A DNA stretch of 64,000 nt from positions 1-64,000 of the forward strand of contig JAUVXD010000004.1 in the NCBI GenBank assembly GCA_030603805.1, written 5' to 3'. Every line of letters begins with the position of its first letter. Positions within the stretch are counted from its first letter, which is position 1. The stretch comes from Acholeplasmataceae bacterium (lineage in GTDB: Bacteria; Bacillota_I; Bacilli_A; Acholeplasmatales; Acholeplasmataceae). Below, piece after piece: positions 1 through 64,000 of this stretch. A model generated the notes under the pieces. That model saw only the letters and a program-made list of their open reading frames with translations, made no database searches and was not told the DNA's origin. The translations under genes and the position numbers were made by a program.

Positions 1-161
1 ATCAAATCGATCCCGTCTTGTATCTCAGGTGTCATTAGTCTTTCTTCGAGTTCTACAGGTAAAATTTGATTTAACATTAAAGGTTCGAGATTCGTTGAAA
101 TAATATAGATATTGAGTTCTAGACTCTTTAAAGATTGGATGAATTGTGGTAAACTTTGCAT
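1..161 (-). CDS. Hypothetical protein, N-terminal 53 codons (cut by window edge)
   Basis: An open frame runs from an ATG at 161 to the window edge without a stop. An AAGGAG ribosome site lies just upstream and a TATAAT box lies about 40 bases upstream, so this is probably the true start of a minus-strand gene. The visible residues (beginning MQSLPQFIQSLKSLELNIYI) form an amphipathic helix-rich start with no motif I recognise. It is divergent from the Y-family polymerase gene. Function unknown. Confidence 0.6.
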   Translation of the reverse strand, partial: MQSLPQFIQSLKSLELNIYIISTNLEPLMLNQILPVELEERLMTPEIQDGIDL

Positions 162-184
162 AGGTGGTTAATCTCCTTTTATGT

Positions 185-208
185 GATGTTCGCACATTCA
201 TTATAACA
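185..208 (-). promoter_or_regulatory. Extended -10 promoter of the truncated minus-strand gene
   Basis: On the minus strand TGTTATAAT (-10 at 200-205, with a TG extension) lies about 40 bases before the ATG at 161. No good -35 is visible, which fits an extended -10 promoter. An imperfect dyad, GATGTTCGCACATTC at 185-199, covers the expected transcription start. It contains TTCG but is not a clean LexA box. Confidence 0.5.
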
Positions 209-262
209 TGGGATTGACCACTCTTTTTTATAGATTAAAGGAGTGTTGAAATAGATAAAAAA

Positions 263-293
263 GTAGGTCAAAAAAATGAATTTTTGACACTAC
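263..293 (+). promoter_or_regulatory. Leader hairpin in front of the Y-family polymerase gene
   Basis: GTAG-GTCAAAAA (263-274) pairs with TTTTTGAC-A-CTAC (281-293), leaving one bulged A and a six-base loop. It ends about 10 bases before the GGGAGGTG ribosome site of the gene at 317. No T-run follows, so it is not a standard terminator. It could influence translation or mRNA stability. Confidence 0.45.
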
Positions 294-316
294 CTGACAC
301 AAAGGGAGGTGAGCCT

Positions 317-1582
317 ATGGAAGAGTTAAAACTTTATCGTCATATTTTATGTATTGATCTTAAAAGTTTTTATGCCTCTGTAGAATGTGCAGAGTCCAAT
401 TTAGATCCTTTTAAAACCCCTTTGGTGGTTGCGGATGCTTCTCGCGGTTCAGGTTCGATTGTGCTTGCCGTCTCTCCCTACCTTAAAACGCTTGGCGTTC
501 CTAGTCGATGTCGCATCCATGAAATTCCGCCAGGCATCTCGATTATTTTTAGAAAACCTCGAATGCAACTTTATTTAGAGTATTCTGCAAAAATTGTCGA
601 AATTTATCTACGCTTTATTTCTGAAGATGATCTTTACATCTATTCTGTTGATGAAGCTTTCTTAGATATTACAGAGTATTTAAATTATTATAAAAAAACA
701 GATCTTGAGATGGCAAAAATGATTTTGGATACGATTTATGAAGAAACTAAGTTGTTTGCAACTTGTGGGATTGGCCAAAACATGCTTATGGCGAAGCTTG
801 CACTCGATATCGAATCTAAAAAAGCACCAGATTTCATTGCTAAATGGACTTATGAGGATATTCCAACCAAACTCTGGCCAATTTCCCCACTTTCAGAAAT
901 GTGGGGCATTGGGCACAACATGGAGCGCAATCTCGGCCGTATGGGACTTCAAAAAATTGGGGATATTGCACATTATGATGTGCTCACTTTAAAAAAGAAC
1001 TTTGGCATACTGGGTGAAGAGCTTTATTATCACACACATGGCATTGATATGAGTTTAATCCAGAAAAAAGTTTCCATTCGAACATCGGGTAAAAGCTATG
1101 GCTCAGGACAAACACTTTTTCACGATTACTATGTCCCAGACATTTTCCAAATTATATTAGAAATGGTGGATGATGTCACCAGAAGATTGAGATTACACCG
1201 CCGTGTTGCACGCACTGTAAGTTTTGGTATTGGTTATAGCAAGCATGTAGGTGGCGGATTTTCAAGACAAATCACACTCGATCAACCTACAGCAAACGCT
1301 TCTTTAATCTATGAAGCTTGTCTCTCTCTTTTTAGAACTTATTATGAAGATGAACCGATTCGTCGTGTCCATGTTGCTGTCACTAACCTTTCTGAAAATC
1401 ATTATTATCAGTTCACCTTGTTTGATGATGCCCTTCGCTTAGAAAAGGAACATGCATTGCACACTGCAGTTGATGATATCAAGTTTAAATTTGGTAGAAA
1501 CAGCATCAATCGTGCTTCAAGTGAATTTGAGTCCTCAACCATCAAAGCACGTAATAAGATGATTGGAGGCCACCATGCATAG
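317..1582 (+). CDS. Y-family DNA polymerase, UvrX/YqjW type
   Basis: A 421-residue translesion DNA polymerase of the UmuC/DinB superfamily, closest in layout to the Gram-positive UvrX/YqjW branch. The first metal-binding Asp lies in CIDLKSFYASVE (D14) and the second pair in YSVDEAFLD (D112, E113). A helix-hairpin-helix-like segment (MWGIGHNMERNLGRMG) follows, then a little-finger region. I chose the ATG at 317 because GGGAGGTG lies six bases upstream; an upstream start at 284 has no ribosome site. The next gene overlaps by 8 bases and encodes a YolD-like protein, the usual partner of this branch. In Bacillus such genes are SOS-related, but I see no convincing LexA box here. Confidence 0.9.
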   Translation: MEELKLYRHILCIDLKSFYASVECAESNLDPFKTPLVVADASRGSGSIVLAVSPYLKTLGVPSRCRIHEIPPGISIIFRKPRMQLYLEYSAKIVEIYLRFISEDDLYIYSVDEAFLDITEYLNYYKKTDLEMAKMILDTIYEETKLFATCGIGQNMLMAKLALDIESKKAPDFIAKWTYEDIPTKLWPISPLSEMWGIGHNMERNLGRMGLQKIGDIAHYDVLTLKKNFGILGEELYYHTHGIDMSLIQKKVSIRTSGKSYGSGQTLFHDYYVPDIFQIILEMVDDVTRRLRLHRRVARTVSFGIGYSKHVGGGFSRQITLDQPTANASLIYEACLSLFRTYYEDEPIRRVHVAVTNLSENHYYQFTLFDDALRLEKEHALHTAVDDIKFKFGRNSINRASSEFESSTIKARNKMIGGHHA

Positions 1583-1910
1583 TCAAGCACAAAGTTATGT
1601 CGATCGCGGCATTATCAAATGGGCGCCGTTTGACGCACTTGTTGGTTATAGTTCAATGATTAAAGATTTGAAGTATCGTTTAGGGAGAAAAGATCGGCCG
1701 TATCTTTCAGATGATCAACTTGAAGAACTCAATCAAAAATTAAACATCGCGTATCAGCATCAACTTGAGATTGAAATTGAATACTATCATGATGGTTATT
1801 TGAAGCATACGTTTGGAAAAATTAAAAAGCTTGATTGGATCAATCATGTACTCGTTTTATCTACATTTGAGAAGATTAGAGCCGAAGATGTTATTCAAAT
1901 TTTGAATTAA
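1575..1910 (+). CDS. YolD-like protein
   Basis: A small acidic protein of 111 residues resembling the YolD family, which commonly sits next to UvrX-type Y-family polymerases and is thought to modulate them. The typical features are the N-terminal DRGIIKW segment, a central LSDDQLEELNQKL helix and the C-terminal beta strands ending IRAEDVIQIL. The ATG at 1575 has GGAGG five bases upstream, inside the 3' end of the polymerase gene. The 8-base overlap suggests translational coupling. A strong terminator follows directly, so the two genes form a complete operon. Confidence 0.8.
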   Translation: MHSQAQSYVDRGIIKWAPFDALVGYSSMIKDLKYRLGRKDRPYLSDDQLEELNQKLNIAYQHQLEIEIEYYHDGYLKHTFGKIKKLDWINHVLVLSTFEKIRAEDVIQILN

Positions 1911-1916
1911 GACACA

Positions 1917-1945
1917 AAGAACTGGCACCTTTGCCAGTTCTTTTA
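1917..1945 (+). terminator. Rho-independent terminator of the polymerase/yolD operon
   Basis: AAGAACTGGCA (1917-1927) and TGCCAGTTCTT (1932-1942) form a perfect 11-bp stem with a four-base loop, followed by TTTT. Confidence 0.9.
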
Positions 1946-1984
1946 TTGTATAATGAAACTAGACTTGCGTGCATGGGGGCTATC

Positions 1985-3928
1985 ATGAAAAAAATGAATC
2001 ATAAGCTCATCTATGAACTCTTAACACTTCTTATGTTACTACTCGTTAAATTCATCTTTTTGACAACATCACATCCTATTTTAAATGGCATGTTTTTAGC
2101 GCTTTCTCTATGTTTGATGGGTGTTGTTGGTTTAAAAATGATTTTATCTGTTTACAAACAAAAGGATTTCCAATGGAAAAATCTCTTACTATTTTCTTAT
2201 GTTTTAGTTTTCGATCTCCTCTTTTATATTAAAAATGAACTCCCCTTAAGTCGAGCTTACCTGTTTTCTATCTTATTGATTGCTTCAATCATTTTGCTAA
2301 TCAGCATGTGTTTGTCTGGCAAATGGAAAATTTTGTTTGATTATATCGTCATCATCTTTTATGCCATTTACTTTATTGGGCAAGATTTGTATTATCGCAT
2401 CTTTAATGATTTTTTCAGTTTTAAGGAAGCGGGCACACTCAAAGAAGGTCTTGAATCTTCAGAAAGTATGTATCAACTTGAGTTTTTGCATGTGTTAATG
2501 GTTATAATGCTTGTGTTCACACTTCTGCTCTATCATAAAGAACCCATCCTTATTGGCATTAAAAAAACATCCTGGAAATCTATAATCTATTTCCCAGTGT
2601 TTTTGGTTGCACTCATCATCATCAATATCGATGCAAAAAGTGAAGATGAAAGGCCTTATACAAGTGATTACTACTTGTACCAAAGTGTATTTCATAGAGA
2701 AAGTTTTGTATCACGATTTGGTCTTGCACATTTGATGTCACGAGATTTTATCGATTGGATAATTCCACCTTATGTAAGTGTAAATGAAAGAGAATGGTTA
2801 GAAGAATATTTAAATCGACCAAGCACACATCAACTCAACGCAAAAAGTGGTATTTTTGAAGGTAAGAATCTCGTTTTTATCTTGGCTGAAACCTATGATG
2901 AACTTGCTTTGTCTGAAGTGTTAACACCCAACTTATATCGCCTAAAATCTGAGGGGTTATCCTTCGAAAACCATTACACACCTGTTTTTCAAAGAACAAC
3001 AAGCGATACTGAGTTCATCTTTAATACAGGCTTAATCCCCTCGATTGAAGATGGACCGACAAGTTCAATTTACGGTCAAAATAGTTATTCGACATCACTC
3101 GCATACCTACTGAGTCAAAAAGGATATTTAACTCAAGCTTTTCATGGAAATTATAAGACATTTTATCAAAGAGATCTCGTCTATCGTGGATATGGCTATG
3201 AGTCCTTTTTCGGACAAGATGAGCTGAGTCTTTTAGAATCAGAAAAACGTTTTGACACGATTTTTTATGGTAAAGCTAAAGATTTAATTTTACCCGATTA
3301 TTCTCCTTTCCTAAGTTTTATCATCACATTTTCAGGTCATTCACCTTATACCTCAAACCATCCGGTTGCATCACTTCACTATGAGGAAGTTAATGCTTAC
3401 TTTGGGACAAACCTACCCGAGGAGATTAAATACTATATTGCAACACAGATTGAACTTGATCATATGATTGGCATGCTCTTTGATGATTTGATGATGAAGG
3501 GTTTACTGCAAAATACAGTGATCGTACTGTCTGGGGACCATTACCCCTACACCATGAATCAATCACTTTATGAGGCTCATACTGGAAAAACAAAGCTTTA
3601 TGAGAAACAAAAGGGCAATCTCTATATATGGTCCTATAATCTTGTGCCAGAACAAATCCAAACGCTATCGAGTTCATTTGATATCCTTCCAACGCTAATC
3701 AATATGTTTCAATTAGATGCCAATGATAGACACTATGTAGGTCAAGATATTTTTGGTGAAACTAAAACTAATGTCTACTATAAGAACTATAGCTATTTTA
3801 ATGGAGATGAGCATTTATTCTTATCTGATCGACGTTTATCAAAATTTGATTATCCATTCATAGAAGTCCAAGATAAATATCTTTTTTCTAGACTTATTTT
3901 GAGATTAAATGAATTCAAAATCAATTAA
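1985..3928 (+). CDS. LtaS-like phosphoglycerol transferase (membrane sulfatase-fold)
   Basis: A 647-residue membrane protein with about five hydrophobic segments in the first 220 residues and an extracellular alkaline-phosphatase/sulfatase-fold domain. The arrangement matches lipoteichoic acid synthases: metal ligand E302 in AETYDE, catalytic Thr339 in RTTSDTEF (LtaS has TSDAEF) and D518-H519 in SGDHYPY. Family members transfer glycerol phosphate from phosphatidylglycerol onto glycolipid or polyglycerolphosphate. In a wall-less cell the acceptor may be a membrane glycolipid; this is inference. The ATG at 1985 follows GGGGG and begins MKKMNHKLIYELL. An earlier ATG at 1973 is possible. The gene has its own terminator. 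Confidence 0.85.
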   Translation: MKKMNHKLIYELLTLLMLLLVKFIFLTTSHPILNGMFLALSLCLMGVVGLKMILSVYKQKDFQWKNLLLFSYVLVFDLLFYIKNELPLSRAYLFSILLIASIILLISMCLSGKWKILFDYIVIIFYAIYFIGQDLYYRIFNDFFSFKEAGTLKEGLESSESMYQLEFLHVLMVIMLVFTLLLYHKEPILIGIKKTSWKSIIYFPVFLVALIIINIDAKSEDERPYTSDYYLYQSVFHRESFVSRFGLAHLMSRDFIDWIIPPYVSVNEREWLEEYLNRPSTHQLNAKSGIFEGKNLVFILAETYDELALSEVLTPNLYRLKSEGLSFENHYTPVFQRTTSDTEFIFNTGLIPSIEDGPTSSIYGQNSYSTSLAYLLSQKGYLTQAFHGNYKTFYQRDLVYRGYGYESFFGQDELSLLESEKRFDTIFYGKAKDLILPDYSPFLSFIITFSGHSPYTSNHPVASLHYEEVNAYFGTNLPEEIKYYIATQIELDHMIGMLFDDLMMKGLLQNTVIVLSGDHYPYTMNQSLYEAHTGKTKLYEKQKGNLYIWSYNLVPEQIQTLSSSFDILPTLINMFQLDANDRHYVGQDIFGETKTNVYYKNYSYFNGDEHLFLSDRRLSKFDYPFIEVQDKYLFSRLILRLNEFKIN

Positions 3929-3930
3929 AA

Positions 3931-3960
3931 AAAGTATGCAGAATATGCATACTTTATATT
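3931..3960. terminator. Bidirectional terminator
   Basis: AAAGTATGCA (3931-3940) and TGCATACTTT (3946-3955) pair perfectly across a five-base loop. Seven A's to the left serve as the T-run for the convergent minus-strand gene. Confidence 0.85.
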
Positions 3961-3981
3961 CTTTAAAATGGCTTTATAATG

Positions 3982-4836
3982 CTATTTATAGTCTTTAACA
4001 ATACGCGGCATATCAGTGAGTGTAAAGTTGGCTGAGTTGATACGATAGGTATTCGAACCATCCCCTTCAATCTGCTCAGGGTTTGTGAAATAAAGTTCAC
4101 TATTGCCCTTAACTTTAACACCTAAAAGGCTTGTGATATTGATATAGATTTTAATCTTAGAAAAGACATTGATTTGACTTGGATTATAAAAGATACTTTC
4201 CTTTTTAAGAATTAAATTGATAATCACATTATTACGCTTGGTATGTTCATTATAGAGTAAAAATGCTCTTGATTCATGTTCTGAGGGCGGTGTGATAAAT
4301 TCATAATTGACCCCATTACGTTCAAAGCGAAGTTTATCAAAAGTTATACTTGATATGATTTTACCTTCAATCACTCTAAACGGTATTTTCACAGAAATAA
4401 ATTTGTAATCCTCTGGATGATTGAAGATATCTGTCTCTTCTAGCCCCTCTTCAATCATGTGAAAAATCATGCTTCTTCTTTGAATCATGCGGTCGACATA
4501 ACGACTGGATTCTTCATAAATCAGCATCCGGTCCATAAACTCAATAATGGAATAATTACTCGATGCAAACTGTTGTTCTCTAAAAAGTTCTGCACGTTTA
4601 TTCGTGTCATCATTGTATTTAACAACAGTTCGATTGTGGAGTAAAATCAGTAAGCTAAAGAGCATGCTCGATAAGAAAGATGCAAATGCGACAAACAAAG
4701 TTGCGACACGAATACCGATGACATTAAACATCATATCAAGTTCATCGCCTAAAATCAGCATCAAGGTTGCCATTAAGAAAACGACAGAGCCAGCGACACC
4801 GATGACAGTTATGATAATTCTTCTTTCCAATTTCAT
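3982..4836 (-). CDS. Unknown two-helix membrane protein
   Basis: I do not recognise this 284-residue protein. Two transmembrane helices lie at about residues 8-29 and 38-64, giving a short outside loop and a long soluble C-terminal part of about 215 residues. That part is rich in charged residues and beta strands and has no cysteine-rich or nucleotide-binding motif. The ATG at 4836 was preferred because TAGTGAT precedes it; a GTG at 4845 is in frame. The gene stands alone between a shared terminator and the glp promoter. Confidence 0.7.
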   Translation of the reverse strand: MKLERRIIITVIGVAGSVVFLMATLMLILGDELDMMFNVIGIRVATLFVAFASFLSSMLFSLLILLHNRTVVKYNDDTNKRAELFREQQFASSNYSIIEFMDRMLIYEESSRYVDRMIQRRSMIFHMIEEGLEETDIFNHPEDYKFISVKIPFRVIEGKIISSITFDKLRFERNGVNYEFITPPSEHESRAFLLYNEHTKRNNVIINLILKKESIFYNPSQINVFSKIKIYINITSLLGVKVKGNSELYFTNPEQIEGDGSNTYRINSANFTLTDMPRIVKDYK

Positions 4837-4925
4837 TTTAATCACTATCTTTCATTGAGGGGTTGTTCATCTATTATATCACTTCTTTTTTAAAAGTCTA
4901 TAGAGATGATATGGATTGTTTCATC

Positions 4926-4954
4926 TTGACATTTTTTTAAATAAAGGTTATACT
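4926..4954 (+). promoter_or_regulatory. Sigma-A promoter of the glp operon
   Basis: A consensus TTGACA (4926-4931), a 17-base spacer and TATACT (4949-4954). The transcript would start near 4961, leaving a leader of about 90 bases that holds the hairpin described next. Confidence 0.88.
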
Positions 4955-4987
4955 CAAAGTGTAATTTAAGATGAAAAAGAGAGATAG

Positions 4988-5038
4988 AGCGAAGTACAAA
5001 ATCGGCAGTTGCTGTTTTTGCTTTGCTATTTATTTTTA
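4988..5038 (+). promoter_or_regulatory. Leader terminator before glpP, probable GlpP antitermination site
   Basis: AGCGAAG (4988-4994) pairs with CTTTGCT (5021-5027, one G-U). Inside it CAAAA pairs with TTTTG and CGGCA with TGCTG, followed by a T-rich run 5028-5038. This is a factor-independent terminator between promoter and gene. A purine-rich stretch (AGAGATAGAGCGAAG) on the ascending side resembles the one before the hairpin at 5630. GlpP proteins are known to relieve such leader terminators in glp mRNAs when glycerol-3-phosphate is bound. Confidence 0.7.
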
Positions 5039-5051
5039 AGAGGAGGTCTTC

Positions 5052-5594
5052 ATGAAGTTCAACCAAAAAATTATTCCAGCGATCTCTAATCACCAAGATT
5101 TGAAGAAGTTTTTGTCATTGCCTATGGATTATGGCATTTTAATGAATTTTCAACTTGCACAACTTCCTGAATTAGTTAAAACGATGAAAGACTATAAGAA
5201 AAAAGTACTCATCCACTCTGAACTGATTAAGGGTCTTTCTCCAGATGAATATGGTGCCATTTACCTGATCCAAACACTTCAAGTTGACGGACTCATCTCA
5301 AGCAAACCAAAAGTCATTGAAGTCTGCAAAAAGAGAAAAGTCTTAGGGATACTTAGATTCTTTCTTAAGGATTCCATGTCACTGGAGCAAAGTATTGAAG
5401 TTGCAAGAAAAACTGAACCAGACTATTTGGAAATTTTGCCTGCGTTATCCACTGAGATGATTGGACTCATTCAAAAACATCTCACTGTGGATATATGGAT
5501 GGGTGGTCTCATTCAAACAAAAGAGCACATTCAAAAATGTATCAAGGCTGGGGCGATTGCTGTCACCACATCAAACCCTGATCTTTGGATTTAA
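5052..5594 (+). CDS. glpP: Glycerol-3-phosphate-responsive antiterminator GlpP
   Basis: A 180-residue protein of the usual GlpP length and the expected beta/alpha-barrel-like pattern. It starts NQKIIPAISNHQDLKKFL, has the central strand LIHSELIKGLSPDEYGA, and ends GALAVTTS-like (GAIAVTTSNPDLW). The family binds glycerol-3-phosphate and glp leader RNA so that transcription passes the leader terminator. It is the first gene of the glp operon and has its own leader terminator, so autoregulation is likely. GAGGAGG lies 5 bases before the ATG. Confidence 0.9.
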   Translation: MKFNQKIIPAISNHQDLKKFLSLPMDYGILMNFQLAQLPELVKTMKDYKKKVLIHSELIKGLSPDEYGAIYLIQTLQVDGLISSKPKVIEVCKKRKVLGILRFFLKDSMSLEQSIEVARKTEPDYLEILPALSTEMIGLIQKHLTVDIWMGGLIQTKEHIQKCIKAGAIAVTTSNPDLWI

Positions 5595-5629
5595 AAACAG
5601 TTTAAAAAGTTAATCAAAACAAAGAGTAG

Positions 5630-5672
5630 AGAGAAAAAACAACCATATTTGATGATGTTTTTTCTCTTTTTT
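5630..5672 (+). promoter_or_regulatory. Second glp leader terminator, probable GlpP target
   Basis: AGAGAAAAAACA (5630-5641) and TGTTTTTTCTCT (5656-5667) form a perfect 12-bp stem with a 14-base loop, followed by a T-run. It separates glpP from the glpA-like gene and sits before the AAGGAGG ribosome site. AGAGTAGAGAGAAA on its ascending side resembles the purine stretch of the first leader. Either GlpP antiterminates here too, or it attenuates the downstream genes. Confidence 0.7.
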
Positions 5673-5691
5673 ATATAGCTAAGGAGGCACT

Positions 5692-7131
5692 ATGTACGAC
5701 TATACCATTATAGGTGCAGGTATCATCGGTACGATGATTGCACGAGAATTATCTAAGTTTCATAAAAAAATACTGATTTTAGACAAAGAAAATGATGTCG
5801 CAAACCATCAAACCACCGCGAACTCAGCCATCATTCATTCAGGTCACGATCCAAAAGAAGGTACACTAAAGGCACGTTTATGTGTTTTAGGCAACGCACT
5901 TTATGATGAACTTGAACAAGAACTTCATATTCCTTTACTCAAAACTGGTGCTCTTGTCATCTCAACAGATCCTGATGAAGATGAAATGATTGATATCCTG
6001 TTTGAACGTGCACTCAAAAACGGAGTCAAAAATCCAAAAATACTCATGCGTGATGAAGTTTTAGCATTAGAACCGAAATTAAACCCGAATTTGATCCGTG
6101 CTTTATCACTACCTTCAACAAAAGTAACTTATCCTTGGGAAGTTGCACTAAGCTGTTTAGAACATGCACATCAAAATGGTGTCGAATTTCAAAAAAATGC
6201 ACTGGTCACAGGTATAAAATTCATGGGTGATATGTATCATATCGAAATTAACTTTAAAGATTTGATCTTGTCAAAATCAGTGATTAATGCTTCTGGTGTC
6301 TTTTCTGACCAAGTTGCAAACTTAATTGAGTCAGATGTTCCTTATCAAATATATCCTAGAAAAGGTGAATATTTTGTTTTAGATCGTCGTGTTAAAGGAT
6401 TATTTAACCATGTGATCTATCCAATACCAGGTCCTGCTGGAAAAGGGGTGCTGATTGTACCTCAAGTTCACGGTAATATTTTAGTTGGACCAACATCCAT
6501 TATCCAAATGGAGAAAGATTTAGCTTCAACAACGAAGCATGGATTAGAAAAAATCAAAGTTGAATCTAGAAAGTTATCTCACGATATTCCATTTGATATG
6601 ACCATAAGAAGTTTTGCAGGAATCAGAGCAACTTCAAGCTTTGAAGATTTCTATATCCAAGAATCAAAAGTCTATCCACAATTCTATCATGTTGCAGGTA
6701 TTGATTCACCAGGTTTAACTGCAGCACCTGCAATAGCTAAATATCTAATTGATGAAGTCATAAAAATTAAAGAGCCTCAGAAAGAAAATTGGATACCTTA
6801 TCCGAAAAAGCCTGAAGCTTTCTTTCATCTTGATCGTATGGAACAACTAGATTTAATCAAAGCCTATCCTAAACATGGAAAAATCATCTGCAAATGTGAA
6901 AAAATCACAGAGCAAGAAATCATTCATGCCATTCACAGAGGATTTGGTTGTGACACCATTAAAGGAATAAAGAAACGCGCGCGCGCAGGAGCAGGCTTAT
7001 GTCAGGGAGGATATTGTGAACCAGAAGTTTTAAAAATTATCGCTAAAGAGACGAAGCAAGATCTCAAAGATATTAACTATTATGCAAAAAACACACCCAT
7101 ACTAGTTAAAGAAACGAAGGTGAAATCATGA
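5692..7131 (+). CDS. FAD-dependent glycerol-3-phosphate dehydrogenase-like oxidoreductase with BFD-like domain
   Basis: A 479-residue flavoprotein of the DAO/GlpA family. It opens with the FAD-binding motif YTIIGAGIIGTMIARELSK. A C-terminal BFD-like [2Fe-2S] domain carries C400-x-C402 and C437-x4-C442. Together with the next two genes and glpK this matches the three-component GlpABC-like arrangement seen in many anaerobic Firmicutes. There the flavoprotein oxidises glycerol-3-phosphate to dihydroxyacetone phosphate and passes electrons on. The iron-sulfur domain argues against a simple H2O2-forming GlpO oxidase. The ATG has AAGGAGG eight bases upstream and the stop overlaps the next start (ATGA). 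Confidence 0.88.
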   Translation: MYDYTIIGAGIIGTMIARELSKFHKKILILDKENDVANHQTTANSAIIHSGHDPKEGTLKARLCVLGNALYDELEQELHIPLLKTGALVISTDPDEDEMIDILFERALKNGVKNPKILMRDEVLALEPKLNPNLIRALSLPSTKVTYPWEVALSCLEHAHQNGVEFQKNALVTGIKFMGDMYHIEINFKDLILSKSVINASGVFSDQVANLIESDVPYQIYPRKGEYFVLDRRVKGLFNHVIYPIPGPAGKGVLIVPQVHGNILVGPTSIIQMEKDLASTTKHGLEKIKVESRKLSHDIPFDMTIRSFAGIRATSSFEDFYIQESKVYPQFYHVAGIDSPGLTAAPAIAKYLIDEVIKIKEPQKENWIPYPKKPEAFFHLDRMEQLDLIKAYPKHGKIICKCEKITEQEIIHAIHRGFGCDTIKGIKKRARAGAGLCQGGYCEPEVLKIIAKETKQDLKDINYYAKNTPILVKETKVKS

Positions 7132-8383
7132 AAGTTGACATTGCAATCATTGGTGGTGGCGCATCTGGCATGGCAGCAGCACTTGGCGCGTATCATCCAA
7201 GTTTAAATATTGTCATCATTGAACGTAGTTTTGAACTTGGTGGTATTCTCAATCAATGCATCCACAATGGTTTTGGAATTCATCAGTTTCATGAAGAACT
7301 GACAGGACCAGAATTCGCCTATCGATTCATCGAGAAAATCCATGAAAAGGACATCAAATATATACTGAATACCACTGTTGTTGATATCAAAAAAGATCAA
7401 AACTTTCGACTCACTGTATCATCTTATGAAGATGGTTTATATGATATTGAAGCGAAAGCAGTTATTTTATCAACAGGTTGTTATGAGCGCACACGTGGTC
7501 AGGTCAGCATTCCAGGAGAACGTCCTAAAGGTATCATGCCTGCAGGTAGTGCGCAGCGCTATCTCAACATGGATGGTTATTTAGTAGGGAAAAAAATATT
7601 TATTTTAGGTAGTGGGGATATTGGACTCATCATGGCTAGACGCATGACCTTAGAAGGCGCAGAAGTTTTAGGAGTAGCTGAAATCATGCCTTATTCTAAC
7701 GGATTAACAAGAAATATTGTCCAATGTCTAGATGATTTCAACATTCCACTTTATCTATCCCATACAGTCACACATATTAAAGGAAAAGATCGACTTGAAG
7801 GAATTACCATTATGAAAGTCGATGATTATTTTGCCCCAATTGAAGGAACTGAAAAACATTTTGAAGTTGATACACTCCTATTATCGATTGGTCTTATTCC
7901 AGATATTAACATGTTTGAAAGTTTGAAAATAAATAAACACCCCATGACAAGAAGTGTGAGTGTCAATCAACATTATGAGACAGAAATTGAAGGACTATAT
8001 GCTTGTGGTAATGCACTTCATGTTCATGATCTCGTCGACTGGGTAACGATGGAAAGTGAAAAGGCAGGTCGTTCTGCACGAGCTTATGTGATAGGTGAAT
8101 CTCAACAAAAAAGAAACCCGAAAACAGTTTCTGCAGGTCGCAATTTACGGTATGTCTTGCCACAAACCATCGATTTCGAAAATATCAATGAGCCTGTTGA
8201 GTTCTTGTTTCGATCGACAAGAAAAATGGAATCAGGATTATTTAAAGTCATCCAAAATGGTTTAGTCATAAAAACTAAGAAAGCCAAATATATCGCCCCA
8301 GCTGAAATGGAAAAAATCCTTGTCAAACCTGAGGAGTTTAAATCAACAGATGAGATTATCATAGAATTAGAGGAGTTGAGTTT

Positions 8384-8387
<4 letters not shown>
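7128..8387 (+). CDS. FAD/NAD(P)-dependent oxidoreductase, GlpB-like partner
   Basis: A 419-residue pyridine-nucleotide-disulfide-type flavoprotein. FAD is bound by the N-terminal AIIGGGASGMAAALGA motif. A central Rossmann motif, IFILGSGDIGLIMARRM, is suited to NAD(P)H, and a late GLYACGNALHVHDL segment contacts FAD. It has no redox-active CxxC pair of thioredoxin-reductase type. It overlaps both neighbours by 4 bases, pointing to equimolar production of a complex. The likely role, inferred from the operon, is to shuttle electrons from the glycerol-3-phosphate oxidising subunit to NAD(P). Confidence 0.85.
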
Positions 8388-10244
<1,857 letters not shown>

Positions 10245-10302
10245 TCAGAAATCATTGTTTAAAAAAACAGATGTATAATAGAGTCTAAAGGAGGTATTAC
10301 TT

Positions 10303-10629
10303 ATGTTACATTTCGCAGTTAATTATGACGAACTTGTCAAAGACTTTAAAAAACGTGTAATTATTGAAGGGACACCTATTTTGGTGACACTACTAGCAGA
10401 TAAAGTTTATGCAATTCAAGATAAATGCACACATATGGGTGCATCCTTATCGAAAGGGACATTTAATGATCATAAGGTACAATGTCGATTGCATGGTGCA
10501 GTTTTTGATTTAAATACTGGAGAAGTTCAAACAAAACCTCACATTTCATTCATCAAGATGCCTGCTAAAAAAGCAAAAGTTTTTCAAACAGTTATTCAAG
10601 ATGAAAAAGTTTATATTGATATAAAATAA
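10303..10629 (+). CDS. Rieske [2Fe-2S] ferredoxin-like protein
   Basis: A soluble 108-residue Rieske protein. The two cluster-binding boxes are C42-T-H44 (CTHMGASL) and C61-x2-H64 (CRLHGAVF), separated by 16 residues as in NirD/BphA3-type ferredoxins. No membrane anchor or signal is visible. It follows glpK by 58 bases, with AAAGGAGG before the ATG and a TATAAT at 10274-10279, so it may have its own promoter. A role as electron carrier for the flavoproteins upstream is possible but is only inferred from position. Confidence 0.88.
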   Translation: MLHFAVNYDELVKDFKKRVIIEGTPILVTLLADKVYAIQDKCTHMGASLSKGTFNDHKVQCRLHGAVFDLNTGEVQTKPHISFIKMPAKKAKVFQTVIQDEKVYIDIK

Positions 10630-10650
10630 AAACACCTCGCGGTGTTTTTT
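10628..10650. terminator. Bidirectional terminator
   Basis: AAAAACACC (10628-10636), loop TCGC, GGTGTTTTT (10641-10649), with a T-run. It overlaps the stop codon regions of the convergent Rieske and hydrolase genes. Confidence 0.9.
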
Positions 10651-11651
10651 TATTGACTACTTAAGAACGAAATCAAATCAATAAGAGTTCGCATCGGATC
10701 TTCTTCCATGGGAACATGTCCCAATCCAGTATAGATGATGATGTTTTCATCAGGTAGATTGAGCTGTTCTTTGAAAAGTTGTGCAACTGAAACTAAAATC
10801 CAAGAATCTTCTTCTCCCCACATAATAAGAACTGGTATGGATTCTTCTTGAAGTCGATTTAAAATTAACAATTGCTGATCTAGTTCCATGGTTTCTTGGG
10901 TATTTGTTAAGATGGCGAGTCGATTGCCTTGCTTTCTTAAAAGTTCATAATATCTCATTAATGTTTCTTGATCCAATGATGATTCACTACCATAGACACC
11001 TTGTAAGATCCATTTAAGTAAAAATTTGGGTGTCATCTGACTGGCGATATTACTGATGAATGGGTGTGTCAAAAAACTTAATCTATCAGGTCTTCCACTT
11101 TGACTGTTTGGAAAAATCGCATCGATAAGAATAACTCCACGAACTTGAAACAAATCTCCATGATATAGACCTGCAAACATCCAACTTACACCACCACCCA
11201 TGGAGTTGCCACCAATAAAGATTTCTTGAATCTCAAGAAAATCAAGTAGGTTTTTAACAACAGCTGCTGATCTTCTTATGGACGCAACTCGATCTGTAAA
11301 CCCTGAACTTAACCCGTGGTAAGGAAGATCAATTAAAAGAATTCGATACCCTAATGCTTCAAGTTCATATGCCCAAGGAAGAAAAGTATGTGACGATGAA
11401 AACGCACCATGTAGCAAGACAATCACAGGATCATTTTCGTTTCCGATATCGATATAATGGATATTAATTTCTAAATCTTGATTATCTAAATCTTGAATAA
11501 CTGCAGTGTAATAATGAGAAAACTCGGTGAAATATTTATCTTCAAGTTGTTTTAAAGATAAATCAGGACGATAAAAAACAACCAGTAATATAAGGATAAG
11601 TATGGATAAAATGATCAGCGTAAGTTTAGTAATTTTAAACAAAATGCGCAT
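10650..11651 (-). CDS. Membrane-anchored alpha/beta hydrolase
   Basis: A 333-residue protein with one N-terminal hydrophobic helix (about residues 7-27) and an alpha/beta-hydrolase domain probably facing outside. VILLHGAFSSSH gives the oxyanion-hole HG and GGNSMGGGVSW the nucleophile elbow. WGEEDSW holds the acidic residue and GLGHVPMEEDP the catalytic His. The natural ester or amide substrate cannot be told. The ATG at 11651 has AGAGGAAAA upstream. It lies 13 bases downstream of the nitroreductase gene and is probably co-transcribed with it. Confidence 0.85.
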   Translation of the reverse strand: MRILFKITKLTLIILSILILILLVVFYRPDLSLKQLEDKYFTEFSHYYTAVIQDLDNQDLEINIHYIDIGNENDPVIVLLHGAFSSSHTFLPWAYELEALGYRILLIDLPYHGLSSGFTDRVASIRRSAAVVKNLLDFLEIQEIFIGGNSMGGGVSWMFAGLYHGDLFQVRGVILIDAIFPNSQSGRPDRLSFLTHPFISNIASQMTPKFLLKWILQGVYGSESSLDQETLMRYYELLRKQGNRLAILTNTQETMELDQQLLILNRLQEESIPVLIMWGEEDSWILVSVAQLFKEQLNLPDENIIIYTGLGHVPMEEDPMRTLIDLISFLSSQ

Positions 11652-11664
11652 ATATTTTCCTCTT

Positions 11665-12219
11665 TTAAAGGTCATTTGAACGATAAATGCTTGTTTTTGA
11701 ACGCGCTTGTTTTCTTGTTTTTGGATTCAATTTGACCAATGGATATCCAATCATAATCATACCTGTCACAATCTCATCAGTGGATAATCGTAGCGTTGTC
11801 TTAAACAGATCATCGTCAATATAATTGGGAGTTTTCCAAAAACTCGATATTCCATATGAAGTTAACAGTAGCAAAAAATTTTGAGTTAATGCTCCCATTG
11901 CCAGCAAGTCTTCTTTTTCATCGCGAATATTTGGCTCTTTTTTCATAACCATAACTAAGATAATTGGTGCAATAAAAAGCTTGTTTAGTAAAGTTTGAGT
12001 AGATTCTCTATCTTCTTTTGGTATACTTTCTAGATAGTCTTTTAGAAACTGTATTTTCCCTAAACTGTCTAAAATGATGAATCTCCAAGGTTCTCTCATC
12101 TTGTGATTTGGGGCGTAAACTGCAGATTCTAAAAGTTGAATGAGAAATTCTACATCCACTTCTTTTTCATTAAATTTTGCATGACTAACACGCTTTATCA
12201 TGATATCTTCAAGTTTCAC
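11665..12219 (-). CDS. Nitroreductase family protein
   Basis: A 184-residue FMN-dependent nitroreductase-fold protein of the short YdjA/YfhC-like group. Family signs are the N-terminal RVSHAKF (usual R-S-x-R phosphate-binding strand), the AVYAPNHKMREPWRF segment, and the SSFWKTPNY and GMIMIGYP motifs near the C-terminus. It would reduce nitro compounds or quinone-like electrophiles with NAD(P)H. It starts with GTG at 12219 behind GAGGTGAT. It is not part of the quinone-resistance set at 36-38 kb, although Bacillus mhq operons do include a nitroreductase. Confidence 0.85.
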   Translation of the reverse strand: MKLEDIMIKRVSHAKFNEKEVDVEFLIQLLESAVYAPNHKMREPWRFIILDSLGKIQFLKDYLESIPKEDRESTQTLLNKLFIAPIILVMVMKKEPNIRDEKEDLLAMGALTQNFLLLLTSYGISSFWKTPNYIDDDLFKTTLRLSTDEIVTGMIMIGYPLVKLNPKTRKQARSKTSIYRSNDL

Positions 12220-12287
12220 TTAAATCACCTCAATACCATCATACACCTTGAAACGTACGTATTCAAAAAAATTGAACTCTTTCAGCA

Positions 12288-12320
12288 AAAAAGAGTAGAA
12301 GGATGAGACGAACCTTCTAC
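12288..12320 (-). terminator. Terminator after the small membrane protein gene
   Basis: GTAGAAGG (12295-12302) pairs with CCTTCTAC (12313-12320). Read on the minus strand it is followed by TCTTTTTT. Confidence 0.85.
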
Positions 12321-12349
12321 CCATAGGGAAAATTAAAAAACTTTATATG

Positions 12350-12769
12350 TTATATAATCTTTTTAGGATGTAGTGCTTTTCCATTATTTTCAGATAAGAT
12401 CTTATCCCGAACCAAGTCTAGTGCAGCTGTGATGAACATAAAACCAAGTGCCATAAGAATTGCATTTTGAAGTTGAAATCCTAAAAAGGCATAGAGTGCA
12501 AAAAGCACAGCTGTTACATAGTAAATTTGATGAATGACCTTGGATGTTTTGGGTTTGACTTCTTTGAGTTTTAAATACCCATCTTGTTGCAACATAGCAA
12601 CAAAGACAATGAAAAGTATGTATCCAATAATCCCACCGTAAGTCAGTAATAAAGATGAGTTCAAACTGGTTTCATGGTTAGGAATGATCCATTGAATCAT
12701 GGAATCTCCCAAAAGATAGATGGTGATAAAAACACCAATGATGAATGTAAATTTAAGAATGTCTTTCAT
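12350..12769 (-). CDS. Unknown small membrane protein, four helices
   Basis: I do not recognise this 139-residue protein. Hydrophobic segments lie at about residues 5-25, 42-63, 84-101 and 104-122. A basic linker, DGYLKLKEVKPKTSKV, joins helices two and three. AAGGGATATG precedes the ATG. It forms its own transcription unit with a clear terminator. There is no motif that suggests transport or enzymatic activity. Confidence 0.7.
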   Translation of the reverse strand: MKDILKFTFIIGVFITIYLLGDSMIQWIIPNHETSLNSSLLLTYGGIIGYILFIVFVAMLQQDGYLKLKEVKPKTSKVIHQIYYVTAVLFALYAFLGFQLQNAILMALGFMFITAALDLVRDKILSENNGKALHPKKII

Positions 12770-13082
12770 ACATAATCATATCCCTTCAGATGCATAAAAA
12801 TTTTTGTTTTTATGATTTAACATATGATACAACATGATCTATACATAAAGTCATTTGTATTTGGTGATTAGGCGGTCACCAAAAAATGGCTGTTTTTGTA
12901 TACGTTTTTCTTCATTCACTTATGTCATCCTAGGCATGATGATACAAGTGATTAAATTTTACGGAAATCTTTATCAATCGTTTCTTTTCTGAAAGATTTT
13001 TAAAGTATGTTGCATTTTTTACAACATGAACTACAACTCAGTTATGTTATAATTGTCTTGTGAGAATTTCTTAGAAAATCGA
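12770..13082. other. Intergenic region of 313 bases
   Basis: No gene-like open frame was seen. It holds the upstream sequence of the minus-strand membrane protein gene, including an AT-rich inverted repeat CATAAAAA/TTTTTATG at 12793-12814. Near its right end are a 6-bp hairpin ATGTTG/CAACAT at 13007-13027 and a rightward TGTTATAAT. No clear terminator with T-run follows the peptide-repeat gene. Confidence 0.6.
13045..13053 (+). promoter_or_regulatory. Candidate extended -10 element pointing into the peptide-repeat gene (antisense)
   Basis: TGTTATAAT is a perfect extended -10 (TG-n-TATAAT). It is 30 bases outside the 3' end of the minus-strand peptide gene and points rightward. A transcript would run antisense through the peptide array and toward the regulator gene at 13521. 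No good -35 is seen, and the sequence may be fortuitous in AT-rich DNA. Confidence 0.35.
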
Positions 13083-13418
13083 CTAAATTCTAACCCAGTC
13101 TGGTTCTCCGCAGTTGTCAAAATCTATACGAACCCAGTCTGGTTCTCCGCAGTTGTCAAAATCTAAACGAACCCAATCTGGTTCTCCACAATTGTCAAAA
13201 TCTAAACGAACCCAATCTGGTTCTCCGCAATTGTCAAAATCTAAACGAACCCAATCTGGTTCTCCGCAATTGTCAAAATCTAAACGAACCCAGTCTGGTT
13301 CTCCGCAGTTGTCAAAATCCAAAGTAACTTGTGAATCTGAAGCTGCAACATAATCAAAACTAGCTAATCCGAATAAACCTACGAGTAATACTGCTAAAAC
13401 GACTAAATATTTTTTCAT
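13083..13418 (-). CDS. Secreted tandem-repeat peptide precursor (candidate pheromone)
   Basis: A 111-residue protein with a Sec signal peptide (about residues 1-26, MKKYLVVLAVLL start, cleavage near VAA-S), a six-residue spacer SDSQVT, and six back-to-back copies of LDFDNCGEPDWVR. The last copy starts with Ile and the protein ends in a lone Ile. Repeat copies differ in DNA almost only at silent positions, so the peptide is under selection. Arg before each hydrophobic first residue would allow trypsin-like release. AAAGGGAGG precedes the ATG. A divergent HTH regulator is 100 bases away. A multi-copy signalling peptide is my favoured reading; a repeat-built surface protein or multi-core RiPP is less likely, since no modifying enzyme is nearby. 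Confidence 0.85.
   Translation of the reverse strand: MKKYLVVLAVLLVGLFGLASFDYVAASDSQVTLDFDNCGEPDWVRLDFDNCGEPDWVRLDFDNCGEPDWVRLDFDNCGEPDWVRLDFDNCGEPDWVRIDFDNCGEPDWVRI
13089..13322 (-). repeat. Six tandem 39-bp coding repeats
   Basis: Six contiguous in-frame units of 39 bp encode the 13-residue peptide. Units differ at third positions (AAC/AAT Asn, TGC/TGT Cys, GAC/GAT Asp, GGA kept). The only amino-acid change is Leu to Ile in the last unit. There are no spacers, so it is not a CRISPR array. Confidence 0.95.
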
Positions 13419-13436
13419 GGCGATGCCTCCCTTTTA

Positions 13437-13458
13437 CCTAATTGTATTATCAATTAGG
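13437..13458. promoter_or_regulatory. Perfect dyad between peptide gene and regulator gene (candidate operator)
   Basis: CCTAATTG (13437-13444) and CAATTAGG (13451-13458) are exact inverted repeats separated by TATTAT. The dyad lies immediately upstream of the peptide gene ribosome site and covers its probable -10. This is where a divergent HTH regulator would be expected to bind. Confidence 0.7.
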
Positions 13459-13468
13459 ATAAAAAAAC

Positions 13469-13484
13469 AGGGCGTATATGTCCT
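13469..13484. promoter_or_regulatory. Imperfect dyad in the same divergent region
   Basis: AGGGCGTATATGTCCT is a 16-bp near-palindrome, with 12 of 16 positions symmetric, between the perfect dyad and the regulator start. It may be a second binding site or part of the regulator promoter. Confidence 0.4.
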
Positions 13485-13520
13485 ATTCGTACATAAAATC
13501 ACAAGAAATGAGGTGAAAAA

Positions 13521-14462
13521 GTGAAATCTCAAGAACTTTGCATGTATTTAGAGCGTCTACGCTCTGCTAGAAACCTCTCTCAAGAAAGCTTCACAAATAA
13601 CGTTGTTTCACTTCGTCAATATCGACGTTACCTCAATGGTGAGTCTGAAATTCCATTTCAAGTCGTCGATATGCTCACTGAAAAACTTGGTGTTCAAACA
13701 ATCAATTTACTTCGAGAAATTGAAGCTGCAAGAATTGAAGAACAAAAAGATGTTGATAATTTTTATAACGATGTCGTGAATTATGCGAACTCAGATATAC
13801 TCTCAAAAATTGTACAATGGGAGAAAAAAGAGTTTGTAGATCCTCAAAATAAACTTTTCTATGAATACAGTTTGAATTTATTCAACGTGTTCAGTCAAAA
13901 AATGACTAAAGAGGATGCCATTATCCGAAATAAAACTCTCATCGATTATCCGAAAATCTTAAAGCGCTCAATTTTAACCAGTGTTGAAATGCTTGTTTTA
14001 AGTTCCATCATGGACCCGATTGATAACGAGAAAGAATCAAGAAATATTTCCGAAAAGCTTAGAGCATATTTGCTTGATAACTCGTCAATGATGACAACAG
14101 GCAGTACGATGGCATTCAATTTGATGCTCCATAGACTTGCTGTCTATTCTGGTAAGAATAAAAACTATCCCGATGTCATTAAGTATTGTCAATTAGGTAT
14201 TGAAAGCAATACAAGTCAAAGATTATATCATTTGATGGACTACTTCCACTATTTCAGTGCACTTGCATACTTTCGTATGGGTGATTTCGCAAACTATCAT
14301 GAACACTTAGTGAAATGCTTCCACATTTTATCATTTGAAGGTAATGAAAAAAAGATTGAAAAATTCACAAAGTTTATCAACGATGACTTTAATATCCATT
14401 TTCAGGATTTTGTCATCAATTATTATGCGAACAAAAAAGAAACAGTAGAGAGCGATTCATAA
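13521..14462 (+). CDS. HTH regulator with helical TPR-like C-terminus (RRNPP-like candidate)
   Basis: A 313-residue protein. Residues about 8-58 fit an XRE-type helix-turn-helix (LRSARNLSQESFTNN, then VVSLRQYRRYLNGESEIP and a closing LGV). The remaining 250 residues are all helix-forming. Helix pairs such as LMDYFHYFSALAYFRMGDF and the following NYHEHLVKCFHIL resemble TPR units. Size and layout match Rgg/PlcR/ComR-type receptors, which bind imported signalling peptides. The start is GTG at 13521 behind GAGGTG. It is divergent from the peptide-repeat gene, with a dyad between them. The assignment to RRNPP is inference; a peptide-independent XRE regulator remains possible. Confidence 0.8.
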   Translation: MKSQELCMYLERLRSARNLSQESFTNNVVSLRQYRRYLNGESEIPFQVVDMLTEKLGVQTINLLREIEAARIEEQKDVDNFYNDVVNYANSDILSKIVQWEKKEFVDPQNKLFYEYSLNLFNVFSQKMTKEDAIIRNKTLIDYPKILKRSILTSVEMLVLSSIMDPIDNEKESRNISEKLRAYLLDNSSMMTTGSTMAFNLMLHRLAVYSGKNKNYPDVIKYCQLGIESNTSQRLYHLMDYFHYFSALAYFRMGDFANYHEHLVKCFHILSFEGNEKKIEKFTKFINDDFNIHFQDFVINYYANKKETVESDS

Positions 14463-14476
14463 GAATCACTCTTTTT
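14449..14476 (+). terminator. Terminator of the HTH regulator gene
   Basis: AGAG-C-GATTC (14449-14458) pairs with GAATC-A-CTCT (14463-14472) with one mismatch and is followed by TTTTT. The stop codon lies in the loop. Confidence 0.8.
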
Positions 14477-14528
14477 ATTTCAAGCAAATAGAACCGTGCT
14501 ATAATAATTTCGAGGAGTTGAACTTGAT

Positions 14529-15704
14529 ATGTTGCCATGTAAGATTTATCTTAAGCCAAAAGAAGAAATGAGAATAAACCAAGGACACCCTTGGGTGTTT
14601 AACAACGAAATTGATCGTATTGAAGGCACAATAAAAAGTGGAGAAATCGCCTATGTTTACAGTTCTAAGGCAGAGTTTTTAGGCAAAGGTTTCCTAAATA
14701 CCGCCTCAAAAATATTTGTTAGAATTTTATCCAGAGATGAAAAAGAAATCATAGATCAAGCCTTTTTTCATCATCTCATTTATCAAGCAAACCAATCGAG
14801 ATTGGATATGGGCTACTCCAATAGTTACCGTGTATTTTTCGGTGAGTCCGATGGGATTCCAGGGTTAATCATCGATAAATACGCAGATTACCTATCGATT
14901 CAGATCCTTTCGTTAGGTATCGATATGAGAAAGAACATGTTTGTCGATATTTTAAAAAGCATTTTTAATCCCAAAGGTATCTATGAACGCAGTGATGTTC
15001 CAGTTAGAAAAAAAGAAGGACTTGACCTTTTTAAAGGTACACTCTATGGCGTAGTTCCCGAAAAAATTCTGATTAAAGAAAATAAACTTGTCATGGAAGT
15101 TGATATTATCAATGGTCAGAAAACTGGTTCATTTTTAGATCAACAGGATAATCATGATGCTGTTAAACCTTATGTTAAACATCATACAGTACTCGATTGC
15201 TTCTCACATATTGGTGGATTTGGACTCCATGCTGCTTATCATGGTGCAAGCCAAGTGACCTGTTTAGATATTTCAGAAACAGCTGTTAAGCAAATCGAAA
15301 AAAATGCAAAACTGAATCATCTTGAATCAGTACAAGCCATTCAAGCTGATGTTTTTGAACAATTAAGACTCTACCAAAAAAACCAAAAGATGTTTGATGT
15401 GATTATACTGGATCCACCTGCTTTTGCTAAGAAAAATGAAGATTTGAAAAAAGCATATCAAGGCTATAAAGACATCAATTTACAAGCTTTAAAATTGATA
15501 AAATCTAATGGCTACCTCATTACTTGTTCTTGCTCACATTACATGTCTCCTTCACTTTTTTTAGAGATGCTGATGGATGCTTCCAATGATGCAAAAAAAA
15601 TTACACAGATGGTTGAATTTAGAATACAAAGCAAGGATCATCCAGCACTTCTAGGCTCTGATGAATCGTTATATTTAAAGTGTGTTGTTCTTAAAGTTAA
15701 ATAA
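14529..15704 (+). CDS. RlmI-like class I SAM-dependent rRNA methyltransferase
   Basis: A 391-residue protein: N-terminal PUA domain (about 1-80, starting IYLKPKEEMRINQGHPWVF), then a Rossmann methyltransferase domain. VLDCFSHIGGFGLHAA binds SAM, and DVIILDPPAFAKK and LITCSCSHYM carry the catalytic motif pair typical of RlmI/RlmL-type 23S rRNA cytosine-5 methyltransferases. The order and length match RlmI. A TATAAT at 14500-14505 suggests its own promoter after the upstream terminator. The exact target nucleotide cannot be judged. Confidence 0.9.
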   Translation: MLPCKIYLKPKEEMRINQGHPWVFNNEIDRIEGTIKSGEIAYVYSSKAEFLGKGFLNTASKIFVRILSRDEKEIIDQAFFHHLIYQANQSRLDMGYSNSYRVFFGESDGIPGLIIDKYADYLSIQILSLGIDMRKNMFVDILKSIFNPKGIYERSDVPVRKKEGLDLFKGTLYGVVPEKILIKENKLVMEVDIINGQKTGSFLDQQDNHDAVKPYVKHHTVLDCFSHIGGFGLHAAYHGASQVTCLDISETAVKQIEKNAKLNHLESVQAIQADVFEQLRLYQKNQKMFDVIILDPPAFAKKNEDLKKAYQGYKDINLQALKLIKSNGYLITCSCSHYMSPSLFLEMLMDASNDAKKITQMVEFRIQSKDHPALLGSDESLYLKCVVLKVK

Positions 15705-15774
15705 AAATGTAAATCTTTATAAATAGCCTCACTATGCGATTTAAACTATATTGATAAAGAGCACTTATCTATAA

Positions 15775-15808
15775 CAAAAAAACAAGTCGTTTGGACTTGT
15801 TTGTTTTT
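15775..15808. terminator. Bidirectional terminator
   Basis: AACAAGTC (15781-15788) and GACTTGTT (15794-15801) are flanked by AAAAAA on the left and TTTTTTT on the right. It serves the methyltransferase gene and the convergent acetyltransferase gene. Confidence 0.9.
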
Positions 15809-16336
15809 TTATAATCGTTTTCCAAACTCAAGTCTAACCTCTTTTTGATCGATATCCTGGTTGGTATAACACATGGTATCTAAACCAATAAAATGCAATC
15901 CTTGCTTCATGTAAAAGTTGATTGCTGGATCGTTACATGATTGTGTTTCTAGTACAATTGCACGTGCATTTTTCTTTGTTGCAACTTCTTCTGCGTATTT
16001 AAACAAAGCTGTGCCATACCCCATTTTTCGATATCTTGGGTCAACCAAAAAGTTGTATATTCTGTATCTGTTATTCCATGATTCAAGTGAACATTCTATC
16101 ACTGCAATAAGCTTTTTTTTATCAAAAATACCATAGACATCTGGTGCTTCGATGTAATCTTCAAAAAGTTTGTCTACAAACTTCTTTTCCATCTTCTTTC
16201 TAAGCTTCTTCTTTTTCAGTGTGATGGTAATTGCCTTCTTTTTTTTAATCACAACATCATAGTAAAACTTAGTGATATACTTGTATTCAAGTTCATAGCC
16301 TTTATATTCATTTTTACTCAGTTCGATAATTTTCAT
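15809..16336 (-). CDS. GNAT-family N-acetyltransferase
   Basis: A 175-residue GNAT protein. The acetyl-CoA motif is VDPRYRKMGYGTALFKYAEEVA and the later strand YMKQGLHFIGLDTMCY is typical of the fold. A lysine-rich stretch (about residues 35-50) is unusual and could contact nucleic acid or acidic substrates. The ATG at 16336 has GGAGAG upstream; a GTG at 16348 has none. Substrate unknown. It is monocistronic. Confidence 0.87.
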   Translation of the reverse strand: MKIIELSKNEYKGYELEYKYITKFYYDVVIKKKKAITITLKKKKLRKKMEKKFVDKLFEDYIEAPDVYGIFDKKKLIAVIECSLESWNNRYRIYNFLVDPRYRKMGYGTALFKYAEEVATKKNARAIVLETQSCNDPAINFYMKQGLHFIGLDTMCYTNQDIDQKEVRLEFGKRL

Positions 16337-16530
16337 AAGTCTCTCCACAAAAAATTTCTATTTCTATTAAAACATATTATCATCTAAAATGGAAGTTTAG
16401 TAAAATCAAGTTTAAGTCATAGATATAATTCATAGGTTATATCATTTTCCATTGTTAATAATATGTATGATATAGAAAGGACACCTCAAGTAAAAACAAG
16501 TAAAAATATTCATTTTTTTTACTAAAACTA

Positions 16531-16559
16531 TTTAAAAACGCTTTCTTTTTTGTTAGAAT
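16531..16559 (+). promoter_or_regulatory. Promoter with LacI-family operator in its spacer
   Basis: TTTAAA (16531-16536), 17 bases, TAGAAT (16554-16559) form a plausible promoter for the galactan operon. TTAAAAACGCTTTCT at 16532-16546 matches the LacI/CcpA-family cre-type consensus at 14 of 15 positions and fills the spacer. Repression by the LacI-type product of the next gene, or by CcpA, is likely. Which of them binds cannot be told from sequence. Confidence 0.6.
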
Positions 16560-16578
16560 ATAGAAAAGAGGTGAAAAC

Positions 16579-17601
16579 ATGGCTACCATTACAGAGATTG
16601 CTCAAAAAGCTAACGTTTCAATTGCCACTGTTTCAAGAGTTCTAAACTATGATAAAAGCTTATCGATATCAGAAGAGAAAAGAAAACTTATCTTAGAAAC
16701 TGCTGAAAATTTAGATTATCAGCCCCCAAAAAGAAAAAAGAACAATTTAAAACGTCCTTTATCCATTGGTTTGATTCATTGGTACACCATGCAACAAGAA
16801 CTAGATGATACTTACTACTTATCTATTCGTCTTGGTATTGAACGGACATGCTATGAAAAACAAATAGATTTAGTGAAAATTTTTAAAACAAATGATCATT
16901 ATGAACTTGATAATCTCAAGCCTCTAGATGGCGTCATAGCTGTTGGTAAATTTTCTGATGAAGAAATCAAACAATTTGAAGTAAAATTTCCAATTGTGAT
17001 TTTTGTCGATTCTTCTCCCGAAGAGGCAAAGTTTGATAGTGTCGTCATCGATTTTGAATCATCAATGATCAAAGCGATTGATTACATTCTAAATTTGGGT
17101 CATCAAAGAATTGGATACATCGGTGGTAGAGAATACATCGGCAAAAACTTAAAAGCATTAGGTGAACGTAGAGAAATCGTCTTCAAAGAATACTTAACCC
17201 AAAAAGGATTATTTAATCCAAGAAATGTTTTCGTTGGTTCATTCACCATCGAAAGTGGTTATGCTTTAATGAAACAAGCGATTGAACAAAATCATTTGCC
17301 TACGGCATTTATTATCGCAAGTGATGGCATGGCTATTGGATTAATGAAAGCTGCTTATGAGGCTGGTATTAGAATCCCTAAAGATCTTTCGATTATTGGA
17401 TTTAATGACATTACACAAAGTCAATATACAATTCCACCTTTAACAACGGTTAAAGTTTATAAAGAGTTTATGGGACAAACATCTGTAGAACTTTTACTAG
17501 AAAGAGTTCAAGGACAGCGCACTATTGCTAAAAAGATTACCATACCCACTGAACTCGTGATTAGAGAATCCTGTATCAGTATCCATGTGAAGGGAGAATA
17601 G
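16579..17601 (+). CDS. LacI-family transcriptional regulator of the galactan operon
   Basis: A 340-residue LacI/GalR regulator. The N-terminal HTH (TITEIAQKANVSIATVSRVLN) and hinge are followed by a periplasmic-binding-protein-like effector domain with DSVVIDFESSM, GHQRIGYIGG, AFIIASDGMAIG and LSIIGFNDI. It resembles EbgR/GanR-type sensors of beta-galactosides. First gene of the operon, directly downstream of a LacI-type operator, so autoregulation with induction by galactobiose or a similar sugar is the simplest model. Five bases separate it from the endogalactanase gene. Confidence 0.9.
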   Translation: MATITEIAQKANVSIATVSRVLNYDKSLSISEEKRKLILETAENLDYQPPKRKKNNLKRPLSIGLIHWYTMQQELDDTYYLSIRLGIERTCYEKQIDLVKIFKTNDHYELDNLKPLDGVIAVGKFSDEEIKQFEVKFPIVIFVDSSPEEAKFDSVVIDFESSMIKAIDYILNLGHQRIGYIGGREYIGKNLKALGERREIVFKEYLTQKGLFNPRNVFVGSFTIESGYALMKQAIEQNHLPTAFIIASDGMAIGLMKAAYEAGIRIPKDLSIIGFNDITQSQYTIPPLTTVKVYKEFMGQTSVELLLERVQGQRTIAKKITIPTELVIRESCISIHVKGE

Positions 17602-17606
17602 CACAT

Positions 17607-19640
17607 ATGAAAAAAAGATTATCACTGATCATCCTACTACTCGTCTCAATTTTATTATTCGGTTGCAAAGATACTGAAGACCCATCAGTATCAGAACCAC
17701 CTTTTGATTTATTCCAATGGGAACCAACCTTAGGATCAAGAACCAATCAAACACCTTATACACAACAGGATCCTTCTTTTGATGCTTCTACTTTCAAAGT
17801 TAAACCCATCGCTGCACTCCAAGATGGTAAGCGTCAGGATTTTATGATGGGTGTTGATGCTTCCATGATTAAAAAGGTCATTGACAGTGGTGGTGTTTAT
17901 TATAATTTAGATGGTGTTGAACAAGATGTATTTGAGATTCTTGCGGATGCAGGTGTCAATTACATGCGTGTTCGCATTTGGAATGACCCCTTCTCTCCTA
18001 TAGGCATTCGTGGTGGTGGTGATTTAGATTTACAAACGGCTTTTTGGATTGCACAACGCGCTAGACGCGTCAATATGCGTATCATTTTAGACTTACACTA
18101 TAGTGACACATGGGCAGATCCAGAGCATCAAGAAAAACCATATGCTTGGGAACTTCTTAATTTTACAGAATTGCAACAAGCTGTTGATACATTTACCTAT
18201 GATGCCATGATGTATTTCAAAAGTCGTGGTGTAACCCCACAAATGATTCAAATTGGCAATGAAATTAATAACGGTATGATTTGGGAAGATGGCAGAATCA
18301 TTTGGAATGATCCAACATCCTACGATCGACTTGCTCAATTACTTAAATCAGGTATTGCAGGCGCTAAGCGTGCAGATCGATATGTCAAAACAATTATTCA
18401 TCTTGCTGATGGTGGAAAATTCCCTATTTTTGATGAATTCTTTAGTGCGATGACCTCTCGTCAGGTTAACTATGACATCATTGGTGCATCATTTTATCCG
18501 TTTTATCATGGAACACTTGACAGACTACAAGATAATTTAAATCAAATCTCTGCACAATATAACAAACCTGTTTTTGTTGCAGAAACTTCATATGCTTTTA
18601 CACACGCTTCTCATCCAAATGCCTCTCATATCTTCGGATTTAATCAAGAGGAAAATGGGGGTTATCTTGCAACAATCCAAGGACAAGCAACTGCACTCAG
18701 AGATGTCATCGAAGTCGTTGCTAACGTTCCAAACAATAAAGGATTAGGTATTGTTTATTGGGAACCTGCATGGTTACCGGTAGCCGGTGCTGGATGGGCT
18801 GGCGTTGGAACCAATGCGACTTGGTCCAATCAAGCATTATTTTCTTATACAGGAAAAGCATTACCTTCCATCAATGTCTTTAAAGATGTCCGAGGAAATC
18901 AAACAGTCGATGTTAATATCATCGGTTTAAAGAGTGAAACTATTCAAGTGGGTCTAAATATCGTTTCAACTGTCGATTCTGAGTCGAAAATGCCTGCCAC
19001 AGTTATTGCATTGACAGATGTTGATTCCTATATCTATGCACCTGTTGTATGGAATGCTGCACAAAAAGCAACCGCTGAAACAACCATAGGCGATCATATC
19101 GTTACAGGTGTTGTAACCTACGGTTCTAACACGTGGGAAGTCACTGCAGAGGTTCGTTCGATTCAAAATTATATTGTAAATCCAGGCTTTGAAGTCGGAA
19201 AAACAGGAGCCAATGATGAACTACCAAAGCCACCATGGTTTGTCTCTTCCACATTAACAGATATGGTTGGAAAGATCCAAACGAATAAAGACTTTAGAAC
19301 AGGTCAAAATAACTTTAACTATTATCATACAGCTGCTTTCAATTATGATTTATATCAAGATATCACACTCCCTAATGGTACATATCGCTTAACTGCTTGG
19401 GTAATGGGTGAAACCAATAGTAAAAATATTGAGCACTACATGTATGCAAGAAACTTTGGTGGTACGATGATGACTCAAAATGTCTTTGTTTCAGGTTGGG
19501 CTGCAGGATACCAATTGATTACGATTGACAATATTGTTGTCACCAATGGTCAAATCAGAATCGGTTTTTATGGAAGTTTTAATGCCAGCACATGGGGTCA
19601 TATTGATGACTTTGAGCTCGTGAGAACCGATCATGCGTAA
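17607..19640 (+). CDS. GH53 endo-beta-1,4-galactanase lipoprotein with C-terminal binding module
   Basis: A 677-residue surface enzyme. A lipobox (LLFGC, Cys20) anchors it to the membrane. The GH53 domain, about residues 75-425, has the family landmarks YMRVRIWNDP, LDLHYSDTWADP, acid/base E219 in IQIGNEINN, nucleophile E326 in VAETSYAF, and VYWEPAWLPVAGAGWAG. A bacterial Ig-like stretch follows (about 430-515), then a jelly-roll module starting NPGFEVG, which may be CBM61-like as in other galactanases. It would cut pectic galactan outside the cell for import by the ABC system downstream. It overlaps the GH2 gene by 8 bases. Confidence 0.92.
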   Translation: MKKRLSLIILLLVSILLFGCKDTEDPSVSEPPFDLFQWEPTLGSRTNQTPYTQQDPSFDASTFKVKPIAALQDGKRQDFMMGVDASMIKKVIDSGGVYYNLDGVEQDVFEILADAGVNYMRVRIWNDPFSPIGIRGGGDLDLQTAFWIAQRARRVNMRIILDLHYSDTWADPEHQEKPYAWELLNFTELQQAVDTFTYDAMMYFKSRGVTPQMIQIGNEINNGMIWEDGRIIWNDPTSYDRLAQLLKSGIAGAKRADRYVKTIIHLADGGKFPIFDEFFSAMTSRQVNYDIIGASFYPFYHGTLDRLQDNLNQISAQYNKPVFVAETSYAFTHASHPNASHIFGFNQEENGGYLATIQGQATALRDVIEVVANVPNNKGLGIVYWEPAWLPVAGAGWAGVGTNATWSNQALFSYTGKALPSINVFKDVRGNQTVDVNIIGLKSETIQVGLNIVSTVDSESKMPATVIALTDVDSYIYAPVVWNAAQKATAETTIGDHIVTGVVTYGSNTWEVTAEVRSIQNYIVNPGFEVGKTGANDELPKPPWFVSSTLTDMVGKIQTNKDFRTGQNNFNYYHTAAFNYDLYQDITLPNGTYRLTAWVMGETNSKNIEHYMYARNFGGTMMTQNVFVSGWAAGYQLITIDNIVVTNGQIRIGFYGSFNASTWGHIDDFELVRTDHA

Positions 19641-21987
19641 CCATTTAAACTTTGATTGGCGTTTTAAAAGAGGGGAAGACACTTTAGGTATAACCCAACT
19701 TCTTCTTGATACAGAAATCGTTGATCTTCCACATAATGCAACACCACACCCCTATAACTATGTCAGTGAAAAGAGTTATCAAGATATCTTTACCTACCAA
19801 AAATTATTTGCATACGATCCTTTATGGGAAAATCAGCATGTAACACTACATTTTGAAGGTGTCCTTCACCAGGCTACAGTCTATTTAAATGGTGTCCATT
19901 TAGGTATCCACCAAGGAGGATACACACCTTTTTCATATGATATCACCAAGATATTAAAAAAGGGTGAATCACAATTACTGACTGTCTATGCAGACTCAAA
20001 TGAAAGTTTGAATATACCGCCTTTCGGTAATGTCATCGATTATTTAACCTTTAGTGGTTTATATCGTGAAGTTTATCTTGAGATCAGACATCCAAAGCAT
20101 CTCAAAGATTTCCATTTCTATAGTACAGATCTTCTTTCTCAACCCAAAGGTCACTTATCCTATGAACTTTCAGAGAATGTTGAAGGTTTGATCAAAATTC
20201 AAATAATGGATCATCTTCAAATCAAGCATGATCAAATATTTCCTATTGAGGGTATACAAGGCATCTACCATTTTGATATCCAAGATATCTCCTTATGGGA
20301 CATCGATCACCCTAAGCTTTATAAGGTACAAATCAAATTGATAGAAAATCACCAAGTATTAGATGAAGTCTCTTTCAAATATGGGTTTAGAGAGTCAGTG
20401 TTTAAAAAAGATGGCTTCTACCTTAATGGCAAAAAACTTAAACTGATGGGTCTTAATAGACACCAAGATTACCCATATGTAGGCTATGCGATGCCAAAAA
20501 GTGCACAAAGACAAGATGCTTATATCTTAAAGCATCAACTGAACTGCAATATCGTGAGAACCTCACATTATCCTCAATCTAAACATTTCATTGAGGCATG
20601 TGATCAACTAGGTCTTCTCGTTTTTGAAGAGATTCCTGGTTGGCAATATATTGGGGATGCCGCATGGAAAGAGGTTGCGCTTAAAAATGTTAAAGAGATG
20701 GTTAATCGTGATAAACATCATCCTTCAGTTGTTCTATGGGGTGTTCGAATCAATGAATCTGGCGATGACGACCCCTTTTACAAAAAGACAAATGAAATAG
20801 CGAAAGCTTTAGACCCAATGAGACAAACAGCAGGTGTACGTTTTATCACACACTCCAGTGTTTTAGAAGACGTTTTTGCACTAAACGATTTCATCCATGA
20901 AGGGCATAACACACCTTTGCGTAAGCTTTCTGAAGTTACTGATTTAAAAGACATACCTTATCTCGTCACTGAACATACAGGTCATATGTTTCCAACCAAA
21001 AGCTTTGATCCTGAAGAAAAAAGACTCGAGCATGCGAAAAGACATATGCGTATAACCAATCATATGATTCAAGATCCAGAAATCAGTGGTTCAATTGGCT
21101 GGTGTATGCATGACTATTTGACACATGTTGATTTTGGTAGTGGCGATAAACTATGTTATCATGGCGTCTTAGACATGTTTCGTAATACAAAAATGGCTGC
21201 TTATTTTTATGAATCTCAACAAGGTCATACACCCTATTTAGAAACATCATCTCACTTTAACATTGGTGAGTATCCAAAGGGATTTATTCAAGATGCTTTG
21301 ATATTTAGTAATTGTGAAGAAATCCATGTTTATCGCAATCAAACCTACATAGGTTCCTTGAAGCATGATTTAGAATTTTCTCATCTTAAGTATCCACCTT
21401 TTAAGATGGACTGGCTTGGAGATGCATTAATCAAGTATGAAGGCTTTTCCAAAGAAAAATCTGACTTAATCAAACAACTTTATCCTCTCATCGCAACTTA
21501 TGGTGAACATCACCTTCCCAAAGATATCGCAAACAAGGTAACTCAAGAAGATATAAAATGCGCATGGCAAATGTATGGAAAATATGTTGCCAATTGGGGT
21601 TCAAAAAGTGTTTCTTATACCTTTAAAGGTTATATGAATCAAAAAGAAGTCATTTCTAAAACGAAAGGCAATGACTACCAAATGATGATTAAAATCACAT
21701 CGGATGCACTTTCTTTAAATCATGCAGAAACATACGATGTCACACGCATCACTATTGAAGCCTTAAATGAGCATCAACATCGACTTGTTTTTGCATCTGA
21801 ATCTTTAACCATCAAAACCGATGAAAAACTTAAACTTATTGGAGATGATGTCATATCGTTGATTGGTGGCATACGTTCATTTTGGGTTAGAACGACCGGT
21901 ATTGCAGGTAAATCAATCCTCACAGTGACCCATCAACAACAGGATTATCATCTTGAACTTAATATAACTCAGGAGGTCTCATTATGA
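19633..21987 (+). CDS. GH2 beta-galactosidase
   Basis: A 784-residue GH2 enzyme without signal peptide, so intracellular. An N-terminal sugar-binding jelly roll (VYLNGVHLGIHQGGYTPF), an Ig-like domain and a TIM barrel are in the expected order. The barrel contains MGLNRHQDYPYVG, the acid/base E375 in GVRINESGDD and the nucleophile E447 in LVTEHTGHMF. It should hydrolyse galacto-oligosaccharides delivered by the ABC importer to free galactose. Bacillus gan operons use a GH42 enzyme at this step, so this is a functional substitution. The first ATG overlaps the GH53 stop. Confidence 0.92.
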   Translation: MRNHLNFDWRFKRGEDTLGITQLLLDTEIVDLPHNATPHPYNYVSEKSYQDIFTYQKLFAYDPLWENQHVTLHFEGVLHQATVYLNGVHLGIHQGGYTPFSYDITKILKKGESQLLTVYADSNESLNIPPFGNVIDYLTFSGLYREVYLEIRHPKHLKDFHFYSTDLLSQPKGHLSYELSENVEGLIKIQIMDHLQIKHDQIFPIEGIQGIYHFDIQDISLWDIDHPKLYKVQIKLIENHQVLDEVSFKYGFRESVFKKDGFYLNGKKLKLMGLNRHQDYPYVGYAMPKSAQRQDAYILKHQLNCNIVRTSHYPQSKHFIEACDQLGLLVFEEIPGWQYIGDAAWKEVALKNVKEMVNRDKHHPSVVLWGVRINESGDDDPFYKKTNEIAKALDPMRQTAGVRFITHSSVLEDVFALNDFIHEGHNTPLRKLSEVTDLKDIPYLVTEHTGHMFPTKSFDPEEKRLEHAKRHMRITNHMIQDPEISGSIGWCMHDYLTHVDFGSGDKLCYHGVLDMFRNTKMAAYFYESQQGHTPYLETSSHFNIGEYPKGFIQDALIFSNCEEIHVYRNQTYIGSLKHDLEFSHLKYPPFKMDWLGDALIKYEGFSKEKSDLIKQLYPLIATYGEHHLPKDIANKVTQEDIKCAWQMYGKYVANWGSKSVSYTFKGYMNQKEVISKTKGNDYQMMIKITSDALSLNHAETYDVTRITIEALNEHQHRLVFASESLTIKTDEKLKLIGDDVISLIGGIRSFWVRTTGIAGKSILTVTHQQQDYHLELNITQEVSL

Positions 21988-23273
21988 AAAAAATAGTCGT
22001 ATTAATGTTACTACTCTTCGTGTTAGTTGGATGTGGACGCAGACCATCTTCATCAACCTCAGAAGACATCACACTCACCATCTGGGAAGATAGTAAAAAT
22101 ATTGAGCTTGTCTCTTTATTAACTGAAGAATTTGCACGTTTTTATGCATTCAACTATCCAAATGCACCGAAGTTAAAGTTTGATTTTGTACCGCATAGTG
22201 AACAATCAGCGATTGAAGATCTTGTCTTAGCTGGTCCAGCTGGTACAGGTCCTGATATTTTAGCTTTTGTTCATGACACATTGGATACTGCAGTTACAGG
22301 TAATCTTCTTGCAAGAAATACTTATAGTGACAAAATTAAAGCAACTCATAGTGCCGAAGCTGTTCAAGCAGCAAGTTTGAATCAGGTGATGTATGGATTT
22401 CCAATTACTTCTGAGTCGCAAATCATCATTTATAGAAAAAGCAAAATAAACAGTACTCAAATTCAATCGATTGAAGGGATTATCAATTCAGATCAAGCCA
22501 ATGCGAAGTTGGTTTGGGACATATTTGAAGGTTACTACTCATTTGGATTACTTAATGATGCGCTACTGTATGGTTTAGACGGAGAAACAACTTCAGGCAT
22601 TAAATCGAGTTACCTAAATTTTGCGACTACTCAAGCTGTTCAAAATGTAACCTACGCAAGAAATACATATCGTAATCATCCGAATTTAGTGATTCCAGGA
22701 TCTACAAGTGGTTCAACAGATATTGAAGGCTTAAGTTTATTTCTATCTGGAGATGTCGATGCCATTATCGTAGCACCTTATTTTTGGGCAAGTGCCAAAC
22801 AGCATTTCGGTAACGATGTCGGCATGGCTGCTCTACCTACCATCAATGGTCAAGTGATGCGTCCATTTTCAGGATATAAGCTTTATGGTGTAAGCAGATA
22901 CTCAAAACATCCAGCACTAGCACAGCAACTTGCAGATTTTTTAACAAGTGAATGGGCACAATCAATTCGTCTAAGAGATAAATCACTTCTACCGACAGTA
23001 ACTTCACTTACAAATCAACTCAATCAAACATCGATTCAAGTCGATTCATGGCGTGCATTAGCAACAACACGTGTCACAGTTCCTGAATCTGTCCTCATTG
23101 AAGCCAGAATATTTAAAACATCCCTTGATCAGTCCATCACGATGCCAAAAATTGCAAGATTTGCAGCATTTTGGATTGCTTATGCCAATAATATGAAAGC
23201 CTTGTGGGAACAAGCTTCATTAACTGAAGCGCAGCTCATTGAATATTTAAATAATATCACTCAAAACATGTAG
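21984..23273 (+). CDS. ABC sugar-binding lipoprotein (GanS/MalE type)
   Basis: A 429-residue family-1 solute-binding protein. Lipobox VLVGC with Cys17. ITLTIWEDSKNIELVSLLTEEF is the classic start of maltodextrin-type binding proteins, and GPDILAFVHDTL, YGFPITSESQIIIYRKS and FLSGDVDAIIVAPYFW are later family blocks. It presumably captures galactobiose or longer galacto-oligosaccharides. GGAGG lies before the ATG, which overlaps the GH2 stop by 4 bases. No ATPase is encoded in the operon; a shared MsmX-like ATPase elsewhere would be needed. Confidence 0.92.
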   Translation: MKKIVVLMLLLFVLVGCGRRPSSSTSEDITLTIWEDSKNIELVSLLTEEFARFYAFNYPNAPKLKFDFVPHSEQSAIEDLVLAGPAGTGPDILAFVHDTLDTAVTGNLLARNTYSDKIKATHSAEAVQAASLNQVMYGFPITSESQIIIYRKSKINSTQIQSIEGIINSDQANAKLVWDIFEGYYSFGLLNDALLYGLDGETTSGIKSSYLNFATTQAVQNVTYARNTYRNHPNLVIPGSTSGSTDIEGLSLFLSGDVDAIIVAPYFWASAKQHFGNDVGMAALPTINGQVMRPFSGYKLYGVSRYSKHPALAQQLADFLTSEWAQSIRLRDKSLLPTVTSLTNQLNQTSIQVDSWRALATTRVTVPESVLIEARIFKTSLDQSITMPKIARFAAFWIAYANNMKALWEQASLTEAQLIEYLNNITQNM

Positions 23274-23284
23274 GAGTTGATTTT

Positions 23285-24988
23285 GTGCAACATCTAGCAC
23301 ACTTTTGGCAACACGTTAAATTGGACTTAAAACACTATCAGAATACGTTTTATAAAGCAAACCTAAGAGGTCGTTTTGCCATAGTTTTTTCGACTTTGTT
23401 GATGGCGGGTGGTCTATTAACCAATCAAATCGTCAAAGGATTTGTCAAGCTTTTAATTCATTTTTTGATGATCTTATATTTTGGTCGTTTTGGTTTTGGC
23501 TTCATTTTAGGTACCCAAAGTTTTAGAACACTGAATGTGAGATTATATAGTCTCATCCTTTTGGGTCTTTGGATCTATCTCTATTATAAAAACTTAAAAG
23601 AAACCTTACATGTGGTTCAAGAAAGATCGTATCCAAAGCCTATTTGGATTCAAAAGATTCAATCTTCTTGGCATGAAAGAATTAAAGCTCTTAAAGACTA
23701 CCGAATGTTATTCAAACATGCCAATCAAAAAACCAAATTAAGACTTATCAGCCCTTTTATTTTCATGGGTCTTGATCAATTTTTAAGAAAAGGTTATGTA
23801 AAAAGTTTCTTGCTATTTGGTATACAAACTACATTCATCCTTTATATGAGTATGATTGGACTTTATGACCTCATGGATCTTATTGCATTGGATACAACCT
23901 TTTTACCTCCAGAGTTTATAAGACCATCCACATTTAACTTGGTTTATGGATTATTAGCTATTTTAATCGTCTTTGTATTTATATATCTTTACATCAAAAA
24001 CATTAAAACTGTCACGATTCATATTAAAAATCACGAGTATGCACTCAAACCTTTTCTTCTTGAACTTAAAGAACTCAAAGATCATAAATTATATGTGACA
24101 CTTCTCACCTTTCCGATATTAGGTATACTCGCGTTTACAGTATTACCACTGATCTTTATGATTTCAATTGCTTTTACAAGTTATCAAGGATCTGGACAAC
24201 ATTTTAGTTGGCAAGGCTTAGATGTTTTTAAAGATCTACTTCTCATTTCTGATAATCTATATACTTTAATATCCGTCATTGAATGGACGTTGATATGGGC
24301 ATTTTTTGCAACATTTACAAACTATTTTGGTGGCATTCTTCTTGCGACACTCATTAATAAAAAAGGGGTTAAAGGCAAAAAAATTTGGCGTACTGTCTTT
24401 ATCATTACTATGTCAACCCCACAATTCGTTTCCTTATTGATCATGAATCAGATGTTTGCCTTTAATGGCCCAGTCAACCAATTTTTGCTCAATTTAAATC
24501 TTATAGAAACTGGAATCAATTTTTGGGGTAATCAGACCAATGCACGTATCCTTATTATAATTGTGAACATGTGGGTGGGTATTCCTTATTTGATGCTTTT
24601 AACCTCAGGAATCTTGATGAACATCCCTGAAGAGCTTTATGAAGCTGCCATTATCGAAGGCGCAAGTAAAAGACAGCTTTTCATGAAGGTTACGATGCCT
24701 TATATGCTTTTTATTACAACACCACTACTTGTGACTGGTTTCATTCATAATATTAATAACTTTAATGTCATCTATTTACTTACTCAAGGTAAACCCTTAG
24801 GTGTTGGCCTAGTCAATGCAGGTGGTACAGATATCTTAATTACATGGCTATATCAACTCACAAGATCTTATCGACTGTATAATCTTTCTGCAGCTATTGG
24901 GATCATTATCTTTATCATTTCTGCATCAATTTCACTTTCAATTTATAGACGTACAGCATCCTATCAAAGAGAAGGTGAGTTCGCATGA
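23285..24988 (+). CDS. ABC sugar permease (GanP/MalF type) with long N-terminal extension
   Basis: A 567-residue permease. Residues about 275-567 are a MalF-type domain with the EAA loop EELYEAAIIEGASKRQLFMKVTMPY. The first 270 residues contain two related units, each a hydrophobic hairpin around QxxxKGxVK (TNQIVKGFVK and FLRKGYVK), followed by a second helix ending in a YLYYKNLK- or YLYIKNIK-type segment. GanP/MalF proteins of Gram-positives often have one such unit, so this looks like an internal duplication. The start is GTG at 23285, with AGGAG nine bases upstream. Confidence 0.9.
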   Translation: MQHLAHFWQHVKLDLKHYQNTFYKANLRGRFAIVFSTLLMAGGLLTNQIVKGFVKLLIHFLMILYFGRFGFGFILGTQSFRTLNVRLYSLILLGLWIYLYYKNLKETLHVVQERSYPKPIWIQKIQSSWHERIKALKDYRMLFKHANQKTKLRLISPFIFMGLDQFLRKGYVKSFLLFGIQTTFILYMSMIGLYDLMDLIALDTTFLPPEFIRPSTFNLVYGLLAILIVFVFIYLYIKNIKTVTIHIKNHEYALKPFLLELKELKDHKLYVTLLTFPILGILAFTVLPLIFMISIAFTSYQGSGQHFSWQGLDVFKDLLLISDNLYTLISVIEWTLIWAFFATFTNYFGGILLATLINKKGVKGKKIWRTVFIITMSTPQFVSLLIMNQMFAFNGPVNQFLLNLNLIETGINFWGNQTNARILIIIVNMWVGIPYLMLLTSGILMNIPEELYEAAIIEGASKRQLFMKVTMPYMLFITTPLLVTGFIHNINNFNVIYLLTQGKPLGVGLVNAGGTDILITWLYQLTRSYRLYNLSAAIGIIIFIISASISLSIYRRTASYQREGEFA

Positions 24989-25839
24989 GAGAACAACAGA
25001 AAATCAAACATGTGGGTTCATACCTCTTACTCACAGGATTAAGTATCTTATGGTTAATCCCCATTATATGGGTGGTTCTAACCTCATTTAGAGGGACACC
25101 CGGTGTGGCATCACCGACGTTTATTCCTCAAGTTTTCACCTTAAACAACTATATCACTTTGTTCAATCCAGGACCTGTTCAAGCACTCTATATCAAGTTT
25201 GGTCGATGGATGATGAATACCACCATCATCGCGCTTCTCAATATGATCATCTCAACACTTTTGATTTTAGGTGCTGCCTATTCGCTTTCTAGATTTAGAT
25301 TTAAGTCTAGAAAAACACTGCTCAATATGGCACTGATTCTCGGGATGTTTCCAGGATTTATGGCCATGATTGCCGTTTATTTAATTCTTAATATGCTGGG
25401 TCTCATTAACTCACCATTCGCTTTACTCTTAGTTTATAGTAGTGGTTCAGCACTTGGATTTTACGTGTCAAAAGGATATTTCGATACGATACCCATCGAC
25501 TTAGATGAAGCAGCGATGATTGACGGTGCTGATCAATGGACCATCTTCATCAAAATTATCATGCCGTTGACTAAACCTATTGTTGTTTATACAGCATTAA
25601 TGTCCTTTATGGCACCTTGGATGGACTTTATTCTTGCAAGTCTGATTCTAGATGACCCCAATCAAAAAACAGTGGCTGTAGGACTTTTTGGTATGATTAT
25701 GGATCATGCAGATTTATTTAACAATTTCACTGTGTTTGCTGCAGGTTCTGTTGTGACTGCAATTCCAATTATTATGATGTACGTTTTGCTTCAAAGATTT
25801 ATTATTCAAGGCATATCGGCTGGTGCCGTTAAAGGATAA
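24985..25839 (+). CDS. ABC sugar permease (GanQ/MalG type)
   Basis: A 284-residue MalG-type permease with six predicted helices. The EAA loop is IPIDLDEAAMIDGADQWTIF. The C-terminus ends QRFIIQGISAGAVKG, the usual ending of MalG proteins. It overlaps the MalF-type gene by 4 bases and forms the import channel with it. Confidence 0.93.
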   Translation: MREQQKIKHVGSYLLLTGLSILWLIPIIWVVLTSFRGTPGVASPTFIPQVFTLNNYITLFNPGPVQALYIKFGRWMMNTTIIALLNMIISTLLILGAAYSLSRFRFKSRKTLLNMALILGMFPGFMAMIAVYLILNMLGLINSPFALLLVYSSGSALGFYVSKGYFDTIPIDLDEAAMIDGADQWTIFIKIIMPLTKPIVVYTALMSFMAPWMDFILASLILDDPNQKTVAVGLFGMIMDHADLFNNFTVFAAGSVVTAIPIIMMYVLLQRFIIQGISAGAVKG

Positions 25840-25857
25840 TTTAGGAGGTTTACACGT

Positions 25858-28488
25858 ATGAAAAAGAAAGCACTTTTGTTACTGACGATCATCGCATCGT
25901 TGTTCGTTTTGATGGCTTGTAAAGAACCAAGTGAAGGTTCAACACCTACTCCTGTATTTACTGCCACTCTATTGATCCAAGATATCACCTTAACCAAAGG
26001 TGAGAGTTTGAGTATTGATTATCAAATCACACCTGCTGGTACTTTTGGTGTCGTCACATTTGAGATTATCAGTTCTCAACCTGCATCTGTGATTAGTATC
26101 ACAGGTACGACACTCTCTGCACTTGAAGCAGGCACTGCGTCTGTTCGTGCAACAGCAACAAACATGGCTGGTGCAAGTCAAACGTTTACAGCAACCAAAG
26201 ACTTTAATGTCACTGTTTTACCGATTCCTGTGGTTGATGGTGAATATATCTTAAATGGTGGCTTTGAATTTGGTCTTAATGAGTGGACTGTGACATCACC
26301 ATTTGGTGCAGATGCTTATGGAACCACGGTTGTCAATAATTACCCACATGGTGGTGATGCAGCACTGAATTTATGGTATGACGACAACAACGATGAAGCA
26401 AGTGAACCTATTGATCTTAAGTTAAGTCAAACCATTCAATCACTACCCATCGGTGCTTATCTTTTCCAATTGTGGTATCAAGGTACAGTTGAAAGTATTA
26501 CTATGACTATTAAAGCAGGTTCTACTGTTTTAGTTCAACATGTATTTTCTGGATATGACTATGCAGCTCCAGAAGGTCATGATGGTTATGTTAATTATGG
26601 CATCGAACTATCCAACACATTGATTCGAGACCTTACCATTGAAATCCATATCATAGGTGCTGCAGAATCATGGGGTTACGTCGATGATGTAAGCTTTAGA
26701 CTCGGGACACTTGATGATTTAGTCACGATACCACCAACTGGTGAAACTGGATATATCAATTTTATTGATGGTGGTAACTTTAGTTCATTAACACCATGGA
26801 CCATTGAAATCACAGGACCTGCAGTTTCTAAGCAGGCAACCCTTTCTTCAGGTCGTCTATCCATTTGGGCTAATGGTGCTGCAACTTACCGCATTTCCCA
26901 ACAAATCACAGTGATTGAAGAAACATACAATCTTGCCATTTATCTCAATGGTGGGGTCATTGGCACAGAATTTAATGCAGATGAGGCTTATGTTTACGTC
27001 AAACAAGGTGAAGTGATCCACAAACTTGATTTAACGCCTGAAGGTTGGAATCAAGGTGTGATGAAACGCATTGAGCTTTCAAACATCGTTTTATCAGGTG
27101 CTGTTGAGGTTGGTATTTATATCAACTTTACAGGCGGCGGCAATAACTGGATTAACTTAGATGATTTTGTCCTTTGGAGTTATGAATTACCTCTCAACCC
27201 TGCTGATGTTACTGCAGCAGCAGCTGTGGATACTTTAATTAGTGCACTGCCTTTAGTTGAAGATTTAGGATTATCTCATGAAGCAGCGGTTGTTGCTGCT
27301 AGAAATGCATACAACTTACTCACGCCACTTCAAAAAAGTTTTGTAACTCATCTTGCAAAACTCGTCGATCTTGAAGCAAAACTTGAACTTCTCAATTTGA
27401 ATGAAGAAGGTTTTATCAACTTTGTTGATGGTGGTGATTTTGCAAATCTGCTTGCATGGACAACTGAAATCACCGCTTCTGTGAATCATGGTCTTGAAAT
27501 TCTAAATGGCAGATTAAATATTTGGGCACATGGTGCTTCACTATTTCATGTCTATCAAGAAAGAACACTGATTGCAGGGACATATCATATGGCCATTTAT
27601 CTCAATGGTGGTGCCATGGGATCAGAATTTAATGTTGATGGTGCTTATATTTATGTGAAACAAGGAGAGACCCTTTATAAAGAGAACCTAACCCCTGTTG
27701 GGTGGAATAATGGTGTATTCAAACGTATTGTTTTCACTGGTATGTCTTTAGAAGGTGATGTTGAAATCGGTATTTACGTCAACTTTGTCAGTGGTACAAA
27801 CAACTGGATTCAACTCGATAATTTTGCTGTATGGAGTTTTGATATGCCAGTTTCCCAGACAGATATCGATGCTGCAGATGCTGTTGATGTCTTAATTCTT
27901 GCATTACCTGAGTTAAATGCATTGACCCTTGATGATCAACATCTTGTATCAGATGTGAGAGCAGCTTTTGATCAATTGACACCACTTCAAAAATCATTTG
28001 TCAAAAACCTTCAAATTTTAGTTTCACTGGAAACAAAACTTAGTTTTTTATCCGCTGGTGCTGCCATTGCAACATTTAATATGAATGGTATGTTTGAGTC
28101 CTCTGATTGGTCCTTATCTAGTGTCGGATGGACTGCAACAGGTGGAAATCAATGGGTCACAGATTGGGGTTATGAAAGTAGTAAGTCTTATAACCCTTAT
28201 AAAGATCAAGCAGCTGAACTTCTTCTTGCTTCAATTTCTAATGCGTTGGTATTGGAACCTGGACAATATAGTTTCAGTATTTATCTTGCAGGTGCTGACG
28301 TTACAGTCAAAGTTATTCTTGGAAGTATTGAGCACATCTTCACAGTAACATCAGGAAACTACACTTTATATACATTTGATTTCACTTTAATAGAATCTAC
28401 AACAAGTATCGTGATTGAAGCCAATAGACAACCAGGTGGCTGGCTACATATGGATAGTGTTTCTGTCTTGCCAGTTGAAGCAAACTGA
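25858..28488 (+). CDS. Large non-catalytic multidomain lipoprotein, probable galactan-binding
   Basis: An 876-residue lipoprotein (Cys21 in VLMAC). In order: an Ig-like domain (about 36-122); a jelly-roll module opening ILNGGFEFGLNEW (about 126-281); two copies of a roughly 220-residue unit (about 298-517 and 518-735); and a last jelly roll (about 735-876). Each unit is a beta-sandwich starting G(Y/F)INF(I/V)DGG plus a helical part with LTPLQKSFV. No glycosidase catalytic motif is visible. Between the permease and second GH53 genes, it most likely holds galactan at the surface, like a SusE-type binder in Bacteroidota. The specificity is inferred. Confidence 0.85.
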   Translation: MKKKALLLLTIIASLFVLMACKEPSEGSTPTPVFTATLLIQDITLTKGESLSIDYQITPAGTFGVVTFEIISSQPASVISITGTTLSALEAGTASVRATATNMAGASQTFTATKDFNVTVLPIPVVDGEYILNGGFEFGLNEWTVTSPFGADAYGTTVVNNYPHGGDAALNLWYDDNNDEASEPIDLKLSQTIQSLPIGAYLFQLWYQGTVESITMTIKAGSTVLVQHVFSGYDYAAPEGHDGYVNYGIELSNTLIRDLTIEIHIIGAAESWGYVDDVSFRLGTLDDLVTIPPTGETGYINFIDGGNFSSLTPWTIEITGPAVSKQATLSSGRLSIWANGAATYRISQQITVIEETYNLAIYLNGGVIGTEFNADEAYVYVKQGEVIHKLDLTPEGWNQGVMKRIELSNIVLSGAVEVGIYINFTGGGNNWINLDDFVLWSYELPLNPADVTAAAAVDTLISALPLVEDLGLSHEAAVVAARNAYNLLTPLQKSFVTHLAKLVDLEAKLELLNLNEEGFINFVDGGDFANLLAWTTEITASVNHGLEILNGRLNIWAHGASLFHVYQERTLIAGTYHMAIYLNGGAMGSEFNVDGAYIYVKQGETLYKENLTPVGWNNGVFKRIVFTGMSLEGDVEIGIYVNFVSGTNNWIQLDNFAVWSFDMPVSQTDIDAADAVDVLILALPELNALTLDDQHLVSDVRAAFDQLTPLQKSFVKNLQILVSLETKLSFLSAGAAIATFNMNGMFESSDWSLSSVGWTATGGNQWVTDWGYESSKSYNPYKDQAAELLLASISNALVLEPGQYSFSIYLAGADVTVKVILGSIEHIFTVTSGNYTLYTFDFTLIESTTSIVIEANRQPGGWLHMDSVSVLPVEAN

Positions 28489-29996
28489 TGATGAAGCGCT
28501 TTTCACTTCTATGCTTGATTATCCTCATGATGACCCTAGTCATGGCTTGTCAAGAAAAAGAACAAGAGACCAATACACTTCCAGATGATGGGTTCATTTT
28601 CGTTTACGATATGCTGTTGCAAGTCGATGAAATCAAAGACATTGTGGTTCAAACTAATATGGAGAGTCTTTCTGGTATCACATTTACTTCACAAGGTTCA
28701 GGGATTAAAATCGATGGAAACCGAGTTTATGGACTTAAAGCAGGTACAACAACAGAAGTCATTGCACAATACCAATCCAAACAAACTACTTTTTCAGTTG
28801 TAATTCCAGAAGAATCAGTTTCTGTATCCTCACCACTCTTTGATGAAATCACTATAGAACCTATTGAAGAGCTTTCAAATAGGCATGACTTTGTCATGGG
28901 CGTGGATATTTCCTCAATTGTTGAAGTCATGAAGCGTGGAGGAAAGTTTTATGATTCCAATGGAAATCGTACCAGTATTTATCAGCTTTTAATGGAAAAT
29001 GGTGTCAACTATATCCGTATACGCTTATGGAATGACCCCAAAAGTACGTCTGGTGTTCCTTTTGGTGGTGGCAACAATGACCTTGAAGTTGCAAAACAAA
29101 TCGGGCACGATGCAAAACTGTTTGGCATGAAAATCTTACTTAACTTCCATTATAGCGATTTTTGGGCAGATCCTGGTAAGCAAATCATCCCTAAAGCCTG
29201 GAAAGATTTCACAACCCAAGAGCAAATCGCTGATGCCATTTATCAGTTCACTTATGATGCGATGCAAGCCATGGAAGATGCAGGTGCAAAAGTGGATATG
29301 GTTCAAATTGGAAACGAGATTGCACCCGGTCTTCTGACTCAAGGTACACAAAACTATGACACACAAAATACAGACAATCCAAGCAGATTTAATCTACCAA
29401 GTCAAATCAGTGGTTCTACAGCGAATACCAGTAACTTTATTGCCTATTTGAATGCAGGATTGAGTGCTGCACGTGCTCAAAACAGTGATGTGCTTACCAT
29501 GATTCATATTGACCGTGGTGGAAACAATAGCTTTTACCGAACTTTTTTTGACCGCCTAGAAGCCCAACAAGTCGACTATGACATCATCGGGATGTCTTAT
29601 TATGTGTTCTATCATGGTTCACTTCAAAATTTTACCAATAATATCAGAGATGTCGCATCTCGTTATGGTAAACCTATTATTGTTGCTGAAACATCATATG
29701 GGTTTACCAATCAAAATGTTGCCAATGCCTCACATATCTTAACAACACCTTACTTCGATTATCCATTAACTGTTCAAGGACAAGCGGATGTCACAAGGGA
29801 TATTATTGAAGTTGTTGCCAAAGTTCCTAATCAACTTGGGATGGGCATCTTCTACTGGGAACCTGCATGGTTGCCGGTGGCTGGTGCTGGTTGGGCAGGT
29901 GTTGGTTCACCTGGAACTTGGGCAAATCAAGCGCTCTTTAGTTATCAGGGTATTATGTTACCTTCACTCGAAATCTTTAAAAAAGTAAGACCTTAA
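28488..29996 (+). CDS. Second GH53 endo-beta-1,4-galactanase lipoprotein
   Basis: A 502-residue lipoprotein (Cys21 in LVMAC). A short Ig-like N-terminal domain (about 30-105) precedes a GH53 domain with IRIRLWNDP, LNFHYSDFWADP, acid/base E277 in VQIGNEIAP, nucleophile E401 in VAETSYGF and YWEPAWLPVAGAGWAG. Unlike the first GH53 it has the Ig-like domain in front and no C-terminal binding module. The two enzymes may act on different chain lengths or substitutions. The start ATG overlaps the preceding TGA by one base. A terminator ends the operon. Confidence 0.92.
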   Translation: MMKRFSLLCLIILMMTLVMACQEKEQETNTLPDDGFIFVYDMLLQVDEIKDIVVQTNMESLSGITFTSQGSGIKIDGNRVYGLKAGTTTEVIAQYQSKQTTFSVVIPEESVSVSSPLFDEITIEPIEELSNRHDFVMGVDISSIVEVMKRGGKFYDSNGNRTSIYQLLMENGVNYIRIRLWNDPKSTSGVPFGGGNNDLEVAKQIGHDAKLFGMKILLNFHYSDFWADPGKQIIPKAWKDFTTQEQIADAIYQFTYDAMQAMEDAGAKVDMVQIGNEIAPGLLTQGTQNYDTQNTDNPSRFNLPSQISGSTANTSNFIAYLNAGLSAARAQNSDVLTMIHIDRGGNNSFYRTFFDRLEAQQVDYDIIGMSYYVFYHGSLQNFTNNIRDVASRYGKPIIVAETSYGFTNQNVANASHILTTPYFDYPLTVQGQADVTRDIIEVVAKVPNQLGMGIFYWEPAWLPVAGAGWAGVGSPGTWANQALFSYQGIMLPSLEIFKKVRP

Positions 29997-30008
29997 ATAA
30001 AATAAAGA

Positions 30009-30041
30009 AAAAATTCACTCAAACTTTCTGAGTGAATTTTT
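30009..30041. terminator. Bidirectional terminator between galactan operon and gal operon
   Basis: AAAAATTCACTCA (30009-30021) and TGAGTGAATTTTT (30029-30041) pair perfectly with a seven-base loop. The galT stop codon lies inside the hairpin. Confidence 0.92.
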
Positions 30042-31509
30042 TTATGGTATCTGTCATAAATTTTTGCATCGCAGCAATCCCTTTTGGATCTAACTTGAAT
30101 ACCCCTGAATCTTCAATCACACGCTCAAATTTTTTACCTACTTCTTTAAATAGCCAAGATTCAGTATATGTTTTTAAGTTTGCTTTCTTCAATTCTTTCA
30201 TCCATGCATGATGTTTTTCAAGATGCGCTGGTAAATCACTTTGTTGATTTAGCCACTCTAAAATATCTTTGAGTTCATTCTTGAGTCTTCCAGGCAATAT
30301 AGCTAATCCCATCGCTTCAATCAATCCAATATTTTCTTTCTTGATGTGGTGTACATCTTCATGCGGATGAAATATACCTAGTGGATATTTCTCAGTGGTA
30401 CGATTATTTCTTAAAATGATATCAAGCTCATAAACAGCACCTGATTTTCTTGCAATCGGTGTGATGGTATTATGAGGTATATCGTGGGTATGAGACACAA
30501 TATTAAGTTCTAGATTTTGATATGTTTTCCACTGGTCTAAGAAGTGGGTTGCTAATTTTTCTAAGCTTTGACGATCACTTGAAACCAAACGGATCGTTGA
30601 TAAAGGCCATTTGAGATGACTCACATCGACATGACTGATGGTTCCAAATGACTTAAGCGGTCTTGCATCTTGAATGGGGAATTGGTGTCTACCCCCTTGA
30701 AAATGATCATGGTTTAAGATGGATCCTCCAACGATTGGTAAATCGGCATTGGACCCAATGAAGTAAGATGGAAACTGATCTTCAAAATCAAGTAAATATG
30801 TAAAAGTTTTTGAGCTAATTTTCATGGGTTGATGTTGATCATGTAAAATGATGGTATGCTCATTATAATAAAGATAAGGGGAATATTGAAAATGCCAAAC
30901 TACATTTCCTAAAATAAGCGGTACGATTCTTAAGTTCATACGTGCATTATGATAGTTTTGCTCATTTTCTTTACAGATCACACATTTGGGTATAGATGCA
31001 TCCTTTTGAATCTCTACTTTGTTTTTTGCTGCAGCAATCTCTTTTGGATCCTTTTCAGGTTTTGCGAGATTGATGGTCATTTGAAGTTTGCCATAAGCAC
31101 CATCATAAACCCATTCAATATTAGATTTAAGTCGTTTAGTTTTGATATAATTGACATCTTTGGATAACTTATAAAGATATTTGGTAGCTTCACCTGGACT
31201 GATTTGGTATAGTTTATGAAACTCCTTTTTAACAACATCAGGTGATGGCATCACACAATTAAAAAGGAGTGCTTCAAAAGCATCTCTTTCATCGAGATTA
31301 GATGCCGAAATCATTTTTTTCTGGGCTGCTATATCTAATAGTTTCTCTAAATCTGCTTCTTCATCTTCATCAAAGTCAAATTGAACATAATTAAATGGTT
31401 CTTCATGAAGTGTTTGTGTGAGACAGGCAATGGCTTGATCGATTTGATCAGGTTCAATTAATCTTTTGTTTAAAGCATAATGCACAAGATGAACAATGGA
31501 TTTTTTCAT
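30019..31509 (-). CDS. galT: Galactose-1-phosphate uridylyltransferase, Firmicutes type
   Basis: A 496-residue class II GalT, which exchanges UMP between UDP-glucose and galactose-1-phosphate in the Leloir pathway. The class II hallmarks are the length (class I is near 350 residues), the CVICKENEQN segment and LNHDHFQGGRHQFPI in place of the class I HPH motif. GYPLGIF-like (KYPLGIFHPH) is also typical. It is the last gene of the galK-galM-galT operon, 6 bases behind galM. The UDP-galactose epimerase needed to complete the cycle is not in this window. Confidence 0.93.
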   Translation of the reverse strand: MKKSIVHLVHYALNKRLIEPDQIDQAIACLTQTLHEEPFNYVQFDFDEDEEADLEKLLDIAAQKKMISASNLDERDAFEALLFNCVMPSPDVVKKEFHKLYQISPGEATKYLYKLSKDVNYIKTKRLKSNIEWVYDGAYGKLQMTINLAKPEKDPKEIAAAKNKVEIQKDASIPKCVICKENEQNYHNARMNLRIVPLILGNVVWHFQYSPYLYYNEHTIILHDQHQPMKISSKTFTYLLDFEDQFPSYFIGSNADLPIVGGSILNHDHFQGGRHQFPIQDARPLKSFGTISHVDVSHLKWPLSTIRLVSSDRQSLEKLATHFLDQWKTYQNLELNIVSHTHDIPHNTITPIARKSGAVYELDIILRNNRTTEKYPLGIFHPHEDVHHIKKENIGLIEAMGLAILPGRLKNELKDILEWLNQQSDLPAHLEKHHAWMKELKKANLKTYTESWLFKEVGKKFERVIEDSGVFKLDPKGIAAMQKFMTDTIKKFTQKV

Positions 31510-31515
31510 AGGATA

Positions 31516-32556
31516 TTACCTACTTTTTCTATAGAATTCATAAATAATTTGATGATGATATGTCTGATTTTTTAGTAAGATTGCGCTGTTTAGACCTTCG
31601 TGATGAATACCATCTGGTTCAAACTGACACTCAAAAGTAATGCCCTTATGCTTCACACATCTGTCATGTTTTTTCATCTGTATATTCGGTGGAAAATTGT
31701 GAGTATAAATCACAATCGTCGGATATGTTGTGTATACTTTAAGACCATAATGAGAGACTGGATCGTACAGGTGTGCTACATAATTTGCTTCATGATGGAC
31801 TAAAAATGGGTGATCTATGCCTTGAAAAGTTGTCTGACTCAATGCATTCAATAAATGACTCACGGGTTTTATCTTTCTAAAATCATACACTGTATCTTTT
31901 GATGTTTCTATACAATTGAAAGTATAATCTGGATTCAAATCCAAATATGCATCAGAAGATAAGTAAAGTAATTGATGATGGATTGTTTGTTCCTTAAAAT
32001 TTAAGGAAAAATATAGATGATTGGTAATATTGCATAACGTGCTTTGTTCTGCTGTTGCATCATAGGTGATGATAATTTGATTATCCTCAGTAATTCGATA
32101 GGTCACGATTAAATCGAGTGGTCCTGGTAAATCAGATTCAAGATGTTGATGCGTAGCTTTCATCGATACCATGACTTCTTTGAGTTCGGTTTTTATCTCT
32201 ACGATATCAAAATGTTTAAATGAATAACCTAAGGGTCCACCATGAAGTTGTGCATGAGGATGCTTATAAGGTCTAATAGGATACGTTTGTCCAAAAAGTG
32301 TAACTTCAGGACCAAACAAACGACCACTTGTCGGTCCAATGGTTTTCCCATAATAAGCAGATGATTGTAAAAAATCTTCGAATGATTCTGGTGTTAGCGT
32401 TAAAATATCAAATGAACCATCTTCATGAATTTGATTCACCTCATAAATTGATGCCCCATAAGAACATAAAACAACCTCAAATTGGTTACTGTTTTTGATG
32501 CGGAAAAGTGTTACATCACCGACGGATGTCGCGATCTGTTGTTCACTTAACATCAT
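31516..32556 (-). CDS. galM: Aldose 1-epimerase (galactose mutarotase)
   Basis: A 346-residue GalM-family epimerase interconverting alpha- and beta-galactose before phosphorylation. Typical features are GPTSGRLFGPEVTLFGQTY, the HAQLHGGPLGYSFKHF substrate-binding region with the active-site His, NITNHLYFSLN with the second His, and a C-terminal FECQFEPDGIHH with the catalytic acid. Two ATG codons start it; TGA of galK overlaps them. The Firmicutes-style order galK-galM-galT is kept. Confidence 0.9.
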   Translation of the reverse strand: MMLSEQQIATSVGDVTLFRIKNSNQFEVVLCSYGASIYEVNQIHEDGSFDILTLTPESFEDFLQSSAYYGKTIGPTSGRLFGPEVTLFGQTYPIRPYKHPHAQLHGGPLGYSFKHFDIVEIKTELKEVMVSMKATHQHLESDLPGPLDLIVTYRITEDNQIIITYDATAEQSTLCNITNHLYFSLNFKEQTIHHQLLYLSSDAYLDLNPDYTFNCIETSKDTVYDFRKIKPVSHLLNALSQTTFQGIDHPFLVHHEANYVAHLYDPVSHYGLKVYTTYPTIVIYTHNFPPNIQMKKHDRCVKHKGITFECQFEPDGIHHEGLNSAILLKNQTYHHQIIYEFYRKSR

Positions 32557-33710
32557 ATAGCATGTACCCCGTTTTCGAAGGTTACAAAGTAAAAATCTGC
32601 TTTAAGTCCTGTTTTCTCTTGATAAATTTGACCAACCAAGTAACTAAAATCCTTGACTTTTTCCTCTGGGACTAATGCGATTGCACACCCACCAAATCCT
32701 GCACCTGTAACTCTAGCACCTATGGCACCAATCGATTTTGCAGCTTCAACTAAAGTATCTAGATGAAACCCAGTGACTTCATAATCCGTTTTAAGTGATT
32801 CATGGGATAAGTCTAAAAGTTTAGCAAATGCACATGCGTCTTGTTTTTCCATTGCATTTTTAGAAGCCAGTGTTCTTTCTTGCTCAGTTACAGCATGTCT
32901 TACACGTCGATAAATCGTTTCATTTAAAAACGTATGTTTGATCTGTTCAAGTTGAGTTGATGTCAAATCACATAAATAGTGAACTGGGTAGTGTTTTTGA
33001 ACAATCTTTAATCCCAAATGGCATTCATGGCGACGCTCATTATACTTGGAATCTGTTGTTTTTCTTGGATAGTTTGTGTTCATAATCACCCACTCATATC
33101 CTGAAAAACGTGCGGGTACATCATTGATTTCTAGAGTTGCAGTATTCATCAACAAAGCTCGATTTTTCTTACCCTCAGCAATCACGAGTTGATCCATAAT
33201 GCCACAATGCATCCCCATATAATGATTTTCAACATGCTGAGAGAGTAATGCTAAATATTGTCTTGATAACTTGAGCTGAAATAATTCGTTGATTGCATAA
33301 GAAATCAGTAGTTCAATAGATGCGCTACTTGAGAGCCCGGATGCTGTAGGTAGTGTGCCATAAATAAGTAAATCAAATCCACAATTAAGTTGAAATCCTC
33401 TATTTTTAAATTCTAGAATAATGCCTTTAACGTAATTTGCCCAACCATGTTCTTTGCGATAATCCAAATCTTCAAGCGACACTGTGATTAAACCTTCATT
33501 AGAAAAATTCATCGAAAAGAATCGAAAAAGCGTGTCTTCTCTTAAAGAAAAAACACCGTAAGTACCTAAATGGATTGCTGCAGGAAAAACTAGACCTCCA
33601 TTGTAGTCAATATGCTCACCAATGAGGTTGACTCGACCTGGTGAAAAATAACTAAAAAGTGATTTCTGATAACCAAAGATTTCCTGGAATTTCTCAATGA
33701 GTGGATACAT
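32553..33710 (-). CDS. galK: Galactokinase
   Basis: A 385-residue GHMP kinase. The galactokinase signature GRVNLIGEHIDYNGGLVFPAAI, the ATP-binding LPTASGLSSSASIELL and the C-terminal GARVTGAGFGGCAIALV are all present. It phosphorylates galactose released by the GH2 enzyme. First gene of the operon, with a strong promoter 37 bases upstream and a dyad just beyond it. Confidence 0.95.
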   Translation of the reverse strand: MYPLIEKFQEIFGYQKSLFSYFSPGRVNLIGEHIDYNGGLVFPAAIHLGTYGVFSLREDTLFRFFSMNFSNEGLITVSLEDLDYRKEHGWANYVKGIILEFKNRGFQLNCGFDLLIYGTLPTASGLSSSASIELLISYAINELFQLKLSRQYLALLSQHVENHYMGMHCGIMDQLVIAEGKKNRALLMNTATLEINDVPARFSGYEWVIMNTNYPRKTTDSKYNERRHECHLGLKIVQKHYPVHYLCDLTSTQLEQIKHTFLNETIYRRVRHAVTEQERTLASKNAMEKQDACAFAKLLDLSHESLKTDYEVTGFHLDTLVEAAKSIGAIGARVTGAGFGGCAIALVPEEKVKDFSYLVGQIYQEKTGLKADFYFVTFENGVHAI

Positions 33711-33746
33711 AAAGTAACCTCGATTCTACTACACTTGTTTATGTCT

Positions 33747-33775
33747 ATTATACCAATAAAGGATGGGATATACAA
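33747..33775 (-). promoter_or_regulatory. Sigma-A promoter of galKMT
   Basis: On the minus strand TTGTAT (33770-33775), a 17-base spacer and TATAAT (33747-33752). Confidence 0.85.
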
Positions 33776-33778
33776 GTC

Positions 33779-33799
33779 ATAGAACACATAGTGTTCTAT
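33779..33799. promoter_or_regulatory. Perfect dyad upstream of the galKMT promoter
   Basis: ATAGAACAC (33779-33787) and GTGTTCTAT (33791-33799) are exact inverted repeats with a three-base centre. The dyad sits three bases upstream of the galK -35 and between galK and the divergent pcp gene. It differs from the LacI-type site at 16.5 kb, so another regulator or an activator may bind it. Confidence 0.65.
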
Positions 33800-33866
33800 A
33801 TATCACATCATAAGCCTCTTATGGAAACTCATTATTTATGGTAGAATAAAATAAAGAGGTGAATTC

Positions 33867-34484
33867 ATGAAAAAGATCTTAGTCACAGGATTTGAACCTT
33901 TTGATGGAGAACTCATTAACCCATCCAATGAAGTGATTAAAAATTTAAAATCCGTTTATGGTCATGCCCATATCGTGACGCTTTTAGCTCCTACTGCTTT
34001 TTATGTTTCATCAAAACTTATTATAGAAAAAATTCATGAAATTTCGCCTGATGTCGTGATTATGATTGGACAAGCTGGCGGAAGAAAAGGCATTTCAATT
34101 GAACGTGTTGCGATTAATATTGATGATGCTGAAATACCTGATAACCGCGGCATCAAGCCCTTAGACAACCCTATATCTTTATTTGGTAAAAATGCACTTT
34201 TTTCTACGTTGCCTATTAAAGAAATACATCAACGTCTCAGAACGATAGGTATTCCTTCACATATTTCTAACACAGCTGGAACATATGTCTGTAACCATGT
34301 GTTTTATAGTGTTTTACATGAACTCGAAGAAAAATCACTGAGTCATATCATTGCCGGATTTATTCATATCCCCTATATGACAGAACAAACAAAGTTTAAG
34401 CAACACATGTTTGCTCTTGATATAAATATTCTTACCCAAGCGATTGAAGAAATCATTCTAACTTGCCTTGATTTCTCACTTTAA
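33867..34484 (+). CDS. pcp: Pyroglutamyl-peptidase I
   Basis: A 205-residue C15 cysteine peptidase that removes N-terminal pyroglutamate. The start ILVTGFEPFDGELINPSNEV is characteristic. The catalytic residues come in the expected order: Glu in GISIERVAINIDDAEIPDN, Cys in NTAGTYVCNHVFY and His in GFIHIPY. Length is standard. It is divergent from galK, with a TAGAAT -10 at 33842-33847 and AGAGGTG before the ATG, and has its own terminator. Confidence 0.95.
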   Translation: MKKILVTGFEPFDGELINPSNEVIKNLKSVYGHAHIVTLLAPTAFYVSSKLIIEKIHEISPDVVIMIGQAGGRKGISIERVAINIDDAEIPDNRGIKPLDNPISLFGKNALFSTLPIKEIHQRLRTIGIPSHISNTAGTYVCNHVFYSVLHELEEKSLSHIIAGFIHIPYMTEQTKFKQHMFALDINILTQAIEEIILTCLDFSL

Positions 34485-34508
34485 ATAATTTTATGTTAAA
34501 TATCACAT

Positions 34509-34531
34509 AAAGGAGAATTTCTCCTTTTTTA
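34509..34531 (+). terminator. Terminator of pcp
   Basis: AAAGGAGA (34509-34516) and TCTCCTTT (34520-34527) with a three-base loop and a T-run. Confidence 0.88.
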
Positions 34532-34582
34532 TTGCATTTTTTGAGATTAAGGATTATGTTAAGGGTATAGGGTGGTGATTCT

Positions 34583-35656
34583 ATGAATAAACTATATTTA
34601 GTCACTGGTGCAAATGGGCATCTTGGCAACACTATAGTTCGACTTTTAAGACAACAGTTTGCTGAAGTCAGAGCACTCATACTACCTAGCGATTCCGATA
34701 AGATGTTAAGAAATTTAGGTGCTTCTATTTATCGTGGCGATGTCAGAAAGAAAGAGACACTTCAAAACTTTTTTGATTTAAGTGGGACATCTTGGACGAT
34801 GGAAAATGTGATTTTAATCCATACTGCAGGTATTATCTCTATCAAATCCAAGAAAACACCACTCATGATTGATGTCAATGTTAATGGGACAAAAAATATA
34901 TGTGAACTTTGCATGGATCATAAAGTTTCAAGAATGATATACATCAGTTCAGTGCATGCTATCCCCGAACTAAAGAACAACGAAGTGATGTCTGAAATCA
35001 ATCAATTTGATCCAAATCTAGTGATTGGTGATTATGCAAAAACAAAAGCAACAGCCACTCAAGTGGTTTTAAACTACTTAAAATTAGGGTTAAATGCTAT
35101 CATCATTCATCCGTCTGGTATTATCGGTCCCTATGATTTTGGTCATGGTCATATGACGATGATGATTGAAGATTACTTAAACGGTTATCTCACTTCTAGA
35201 ATCAACGGCGCTTATGATTTTGTCGATGTTAGAGATGTTGCTCAAGGTATCTTATCGGCTTCAAGGATTGGAACGATAGGTGAAACCTACATTCTTTCAG
35301 GACATCGCATCGATCTAAAGGACCTGTTCGAACATTTAAGACTATTAAGTGGTAAGAAACATAAAATTCATGTCTTACCCACATGGTTTGCAAAACTAAC
35401 AGCACCTCTCGCAGAAATTTATTATAAGCTTAGAAAACTACCTCCGATCTACACAACATATTCGCTATATACCATTGAAAGTAATTCTTACTTCTCCCAT
35501 CAAAAAGCATCAAGCACACTAAACTATCATACCAGAGATATTGCAGAAACATTGCTGGATACCATGCGTTTTCTTGTGGATCAGAATCGAATTAAAAGAC
35601 ATCGTATTATCTTATTTATCAAGCAATTAAGTTCGTTAAAAAAAACAAGAAGCTAA
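34583..35656 (+). CDS. Extended SDR family NAD(P)-dependent oxidoreductase
   Basis: A 357-residue extended short-chain dehydrogenase. The N-terminal cofactor motif is VTGANGHLGNTIV. VHAI follows the ISS strand, and YAKTKA holds the catalytic Tyr and Lys. HPSGIIGPYDFG and FVDVRDVAQGI are typical of the 3-beta-HSD/dihydroflavonol-reductase-like branch. It is not GalE: it lacks the GGAGYIGSH start and is too far from that branch. The C-terminal 60 residues are basic. Substrate unknown. Monocistronic. Confidence 0.87.
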   Translation: MNKLYLVTGANGHLGNTIVRLLRQQFAEVRALILPSDSDKMLRNLGASIYRGDVRKKETLQNFFDLSGTSWTMENVILIHTAGIISIKSKKTPLMIDVNVNGTKNICELCMDHKVSRMIYISSVHAIPELKNNEVMSEINQFDPNLVIGDYAKTKATATQVVLNYLKLGLNAIIIHPSGIIGPYDFGHGHMTMMIEDYLNGYLTSRINGAYDFVDVRDVAQGILSASRIGTIGETYILSGHRIDLKDLFEHLRLLSGKKHKIHVLPTWFAKLTAPLAEIYYKLRKLPPIYTTYSLYTIESNSYFSHQKASSTLNYHTRDIAETLLDTMRFLVDQNRIKRHRIILFIKQLSSLKKTRS

Positions 35657-35673
35657 ATTTTAGTTTCTTGTTT
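35643..35673. terminator. Bidirectional terminator
   Basis: AAACAAGAAGCTAA pairs with TTAGTTTCTTGTTT (one G-U), flanked by A-run and T-run. It covers the stop codons of both convergent genes. Confidence 0.85.
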
Positions 35674-35988
35674 TGCTAAATCATAGATTTCATACTGCTT
35701 CTTATCAGCTACAAGCCAATAAGCACTACCATCATCTTTACGCTCAATAAAGCCGTAATCAACCATATTTCGACGAAACATGACATAATCTTCAACCATG
35801 GGTTTCATAATCTCATTGATCTCTTTTTCTGAATACATGCGATCATTTTCTAAGTAATGAATCATCATACACGTTATGATATATTTCTTCTTTTCTTTAG
35901 CTGGTATTGTTTTGACAACTAATGGTGTTTTTTGAAGCAAATTATTGTCAATCACTTGTTTTATATCGTTTAAACTCACATCAAACAT
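35653..35988 (-). CDS. DUF2087 protein
   Basis: A 111-residue protein with the DUF2087 pattern: KTIPAKEKKKYIITCMMIHYL, then MYSEKEINEIMKP, DYVMFRRNMVDYGFIERKDDGSAYWLV. The fold looks like a winged helix, and members often occur as or next to transcriptional regulators. The ATG at 35988 has GAGGTGAGG upstream. In-frame starts further upstream lack such a site. It is separated by about 40 bases from the esterase gene upstream. Confidence 0.85.
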   Translation of the reverse strand: MFDVSLNDIKQVIDNNLLQKTPLVVKTIPAKEKKKYIITCMMIHYLENDRMYSEKEINEIMKPMVEDYVMFRRNMVDYGFIERKDDGSAYWLVADKKQYEIYDLAKQETKI

Positions 35989-36030
35989 GAACCTCACCTC
36001 ATTCATATTATACGATATATAAAGAAAAAA

Positions 36031-36642
36031 TCAGCGCTTATTCTGATTTTTTTCTTGATACCAAGACTTCGCATATTCCACTTCTTCACGACTGAGCTGG
36101 TGCCCTAAATCAGTCCAATATGTCGTTACATTCGCTTGATTTCTTGATAACATGGCTTCAAGTTCTAAGACATCCTCTTCAGTAACCATTTGATCAACTC
36201 GACCTGCAGTGATTAAAACATCTACAGATTCTAAATTGGTTTTAGGTAAGTTTCTAATCGGTACCATCGGATGAAGCAATATGGCACGTTCGAATGGTCG
36301 ATCAAAATGCAGTAAGATACTCGCTGCAATATTTGCACCATTAGAGTATCCTACTGCAACCACTTGATTTCGATCAAACTGATAGGTTTGTGCTGCTTGA
36401 TCAATATATTCTTTTAAGTTATGTGTTTCTTCAGAAAGACTTTCCATATCAAACACACCCATAGCAAGTCTTTTGAAAAATCTAGGCATACCATACTCTA
36501 ATACATTACCCCTGACACTTAAAACATTAGCTTCTGGATCGATGAGCTTTGCTAACGGCAATAAGTCTTGTTCATTTCCACCAGTGCCATGAAGCATCAA
36601 TAATGTTTTATGGTTAATTCCTTGCTGAAAAATGTGTTTCAT
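36031..36642 (-). CDS. Carboxylesterase/phospholipase-like hydrolase (MhqD-like)
   Basis: A 203-residue alpha/beta hydrolase. LLMLHGTGGNEQDLLPLA is the oxyanion-hole region, VGYSNGANIAAS the nucleophile elbow with Ser, AGRVDQMV the acidic residue and DLGHQLSREE the His. It fits MhqD/YodD of Bacillus, encoded with a MarR repressor and a ring-cleaving dioxygenase in quinone-resistance operons, exactly the neighbours here. It overlaps the MarR gene by 4 bases. Confidence 0.87.
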   Translation of the reverse strand: MKHIFQQGINHKTLLMLHGTGGNEQDLLPLAKLIDPEANVLSVRGNVLEYGMPRFFKRLAMGVFDMESLSEETHNLKEYIDQAAQTYQFDRNQVVAVGYSNGANIAASILLHFDRPFERAILLHPMVPIRNLPKTNLESVDVLITAGRVDQMVTEEDVLELEAMLSRNQANVTTYWTDLGHQLSREEVEYAKSWYQEKNQNKR

Positions 36643-37088
36643 TTTTGATCACCATTAATATGCATTGCACGGTAACCGACTTTTTTAAGAAGCTCAATGA
36701 TATTTGCAAGTTCTTCATCACTTAAATCTTGATAAATGGATCTTAATGTTTCTTTGTGATGAGGAAAAATGCTATCAAAAAAAGTTCTGCCTTCTTTGGT
36801 GAGATCAATCATGGTCATCCGTTTATCGACGACATCAGCTGTCCTTGTGATGAACCCTCTATTTTCTAATTTATCAATGACATAAGTCATACTACTATTG
36901 GCCATTAAAAGCCTTGAGGCAATCGATTGAATGGGTTGTCTTCCACGATTATAAAGAAGCTCTAAGGTGCCAAATTCACTGGTATTGAGCTGATAAGATT
37001 GTATATCTTTTTGAATCACTGCTGAAACATTTTGCATGGTTCTAAAAAGAACAGTTGTCAGCTTTAAATAGTTTTTATCATGTTCCAT
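36639..37088 (-). CDS. MarR-family regulator, MhqR-like
   Basis: A 149-residue winged-helix MarR protein. The DNA-binding part is QPIQSIASRLLMANSSMTYVIDKLENRGFITRTADVVDKRM, with the wing DVVDKRMTMIDLT. There is no conserved redox Cys in the N-terminal helix. In Bacillus, MhqR represses dioxygenase and esterase genes and responds to quinones. Its operator core there is very close to the palindrome at 38153. The ATG at 37088 follows GGAG; a GTG at 37094 is in frame. Confidence 0.87.
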   Translation of the reverse strand: MEHDKNYLKLTTVLFRTMQNVSAVIQKDIQSYQLNTSEFGTLELLYNRGRQPIQSIASRLLMANSSMTYVIDKLENRGFITRTADVVDKRMTMIDLTKEGRTFFDSIFPHHKETLRSIYQDLSDEELANIIELLKKVGYRAMHINGDQK

Positions 37089-37102
37089 AAACACACTCCA
37101 TA

Positions 37103-38092
37103 TTAGACATCATATTCTTTATTATAAACTTTATCGCTTCTTTTTGTATCAATATGACGCACAAGGCCTTCAATTTTATCTCTGAGATGTCTAAATCTAG
37201 GAGGAAGTGCCAGTTGCTCACCTAATGTTTCATATGGTTCTTCATCATCGATGAATCCGGGACCTGCAGTTGCAAATTCAAAGAGCATACCTGGATAGAG
37301 TCTGGTATAAAGTGATTTGAAGTAAAATCGATCGACATGACCTGAATGTGGAGAGCCCAATTGGTTAAGTATTTGAATCCATGCATCAAGATCATCTTTG
37401 TCATCGACACCAAATGCTACATGATGAATACCTCCATAACCTTGTCTACCAAGAGGCAAATCTTTTCTTTCTTCAACAATGACTGATGCACCGTGTCCAC
37501 CCTCTCCAGTTTCATAAAGATGAAAAGGCGCGCTTTCCTGTGTTTTTCTAAAAAGCAAACGATCTTTTAAAACTTTGTCCATCAAGGGTACGTTGTTGAC
37601 CCTAAAGAAAATGGGTCCTAGTCCATAAATGGCAAACTCATCTGGAACAGGTCCCAAATGCCAGGGTATGCCTGGTGCAACACCATGGTTTTTTTCATCT
37701 GAGAAAAGGACATATTCTTGATCATCGAAATCGTAAAACTCTAATGTTTTATGACCAAAAATTTCTTTAATCCCCTGATGTTTAACTTGATATTTATCTA
37801 ATCTTTTTAGCCAATATGAAAGTGCTTCGTCACTTGGGACTCGAAACGATGTTTTAGCAATCTCATTCGTCCCTTTCACTGCTTTCATGCTGCCATTAAA
37901 GTCAAAAAATGTCATATCTGTTCCAGCTGACCCAACGTCATCTGCAAAAAAGAGATGATATGTATGGATATCGTCTTGATTCACCGTTTTTTTGACCAAT
38001 CTCAGTCCAAGAACATATGTAAAAAAATCATATATTTTTTCTGCAGAACTTGTAATGGCAGTCACATGGTGTAATCCGTTAAGTTGTTTCAT
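37103..38092 (-). CDS. Ring-cleaving dioxygenase (MhqO/MhqA-like, glyoxalase fold)
   Basis: A 329-residue protein with two VOC modules. Likely metal ligands are His in NGLHHVTAITSS, His in YGGIHHVAFGVDD and Glu in MLFEFATAG. The domain order, the WHLGPVPDE segment and the length match MhqO/MhqA proteins, glyoxalase-fold dioxygenases thought to open hydroquinone-type rings. First gene of the set, with GGAGGAT before the ATG and a TATAAA -10 (38117-38122) on the minus strand. Confidence 0.9.
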   Translation of the reverse strand: MKQLNGLHHVTAITSSAEKIYDFFTYVLGLRLVKKTVNQDDIHTYHLFFADDVGSAGTDMTFFDFNGSMKAVKGTNEIAKTSFRVPSDEALSYWLKRLDKYQVKHQGIKEIFGHKTLEFYDFDDQEYVLFSDEKNHGVAPGIPWHLGPVPDEFAIYGLGPIFFRVNNVPLMDKVLKDRLLFRKTQESAPFHLYETGEGGHGASVIVEERKDLPLGRQGYGGIHHVAFGVDDKDDLDAWIQILNQLGSPHSGHVDRFYFKSLYTRLYPGMLFEFATAGPGFIDDEEPYETLGEQLALPPRFRHLRDKIEGLVRHIDTKRSDKVYNKEYDV

Positions 38093-38152
38093 GTTTTAAT
38101 CCTCCTTCAAACTCATTTTATACCACTAATCCACCTAAATCAATCATTTTGC

Positions 38153-38164
38153 TTCGAATTCGAA
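38153..38164. promoter_or_regulatory. MhqR-type operator candidate
   Basis: TTCGAATTCGAA is a perfect 12-bp palindrome in the divergent region between the dioxygenase and acyltransferase genes. From memory, the Bacillus MhqR box has a CGAATTCG centre with longer symmetric flanks; this site shares that centre. The MarR gene is two genes away. Confidence 0.65.
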
Positions 38165-38192
38165 ATATTTATACATATAATTTCACATATGA

Positions 38193-38221
38193 TTTTGTAA
38201 TCAATAAAATGCGTGTATAAT
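38193..38221 (+). promoter_or_regulatory. Candidate promoter of the acyltransferase gene
   Basis: TATAAT (38216-38221) preceded by a TG. A weak TTTTGT lies 17 bases upstream. Confidence 0.45.
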
Positions 38222-38271
38222 AAATATAGACATATCCAAAGCAACGTGTGTGTCACCGAAGGTGTGATCGA

Positions 38272-39552
38272 TTGAAAAAGAAAAAATATTGGTACAAACT
38301 TGATAATGCAGGAAAGATTTTTCCAGCAGTGTCTCAAGACGAGCGCAGCAATGTCTTTAGACTTTCCTTTTATCTTGATGAGACCGTTGACAAAGATTTA
38401 CTTGAAGAAGCAGTCAATAAGGTGCTTCCTAGATTTGAAACGTTTGCAGTCCAACTTAAAAATGGGCTTTTTTGGAATTATTTTGCTGCAAATGAAGCAC
38501 ACTTTGTCGTTGAACCTGAACCAGCACAAATCTGCAAATATTTTAAAGCTGTTCGAAATCGAGGTTACCTTTTCAAGGTTTACTATTTAGATAATAAAAT
38601 CACCTTGGAAACATTTCATGCCATCACAGATGGCACAGGTGCGATGGCATTCTTAAAATCAATTACGTATCATTATTTTAAGCTTCGTGGGTTTAAAATC
38701 CCTCATGAAGGTAAGATATTGAGTGAACTCCCATATTCAAAGAAGGAAAGCGAAGATAATTTTGTCACCAACTATGATAAAACAACAAGAAAAAATCTCA
38801 AAGAAGAGAAGGCTTATCACATTGAAGGTGAGCATTTTGGTCATCATTGGGTTTTACTGATTAAAGCTCGTGTTGAAACCAAAGCACTCATCCAATTGGT
38901 TAAAACAAAATATCAATGCACCATCACGCAGTTTGTTACAGCCATGCTTGCGTATAGCATCTATAAGGAAACAGTTGATTTTGTAGGGAATAAAAAACCA
39001 CTCAAAATTTTCGTGCCTGTCAATTTAAGACCTTATTTTGACTCTGTGACTTTAAGAAACTTCTCTTTATATATTAAAGCAACCTATGATTCAGAAAAAA
39101 CTGATTGGACTTTTGAAAATATGCTTGCCTTAACCAAAGAGCAGTTTGCGGACCAGTTAGATAAATCGAAACTTCAATCAAGAATCAGTTCGTTAGTTGG
39201 TTTTGAAAAAAATCCGATTTTACGTGCCATGCCTTTAGTCTTAAAGACCATTGCTTTCAAGATCGGATACCATATTTTAGGTGCTTCTATTAGTAGCTGC
39301 TCGATTTCAAATTTAGGGATTGTTGACTTGCCTTCTGGATTTAAAGGAAAAGTCTTAGATGCAGATTTCGTGAACGCTGGTTATGGACTTGCCATGACTT
39401 TGATATCTATGGATAGTCATACCAACATTCTGATGAGTTCTCCACTTAAAGATCTTTCGATTATGAATCACATGATTCAAACCCTAGTTAAAGAAGGACT
39501 AGATGTCGTCTTAGACACTAATTTTAAGGAGGGTTATGATGAAATATTGTAA
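38272..39552 (+). CDS. HxxxD acyltransferase/condensation-fold protein
   Basis: A 426-residue protein of the chloramphenicol-acetyltransferase-like superfamily (alcohol acetyltransferase or peptide-synthetase condensation type). The active motif is HAITDGTGAMAF, fitting HxxxDG. A later SISNLGIVDLP matches the structural DFG-like region of such proteins. No carrier protein is encoded nearby. I chose TTG at 38272 (MKKKKYWYKL), preceded by AAGGTGTG. The GTG at 38248 would add a cysteine-rich start without a ribosome site. The ribosome site is part of a small CACC-GAA-GGTG hairpin. The next gene overlaps by 17 bases. Confidence 0.8.
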   Translation: MKKKKYWYKLDNAGKIFPAVSQDERSNVFRLSFYLDETVDKDLLEEAVNKVLPRFETFAVQLKNGLFWNYFAANEAHFVVEPEPAQICKYFKAVRNRGYLFKVYYLDNKITLETFHAITDGTGAMAFLKSITYHYFKLRGFKIPHEGKILSELPYSKKESEDNFVTNYDKTTRKNLKEEKAYHIEGEHFGHHWVLLIKARVETKALIQLVKTKYQCTITQFVTAMLAYSIYKETVDFVGNKKPLKIFVPVNLRPYFDSVTLRNFSLYIKATYDSEKTDWTFENMLALTKEQFADQLDKSKLQSRISSLVGFEKNPILRAMPLVLKTIAFKIGYHILGASISSCSISNLGIVDLPSGFKGKVLDADFVNAGYGLAMTLISMDSHTNILMSSPLKDLSIMNHMIQTLVKEGLDVVLDTNFKEGYDEIL

Positions 39553-40201
39553 AACATGTCATGTTCATTATGATACTACTTTAGATCATTGCATGCTGTG
39601 CAACGGTGAACTCGATGTTGAAAATGACATAGAAGTTGTTTATAAGTTCACTGAATGTAACAAAAGATCTGGATCAAAATTCTTTTATCGACTATTCATC
39701 TTTCTCAACTTGATTGCGGCTATTGTCTCCATATATTTAGATTTTGCCGATGGACTTCCACTTCAGTGGTCACTGATTGTTGCCATCACAAATATTTACG
39801 CTGTCCTGATGTTCTTAATGCTTGCTGTCCCAACGATTTGGACTTCCAAACTCACAAAAAGTATGATTTTGACAGTCTTAGGACTGATCTTAATCGGTCT
39901 TGCCATTAGAGATTATTCTTGGGCACTTGATTATGTCTTCCCATTTGCAATTATGGCGAATTCATTGCTCATATCCGTTTTGATTGTCGTGAATAAGAAG
40001 AAATGGTTTGATTATTTTGCAAGTTTAATTATCATTACCATCATTGGCTTAATTCCAGGTGCTTTAAATCTATTTAGATTAACTCATGTCACTTGGCCAT
40101 CCATGATTTGCTTTGCTTATTCAGTCTTTACCATTCTCGGTATCATCTTTTTACCATCAAAAGCAAGTAGAGATGAGTTTAGACGTCGATTCCATATCTA
40201 A
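39536..40201 (+). CDS. Zinc-ribbon membrane protein, DUF6320-like
   Basis: A 221-residue protein starting with a zinc ribbon (CKTCHVHYDTTLDHCMLC: CxxC-x11-CxxC) followed by about five transmembrane helices. Proteins of this make-up commonly follow HxxxD acyltransferases in Firmicutes, as here. The GGAGGG ribosome site lies within the end of the acyltransferase gene, so the two are coupled. Its job is unknown. It may anchor the acyltransferase at the membrane or handle its lipid substrate. Confidence 0.82.
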   Translation: MMKYCKTCHVHYDTTLDHCMLCNGELDVENDIEVVYKFTECNKRSGSKFFYRLFIFLNLIAAIVSIYLDFADGLPLQWSLIVAITNIYAVLMFLMLAVPTIWTSKLTKSMILTVLGLILIGLAIRDYSWALDYVFPFAIMANSLLISVLIVVNKKKWFDYFASLIIITIIGLIPGALNLFRLTHVTWPSMICFAYSVFTILGIIFLPSKASRDEFRRRFHI

Positions 40202-40219
40202 TCAGATCATCAAAACAAT

Positions 40220-40241
40220 AAAGGCGATTTCGCCTTTTTTT
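40220..40241 (+). terminator. Terminator of the acyltransferase operon
   Basis: AAAGGCGA (40220-40227) and TCGCCTTT with a two-base centre, followed by seven T's. Confidence 0.88.
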
Positions 40242-40247
40242 GATAAA

Positions 40248-40276
40248 AAAAGAAACGCTTATGAATGCGTTTCTTT
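40248..40276 (-). terminator. Terminator of the CBS protein gene
   Basis: On the minus strand AAAGAAACGC and GCGTTTCTTT pair, followed by TTTTTT. The CBS gene stop codon lies in the loop. Confidence 0.85.
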
Positions 40277-40681
40277 ACCATTAGGTGTCATTTGTTTAAT
40301 CATGTAATTAAAGATTTCCTTACGTGTGATAATGCCAATAAATGCGCCATAATCATCTAAAACAGGTACGAAGTTTTGTCTTGTTGATACATCGATAATA
40401 TCTTCCATGTTCGTATCAATCTTGACAGAGACATTGTCTTTATTTCTTGGTACTTTGGAGACTGAGATGAGTTCAGTCTTATCAAAATCAAGCTGATGAT
40501 CTTTGATATACCACAAGAGATCACCTTCTGAAAGAGTTCCGACATAATCACCTTTTCGATTCAGTATCGGAATGGACTTGTAACGATACACTTGCATTTT
40601 TTCTAGTGCTTGTCTAATCGTGTAATCGTCATAAATGTAGGCTACCTTTTCTTTGGGTGTCAAACAAAATAAGACGTTCAT
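40259..40681 (-). CDS. Stand-alone CBS domain pair protein
   Basis: A 140-residue protein made of one CBS pair: IRQALEKMQVYRYKSIPILNRKGDYVGTLSEGDLLWYI, then MEDIIDVSTRQNFVPVLDDYGAFIGIITRKEIFNYM. CBS pairs bind adenine nucleotides. The usual repeat ends (GxxSxxDLL and GIITRxD/E) are intact. It resembles Bacillus CbpB/YkuL-type proteins. No partner domain is attached, so it probably senses nucleotides for another protein. Confidence 0.88.
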   Translation of the reverse strand: MNVLFCLTPKEKVAYIYDDYTIRQALEKMQVYRYKSIPILNRKGDYVGTLSEGDLLWYIKDHQLDFDKTELISVSKVPRNKDNVSVKIDTNMEDIIDVSTRQNFVPVLDDYGAFIGIITRKEIFNYMIKQMTPNGKETHS

Positions 40682-40690
40682 ATGGACTCC

Positions 40691-41521
40691 TTAACATTCA
40701 CAATTTGGATCTGTTGATCTAATTTCTTGAAACATCTGAGAAAATATCGTTCTTAAACCTTCGAGTTGGTCAGCAGTGAGGTAGTTCTCTCTTGCAACAT
40801 GGGATCCATAAGCACCTGTGAAAAGGCCTTTAACTTCTCCCCCAGCAAGACCGATAAATGTGGGTGCAAATAACCATGGTAATTCTGGATTAGTCGCATT
40901 TCTTGTTGTTATCCATGATGTACCAATCAAATCAACAACAGCTTGAAATTCAGGGTTTAGTGCTGAATTGTTGTTAACTAATGTACGAATTGATCTAAAA
41001 TCATAAGCATAAATCTTTTCAAAGCCAAGATTTTTTGCCATACGGTGGAAAATGGGTAAATATTCCTTACACCATGGACATGAATCAAATCCTAAATAGA
41101 TTAGTGCTTCTTCTTTGGATTCTAGAAGTTCAATCAAACGTGTGTAATCAATTTCTTCAATGATATGATTGGAATCATTTAAGCCTGGATAATGATCTAA
41201 TATCGGATCGCCTGTTTTTGGTAAAACAACAAATGTGAATTCATAAGTTTTTTCTTGATGTGTTGCTGTGAGTTTCACTGTCACAGCTTCTTGATCAACC
41301 TCAGGACGAGACACAGCACCTGTAACTGAAATCACCGATGACTCAGAAGATGCCCATGTAACTTCTGCGCCATCAAGTTCAGTCTTCAAGTAAATGGTTC
41401 CTCGGACTGAGGTTTCAGTATCGCCTGGACTCAAAAGGAAAAATGAGGGACTTTCTTGTTTGCACGCACCAACTAAAATAAGGATCATTAGTAATGTGAG
41501 TGCTAAAAACCATTTTTTCAT
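40691..41521 (-). CDS. Lipoprotein with Ig-like and thioredoxin-like domains
   Basis: A 276-residue lipoprotein (Cys20 in LVGAC). An Ig-like domain spans about residues 30-100 (VTWASSESSVISVTG). A thioredoxin-like domain carries YLGFDSCPWCKEYLPIF with C148-P-W-C151, a redox-active pair on the outside of the membrane. It ends in DPNCEC, a second cysteine pair. It probably exchanges disulfides with surface proteins. Combining Ig-like repeats with a thioredoxin fold is unusual. The ATG at 41521 has GAGG upstream. Confidence 0.85.
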   Translation of the reverse strand: MKKWFLALTLLMILILVGACKQESPSFFLLSPGDTETSVRGTIYLKTELDGAEVTWASSESSVISVTGAVSRPEVDQEAVTVKLTATHQEKTYEFTFVVLPKTGDPILDHYPGLNDSNHIIEEIDYTRLIELLESKEEALIYLGFDSCPWCKEYLPIFHRMAKNLGFEKIYAYDFRSIRTLVNNNSALNPEFQAVVDLIGTSWITTRNATNPELPWLFAPTFIGLAGGEVKGLFTGAYGSHVARENYLTADQLEGLRTIFSQMFQEIRSTDPNCEC

Positions 41522-41596
41522 GTGAATACCTCGTTTCAAGTTTGCACCTTTATTATATCATAGATATAATGAGATAACTACCATTTATACAATACG

Positions 41597-41621
41597 AAAA
41601 AAAAGGAGAAATGAATTCTCC
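41597..41621 (-). terminator. Terminator of the ESS-family symporter gene
   Basis: GGAGAA (41605-41610) and TTCTCC (41616-41621), with eight A's to the left acting as the T-run on the minus strand. Confidence 0.87.
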
Positions 41622-41632
41622 TCGTTTAAACA

Positions 41633-43009
41633 TTAAACATTGACGCCTCTTTTACCACGAATATAGAGGATAAGACTAAAGATACTCGTATAGAGTAGGC
41701 AGCCAAAGAATGCCACCATATTCCATAACATTGGATTTGGACTACCATAGGTAAGAGAGGGTATAAATAAAATACCAAAGAGTGGGAAAGCCATCGTGAT
41801 GGCTGTACCAGAGCCTAAAACCATTTCTTCAGCAACTGGTGTCTCTAAATTAGGATCAATCCCTTTAAGAAGCGCTAAACCCGTGGATGCCACACCCGTG
41901 AGCATACCAAAAAGTCCAATGAAATATTCATCACTATAATTAGGATAAACAATTTTTGTCATATATCTGAGATAGAAGAGTGTTGCTATACCAGCAAATG
42001 CGGATGTCACGATGAGTTGAACACCATATGCCGCTAGAAACTCTAGCGTAATGGTAAGCACAGCCCCTGTAATCATGATATTAAAGGATAATGAAGCAAT
42101 ATTTGAAAGTATATAGTTATTCGTCATAAACCGAATATTTCTACCCTTATGCTCAAATCTTCTCAGAACTTTCTTATAAAGCAGGGCAATTAAAATACCA
42201 ATAATAAAGTTAAATCCTTTAATTAATCCAAAAACTGCACCACCAGCAACGTTTCCAATCGTCTTTTCTAAGATAAATAATAAAAGGTAAACCATGGAAT
42301 AAATGATGGCAATAATAATGCCTTGCGTCGTCAAACCATCAAGAATACTGATTTCTTTAACTGTATCAATTTCAACAGTGACTTTACTTGAGCCTTCTTC
42401 ACTAAATTGCTTAGGTTTAGCTAAACCTTTTTTACGAGCAATTTGATTAATTAAAACCACACCTACGGTGCCACCAAATAGAAAACCTAATAACGCATAG
42501 GATATACCCAGTGCAGAAAATATGCGTCCACTACTGTTAAGCATATTATCCCAAACACTACCAATCGAAAAGGCTAATCCTGGGCCTTGACCAAAACCTA
42601 ATGCCACGAGTAAACCGGAACCTACAAAGTTTTGAGAAAATAAAACTAAAACGAGTAATAAACCAATGATGGCTTGAAGGGAATAAGTCGAAGTAATCAG
42701 CATCCCTGTTGACCATATCTTTTTCTTAATTTTTGTGTCATCTCTTTTAAGCGCTAATGCAATAAATCCTATGGCAAGTGCATGATAGACAATATTGCCC
42801 ATTTGATTGACATCAACAAATGTTTCTTCAGCACCACCTGTTAAAAGTGGTGTAAAAATCAATGATATTGCTAGACCAATAAATCCACCTAAAAGAGCTG
42901 TTGGAATGACAATTTTGTTTAATCCTGGCACCCAAGTTTTGAGAACCTTAGCAACAAACATCAATAATCCAATCAGCAAAAACCACAAAATAATACCCCA
43001 TTCTTGCAT
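41633..43009 (-). CDS. ESS-family sodium:glutamate symporter-like protein
   Basis: A 458-residue membrane protein with about eleven or twelve helices in two inverted halves. VALGFGQGPGLAFSIGSVW matches the first-half signature of GltS-like ESS carriers. The second half shows FGMLTGVASTGLALLKGIDPNLETPVAEEMVLGSG, also an ESS hallmark. A hydrophilic loop (about 200-225) separates the halves. The substrate is probably glutamate or another anionic amino acid, driven by sodium. It has its own strong promoter and terminator. Confidence 0.87.
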   Translation of the reverse strand: MQEWGIILWFLLIGLLMFVAKVLKTWVPGLNKIVIPTALLGGFIGLAISLIFTPLLTGGAEETFVDVNQMGNIVYHALAIGFIALALKRDDTKIKKKIWSTGMLITSTYSLQAIIGLLLVLVLFSQNFVGSGLLVALGFGQGPGLAFSIGSVWDNMLNSSGRIFSALGISYALLGFLFGGTVGVVLINQIARKKGLAKPKQFSEEGSSKVTVEIDTVKEISILDGLTTQGIIIAIIYSMVYLLLFILEKTIGNVAGGAVFGLIKGFNFIIGILIALLYKKVLRRFEHKGRNIRFMTNNYILSNIASLSFNIMITGAVLTITLEFLAAYGVQLIVTSAFAGIATLFYLRYMTKIVYPNYSDEYFIGLFGMLTGVASTGLALLKGIDPNLETPVAEEMVLGSGTAITMAFPLFGILFIPSLTYGSPNPMLWNMVAFFGCLLYTSIFSLILYIRGKRGVNV

Positions 43010-43068
43010 ATAAGAATCTCCTTAGGATGAAGCGTCACAATATTCTAATACTTACTACTTTATCTACC

Positions 43069-43097
43069 ATTATATCTTTTATACTTTGAATTTCCAA
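43069..43097 (-). promoter_or_regulatory. Sigma-A promoter of the symporter gene
   Basis: On the minus strand TTGGAA (43092-43097), 17 bases, TATAAT (43069-43074). Confidence 0.8.
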
Positions 43098-43107
43098 GTA
43101 ATGAAAT

Positions 43108-43138
43108 AAAAATAAAGAGGCAAAGTATAATCCTTGCC
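43108..43138 (-). terminator. Terminator of ald
   Basis: GGCAA (43119-43123) pairs with TTGCC (43134-43138) around a ten-base loop. On the minus strand it is followed by TCTTTATTTT. Confidence 0.7.
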
Positions 43139-43152
43139 CCCAAAGATGATGA

Positions 43153-44253
43153 TTAAATACTTAAGAAAGGTAATTCAAAGGCTTCACAAACACCTTGGCA
43201 TGTACATTGGCCATGATAGACGTTGACACCTTGCTTTAGTGCATTGGATCTGCCAATCGCAATGTCTAAGCCATAGTCTGCAATCATTAAACCATATTTT
43301 AATGTTGCATTATTTAAGGCAATGGTTGAAGTTCTTGGTACTGCACCAGGCATGTTCGCTACAGAGTAATGAATAATGCCATCTACTTCATAAGTTGGAT
43401 TGTCATGGTATGTTGCTTTTGCAACTTCAGTGGATCCACCTTGGTCGATTGCAACGTCAACAATAACACTTCCTGGTCTCATATCTTTATAATAGGCTCT
43501 CTTAATCAACTTAGGTGCTTTAGCGCCTGGAAGTAAGACCGCACTGACAACAAGATCAGATTGTTTAACAATACGTTCAATATTGTCTTGTGATGAGTAA
43601 ACCGTCTTAATGCGGTTTCCATAAATATCATCCAAATAGGTGAGCTTCTTTAAATTAATATCTAGAATCGTAACATCTGCACCTAAACCTACAAGCATCT
43701 TTAATGCACTTTCACCGACGACACCCGCACCAATAATACATGCTTTTGCTGGTTCAACACCAGGAACACCTGAAACAAGAACGCCACTACCACCAAATGG
43801 TTTTTCAAGGTATTTTGCACCTTCAATCGCACCAAGACGACCTGCAACTTCACTCATTGGTTTTAAGCAAGGTAGAGAACCATCTTCTAAGGTAATCGTT
43901 TCATAAGCGATGGATTGAGTCTTAGATGAAATGAGGGCATGTGTCAATGCTTCGTTTGCTGCAAGATGCAAATAAGTGTAGAGAATCAGTCCTTCTCTTA
44001 AATGTGGGAATTCTGATTCAAGAGGTTCTTTAACCTTAACAATCATTTCTGATGTTTTCCAAACTTCTGCAGCAGATTTAATAATTTTTGCACCTGCTTG
44101 AACATAGTCTTCATCTGTAAAGCCAGAACCAAGACCAGCACCACTTTCGACTTGAACCTGATGTCCGTGATTGATGTATTCCTTCACGCTTGAAGGTGTT
44201 AGACCTACACGAAACTCTTTGTTTTTAATCTCTTTGACTGTTCCGATAATCAT
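43153..44253 (-). CDS. ald: Alanine dehydrogenase
   Basis: A 366-residue NAD-dependent L-alanine dehydrogenase (pyruvate + NH3 + NADH). IIGTVKEIKNKEFRVGLTP is the family start with substrate-binding Arg and, further on, Lys in IVKVKEP. PMSEVAGRLGAIEGAKYLEKPFGG precedes the Rossmann motif IIGAGVVGESALKM. VDVAIDQGGSTEVA and NMPGAVPRTST complete the signature. Length is standard. In an anaerobic fermenter it could regenerate NAD by making alanine, or feed pyruvate from alanine. Confidence 0.95.
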   Translation of the reverse strand: MIIGTVKEIKNKEFRVGLTPSSVKEYINHGHQVQVESGAGLGSGFTDEDYVQAGAKIIKSAAEVWKTSEMIVKVKEPLESEFPHLREGLILYTYLHLAANEALTHALISSKTQSIAYETITLEDGSLPCLKPMSEVAGRLGAIEGAKYLEKPFGGSGVLVSGVPGVEPAKACIIGAGVVGESALKMLVGLGADVTILDINLKKLTYLDDIYGNRIKTVYSSQDNIERIVKQSDLVVSAVLLPGAKAPKLIKRAYYKDMRPGSVIVDVAIDQGGSTEVAKATYHDNPTYEVDGIIHYSVANMPGAVPRTSTIALNNATLKYGLMIADYGLDIAIGRSNALKQGVNVYHGQCTCQGVCEAFELPFLSI

Positions 44254-44330
44254 GTTTTTCTCCTTATTGAATTAATCGTGTCTTATAAATCAATTGTATC
44301 ATATTCCATGTAAAAAATTAACCCTATAAT

Positions 44331-44957
44331 TCAAGATTTTTCTTTCTGTTCTCTATAAAGAGAAAGAAACTTTTGACGCATCAAATCTTTATCTTTAAGT
44401 AGCTCATGAATCGTTTTTAAACCTTCTCTATTTATTCTGGTATCCAGCCAAAGTTTTAAGTATCCCTGAGGTCCATACTTTTCTAAAATATGGTGATACC
44501 CGCGTTCAAAATGTTCTTCAAATGAGAGTTCTGGATAATGTTTAAAACCAAATTGTGATGTTCTTTTGATGATGATATCCGGCTCAATATCACGATCTGC
44601 TTCTGCAATGATTTTGCCATATATGGATCGTGGTGGCTCCGGATTTGAAGCTCTATGGTCTTCAACAGCTTCCTTCATTAAAATCAGTTGTTCCAAGTTG
44701 AAATATGATTGTAAAATGGTATCATTAAACAAAAATAAACCACCTGTTAAATGGTGGTCAGTGCGACCAAACTGCATACCAATATCATGGTAGCATGCAA
44801 TTACATAGACCATGTCCATATCCACTTCATAATCTTTTGCAATCTCTAATGCATTATGAATGACTTTCTCAACATGATCTATTTGATGCGCTTGATCAAA
44901 TGTACGATAAATCGGAATAACTTTATGATAAAGATACGTGAGTAATGCCTTGTCCAT
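44331..44957 (-). CDS. HD-domain phosphohydrolase
   Basis: A 208-residue HD hydrolase. Metal ligands are visible as HQIDHVEKV (first His), ACYHDIGMQFG (HD pair) and EAVEDHR, EADRDIEPD (late Asp). Members act on nucleotides or small phosphoesters; the substrate is not readable here. It lies 8 bases downstream of the Nudix gene and is probably co-transcribed, so the pair may be house-cleaning enzymes. Confidence 0.85.
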   Translation of the reverse strand: MDKALLTYLYHKVIPIYRTFDQAHQIDHVEKVIHNALEIAKDYEVDMDMVYVIACYHDIGMQFGRTDHHLTGGLFLFNDTILQSYFNLEQLILMKEAVEDHRASNPEPPRSIYGKIIAEADRDIEPDIIIKRTSQFGFKHYPELSFEEHFERGYHHILEKYGPQGYLKLWLDTRINREGLKTIHELLKDKDLMRQKFLSLYREQKEKS

Positions 44958-44965
44958 GTCTAACC

Positions 44966-45379
44966 TCAGATGTTGATTTTGGCTTTTTTTGATAACGATA
45001 AAAACATTTTCCGATCACTTTTATAAGAAAGTTTTGATAAAACTTCAGAAGCATCCACCCATTGTGCATCAGCAATCTCTTCCTCTTGAGCTCTCAGTTG
45101 ATTTGTTTTAGCTCGCGCAAGAAAGTAGACGACTTCTTTGATGACGCCTTCTTTAGGATAGTATTTAGTCTGTTCCTTGATGTGTCCATAAATTTCAACA
45201 TCAAGGCCTGTTTCTTCAAAAACCTCTCTTTTGGCCGTCATTTTTTCACTTTCATTGTGTTCAACATGGCCTTTTGGAAATCCGAATCTTAACCCATACT
45301 TTTGTTGAACAAGCACAAATTGGTATTTGTCTTGTTGTTTTCTAAAGATGACAGCCCCGCAGGATTTTTCTTTGGTCAT
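44966..45379 (-). CDS. Nudix hydrolase
   Basis: A 137-residue Nudix protein. The Nudix box GHVEHNESEKMTAKREVFEETGL fits G-x5-E-x7-REUXEEXGU. The opening KEKSCGAVIFRKQ and the FPKGHVE context suggest an Ap4A hydrolase-like substrate, but this is uncertain. First gene of a two-gene operon with the HD protein. Confidence 0.9.
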   Translation of the reverse strand: MTKEKSCGAVIFRKQQDKYQFVLVQQKYGLRFGFPKGHVEHNESEKMTAKREVFEETGLDVEIYGHIKEQTKYYPKEGVIKEVVYFLARAKTNQLRAQEEEIADAQWVDASEVLSKLSYKSDRKMFLSLSKKAKINI

Positions 45380-45479
45380 GACATCACCTTCTTTTAATTG
45401 TTATTAAAAGTATATCATATCTGTTAAAAAAAAGGTTAGAAAACGATTTCATTCTTTCTTTTTTTAAGTTCAGCTTTCA

Positions 45480-45508
45480 TTGATAAAACCGGTACCATCA
45501 TGTATAAT
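45480..45508 (+). promoter_or_regulatory. Sigma-A promoter of glgAC
   Basis: TTGATA (45480-45485), 17-base spacer, TATAAT (45503-45508). Confidence 0.87.
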
Positions 45509-45548
45509 GGAATTATATAAGATGAATTTTTGTGAGGTGGATGAAGGC

Positions 45549-46976
45549 ATGAGAATATTATTCTGTAGTTCCGAAGCATTTCCATTCAGCAAAACAGGTG
45601 GATTGGCAGACATGGCTCTTTTTTTGCCTAAATCACTGATTGGACTTGGACATGAGGTTAAAATCATAACACCTTATTATAAGAGCATCGGTAAACATCA
45701 TAAGGATATGAAATTTTTAGGTTCTGCAACCATTGGTATGGGTGGGATTGAAACGATTGTGCATTATTATGAATTAATACATCAACATATATCCTATATT
45801 TTTGTTCAAAACATGCATTATTTTGAAAGAGATCAGCTCTATGGATATAACGATGATGCTGAACGATTCACTTGCTTTAGTTATGCCATTTTAGAAGGAC
45901 TTAAAGTATTTAACTATTATCCAAACATCCTTCATTTAAATGACTGGCAAACAGGCATGATTCCTTATTTACTTGATGAACATTATCGACAAAGAAATGA
46001 TGAATATTTTTCGATTCACACACTTCTAACCATTCACAATTTAGAGTATCAAGGATCATTTGACCCTTATGTTTCTAGATTCTTTAACACAGATTTCAAT
46101 TATACCTATATTCATTTTGATCGTGTTAATTTCCTTAAGGCTGGTATCGAACGTGCCACAAAGATTAACACAGTCAGTCCAACTTATAGAAATGAAGTAT
46201 TAACGAGTGAATTTGGGTTTTCACTGGATGGTGCACTACAAAAAAGACATGATGATTTTATCGGCATTTTGAATGGGATTGATGATCATGTTTTTGACCC
46301 TAAAAACGATCACTTAATTCCTGCTCATTTTGATGCTTCAAAGACTAAAGAAGGCAAGCAGAAAAACAAAGAGCATGTCTTACATCATTTTGATTTAGAT
46401 GTTGATCTCAAAACGCCACTTGTGGTTTATATTGGCAGACTTGCCACACAAAAGGGTATTAATTTAATGACAAGATCTTTAGAGGAAGTTGTGGAATATA
46501 GTGATGCACGGTTTGTTCTGATGGGTTCAGGCAATGATTCTTATCAAGACTATTTCCGTTATTTATCCTTTAAGTATCCTAGAAAAGTTGGACACTATAT
46601 TGGCTTTAATGAAGAAATCGCACATCAACTTTATGCAGGCAGTGACTTATTTTTAATGCCGAGTAGGTTTGAGCCTTGTGGGCTTGGGCAAATGATTGCG
46701 ATGCGTTATGGCTCACTGCCCATTGTTAGAGAAACGGGAGGACTTAAAGATACTGTCATCCCTTATAATCAATATACAGGTGAGGGCACAGGATTTAGCT
46801 TTGCTAATTATGATGCTTATGAGTTTAAAGAAAAGTTGTTTGAAGCCATCAAGGTTTATCAAGAACAACCCAAAGCATTTAACAAACTAGTCAAACAAGC
46901 GATGAAACAAGATTATAGTCTTAAAAAAATGGCTGATGCATACGAATCACTATATCAAAGAATACTGGGAGTGTAA
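45549..46976 (+). CDS. glgA: Glycogen synthase
   Basis: A 475-residue GT5 enzyme extending alpha-1,4-glucan from ADP-glucose. The N-terminal KTGGLADM binds ADP-glucose (KxGGL), and [24 protein letters not shown] and the C-terminal [29 protein letters not shown] are classic GlgA blocks. I chose the ATG at 45549 with GAGGTGG upstream; the length then matches the family exactly. glgC follows 5 bases later. Branching enzyme, phosphorylase and debranching genes are not in the window. Confidence 0.95.
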
Positions 46977-46981
46977 CATTT

Positions 46982-48211
46982 ATGGAAACTTTAGCATTAA
47001 TCTTAGCTGGTGGCAAAGGAACAAGACTTGACATTTTGTCCCAAAGACGCAGTAAACCTGCCATGCCTTTTGCAGGCAAATTTAGAATCATCGATTTTAC
47101 ATTAAGTAATTGTGTTCAATCCAATATTTATGATATTGGAATTTTGACTCAGTATCTTCCACTTTCCTTAAATGAACATATTGGTAGTGGAAAACCTTGG
47201 GATTTAGATAGAAGAGATTCCGGCGTGACATTACTTCAACCTCATAACTACTGGTATTTAGGGACTGCTGATGCCGTCTTGAAAAATCTTGAGTTCATTG
47301 AAAGAAGAGAACCGAAGTATGTGTTAATTCTTTCTGGTGATCACATCTATAAAATGGATTATCGTAAAATGATTGAAGTTCATAAACAAAAGAAAGCTAG
47401 ACTCACCATCGCCACTCAGCCCGTTCCTCAAAAGGAAGTTTCAAGATTTGGCATTATGTCCATCAACGCTGATGGAGAAATCGTTGAGTTCCAAGAAAAA
47501 CCAAAGACATCTAAATCCAATTTGGCATCGATGGGTATTTACTTATTTGATTTCGATTTATTAAAAAAGGTTTTACTCGATATTAAGCAAGAAGATTTAG
47601 ATTTTGGAAAACACATTATCCCTCATCTCATCGAATCCACAGAAAAGGAAGTTTATGCTTACCGTTTTGAAGATTATTGGATGGATGTAGGTACTTATGA
47701 TTCTTATTTGGATACGAATCTCGCGATGACTAAAGATTTTACTGAACTCGATCTTTATGATCCAACTTGGAAAGTATTTACAAAGAGTGAAGATTTACCT
47801 CCAGTTAAGGTAGGCAGCTCTGCTTCAATTCAAAACTCACTGGTTTCTAATGGGTGCGTCATTGAAGGTACAGTTATCAATTCTGTCCTAAGCCCAGGTG
47901 TTCGTGTCGGTAAAGGATCGATTATTAAAGATTCTGTCATTTTAAATAATGTCATTATTAGTACAGATGTCAAAATTGACCGTTGTATCATCGATAAGAA
48001 AGTGACTGTCGGTCGAAATGCTGTGATTGGTTATGGTTCTGAGGATTATACACCGAATGTTTTAAAACCAGATTTGTTATCATCAGGAATCACAGTCATT
48101 GAAAAAAGAACGATTGTCCCTGGATTTTCTAAAATTGGCAGAAATTGCCGTATCTTTAAAACAGGAATATTTGATTCTCTTGAAGTAAAGAGTGGTTCAA
48201 CATTGGAGTAA
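46982..48211 (+). CDS. glgC: Glucose-1-phosphate adenylyltransferase
   Basis: A 409-residue ADP-glucose pyrophosphorylase. [34 protein letters not shown] is the nucleotide-binding start, [11 protein letters not shown] and [10 protein letters not shown] the sugar-nucleotide region, FQEKP the substrate Lys, and [11 protein letters not shown] follows. The C-terminal third has left-handed beta-helix hexapeptide repeats. It supplies ADP-glucose to glgA upstream. A bidirectional terminator closes the operon. Confidence 0.95.
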
Positions 48212-48222
48212 ATTAAAAAAAT

Positions 48223-48254
48223 AAACTGGGATATCTTTCCTTCCCAGTTTTTTT
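48223..48254. terminator. Bidirectional terminator after glgC
   Basis: AAACTGGGA (48223-48231) and TCCCAGTTT (48242-48250), with T-run to the right and A-run to the left. Confidence 0.9.
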
Positions 48255-48255
48255 G

Positions 48256-49062
48256 TTAAACATGCTTTTTAACTAAAACTTTCGCATTCAAGTTCAGTTT
48301 GGATATGCCAATTCGAACCATTAAGATGATATAAGCCACCAAAGAGAATCCAAAGATGTAAATCATCAAAAAGACGATATGCGGAACAAGTGGTTGAAAT
48401 AGTGATAAGACCGGTATCCCGTTTTCGTATAAGTGATTAATGAAAAACATGTTAAAGGTACCTTCTTGAATCCAAGTATTATGAATAAAATTCATAACCA
48501 TGGCAATTACTACCAAACATGTAAAAACGAGACTAGCTTTTAATATCGTTTTAGATTCGAGTTTAACCTGATGTACGAGTAGACCAAAGCCCATAATCGC
48601 CATCCCACCATGATGAATCATGGTTTGCATATTAATGCCTAAAGTTCTTACAAAGACGGTTTCAGGGTAGAGCATCACCGCAAGACCAGCGAAAAAGCCA
48701 AATGTTGCTAAAAACGAAATTAAATATGTTCTAAGTTTATTGTTTTTTGTTAGTCCTGCAACAAGAGAAACATACATCGGTGTTGAGCAAAACTGAAATG
48801 GGAATGCATACCATTGATAAGCACTTGCTTGATATGTAAAAATGACTTGTTTATAGACTTCAAATACAAGTAAGACACATGCATAGACGACTAAAGTTTT
48901 CTTTAATTTATCTTCACTGATTCTTTTAAACCGAATAACAACAATCACCATACCGATTACCATCAGTGCCAGTGATATATAGTGAAACCAACCTGATTTG
49001 AGACTGCCCCATGGATTAGGTTGTCGCATTTGAGTGTTTAAAAATTCTAAAAGTGTGTTCAT
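48256..49062 (-). CDS. YwaF-like (TIGR02206-type) integral membrane protein
   Basis: A 268-residue protein with about seven transmembrane helices and no large soluble part. WYAFPFQFCSTPMYVSL and HHGGMAIMGFGLLVHQ match the YwaF/TIGR02206 family of unknown function. The ATG at 49062 lies 7 T's after an AAGGGGG ribosome site. That site is half of a terminator stem (next entry), which makes its expression unusual. Confidence 0.75.
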   Translation of the reverse strand: MNTLLEFLNTQMRQPNPWGSLKSGWFHYISLALMVIGMVIVVIRFKRISEDKLKKTLVVYACVLLVFEVYKQVIFTYQASAYQWYAFPFQFCSTPMYVSLVAGLTKNNKLRTYLISFLATFGFFAGLAVMLYPETVFVRTLGINMQTMIHHGGMAIMGFGLLVHQVKLESKTILKASLVFTCLVVIAMVMNFIHNTWIQEGTFNMFFINHLYENGIPVLSLFQPLVPHIVFLMIYIFGFSLVAYIILMVRIGISKLNLNAKVLVKKHV

Positions 49063-49116
49063 AAAAAAATCCCCCTTAGGTGGTACTGTCATTGATTATA
49101 GCACCATTGGGGGATT
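49063..49116 (-). terminator. Terminator with a nested promoter, directly before the YwaF-like gene
   Basis: Read on the minus strand AATCCCCC (49116-49109) pairs with GGGGGATT (49075-49068), with inner GGTG/CACC pairing. Seven T's and the ATG follow at once. The stem contains the AAGGGGG ribosome site. The loop contains TGCTATAAT, an extended -10 (TATAAT at 49095-49100). Read-through RNA from the ABC operon would be terminated, whereas RNA started in the loop would lack the left arm and keep a free ribosome site. Confidence 0.75.
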
Positions 49117-49164
49117 TTGTGTCTGATTAAAGATAACTTACATAAAAATACAGATGAGATACCG

Positions 49165-49989
49165 TTACACGATTTCTCGTTTTCTAAAACGTATGAAACT
49201 ATAGACTAAAACACATAGTGTTAAACCTAAAAAGATATAGAAATTTGTTCGATCAAAAGCATGTCCATCCTTAAACCAACCTACTGGTTCTGTAAATGTG
49301 TAAGGAGAAAGATACTTTAAGAGTTTGAGATAGGTGTTATTGGTTGCAAAGGCAAGCATGGTAAAAATATAGAGTGGGAAAGGAATTAAAATAGCAATTA
49401 AACTGGATTGATTAGGTTTAAGGGTAAGTGCTAAACCCATTGATAAATAAGCAATCATTAAAAACATCACATAATCAAAAAGACCAAAACGCCAAAGTTC
49501 AGCGATATTCTCACTGGGTGAAACAAAGAGAAATCCTAAATGAACAGCTCCAATTTGAATCGCTGTAAAGATGAATAGTGCGATGGCTACATGGATGATC
49601 TTGGAAAAAAGTAATGTAAATCTTGAGATTGGAAGGACATGGATCACTTCAATGGTCTTTTCTTTTTCATCTTTATTGATGATTGAAAAACCTAAAATTG
49701 CAGCATAGATTCCACCTAAAAGTTGCAAAAATAGTGCACCTTCAGTTGCGAAATATTCAATACCGTTATCTGGAATGCCTCCAAAAACCTCAAGCAAGCC
49801 TACAAAACCTGAATTGATGCTTTCTAAATACTCTAACATATCTGAAAGTGCATCCATCATATCTTGTACCATCGGATAAATCATGATCACTAAAAATAGA
49901 GAAAGTCCTAATGAGATAGACCAAACTAAAAGTCCTTTTAAATTTCTTTTAAATTCGAGTTTAAGAAGGGTTAGAGATAAGAGTTTCAT
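49165..49989 (-). CDS. ABC-2 type transporter permease
   Basis: A 274-residue membrane protein with six hydrophobic segments. The first follows a basic start (KLEFKRNLKGLLVWSI). The middle GFSIINKDEKEKTIEVIHVLPISR is the ABC-2 segment that contacts the ATPase. The start overlaps the ATPase stop by 4 bases. Exporters of this class handle peptides, antibiotics or lipids; there is no hint of the substrate. Confidence 0.85.
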   Translation of the reverse strand: MKLLSLTLLKLEFKRNLKGLLVWSISLGLSLFLVIMIYPMVQDMMDALSDMLEYLESINSGFVGLLEVFGGIPDNGIEYFATEGALFLQLLGGIYAAILGFSIINKDEKEKTIEVIHVLPISRFTLLFSKIIHVAIALFIFTAIQIGAVHLGFLFVSPSENIAELWRFGLFDYVMFLMIAYLSMGLALTLKPNQSSLIAILIPFPLYIFTMLAFATNNTYLKLLKYLSPYTFTEPVGWFKDGHAFDRTNFYIFLGLTLCVLVYSFIRFRKREIV

Positions 49990-50855
49990 GATTTGACCTC
50001 CTTCTCATAATAAATAGCAAAAAGCTCTGATAAATCAATATTTCTTAAGATGAAATCCTTAAATTTATATTGTGCAACATATGATAACAATAAATTAATG
50101 TCACCTTGATAGGTGTAATGACTATAGCCATTGTCATCTTTTAAGTAAGTAAGTCCATCGATTCTTAAATTTTGATAATTGGGCATGACCATTAACCTTT
50201 TGTGTTCTTCTTTTCGAATATCTTCCATGGACTTAGTAAAGATGATGATGCCATCTTTAATTAAAGCGACTCGATCACACACTCTTTCAATCTCACTTAA
50301 AACATGACTGGATAATAAAATGGTTGCCCCTTTAGTTTTGGCATCTTGCAATATCTCAATGAATCTTGATTGAATCAGTGGATCAAGACCTGACGTAGGT
50401 TCATCTAATATCAGGAGTTTAGGTTGGTGCATGAGTGCAACCACAATACCGATTTTTTTCTTATTTCCAAAAGATAGAGCACCAAATTTTTTATCTAAAT
50501 CAATATCGAGTCTTTCAATCAAAAAATCAATATAAACTTGATCAGCATGTCTCATTTTTTTGAAAAAACTGATGATATCTTTGACTTTAAGTTCATTGAA
50601 GAAAAAGGATTCACTGGGCATATAGCCAATGTCTTTATTTAAGTGATGATTACCTATTGTAACAGGTTCATCAAAGATGAATGCATCTCCATCGGTAAGT
50701 TCTAAAAGTCCCAGAAGAACACGTATCAACGTTGTTTTTCCTGCACCATTGGGTCCAACAAAGCCAAAAATTTCTCCAGGATTAACCTGAAGTGTCACAT
50801 CTTCAATACCTCTTGATGAACCATAATATTTTTTTGCATTATAGACTTTGATCAT
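49986..50855 (-). CDS. ABC transporter ATP-binding protein
   Basis: A 289-residue ATPase. Walker A is GPNGAGKTT, and Walker B LLILDEPTSGLD is followed by the D-loop. The switch His is in LLSSHVLSEIE. The signature is LSFGNKKKIGIV, the lysine-rich form seen in BcrA-type exporters instead of LSGGQ. A further 70 residues form a C-terminal domain. It works with the permease immediately downstream. It is 8 bases after recD2, so the three genes may share a transcript. Confidence 0.9.
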   Translation of the reverse strand: MIKVYNAKKYYGSSRGIEDVTLQVNPGEIFGFVGPNGAGKTTLIRVLLGLLELTDGDAFIFDEPVTIGNHHLNKDIGYMPSESFFFNELKVKDIISFFKKMRHADQVYIDFLIERLDIDLDKKFGALSFGNKKKIGIVVALMHQPKLLILDEPTSGLDPLIQSRFIEILQDAKTKGATILLSSHVLSEIERVCDRVALIKDGIIIFTKSMEDIRKEEHKRLMVMPNYQNLRIDGLTYLKDDNGYSHYTYQGDINLLLSYVAQYKFKDFILRNIDLSELFAIYYEKEVKS

Positions 50856-50863
50856 AGATTTAC

Positions 50864-53083
50864 CTACATGAAATCATAAGGAGATAATTCATCAAGTGAT
50901 GCTTCATCTACCTCTTTCTGTTTTATTTCGTTATTGAGTCTTAGCGCTAGGGTTGTCTGTCTTTTTTCTGATAAATGATTCGCAGCATAAATAAGTAAAT
51001 TCATATCTCCTAAAATAATCAAAAACTTTTTAGCGCGTGTGATTGCTGTATAAATTAATTCTTTTTTGAGCATATGAAGATATGCTTTAATCATAGGCAT
51101 GATCACTATTTTGTATTCACTACCTTGGGATTTGTGTATACTCACGGCATATGCTAAATTGAGTTCATCTAAGGATCCTTTGTCATACATGACATCATTA
51201 TCGTCAAAGCTCACAATCATATAAGATTCATCCTGATGATTGGTTCTAATGGCTTTCACGATGCCAATATCGCCATTCATGATGAGTCGTTCAGGGTCAT
51301 TGACTAATTGAATCACCTTATCACCGACATAATAAGTCTTATCACCATAAGTCATTTTTTCATTTCGATTGGTGTTGAAGGTTTCCTGTAGTACTCTATT
51401 CAAACTATCAATGCCTAAATCACCTTTGTACATCGGAGCGAGTACTTGAATGTCATCAATCATCGAATACCCTTCATGAAGTGCACCTTGAATCTGCTTA
51501 ATGATAACTTCTTTAATTTTATCTTGATGTGCACGATAAAGGTAAACATCTTGGTCACTCATTAAATCTTCATGAGATAACTCTTGGAGATTGACATGAC
51601 GTGCAAGTGTGATAATTTTTGAATCTTTTGCTTGACGGTGGATTTCATTAAGTCTAACTGTTGGAATGACTTTAGAGTCAATCAAATCTGCGAGGACTTG
51701 TCCTGGACCGACACTTGGCAATTGATCCACATCCCCAACAATCACGACTTGAGAACCTGGTTTAATCGCAGAAAATAGTTGTTTAGCTAAAAAGATATCA
51801 ATCATCGATGCTTCATCAATAATAATTAAATCTTGTGGCATTTGATGATGCTCATCATAGGTAAACTCACCGTCATAATTATAGCCCAAGTGACGATGGA
51901 TGGTTTTTGCATCCATGTCAAGTAATTCTTTCATGCGTTTAGCTGCTCTGCCGGTAGGCGCCATGAGTGCTATTTTTTCATAGATGATTGGATTTTTATA
52001 ATTGAGTTTGTAAAAAATACGATAGACTTCAAGAAGACCATCAATGATGGTTGTTTTACCAGTCCCAGGACCACCTGTGATGATACTCATTGGATGCGTG
52101 AGTGCTGTTAAAATCGCCTTTTTTTGAACGGATGTATATTGGATATTTTTTTGAATTTCAACGGCATCGAGTAGTGTTTCTAAATATGCTGGATTAGGGA
52201 CATTAAAAGGATAGAAGTTGATTTTTAAGAGATCATCTGCGAGATGAATTTCAGTTACATATGAAAGACTTAAATAGTATCTTTCATCTTCGATAATGAG
52301 TTTCTTTTCCTCGAGTAAAGCATCAATGGCATCACTTATGCTGATGTCACTTCCTAAAACTTGTTCTGCATAAGATTTGAGTTGAGATTCATTTAAATAA
52401 AGATCGCCATTTTGATAGGCAATATACTGCATCGCATAAATGATGGCTGCTTTTAATCTTCTAGGATCCTCTTTTGAAAATCCGAGTTTACTTGCAATTT
52501 CATCAGCTTTGATAAATCCTATACCTTCAATATCATCAATCAGGCGATAAGGATTTTCTTCTAATTTTTCAAGTGTCAGCATTTGATATTTACTTAAGAG
52601 TTTCATCGCAAGTTTTCCAGATAACTCATATCCGTAAAGAGCAACCAAGATGTGTTCATGCATTTGATTTTCAATGAGTTGTTGGTAAAACTTTTCGATT
52701 CGAATGGCGGATAAACCAACTTGTTTCAAAAGACTTTTATCTTCTGTTATTTTTTTTATGGCATCAAGTCCAAGAACTTCCACAATTTTTTCAGCTGTTT
52801 TAGGTCCAATCCCATGAAAAAAAGAGCTCGATAAATAACTGACTAACCCTGAAGCACTTTGATCCTCGCATTTTTTAAAAGTATCAACTTTGAACTGATC
52901 GCCATAGCTTTGATGTTTGACCCAAGAGCCACTAAACTCATAGACCATATCTTCACTTACAATAGGAAAATAGCCGACAATGGTCACCGTTTCTCTATCT
53001 TCAGTGATGATGCGTGCAATAGAGTAACTATTTTCATCGTTATGAAATACATAGTTTTTGACTCTGCCTTTGATGCTTTCCAT
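50864..53083 (-). CDS. recD2: ATP-dependent 5'-3' DNA helicase RecD2
   Basis: A 739-residue SF1B helicase of the RecD2/YrrC type. The N-terminal part has an OB-like start (IKGRVKNYVFHNDENSYSIARI) and helix-hairpin-helix units (FFHGIGPKTAEKIVEVLG, IEGIGFIKADEIASKLG). The motor domain has Walker A GGPGTGKTTI near residue 340, DEASM (motif II), GDVDQLPSVGPGQV (motif III) and a C-terminal SIHKSQGSEY with ITRAKKFL. It acts in DNA repair and replication. Full length and intact. Confidence 0.93.
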   Translation of the reverse strand: MESIKGRVKNYVFHNDENSYSIARIITEDRETVTIVGYFPIVSEDMVYEFSGSWVKHQSYGDQFKVDTFKKCEDQSASGLVSYLSSSFFHGIGPKTAEKIVEVLGLDAIKKITEDKSLLKQVGLSAIRIEKFYQQLIENQMHEHILVALYGYELSGKLAMKLLSKYQMLTLEKLEENPYRLIDDIEGIGFIKADEIASKLGFSKEDPRRLKAAIIYAMQYIAYQNGDLYLNESQLKSYAEQVLGSDISISDAIDALLEEKKLIIEDERYYLSLSYVTEIHLADDLLKINFYPFNVPNPAYLETLLDAVEIQKNIQYTSVQKKAILTALTHPMSIITGGPGTGKTTIIDGLLEVYRIFYKLNYKNPIIYEKIALMAPTGRAAKRMKELLDMDAKTIHRHLGYNYDGEFTYDEHHQMPQDLIIIDEASMIDIFLAKQLFSAIKPGSQVVIVGDVDQLPSVGPGQVLADLIDSKVIPTVRLNEIHRQAKDSKIITLARHVNLQELSHEDLMSDQDVYLYRAHQDKIKEVIIKQIQGALHEGYSMIDDIQVLAPMYKGDLGIDSLNRVLQETFNTNRNEKMTYGDKTYYVGDKVIQLVNDPERLIMNGDIGIVKAIRTNHQDESYMIVSFDDNDVMYDKGSLDELNLAYAVSIHKSQGSEYKIVIMPMIKAYLHMLKKELIYTAITRAKKFLIILGDMNLLIYAANHLSEKRQTTLALRLNNEIKQKEVDEASLDELSPYDFM

Positions 53084-53132
53084 AGTTTCTCCTTAACACA
53101 CGTTTACTTAAATTATACCACTTCACTGAATG

Positions 53133-53157
53133 AAAAAAAAGGAACAAGAGTTCCTTT
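53133..53157 (-). terminator. Terminator of the nadD-nadE-mnmA operon
   Basis: AAAGGAAC and GTTCCTTT with a four-base loop, followed on the minus strand by eight T's. It overlaps the mnmA stop. Confidence 0.87.
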
Positions 53158-54283
53158 AACAGTATTGTCTAACCTTTTTATCCAGATAAGCTTCTTGGAT
53201 AAAACCAGAGCCAAGACAAACATCACCTTGATAAAATGCACACACTTGACCTGGGGTGATGGCTCTAATTTTTTGTGGATAGGAAACTAAAATCGTTGTG
53301 TTGTCAACCCATTTGACAAAAACATCATGATCTTTTTGTCGGTATCTGAATTTTGCAGTCATCTTTCCATCAATCTTAGGACCTCGCCAAATCACATCTG
53401 TTATGAGTGCTTCATCACTATAAAGATGAGGATGATCAAAGTCAGGTTCAACATATAACGTATTTGTTTTTAAGTCTTTACCAACCACATACCAAGCGCC
53501 AAGCTCATCTTTTGAACCACCGATTCCTAAACCTTTACGTTGTCCAATCGTATAATTCATTAAGCCATGATGTTTTTTCATCCATGTGCCATCTAAACGG
53601 CGCATATCCCCTGGTTGAGCAGGTAAATAGTTACTTAAAAACTCATTAAAATGTCTTTCTCCAATAAAGCAAATCCCTGTCGAATCTTTTTTGGTTGCTG
53701 TTGCAAGATTTTGTTCAATTGCAATTTTTCTAACTTCAGATTTCTCTAGATGTCCAATAGGAAACATCACATTTCTTAATTGATCTTCTCTAAGCTGAGA
53801 TAAAAAATAGGTTTGATCTTTATTTTGATCAAGCGCTCTTAAAAGTCTTGGATAGGGTCCACTCAAATCAATTTGAGCGTAGTGCCCCATCGCAATAAAA
53901 TCTGGATTAAATTGCTTAGTATAATCAACGAAGGCTTTAAATTTGATTTCGTTATTGCATAACACATCTGGGTTTGGTGTTCTATTTTTTTGATATTCAC
54001 CTAAAAAATAGGTAAAGACTCGATCCCAATAATCGGCGATAAAATCAACTTTATGTAAAATAATCCCTAAAGTTTGAGCTACTTTAAGGGCATCTTGATA
54101 ATCTTTTTCTTGTTCACAAACCTCATCAAAAACAGTTGGATTGCCTTTTAAATCCTTATTGGTTGCTGAATCCCAATTACGCATAAAAACGGCTTCAACA
54201 TCGTAGCCGTCTTTAAGAAGCAGATACGCAGCAACACTGCTATCCACACCACCACTTAAACCGATAATCACTTTTTGTTTCAT
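53156..54283 (-). CDS. mnmA: tRNA-specific 2-thiouridylase MnmA
   Basis: A 375-residue enzyme that thiolates U34 of tRNAs for Lys, Glu and Gln. The PP-loop SGGVDSS is near residue 10, the catalytic Cys109 in DVLCNNEIKF and Cys205 in STGICFIGE. GMRRLDGTWMKKHHGLMNYTIGQRKGLGIGG is the usual central block. It follows nadE without a gap. A cysteine desulfurase partner is not adjacent. Confidence 0.95.
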   Translation of the reverse strand: MKQKVIIGLSGGVDSSVAAYLLLKDGYDVEAVFMRNWDSATNKDLKGNPTVFDEVCEQEKDYQDALKVAQTLGIILHKVDFIADYWDRVFTYFLGEYQKNRTPNPDVLCNNEIKFKAFVDYTKQFNPDFIAMGHYAQIDLSGPYPRLLRALDQNKDQTYFLSQLREDQLRNVMFPIGHLEKSEVRKIAIEQNLATATKKDSTGICFIGERHFNEFLSNYLPAQPGDMRRLDGTWMKKHHGLMNYTIGQRKGLGIGGSKDELGAWYVVGKDLKTNTLYVEPDFDHPHLYSDEALITDVIWRGPKIDGKMTAKFRYRQKDHDVFVKWVDNTTILVSYPQKIRAITPGQVCAFYQGDVCLGSGFIQEAYLDKKVRQYC

Positions 54284-56146
54284 TTACATCACTTTCTTTT
54301 TAACATCACTTGGCATTCTATATTGTCCTCTTGGAGATAGACTGATGTTTAATATTTTAGGGCCTTCTGGTAAGGTTTGCCGCTTGAATTGTTGGGTATA
54401 AAACCGTTGGAAGAAGCGTTTGATATATGTGTCTACTTCTTCTTTGGATAAATCGAAGGCATAAGGCAGTAACCAACTGATTTTCTTTTCATCTGCACCT
54501 GTTTCTAAGTGATGATACAAAATGAAATCATTGATATCATAACGCCCAATGGATTTTTCGGTATCTTGGTTTTCAAGAAGTTCTGGTGTAATCGGTGCTT
54601 TAAGAATTTTATCTAGGACTACGCCAAGATCTTTATAAGCATGGTGTGCATGGTAGTCAATCAACAGTTGAATCCAGGTTTTTGGAAGTCCAGCATTAAC
54701 AGCATACATACTCATTTGATCCCCATTATAGGTCATCCATCCTAAAGCTATTTCAGATAAATCGCCTGTGCCAAGAACAAATCCACCATGTTTATTGGCT
54801 AAATCCATTAAGATGAGTGTTCTCATGCGTGCTTGTGCATTTTCATAAGTAATATCTTTAAGTTCATGATCAATAGATTTTAAGTGAAGATCCACAGACT
54901 TTGAAATCGGAATTTCAAGCATGGTTACTCCAAGTCCTTCCATAAGTTTGATAGCAGAGGACTTACTACTTTTTGAGGTTGCTTGAGCTGGCATTGTGAC
55001 TGCTATGATATCTTTAGGATTGCGACTCAGTCTGATCATTGCTTGATGACTGACAAGAAGTGCTAATGCAGAATCTAGACCACCTGATACACCAATCACA
55101 ATTTTACTTGAGTTTTCAGGTAGTGATTCGATTCGTTTAATCAGTGCAAATATTTGTAATTGGTTTGCAAGTTCAATATTTTGAATTAAATCTTCTGAAG
55201 GGATAAAAGGCTTTTGAGTTGGTTTCTTCTCAAAAATAAAGGAAGTTGATTCTTCAAACTTGATTGGAATAAACTGATAATCATTTTGAATCATCATGTG
55301 CATATCTCGATATGTAGAATCTTGTCTTTTTTGATAATTGATTGCACTGATATCGACATCGGCAACCAAAACTGATGATTCTAATTGAAAGGATGTATCT
55401 TCTGCAACCAATGACCCTTGAACAGCGATAATTTTTTGAGATGAGAAAACAACTTCACTGCTCGATTCAAAATGTCCTGATGATGTATAAACATAGGCTG
55501 ACATTTGTTTTCTTGAATGATCTAGAACTAAATGTTTTCTTACCGCAAGTTTGCCGACACGTTCAGGTGATGCAGATAGATTAAACATGAGATTAGCACC
55601 TGCTAAACTCATATCGTCAGAAGGACTATAGGCTGCCCATAAATCCTGACAAATTTCAACACCAAACCGAATATTTTGGTCCGCATCTTCAAATATTAAA
55701 TACCCGAAAGGTACTTGCTCACCAAAAAGTTTAATTGAAGTCATTTGAGTCTTATAGCCTGAATGAAACCAACGCTTTTCATAAAACTCATGATAGTTAG
55801 GTAAATAATGCTTGGGCACGACACCAATGATTTTTTTCTCTTTGACAACCACTGCACAATTATAAAGAATACCATACAAATCGAGTGGCATACCAAGAAT
55901 ATAAAACCCAGAATACGTTGTTTCCTGCATTATTTCTAAGAGTGCTTGCTTAGCTTCTTGAATAAACGATTCTTGATAAAAGAGATCACTTGCTGTATAT
56001 CCAGTGACACTGAGTTCGGGAAAAACGATGGCAGATGCCTTCGTTTGATTCAAGATGGATAATATTTCTTTTTTGTTTTGTCCAATGTCCCCAACCACAA
56101 TTTTTGGTGTTGCTGCTGCGACCTTGATGAACCCGTGTTTAACCAT
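54284..56146 (-). CDS. nadE: Glutamine-dependent NAD+ synthetase
   Basis: A 620-residue two-domain enzyme converting nicotinate adenine dinucleotide to NAD. The N-terminal nitrilase-fold glutaminase has E44 (FPELSVTGY), K112 (VPKHYLPNY) and C166 (VEICQDLW). The C-terminal synthetase has the ATP motif VIGVSGGLDSALALLV and GTGDLSEIALGWMTYNGD. It is the glutamine-using long form. The start overlaps nadD by 8 bases, so the last two steps of NAD synthesis are coupled. Confidence 0.95.
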   Translation of the reverse strand: MVKHGFIKVAAATPKIVVGDIGQNKKEILSILNQTKASAIVFPELSVTGYTASDLFYQESFIQEAKQALLEIMQETTYSGFYILGMPLDLYGILYNCAVVVKEKKIIGVVPKHYLPNYHEFYEKRWFHSGYKTQMTSIKLFGEQVPFGYLIFEDADQNIRFGVEICQDLWAAYSPSDDMSLAGANLMFNLSASPERVGKLAVRKHLVLDHSRKQMSAYVYTSSGHFESSSEVVFSSQKIIAVQGSLVAEDTSFQLESSVLVADVDISAINYQKRQDSTYRDMHMMIQNDYQFIPIKFEESTSFIFEKKPTQKPFIPSEDLIQNIELANQLQIFALIKRIESLPENSSKIVIGVSGGLDSALALLVSHQAMIRLSRNPKDIIAVTMPAQATSKSSKSSAIKLMEGLGVTMLEIPISKSVDLHLKSIDHELKDITYENAQARMRTLILMDLANKHGGFVLGTGDLSEIALGWMTYNGDQMSMYAVNAGLPKTWIQLLIDYHAHHAYKDLGVVLDKILKAPITPELLENQDTEKSIGRYDINDFILYHHLETGADEKKISWLLPYAFDLSKEEVDTYIKRFFQRFYTQQFKRQTLPEGPKILNISLSPRGQYRMPSDVKKKVM

Positions 56147-56714
56147 GAGTGTTCTCCTTATAAAGATTATTTTCTAAGATATACTGGTAGACATCGAAAT
56201 GAATCATGTCTTTGTATTTTTCAATATTTGATCGAATTTCAGATGATGAAATATCTTGACTAAAATCGACAAAGATAAAGCGATGTGGGAGGTCTTGATA
56301 AAGTTTTTCAGCATCTTCTATGGTCATGTAGTGGTTTCGATTCATCACGATAAACGGATATGAAGCCAAAAGTTCTTGATAATTAATCCATGTATCTAGC
56401 TGATTTAAGTGATCTGATCCAATCACAAAATGAAGGTGATCATAATGTTGATTAAGTTCTTTTAAACTGGCTAAAGTTCCCTGGTAAGCACGCTTTTTTT
56501 CATGTTCAATAATTTTAACTTGCTCAAAATTTTTAAACATCAAAGAAAGCATTTTAAACCGATGTGAAAATGGAACTAGTGCTGGCTTTTGATAGTCATC
56601 CCCCACAGGAAGTATTAAAACAGTTGCTTCTGGATACTTTTGAAGCAATGTTTGAACAATCGTATAATGGGCGTATGTGGGTGGATTAAATGATCCACCA
56701 AAGACAATATGCAT
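56139..56714 (-). CDS. nadD: Nicotinate-nucleotide adenylyltransferase
   Basis: A 191-residue nucleotidyltransferase forming nicotinate adenine dinucleotide. GGSFNPPTYAHYTIV carries the (H/T)xGH-like motif (here TYAH) and DISSSEIRSNI the C-terminal ISSTxIR-type motif. The usual GGxFDPxHxGH motif is altered to GGSFNPPTYAH, in which the first His of HxGH is Thr. Some NadD proteins share this. First gene of nadD-nadE-mnmA, with a palindrome over its -10. Confidence 0.93.
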   Translation of the reverse strand: MHIVFGGSFNPPTYAHYTIVQTLLQKYPEATVLILPVGDDYQKPALVPFSHRFKMLSLMFKNFEQVKIIEHEKKRAYQGTLASLKELNQHYDHLHFVIGSDHLNQLDTWINYQELLASYPFIVMNRNHYMTIEDAEKLYQDLPHRFIFVDFSQDISSSEIRSNIEKYKDMIHFDVYQYILENNLYKENTHG

Positions 56715-56730
56715 ATGGTCACCACTTATT

Positions 56731-56753
56731 ATTATATCATTTTATAATGATAT
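56731..56753 (-). promoter_or_regulatory. nadD promoter overlapped by a perfect palindrome
   Basis: The minus strand has TGATATAAT, an extended -10 (56731-56736). ATATCATT (56734-56741) and AATGATAT (56746-56753) are exact inverted repeats with a four-base centre, overlapping that -10. The same stretch fits a PerR/Fur-type 7-1-7 box loosely. The regulator could be the Fur-family protein encoded next door or an unseen NAD regulator. Confidence 0.55.
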
Positions 56754-56838
56754 GAAGACTACTCAAGCCAATAAAGTTAATCGATGTGCTTCCGATTTAA
56801 TATATTGACATCAAATCGTGGATAATGAGCGTTTTTCT

Positions 56839-56887
56839 TTGAAACAATTCTAAATATTGCTATAATTACTCTGTATTATGATTATCA
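56839..56887 (+). promoter_or_regulatory. Promoter and Fur/PerR-like box of the Fur-family gene
   Basis: TTGAAA (56839-56844), 16 bases, TATAAT (56861-56866). GTATTATGATTATCA at 56873-56887 covers the expected start point. Its right half is a perfect Fur half-site, and overall 11 of 14 positions fit the Bacillus 7-1-7 pattern. Autoregulation is likely. Confidence 0.6.
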
Positions 56888-56914
56888 ATTCGTTTTCAGG
56901 AAGGAAGCGATCCT

Positions 56915-57337
56915 ATGGATTTAAAAGAACGTTACTATCACAAAATTAGAACAGATAACATGCGTTTAACCAAAAGTAGAAAAGCAATGATCGAAATTCT
57001 TGAAAATCAACATTTGACTTTCAAAGAAATTCAAAAAGCTTTAGCAACGCGTGGTTTTTACAATGTATCCACCATTTATAATAATCTTGAATTTTTAATT
57101 GAGCAAAAAATTGTTGTTGAAATTTACATCAATGATACCAAATATTACGATCTAGCTATGGGTAATCCCATGCATTCAGCAGACAGTCATATTCACATCA
57201 TGAATAAAGACACCAATGAAATTACTGAAGTTAATAATGCAGAGATTTTTCAATACTTGAGCAATCATCCTGCATTTAAACATCTTGAACTCGAATATAT
57301 TCGAATCATCATTTCAGCACACAGCAAGAAAAAGTAA
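56915..57337 (+). CDS. Fur-family regulator without cysteines
   Basis: A 140-residue Fur/PerR-family repressor. The winged helix includes MRLTKSRKAMIEILENQHLTFKEIQKAL and FYNVSTIYNNLEFLIEQKIV. The regulatory metal site is suggested by HSADSHIHI and the late HLELEYIRI. The protein has no cysteine at all, so the structural CxxC zinc sites common in Fur and PerR are absent. The sensed metal or oxidant cannot be told. It has its own promoter with a Fur-like box. Confidence 0.87.
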   Translation: MDLKERYYHKIRTDNMRLTKSRKAMIEILENQHLTFKEIQKALATRGFYNVSTIYNNLEFLIEQKIVVEIYINDTKYYDLAMGNPMHSADSHIHIMNKDTNEITEVNNAEIFQYLSNHPAFKHLELEYIRIIISAHSKKK

Positions 57338-57357
57338 TCCTTAAGATGGATAAAAAT

Positions 57358-57382
57358 GACACTCGAGCGAGTGTCCTTTTTT
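57358..57382. terminator. Bidirectional terminator
   Basis: GACACTCG (57358-57365) and CGAGTGTC (57368-57375), with T-run to the right and AAAAA to the left. It lies between the Fur-family gene and convergent mgsA. Confidence 0.88.
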
Positions 57383-57385
57383 GTT

Positions 57386-57751
57386 TTAAGATTCCAATAT
57401 TGATATAAAAAGTTCTGCTGTTTTGATATTGGTTGCTAGCGGTACCTGATAAACATCCGATAATCTTAGTAACGCACTGACATCTGGTTCATGTGGTTGC
57501 GCTGTGAGTGGATCTCTAAAGAAAAAAATCATATCAATCTTTTTGTTGGCAACCATGGACCCTATTTCTTGATCGCCACCAAGAGGTCCTGATTTTTTGA
57601 GTTTGACAGAAAGTTTTGTTTCTGCGATGACCATAGATCCCGTTGTTCCAGTTGCATAAAGTTCATGCTTTGAAAAAGCCATACGATGCTTCTGGACAAA
57701 ATCGATTAACTCTCTTTTTTTCTTATCATGGGCGATGAGTGCTATTTTCAT
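57386..57751 (-). CDS. mgsA: Methylglyoxal synthase
   Basis: A 121-residue enzyme turning dihydroxyacetone phosphate into methylglyoxal and phosphate. [40 protein letters not shown] with the catalytic Asp region, and [22 protein letters not shown] are all canonical. It would relieve phosphosugar stress when glycerol or galactose catabolism overproduces triose phosphate. It overlaps rsmH by 4 bases. Confidence 0.95.
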
Positions 57752-58650
57752 ACATCTTTCCTTTTTAAAGCTCTCAATTTAGCAGAGCGACTTCGACTAT
57801 TTCTTTCCATTTCAAGTTCAGTTGGATAAACTGGCTTTTTGGTAATGACCTCAAATTTTGTATTCATTGTGGGTAGAATGGGTAAATTTTTTGGAATATC
57901 TAACGTAGATTCATCTTTGAAAAAATGTTTAACGATGCGATCTTCAAGAGAATGAAATGTAATGATAACCAGTCTTCCATTAGGATTGAGTAAGTCAACC
58001 GCATCCTTTAAAACATCTTCTAATACTGTAAGCTCATCATTGACAGCAATTCTTAATGCTTGAAAGACACGTTTTGAACTATGACCTTTTTCTTTGTAGT
58101 TAACGGAGTCACATATCTTAACCAAATCCATCGTTGTTTTCAGTGGCCTTTTTTCGATGATTCGATGCGCAATTTTGTAGGCGTTTTTTTCTTCACCATA
58201 AACATAAAAAATACGTGCAAGTTCATCGAGCTCAAATGTATTTAATATCAGTTCAGCAGTCAAAGGTTGACTTTGATCCATGCGCATATCTAAACTGGTC
58301 TCTTTGAGATAGGTGAAGCCTCGACTGACATCATCAATTTGAAAAGATGACAGTCCTAAATCGAGTAATAAACCGTCGATTTTGTGAATACCTAAATCGT
58401 TTAATCGTTGTTTTAAATATCTGAAATTGCTTTTGATAATTAAGTAATTGGAAAAACCTTTGAGCACGTCTTTTGCATAGTTGATTGCAAAATCATCTTG
58501 GTCAAAAGCATATAAAAATCCTGTTGTTAGTGATTCTAAAATACGCAAACTATGTCCTGCACCTCCTAAGGTGCCGTCGACATAAATGCCATCTGGTTTT
58601 ATATTTAAATACTCAATCGCTTCTTCCTTTAATACCGTTTCATGTTTCAT
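57748..58650 (-). CDS. rsmH: 16S rRNA (cytosine-1402 N4) methyltransferase
   Basis: A 300-residue RsmH (MraW). [25 protein letters not shown] with the SAM-binding loop, [22 protein letters not shown], and the C-terminal [13 protein letters not shown] and [12 protein letters not shown] are diagnostic. I chose the ATG at 58650, with AAGGTGAC upstream. In walled bacteria it opens the dcw cluster. Here mgsA follows and no mraZ, ftsL or pbp gene is near, which fits loss of peptidoglycan synthesis. Confidence 0.95.
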
Positions 58651-58711
58651 AGTGTCACCTTGATTTCTTAGTATAACTATAACAAATAATTGGTCATATT
58701 TCAATGAACCA

Positions 58712-58736
58712 AAGAAAAAGGTGCCTTTGGGCACCC
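58712..58736 (-). terminator. Terminator of the yceD-rpmF operon
   Basis: GGTGCC (58720-58725) and GGCACC (58730-58735) with a four-base loop, followed on the minus strand by TTTTTCTTT. Confidence 0.87.
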
Positions 58737-58740
58737 TTCC

Positions 58741-58932
58741 TTAATCCTTCTTGGATTCTTTTTTGGTTAAAACTTGTTGTCCTTTGTAATAACCACTGTT
58801 TGGTGTAACTCTGTGTGGTAACGTGAATTCACCAGTTTGTGGGCAAACAACTAATGCTGGAGCAGTTAATTTGAAGTGTGTTCTTCTCTTTCTCTTAGCA
58901 GTTTTACCCGTTCTACGAAATGGAACAGCCAT
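58741..58932 (-). CDS. rpmF: 50S ribosomal protein L32, zinc-free form
   Basis: A 63-residue L32: [22 protein letters not shown], then the ribbon region [24 protein letters not shown]. Only C30 remains of the four zinc cysteines, so this is a zinc-independent (C-minus) version. It follows the yceD-family gene, the common order in Firmicutes. Confidence 0.95.
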
Positions 58933-58943
58933 CTGTTCACCTC

Positions 58944-59375
58944 CTATGTTTTAAAGGTCTTATCTAAATCAGCAAATGCAGGATGTGGACTTCTCTCTTT
59001 CTCGAAAGTGGTTTGATCGGCATCTGGATGATAGATGGTATAAGGTTTTTCAGATACAATGTATCCGAAGATGATGTCAGAAATTTCAATGGGGTCGCTT
59101 AATGGAAAGTCAGCATCCTCGCCCTCTCCAAACACGATATAAGCATCGAATGTTAGATGGTAGGGGACTGGTTTCAATGTTTTCGAGCACGCAAGATCCA
59201 TCGTGACATCAACAGTTAAATCAAGGTTAAGTTCGCCTTGATTGAAAATAACATCTCCTTTGACTTTTGCAGGTCCTATGGATAAGATATCCACAACAGA
59301 ACCTATTTTTTGATGATAGTCGAAGGTATATTCAATTGAGGTTTTCTCTTTAAGTTCATGCAAGAAAATGTTCAT
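58944..59375 (-). CDS. YceD/DUF177 family protein
   Basis: A 143-residue acidic protein of the YceD (DUF177) family, almost always found before rpmF. The Cys in [25 protein letters not shown] is the conserved one. The C-terminus DPHPAFADL-like ([14 protein letters not shown]) is also typical. In other bacteria and plastids the family is linked to 23S rRNA maturation. The ATG at 59375 has GAGGTGA upstream; the longer open frame reaching 59558 overlaps the next gene and has no such site. Confidence 0.9.
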
Positions 59376-59440
59376 AAAAATCACCTCAACGAAGGTATTA
59401 TACATAATAAAATCATAATTGTCAATGACTTCGATACATT

Positions 59441-59463
59441 TTAAAAAACCCCTTTTCGGGGTC
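59441..59463 (-). terminator. Terminator of the lysine-rich protein gene
   Basis: ACCCC (59448-59452) and GGGGT (59458-59462), followed on the minus strand by TTTTT. Confidence 0.8.
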
Positions 59464-60198
59464 TTAGATCTTACGACTTGATCTGACTTTCTTCTTAATG
59501 GTATCGAGTACTTTTTGTTCAGTTGGTGTGAGTAGACCATGTAGGTCATAATCATCATGGATACGATGATTTCTCAAATGGAATGGTGTAATCGTACCAT
59601 CAGAGAGGCCGATTTCCAAATCAAGAGTGATGTATTTAGGATGGTCATTATTATCATATTTGAGGGATGTTTCCATATGGACAACATCGAAATAGCTGAA
59701 CTCGCCAGCAACATCAAATCCGATATGACCATTGCGGTGATCAACATTGGCTTGGTGATAATAAAGTGTGTCTTCTCCAAAGAATAATGCTGTGACTAAA
59801 GCTTGGTCGTATAAAAGTGTGTGTGTGCCATCTGCTTTCTTATCTAAGCGATAGGTAACACGTCCATTTTTTTCAAATGCGTCAGGTACAGTAATCAAGA
59901 TCAGTGCATCATAGTCAGCTTCAGATATACTTGAAAGTTCATGAGCACGCGAAACGACTTTGTCATAATCTTCTTGAAGCATTTCATCGTAGTTATCTTG
60001 ATGTCTTCCAGAGAATTTTTTGAAATATTTCGAAGTCCATTTGAGACGGTTTTTTTCTTTCTTTTCAGCACTAACTTGTTTTACTTTTTTGACTTTAGGT
60101 GCTTTTTCTTTGGTCTTTTTACCCGCTTTTTCAGCTTCAGGTGCTTCTACTAGAAGTTCTAGATCTTCAGACGTTTTCTTTTGCTTTTTCTCTTTCAT
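59464..60198 (-). CDS. Unknown lysine-rich cytoplasmic protein
   Basis: I do not recognise this 244-residue protein. Residues 1-55 are very lysine- and glutamate-rich and probably unstructured, with alternating basic and acidic blocks. The remainder is a compact-looking alpha/beta domain with FEKNGRVTYRLDKK and FGEDTLYYHQANVDHRNGHIGFDVAGEFSYFDVVHMETSL. The latter part resembles PH-like beta sheets. No signal or membrane segment. The ATG at 60198 has GGTGG upstream. Confidence 0.75.
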   Translation of the reverse strand: MKEKKQKKTSEDLELLVEAPEAEKAGKKTKEKAPKVKKVKQVSAEKKEKNRLKWTSKYFKKFSGRHQDNYDEMLQEDYDKVVSRAHELSSISEADYDALILITVPDAFEKNGRVTYRLDKKADGTHTLLYDQALVTALFFGEDTLYYHQANVDHRNGHIGFDVAGEFSYFDVVHMETSLKYDNNDHPKYITLDLEIGLSDGTITPFHLRNHRIHDDYDLHGLLTPTEQKVLDTIKKKVRSSRKI

Positions 60199-60306
60199 AC
60201 CAATACCACCTTTCACTCTTTATTCTATTTTAACAAATAATTAAAAATAGTGTCAAATTTTCAATCATTATTGATTGTTTATCCAGTAAATCTTGTTTTA
60301 TTGCTA

Positions 60307-61296
60307 TTATTCTCCAATAATACCCTCAAAAAGTAAACTCATAAAGGCATCGTTTTGTGCATCTAGGATGTAATTTGAAATATCTAGTTTTGATAGCACA
60401 TTTTGGATACTCACTTTATCATAGGGAAGATCTTTAAATGTTTGTTCAAAAGGCGTAAGATTTTGTTTATCAAAGAAATCACCTTGAATGGCTAGATTTT
60501 TGATGATGCCTTCTTCGAGATCAAGTTTGATTTCAAAAAGTCCTCCTGGAATTCGCTTTTTAAGTATTTTTGTATACGCTGGTTGTTTTTTATAGATCCA
60601 TTCTTTTGTTTCATATTTCTTCGCCATTTCTTTGACGATTTGTACCTCTTGATCACTTAAAATGTAGGTTTGATTGGTGAGTACATTTTCAAAATGTTTA
60701 ATGAGTTGTTCTTGTGTAAGACCCTTTAAATAAGGTTTAAGATTTGTAACGCGGGAACGGACAGAATCAATACCTTTAGAAACTAACTTTTCATCACTTG
60801 GTGTAATCGCACGAACCATCGTCTCAAGATCACAATCATATAAAAATGTACCATGCATCAGCATGCCATGTTTGTTTTGTAAAAATGCATTACCTGAAAT
60901 TTTCTTACCTTCAAATAAAAGATCATTTCTTCCAGAAAATTCAATATTGATATCTAGCAATTTCATCGCATCAATAATCTTAGAAAGATAAGTTTTAAAG
61001 GTGAATTCTTTATTGGTTCTCTTTGTAACAATCGAAAACATGGTGTTTCGATGATCCGCATAGACACAACCGCCACCTGTGGGTCTTCTGTAAACATCAA
61101 TCTGATGCTCTTTTAAAAATTCTAAATTGACCTCATTTTCAATGACTTGATTTTTCCCAATGACAACGCCATGAATCTCCCATGTAAAAAAGTAGGTTTC
61201 ATCATCTTTAAGGAGATGTGTCAGTACGTATTCTTCTAAAGCAAAATAGAAAAAGGGTTTTAGATTACCTTCATTGTGATGTCTAATTAATATCAT
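60307..61296 (-). CDS. lplA: Lipoate-protein ligase A
   Basis: A 329-residue ligase attaching lipoate to E2 or GcvH proteins. The catalytic domain has YRRPTGGGCVYAD, FSGRNDLLFEGKKISGNAF with the active-site Lys and MLMHGTFLYDCDLETM. The accessory C-terminal domain of the large LplA form is present (about residues 250-329). It would scavenge lipoate for a pyruvate dehydrogenase. It has its own extended -10 promoter. Confidence 0.95.
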   Translation of the reverse strand: MILIRHHNEGNLKPFFYFALEEYVLTHLLKDDETYFFTWEIHGVVIGKNQVIENEVNLEFLKEHQIDVYRRPTGGGCVYADHRNTMFSIVTKRTNKEFTFKTYLSKIIDAMKLLDINIEFSGRNDLLFEGKKISGNAFLQNKHGMLMHGTFLYDCDLETMVRAITPSDEKLVSKGIDSVRSRVTNLKPYLKGLTQEQLIKHFENVLTNQTYILSDQEVQIVKEMAKKYETKEWIYKKQPAYTKILKKRIPGGLFEIKLDLEEGIIKNLAIQGDFFDKQNLTPFEQTFKDLPYDKVSIQNVLSKLDISNYILDAQNDAFMSLLFEGIIGE

Positions 61297-61325
61297 CTTT
61301 GAACCTCCAATAGATATCCGCTATT

Positions 61326-61334
61326 ATTATAACA
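61326..61334 (-). promoter_or_regulatory. Extended -10 promoter of lplA
   Basis: On the minus strand TGTTATAAT (TATAAT at 61326-61331) lies 30 bases before the lplA ATG. Confidence 0.6.
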
Positions 61335-61418
61335 CGCATCATATAAGATTTCTAAAAAGACACCTTTGTAAAATGATTTGTTTTTCAATGCAGTTGAAAG
61401 GTTTTATCGATGAACAGG

Positions 61419-61427
61419 TGATATAAT
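61419..61427 (+). promoter_or_regulatory. Extended -10 promoter of the DUF2177/DUF1295 operon
   Basis: TGATATAAT, with TG at 61419-61420 and TATAAT at 61422-61427, just before the AAAGGAG ribosome site. The short distance implies a leader of about 15 bases. Confidence 0.6.
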
Positions 61428-61449
61428 CATAAGCAAAGGAGTGATGTGT

Positions 61450-61851
61450 ATGTTGGTCTTTTTAAAGCTTTATGCGATTGCTTTTGTCTTCTTTTTTGCC
61501 ATTGATCTTTTATGGCTTGGTATTGTAGCAAAAGACATTTATCAACGATATATCGGTCATTTATTGAAACCTGATGTCAACTGGGTTGCTGCGATTTTGT
61601 TTTATCTCTTATTTATTGGTGGTTTAGTCTTCTTCGTTTTAATGCCTGCAGAAAGTTCAGGATCCTGGGTTAAAGCACTTTATCTTGGTGCACTCTTTGG
61701 CTTTATTACTTATGCAACCTATGATTTAACCAATCTAGCGACACTCAAAGATTGGCCGATTCAAATAACCATTATTGATCTCATTTGGGGTACTTTTTTA
61801 GGCGCTTCAGTTTCAACATTAAGTTATTTCACATACCAATGGATCTTTTAG
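61450..61851 (+). CDS. DUF2177 family membrane protein
   Basis: A 133-residue protein with four helices. [25 protein letters not shown] is the DUF2177 hallmark, followed by [21 protein letters not shown] and DLIWGTFLG. The ATG at 61450 is chosen because AAAGGAG is eight bases upstream; ATG and GTG codons at 61444 and 61441 are too close to it. Function unknown; the family often accompanies DUF1295 and fatty-acid-modifying genes. Confidence 0.85.
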
Positions 61852-61864
61852 AAAGCATGAGGTT

Positions 61865-62650
61865 ATGATGATGATGTTTTTAGTGAGTTTCATCGCCTCT
61901 TTCATTTTTTTTAATATCTTTTTTGTCATTGCTCAAATTAAAAAAAATAATGGACTTGCGGATATGGCTTGGGGATTAGGTTTTGTTGTTGTATCCATAT
62001 CAACCTTGATTTATCAAGGCACTTATCAACTACATCAACTCATCATCACGGGATTAGTGCTACTTTGGGGTCTAAGATTATTTTTGTTTATCGGACTAAG
62101 AAACTGGAATAAACCTGAAGATTTCCGTTATGTGAATATGCGAAAAAAATGGGGGAAACATCAAAAAATAAAAGCTTATATGATTGTCTTTATGTTACAA
62201 ATGAGCTTTATGTATGTCATTTCACTTCCGATTCAGTTTGCAAACTTTCAACCTATTACCTTAGATTTACCTCAGTACTTGCTCATTGGTTTAGGCACAA
62301 TGCTTTGGATTTATGGTTTCTTCTTCGAAGCGGTTGGCGATGCACAACTTAAAAAGTTTAAATCAGATCCAAAAAACAAAGGCAAGATTATGGATCAAGG
62401 GTTATGGAAGTATACCAGACATCCCAATTATTATGGTGAAGCTGTGATGTGGTGGGCTATTTTCATCATTTCTTTATCACCTTATAGCTTATTAAGTTTT
62501 TTAGGTGTTGTGGGTCCAATCTTTATTACTTATCTTTTAATCTTTGTTTCAGGTGTTCCTCTTTTAGAAAAAAAATATGCTGATAACTCACTTTATCAAG
62601 CATACGCCAACAAAACGTCGATGTTTATTCCCCGATTACCAAAAAAATAG
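61865..62650 (+). CDS. DUF1295 family (steroid 5-alpha-reductase-like) membrane protein
   Basis: A membrane protein of up to 261 residues with about seven helices. [24 protein letters not shown] is the conserved C-terminal motif shared with steroid reductases and isoprenylcysteine methyltransferases. [16 protein letters not shown] is typical of DUF1295. It may modify membrane lipids. Four consecutive ATG codons begin it, so the exact start is uncertain. It lies 13 bases after the DUF2177 gene. Confidence 0.85.
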
Positions 62651-62680
62651 CAGGTTGCCAACTGGCTCCTGCTTTTTTTT
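62643..62680. terminator. Bidirectional terminator before dnaJ end
   Basis: AGCAGG (62649-62654) and CCTGCT (62668-62673) with inner GCCA/TGGC pairing, T-run to the right and A-run to the left. It overlaps the DUF1295 stop. Confidence 0.87.
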
Positions 62681-62682
62681 CT

Positions 62683-63804
62683 TTAACTTTTAAATAAGTT
62701 CTTAAATTTATCCCAACTGGATTGTGTTTCTTTATTTTCGAGTTGAGCAAGTTCTTCATAAAGTTTCTTTTCTTTAGGTGAAATATTCTTTGGTGTTTTA
62801 ATTTGAATAATGACTTGTTGATCGCCTTTCCGTTTCGTTCTCACATTTTGAACACCTTTTTCACGCATACGCATAATCGTGCCATGTTCAATACCCGCAG
62901 GAATCTTTAAATCAACATCCCCATAAATGGTTGGAATATCAATTGATCCACCTAAAACAGCTTGAGTGATGGTAATTGGAACCTCTAAGATAATATCATC
63001 ATCTTGGCGTTGGAAAACTTTGTGTGGACGAACTCTAAAGTTTAAATAAAGATCACCATGTTCTCCACCTTTAGTCCCACCATTGCCATAACCAGCAACC
63101 TTTAACGACATGTTGTTATCGACACCTGCTGGAATGTTGACATCCACAGATTTTGTCTGTTTAACACGTCCACGTCCATTACAAGTTTTACATTTGTTTT
63201 TAATAATCTTGCCTTGTCCACCACATTTTGGACAGGTTTGTTGTGATCTCATTGCACCAAACATCGTGCGTTGTTCTACATTGATAAACCCATCACCATG
63301 ACATCTGTCACAGGCTTCAATATCTTTAGAAGATTCTGCACCAGATCCATGACAAACGTGGCACTCTTCTTCTAAATCGACTGAAAACGTCTTTTTCGTT
63401 CCTAATACAGCTTCCATGAAATCAATGGTGACAGAGCGTTCTAAATCATCACCACGTTGAGGACCTGAGTAACCACGTTGTGGTCTTTGTCTTTGACCGC
63501 CACCAAAAAACTGGCTAAAGATATCATTGATATCACCAAAGCCACCAAAGCCGCCAAAACCTTGTCCACCGCCACCAAAAGGATTACCTTGATGACCGTA
63601 TTGGTCGTATCCAGCTCTTTTTTGAGGGTCACTTAAGGTATCATAAGCTTCTTGAACTTCTTTGAATTTACTTTCAGCATCCGCTTCTTTAGAAACGTCT
63701 GGATGATATTTTTTAGCTAGTGATCGATACGCTTTTTTAATTTCATCATCTGATGCAGTTTTTGGGACGCCTAAAACGTCATAATAATCTCTTTTATCTG
63801 CCAT
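62683..63804 (-). CDS. dnaJ: Chaperone protein DnaJ
   Basis: A 373-residue type I Hsp40. The J domain (1-70) has [10 protein letters not shown] with the HPD triad. A glycine/phenylalanine-rich part follows (about 72-125). Four zinc motifs are intact: [24 protein letters not shown] and CKTCNGRG. Two beta-rich C-terminal domains come next. It stimulates DnaK, whose gene lies directly upstream in the same direction. GGAG precedes the ATG. Confidence 0.97.
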
Positions 63805-63825
63805 AACATCAACTCCATAAACGGC

Positions 63826-63842
63826 AAGGGGCAGTGCCCCTT
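63826..63842 (-). other. Hairpin between dnaK and dnaJ
   Basis: AAGGGGCA and TGCCCCTT are exact inverted repeats around one base, giving a stem of five G-C-rich pairs with a three-base loop. No T-run follows on either strand, so it is not a terminator. It may stabilise or process the dnaK-dnaJ mRNA. Confidence 0.6.
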
Positions 63843-63848
63843 ACTTGG

Positions 63849-64000
63849 TTATTTTTCTTCAAATTCTGCATCAACGGTGTTGCCTTTGTCTTTTCCTTTT
63901 GCGGATTCATCTGAATGTTGATGTTGTTCTTGTGCTTTTTGATAAGCCTTCATTGCCACTTCTTGAGCATCTTTTTCTAAAGCCTCTTTTTTACTTCTAA
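63849..64000 (-). CDS. dnaK: Chaperone protein DnaK, C-terminal end (cut by window edge)
   Basis: The last 50 codons of DnaK. The reading frame ends in the typical tail NTVDAEFEEK, preceded by a glutamine/histidine-rich, charged stretch (MKAYQKAQEQHQHSDES). The 44 bases between its stop and the dnaJ start hold the hairpin above. The order dnaK-dnaJ is the common one. Confidence 0.92.
   Translation of the reverse strand, partial: RSKKEALEKDAQEVAMKAYQKAQEQHQHSDESAKGKDKGNTVDAEFEEK

Follow-up and report, generated by a model that had tools for sequence, protein, structure and literature searches.

The window, by which we mean the whole stretch of DNA analyzed (the first 64 kb of contig C37, from a genome of 2.06 Mb in 38 contigs), contains two divergent genes, one encoding a secreted peptide precursor and the other an HTH protein of 313 residues, with 102 bp between the precursor ATG and the GTG start of the receptor at 13521. 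The coordinates and frames given for this pair in the initial annotation were confirmed. The features of the locus are:

13083..13418, minus strand: gene of the exported 111-aa precursor with its six units of 13 aa (frame and coordinates verified; divergent homologues in relatives)
13341..13418, minus strand: leader of Sec type covering roughly residues 1-26 (MKKYLVVLAVLLVGLFGLASFDYVAA), without a lipobox Cys (from sequence; hydrophobicity score 3.4; cleavage site inferred)
13089..13322, minus strand: six tandem units [LI]DFDNCGEPDWVR, residues 33-110 (TRF, sequence and codon comparison)
13437..13458, no strand: second perfect palindrome CCTAATTGTATTATCAATTAGG, 22 bp, over the precursor -10 (conserved only at precursor promoters of close relatives)
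13441..13446, minus strand: TACAAT, the -10 hexamer of the precursor promoter, which lacks a good -35 (always 23 nt from the box at 79 sites in the genus)
13470..13483, no strand: predicted receptor operator (box) GGGCGTATATGTCC / GGACATATACGCCC, centred about -42 from the predicted precursor start (site scans; no binding data)
13521..14462, plus strand: receptor, 313 aa, N-terminal HTH and all-helical C-terminal domain (sequence, alignment, AlphaFold2 model, profile search, Foldseek)
13521..13718, plus strand: DNA-binding HTH of the receptor, roughly its first 66 residues (sub-threshold HTH_3; model helices)

The precursor begins with MKKYLVVLAVLLVGLFGLASFDYVAASDSQVT (Lys-Lys and a hydrophobic leader), continues with five copies of LDFDNCGEPDWVR (units 1-5) and one of IDFDNCGEPDWVR (unit 6), and closes with a final Ile, so that the protein ends in VRI. 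Apart from Leu or Ile at the first position, the six units are identical. TRF reported the array as 5.9 copies of period 39 with a 95% match and found no other tandem repeat in the 64-kb window. Pairwise comparison of the copies yielded 32 synonymous and five nonsynonymous codon differences, all five of them Leu/Ile, and related species retain the precursor frame, the leader and the motif with differing repeat sequences. Since the copies differ mostly synonymously and the relatives keep frame, leader and motif, we consider the array to be more than chance. A resemblance of the precursor to DUF5395 (E 0.0012) was below the cut-off and was treated as chance. Downstream on the precursor strand, after a gap of about 315 bp, lies a gene for a 139-aa membrane protein (window 12350-12767), found in the same place in several relatives (L007, L011, L012, L259, L260).

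Neither NCBIfam nor Pfam provided a family above cut-off by which to name the receptor. The Pfam domain HTH_3 was detected below threshold, the same domain being present in 29 of 40 relatives, while RNPP_C (PF18768), a trait of PlcR and NprR, is absent from the window receptor and weak in 3 of the 40. An AlphaFold2 model computed from an alignment of 40 homologues (mean pLDDT 88.8, pTM 0.75) was compared with the PDB using Foldseek, and the first 50 matches were PlcR, ComR, Rgg2/3, PrgX and ElrR, together with two other annotated transcriptional regulators; Rap, NprR and AimR receptors were not among the matches. The best match was PlcR (3u3w), with E-values down to 2e-6 for PlcR and 2e-5 for ComR at a probability of 1.00. 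The RRNPP(A) hallmark of an HTH joined to a TPR-like helical fold is fulfilled, but at TM values of only 0.3-0.56 and with poor whole-chain superposition. A profile search against the PDB recovered ElrR (4.8e-5), Rgg (1.8e-4) and PlcR (0.011, residues 1-253). The proposal that this protein is an RRNPP receptor is supported by a model that matches such receptors almost exclusively; the receptor is RRNPP-like and fits no named subfamily among those testable.

The receptor has homologues in 31 of 61 relatives, and a class-wide sample of 296 genomes contains the family in 55. Other hits came from MAGs of Acholeplasmataceae and Tenericutes, from Ca. Izimaplasma and from Paracholeplasma vituli. One congener, Peloplasma aerotolerans M4Ah, is cultured and free-living and has a nine-unit array of LDFHNSGNPEYEE. 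As this species is a cell-wall-less anaerobe of mud volcano origin (PMC11122141), the host group was rightly described as wall-less.

A script applied to the fetched loci extracted 75 distinct full receptors preceded by 450 bp or more of sequence, and a partner was called, by a loose criterion, when a divergent ORF of 35-230 aa carried a hydrophobic leader and the motif. Such a gene accompanies 54 of the 75 receptors, compared with 7 of 84 control genes (other long ORFs, same criterion); the remaining 21 receptors have no recognisable leader-bearing partner. The pairing that the initial annotation had proposed to look for in relatives is thus retained, and the RRNPP(A) trait of an exported pheromone-precursor gene adjoining the receptor is met. 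Many of these genomes are MAGs with contigs broken at arrays, and leaders were judged by hydrophobicity. Repeat genes without a regulator, which would have counted against the pairing, were seen only where a contig ends inside the array: the orphans G014:C128 and G018:C20 were read as assembly breaks because the array is broken at the contig edge and the accompanying genes resemble the locus flanks.

The precursors share the motif F-x-[DN]-S-G-x-P-[ED]-x-[VI], present as one C-terminal copy or in arrays of up to 10; 27 of the 54 were scored with at least two copies (maximum 10, copy numbers being estimates). Across 49 precursors the core reads F (42), x, D/N, S, G, x, P (46), [ED] (49), x, V/I, with two or three of the 49 looking like false picks. 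Single-copy precursors in other genera are 45-80 aa long and terminate within or close to the motif, as do those with LGFGNSGEPESFEDIGII or FKKSGLPEWVETFA directly before the stop codon; a lone C-terminal copy is also the layout of classic pheromone precursors. Two claims about the peptide fared less well. Release at Arg does not hold as a general rule, as relatives carry Thr, Ser, Glu, Lys or Gly at that position and the conserved part is F..[DN]SG.P[ED].[VI]. Nor is it proven that repeat and receptor vary together: similarity between peptides rises with that between receptors (r 0.38), but once shared ancestry is taken into account the correlation is not clearly beyond it (partial r 0.10, p 0.05), and co-variation beyond phylogeny remains unsupported. 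In two near species the units are LGFDGNDAPDWVT x5 and LDFDGNDAPDWVS x5, all copies having changed together, suggesting that the copies evolve in concert.

Three further observations concern single genomes. At about 182-186 kb of G050:C1 (L025, L044), several near-identical small genes with a leader and GLP[DE] stand in tandem beside two divergent-type receptors, which reads as putative multi-copy signalling through gene duplication instead of an array. On G029:C1, two nearly identical receptors 12 kb apart (L038 at 382 kb, L039 at 395 kb) have single-copy peptides that differ slightly (LGFGNSGEPESFEDIGII and VGFGNSGEPEAFEDVDIP). The array at G002:C16:60853-61198 (L004) is frameshifted behind its second unit, which may be a genuine lesion caused by repeat slippage or may stem from faulty assembly.

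The strongest evidence, which the initial annotation lacked, is a predicted ComR-box-like operator with a genome-wide regulon. The box GGGCGTATATGTCC, which is the perfect palindrome GGGCGTATACGCCC in some species and has the half-sites GGRC/GCCC in this genus, was found in every congeneric genome when one mismatch was permitted, with few matches for the reversed control. The full element, box + CTRTT + N19 + TANAAT, occurs at 79 sites in 20 congeneric genomes, including every precursor promoter found, whereas the reversed control gave 0. With the -10 placed at -12 to -7, the box falls at about -49 to -36, a position that, judged from spacing alone, is activator-type. Across the class, GACA-N4-[TC]G[TCA] is present in 38 of 55 intergenic regions against 1.3 expected from shuffling, and 36 of the 38 also have a -10-like hexamer, the spacing being 24 in nearly all. 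The palindrome CCTAATTG-N6-CAATTAGG was rejected as the regulon operator, since the genome contains it exactly only once and the control gave more near-matches. The palindrome CCTAATTGTATTATCAATTAGG is absent from other regulon promoters, and a second regulator may bind there.

Each box was assigned to the closest long ORF as its target, a procedure that will have made some errors. The targets include an SPFH/Band-7 membrane protein (12 genomes), large secreted DNRLRE proteins or RHS-core fragments (about six genomes), a DUF2691-like protein (five genomes), a 182-aa protein (three genomes) and radical-SAM/SPASM peptide maturases (two genomes). The source genome has as additional targets a trypsin-like secreted protease and a metallophosphoesterase-AAA protein. 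The box variant of a target is its genome's own precursor variant in 49 of 53 cases, against 22.5 expected (p about 1e-5, an optimistic value because the genomes are related). The radical-SAM/SPASM proteins (L206 454-1929, L215 3101-4570) resemble peptide maturases (PapB-like) and are encoded directly behind a box; peptide natural products may be under control of the circuit. In the source genome, one box-linked gene for a large secreted protein (L116 1-2998, G000:C10) appears as three successive ORFs, the later ones with RHS-like sequence, and is probably disrupted or misassembled.

The box resembles, as far as motif comparison goes, the streptococcal ComR box, which has been searched for as GACA-N4-TGTCCTG-N20-TA (PMC4072589). 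ComR operators combine an inner GACA/TGTC-type repeat, a T-rich spacer of constant length (PMC6703854) and a -10 without a -35, and precede the pheromone gene and targets (PMC5131891, PMC4072589, PMC6703854). Compared with GACA-N4-TGTC, the element described here is one nucleotide longer and degenerate in its second half. The likeness was recognised after the element had been defined and hence did not shape it. The receptor fold is like that of ComR-ComS (XIP), and the operator and autoinduction layouts, both predicted from sequence, resemble those of that system. ComS, however, is a very short single-copy product lacking a Sec leader, and comS follows comR, whereas the present precursor is divergent, Sec-exported, multi-copy and acidic. 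The short, leaderless, single-copy pheromone gene typical of ComR and Rgg is thus not found here, the precursor having a Sec leader and six copies.

With PlcR-PapR of the Bacillus cereus group the system shares the best Foldseek match, a profile match and a Sec-exported precursor, although the receptor has no RNPP_C match. The peptide itself we take to be unrelated in sequence to PapR. Multi-copy PapR-type propeptides exist, and papR lies downstream of its receptor (PMC9765709). Rgg2/Rgg3-SHP systems are PDB profile relatives in which a cytoplasmic HTH and helical receptor likewise adjoins the peptide gene, but SHPs, which leave the cell through PptAB, are small and hydrophobic, and multi-copy forms of them have not been found (PMC9765709). 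Rap, NprR and AimR systems are similar in that a Sec-exported precursor may contain several mature peptides, as many as six, of identical or near-identical sequence (PMC9765709, PMC11343458), and proteolysis of duplicated Phr propeptides has been reported (PMC11343458); they differ in that the precursor follows the receptor, and arrays here reach 10. The trait common to PlcR, NprR, Rap and AimR, a pheromone gene immediately downstream of the receptor, is not met, the precursor being divergent. The six units fit the initial proposal of several signal copies per precursor, but multi-copy precursors as such are not new: for AimR, NprR, PlcR and Rap the literature documents propeptides containing as many as six identical copies, with none for Rgg and ComR (PMC9765709), and an alpha-factor-like precursor is for this reason not a new kind.

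We regard RRNPP-type peptide quorum sensing with positive feedback as the best explanation and hold it with considerable confidence, although no step has been shown experimentally and the ends of the mature peptide are unknown. From the computed gene pair, leader and repeats, we propose that the precursor would be exported via its Sec leader and that, outside the cell, the six repeats would be cut into acidic peptides of about 10-13 residues, a cleavage that is inferred. The peptides would be re-imported, again by inference, through an oligopeptide permease; permease-type genes were identified, with two SBP_bac_5 proteins over cut-off in the genome, one of them beside permease- and ATPase-like ORFs (read by eye). 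The receptor fold, the operator and the regulon sites are likewise computed, and we infer from them that the cytoplasmic HTH/TPR-like receptor would bind the peptide and activate, rather than repress, promoters with the palindrome about 42 bp upstream of the start. The precursor's own promoter would be among these, providing positive feedback, and the regulon would comprise a small set of membrane, secreted and biosynthetic genes. Density dependence is also inferred.

The sign of the response could be the reverse, the receptor being active without peptide and the regulon switched off by it, as in PrgX/iCF10 and AimR. RRNPP receptors of both signs exist and the sign is unmeasured in our data, but the precursor lies under a box at an activator-like position without a -35, as in ComR promoters, and we judge inhibition unlikely. 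Slightly less plausible still is a signal that is not intercellular, being sensed within the producing cell or reporting export or proteolysis capacity; paralogous clade-B receptors beside small ORFs without a clear leader would suit such a role, yet window-type precursors have a strong leader throughout and the genome encodes oligopeptide-binding proteins. That the repeat protein is an effector (secreted bacteriocin-like peptides or a surface polymer), merely a target of a regulator sensing something else, might be supposed from the likeness of its promoter to other target promoters and from the common occurrence of tandem repeats in surface proteins, but seems improbable given that the precursor stays beside the receptor across genera as other targets change, is elsewhere reduced to one C-terminal copy in a 45-80-aa protein, has acidic units and no consistent adjoining immunity or transporter gene, and faces a receptor with a peptide-receptor fold.

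Peptide quorum sensing thus remains our preferred reading, and the claim that none had been described in this group stands as far as could be determined: the open full-text literature, limited to open-licence papers, contained none for Acholeplasma or other Mollicutes, and those RRNPP papers that were searched for the names of these groups made no mention of them, which is not proof of absence. The novelty lies in the receptor family, in the regulon predicted for it and in the fact that Mollicutes carry this family. A gene pair with its own DNA control sites, recurring in many relatives, points to a cell-to-cell peptide language unreported in these bacteria, and extends a ComR-box-like promoter well beyond the streptococci. 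The predicted regulon (precursor, SPFH, DNRLRE/RHS-type proteins, radical-SAM maturases, trypsin-like protease) offers direct test targets, cultured P. aerotolerans makes the circuit testable, and the precursors, with 1 to 10 pheromone copies each, form a natural series. On balance, and with some reserve, we favor a distinct class-wide RRNPP subfamily of wall-less bacteria and their relatives, in which tandem arrays of 1 to about 10 copies are common and concerted between species and a second, paralogous channel in the same cells has a neighbouring ORF without a clear leader. Were this true, array length could set the signal dose, and Mollicutes would have their first defined peptide language.

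The second receptor is encoded in the same genome (G000:C32:21911-22834; L050 2909-3835) and is 30% identical to the first. In its clade-B relatives the box is a different one (AGRGCAAATCTGTCC), and the divergent ORF, of 44-61 aa, has no clear leader but often contains G-x-P-[ED]. Receptor and small ORF possibly constitute a second, leaderless channel, the pheromone role of the ORFs being open. Among the second-receptor loci (L021, L032-L037, L040), the receptor gene is in several relatives convergent to a gyrA-like gene.
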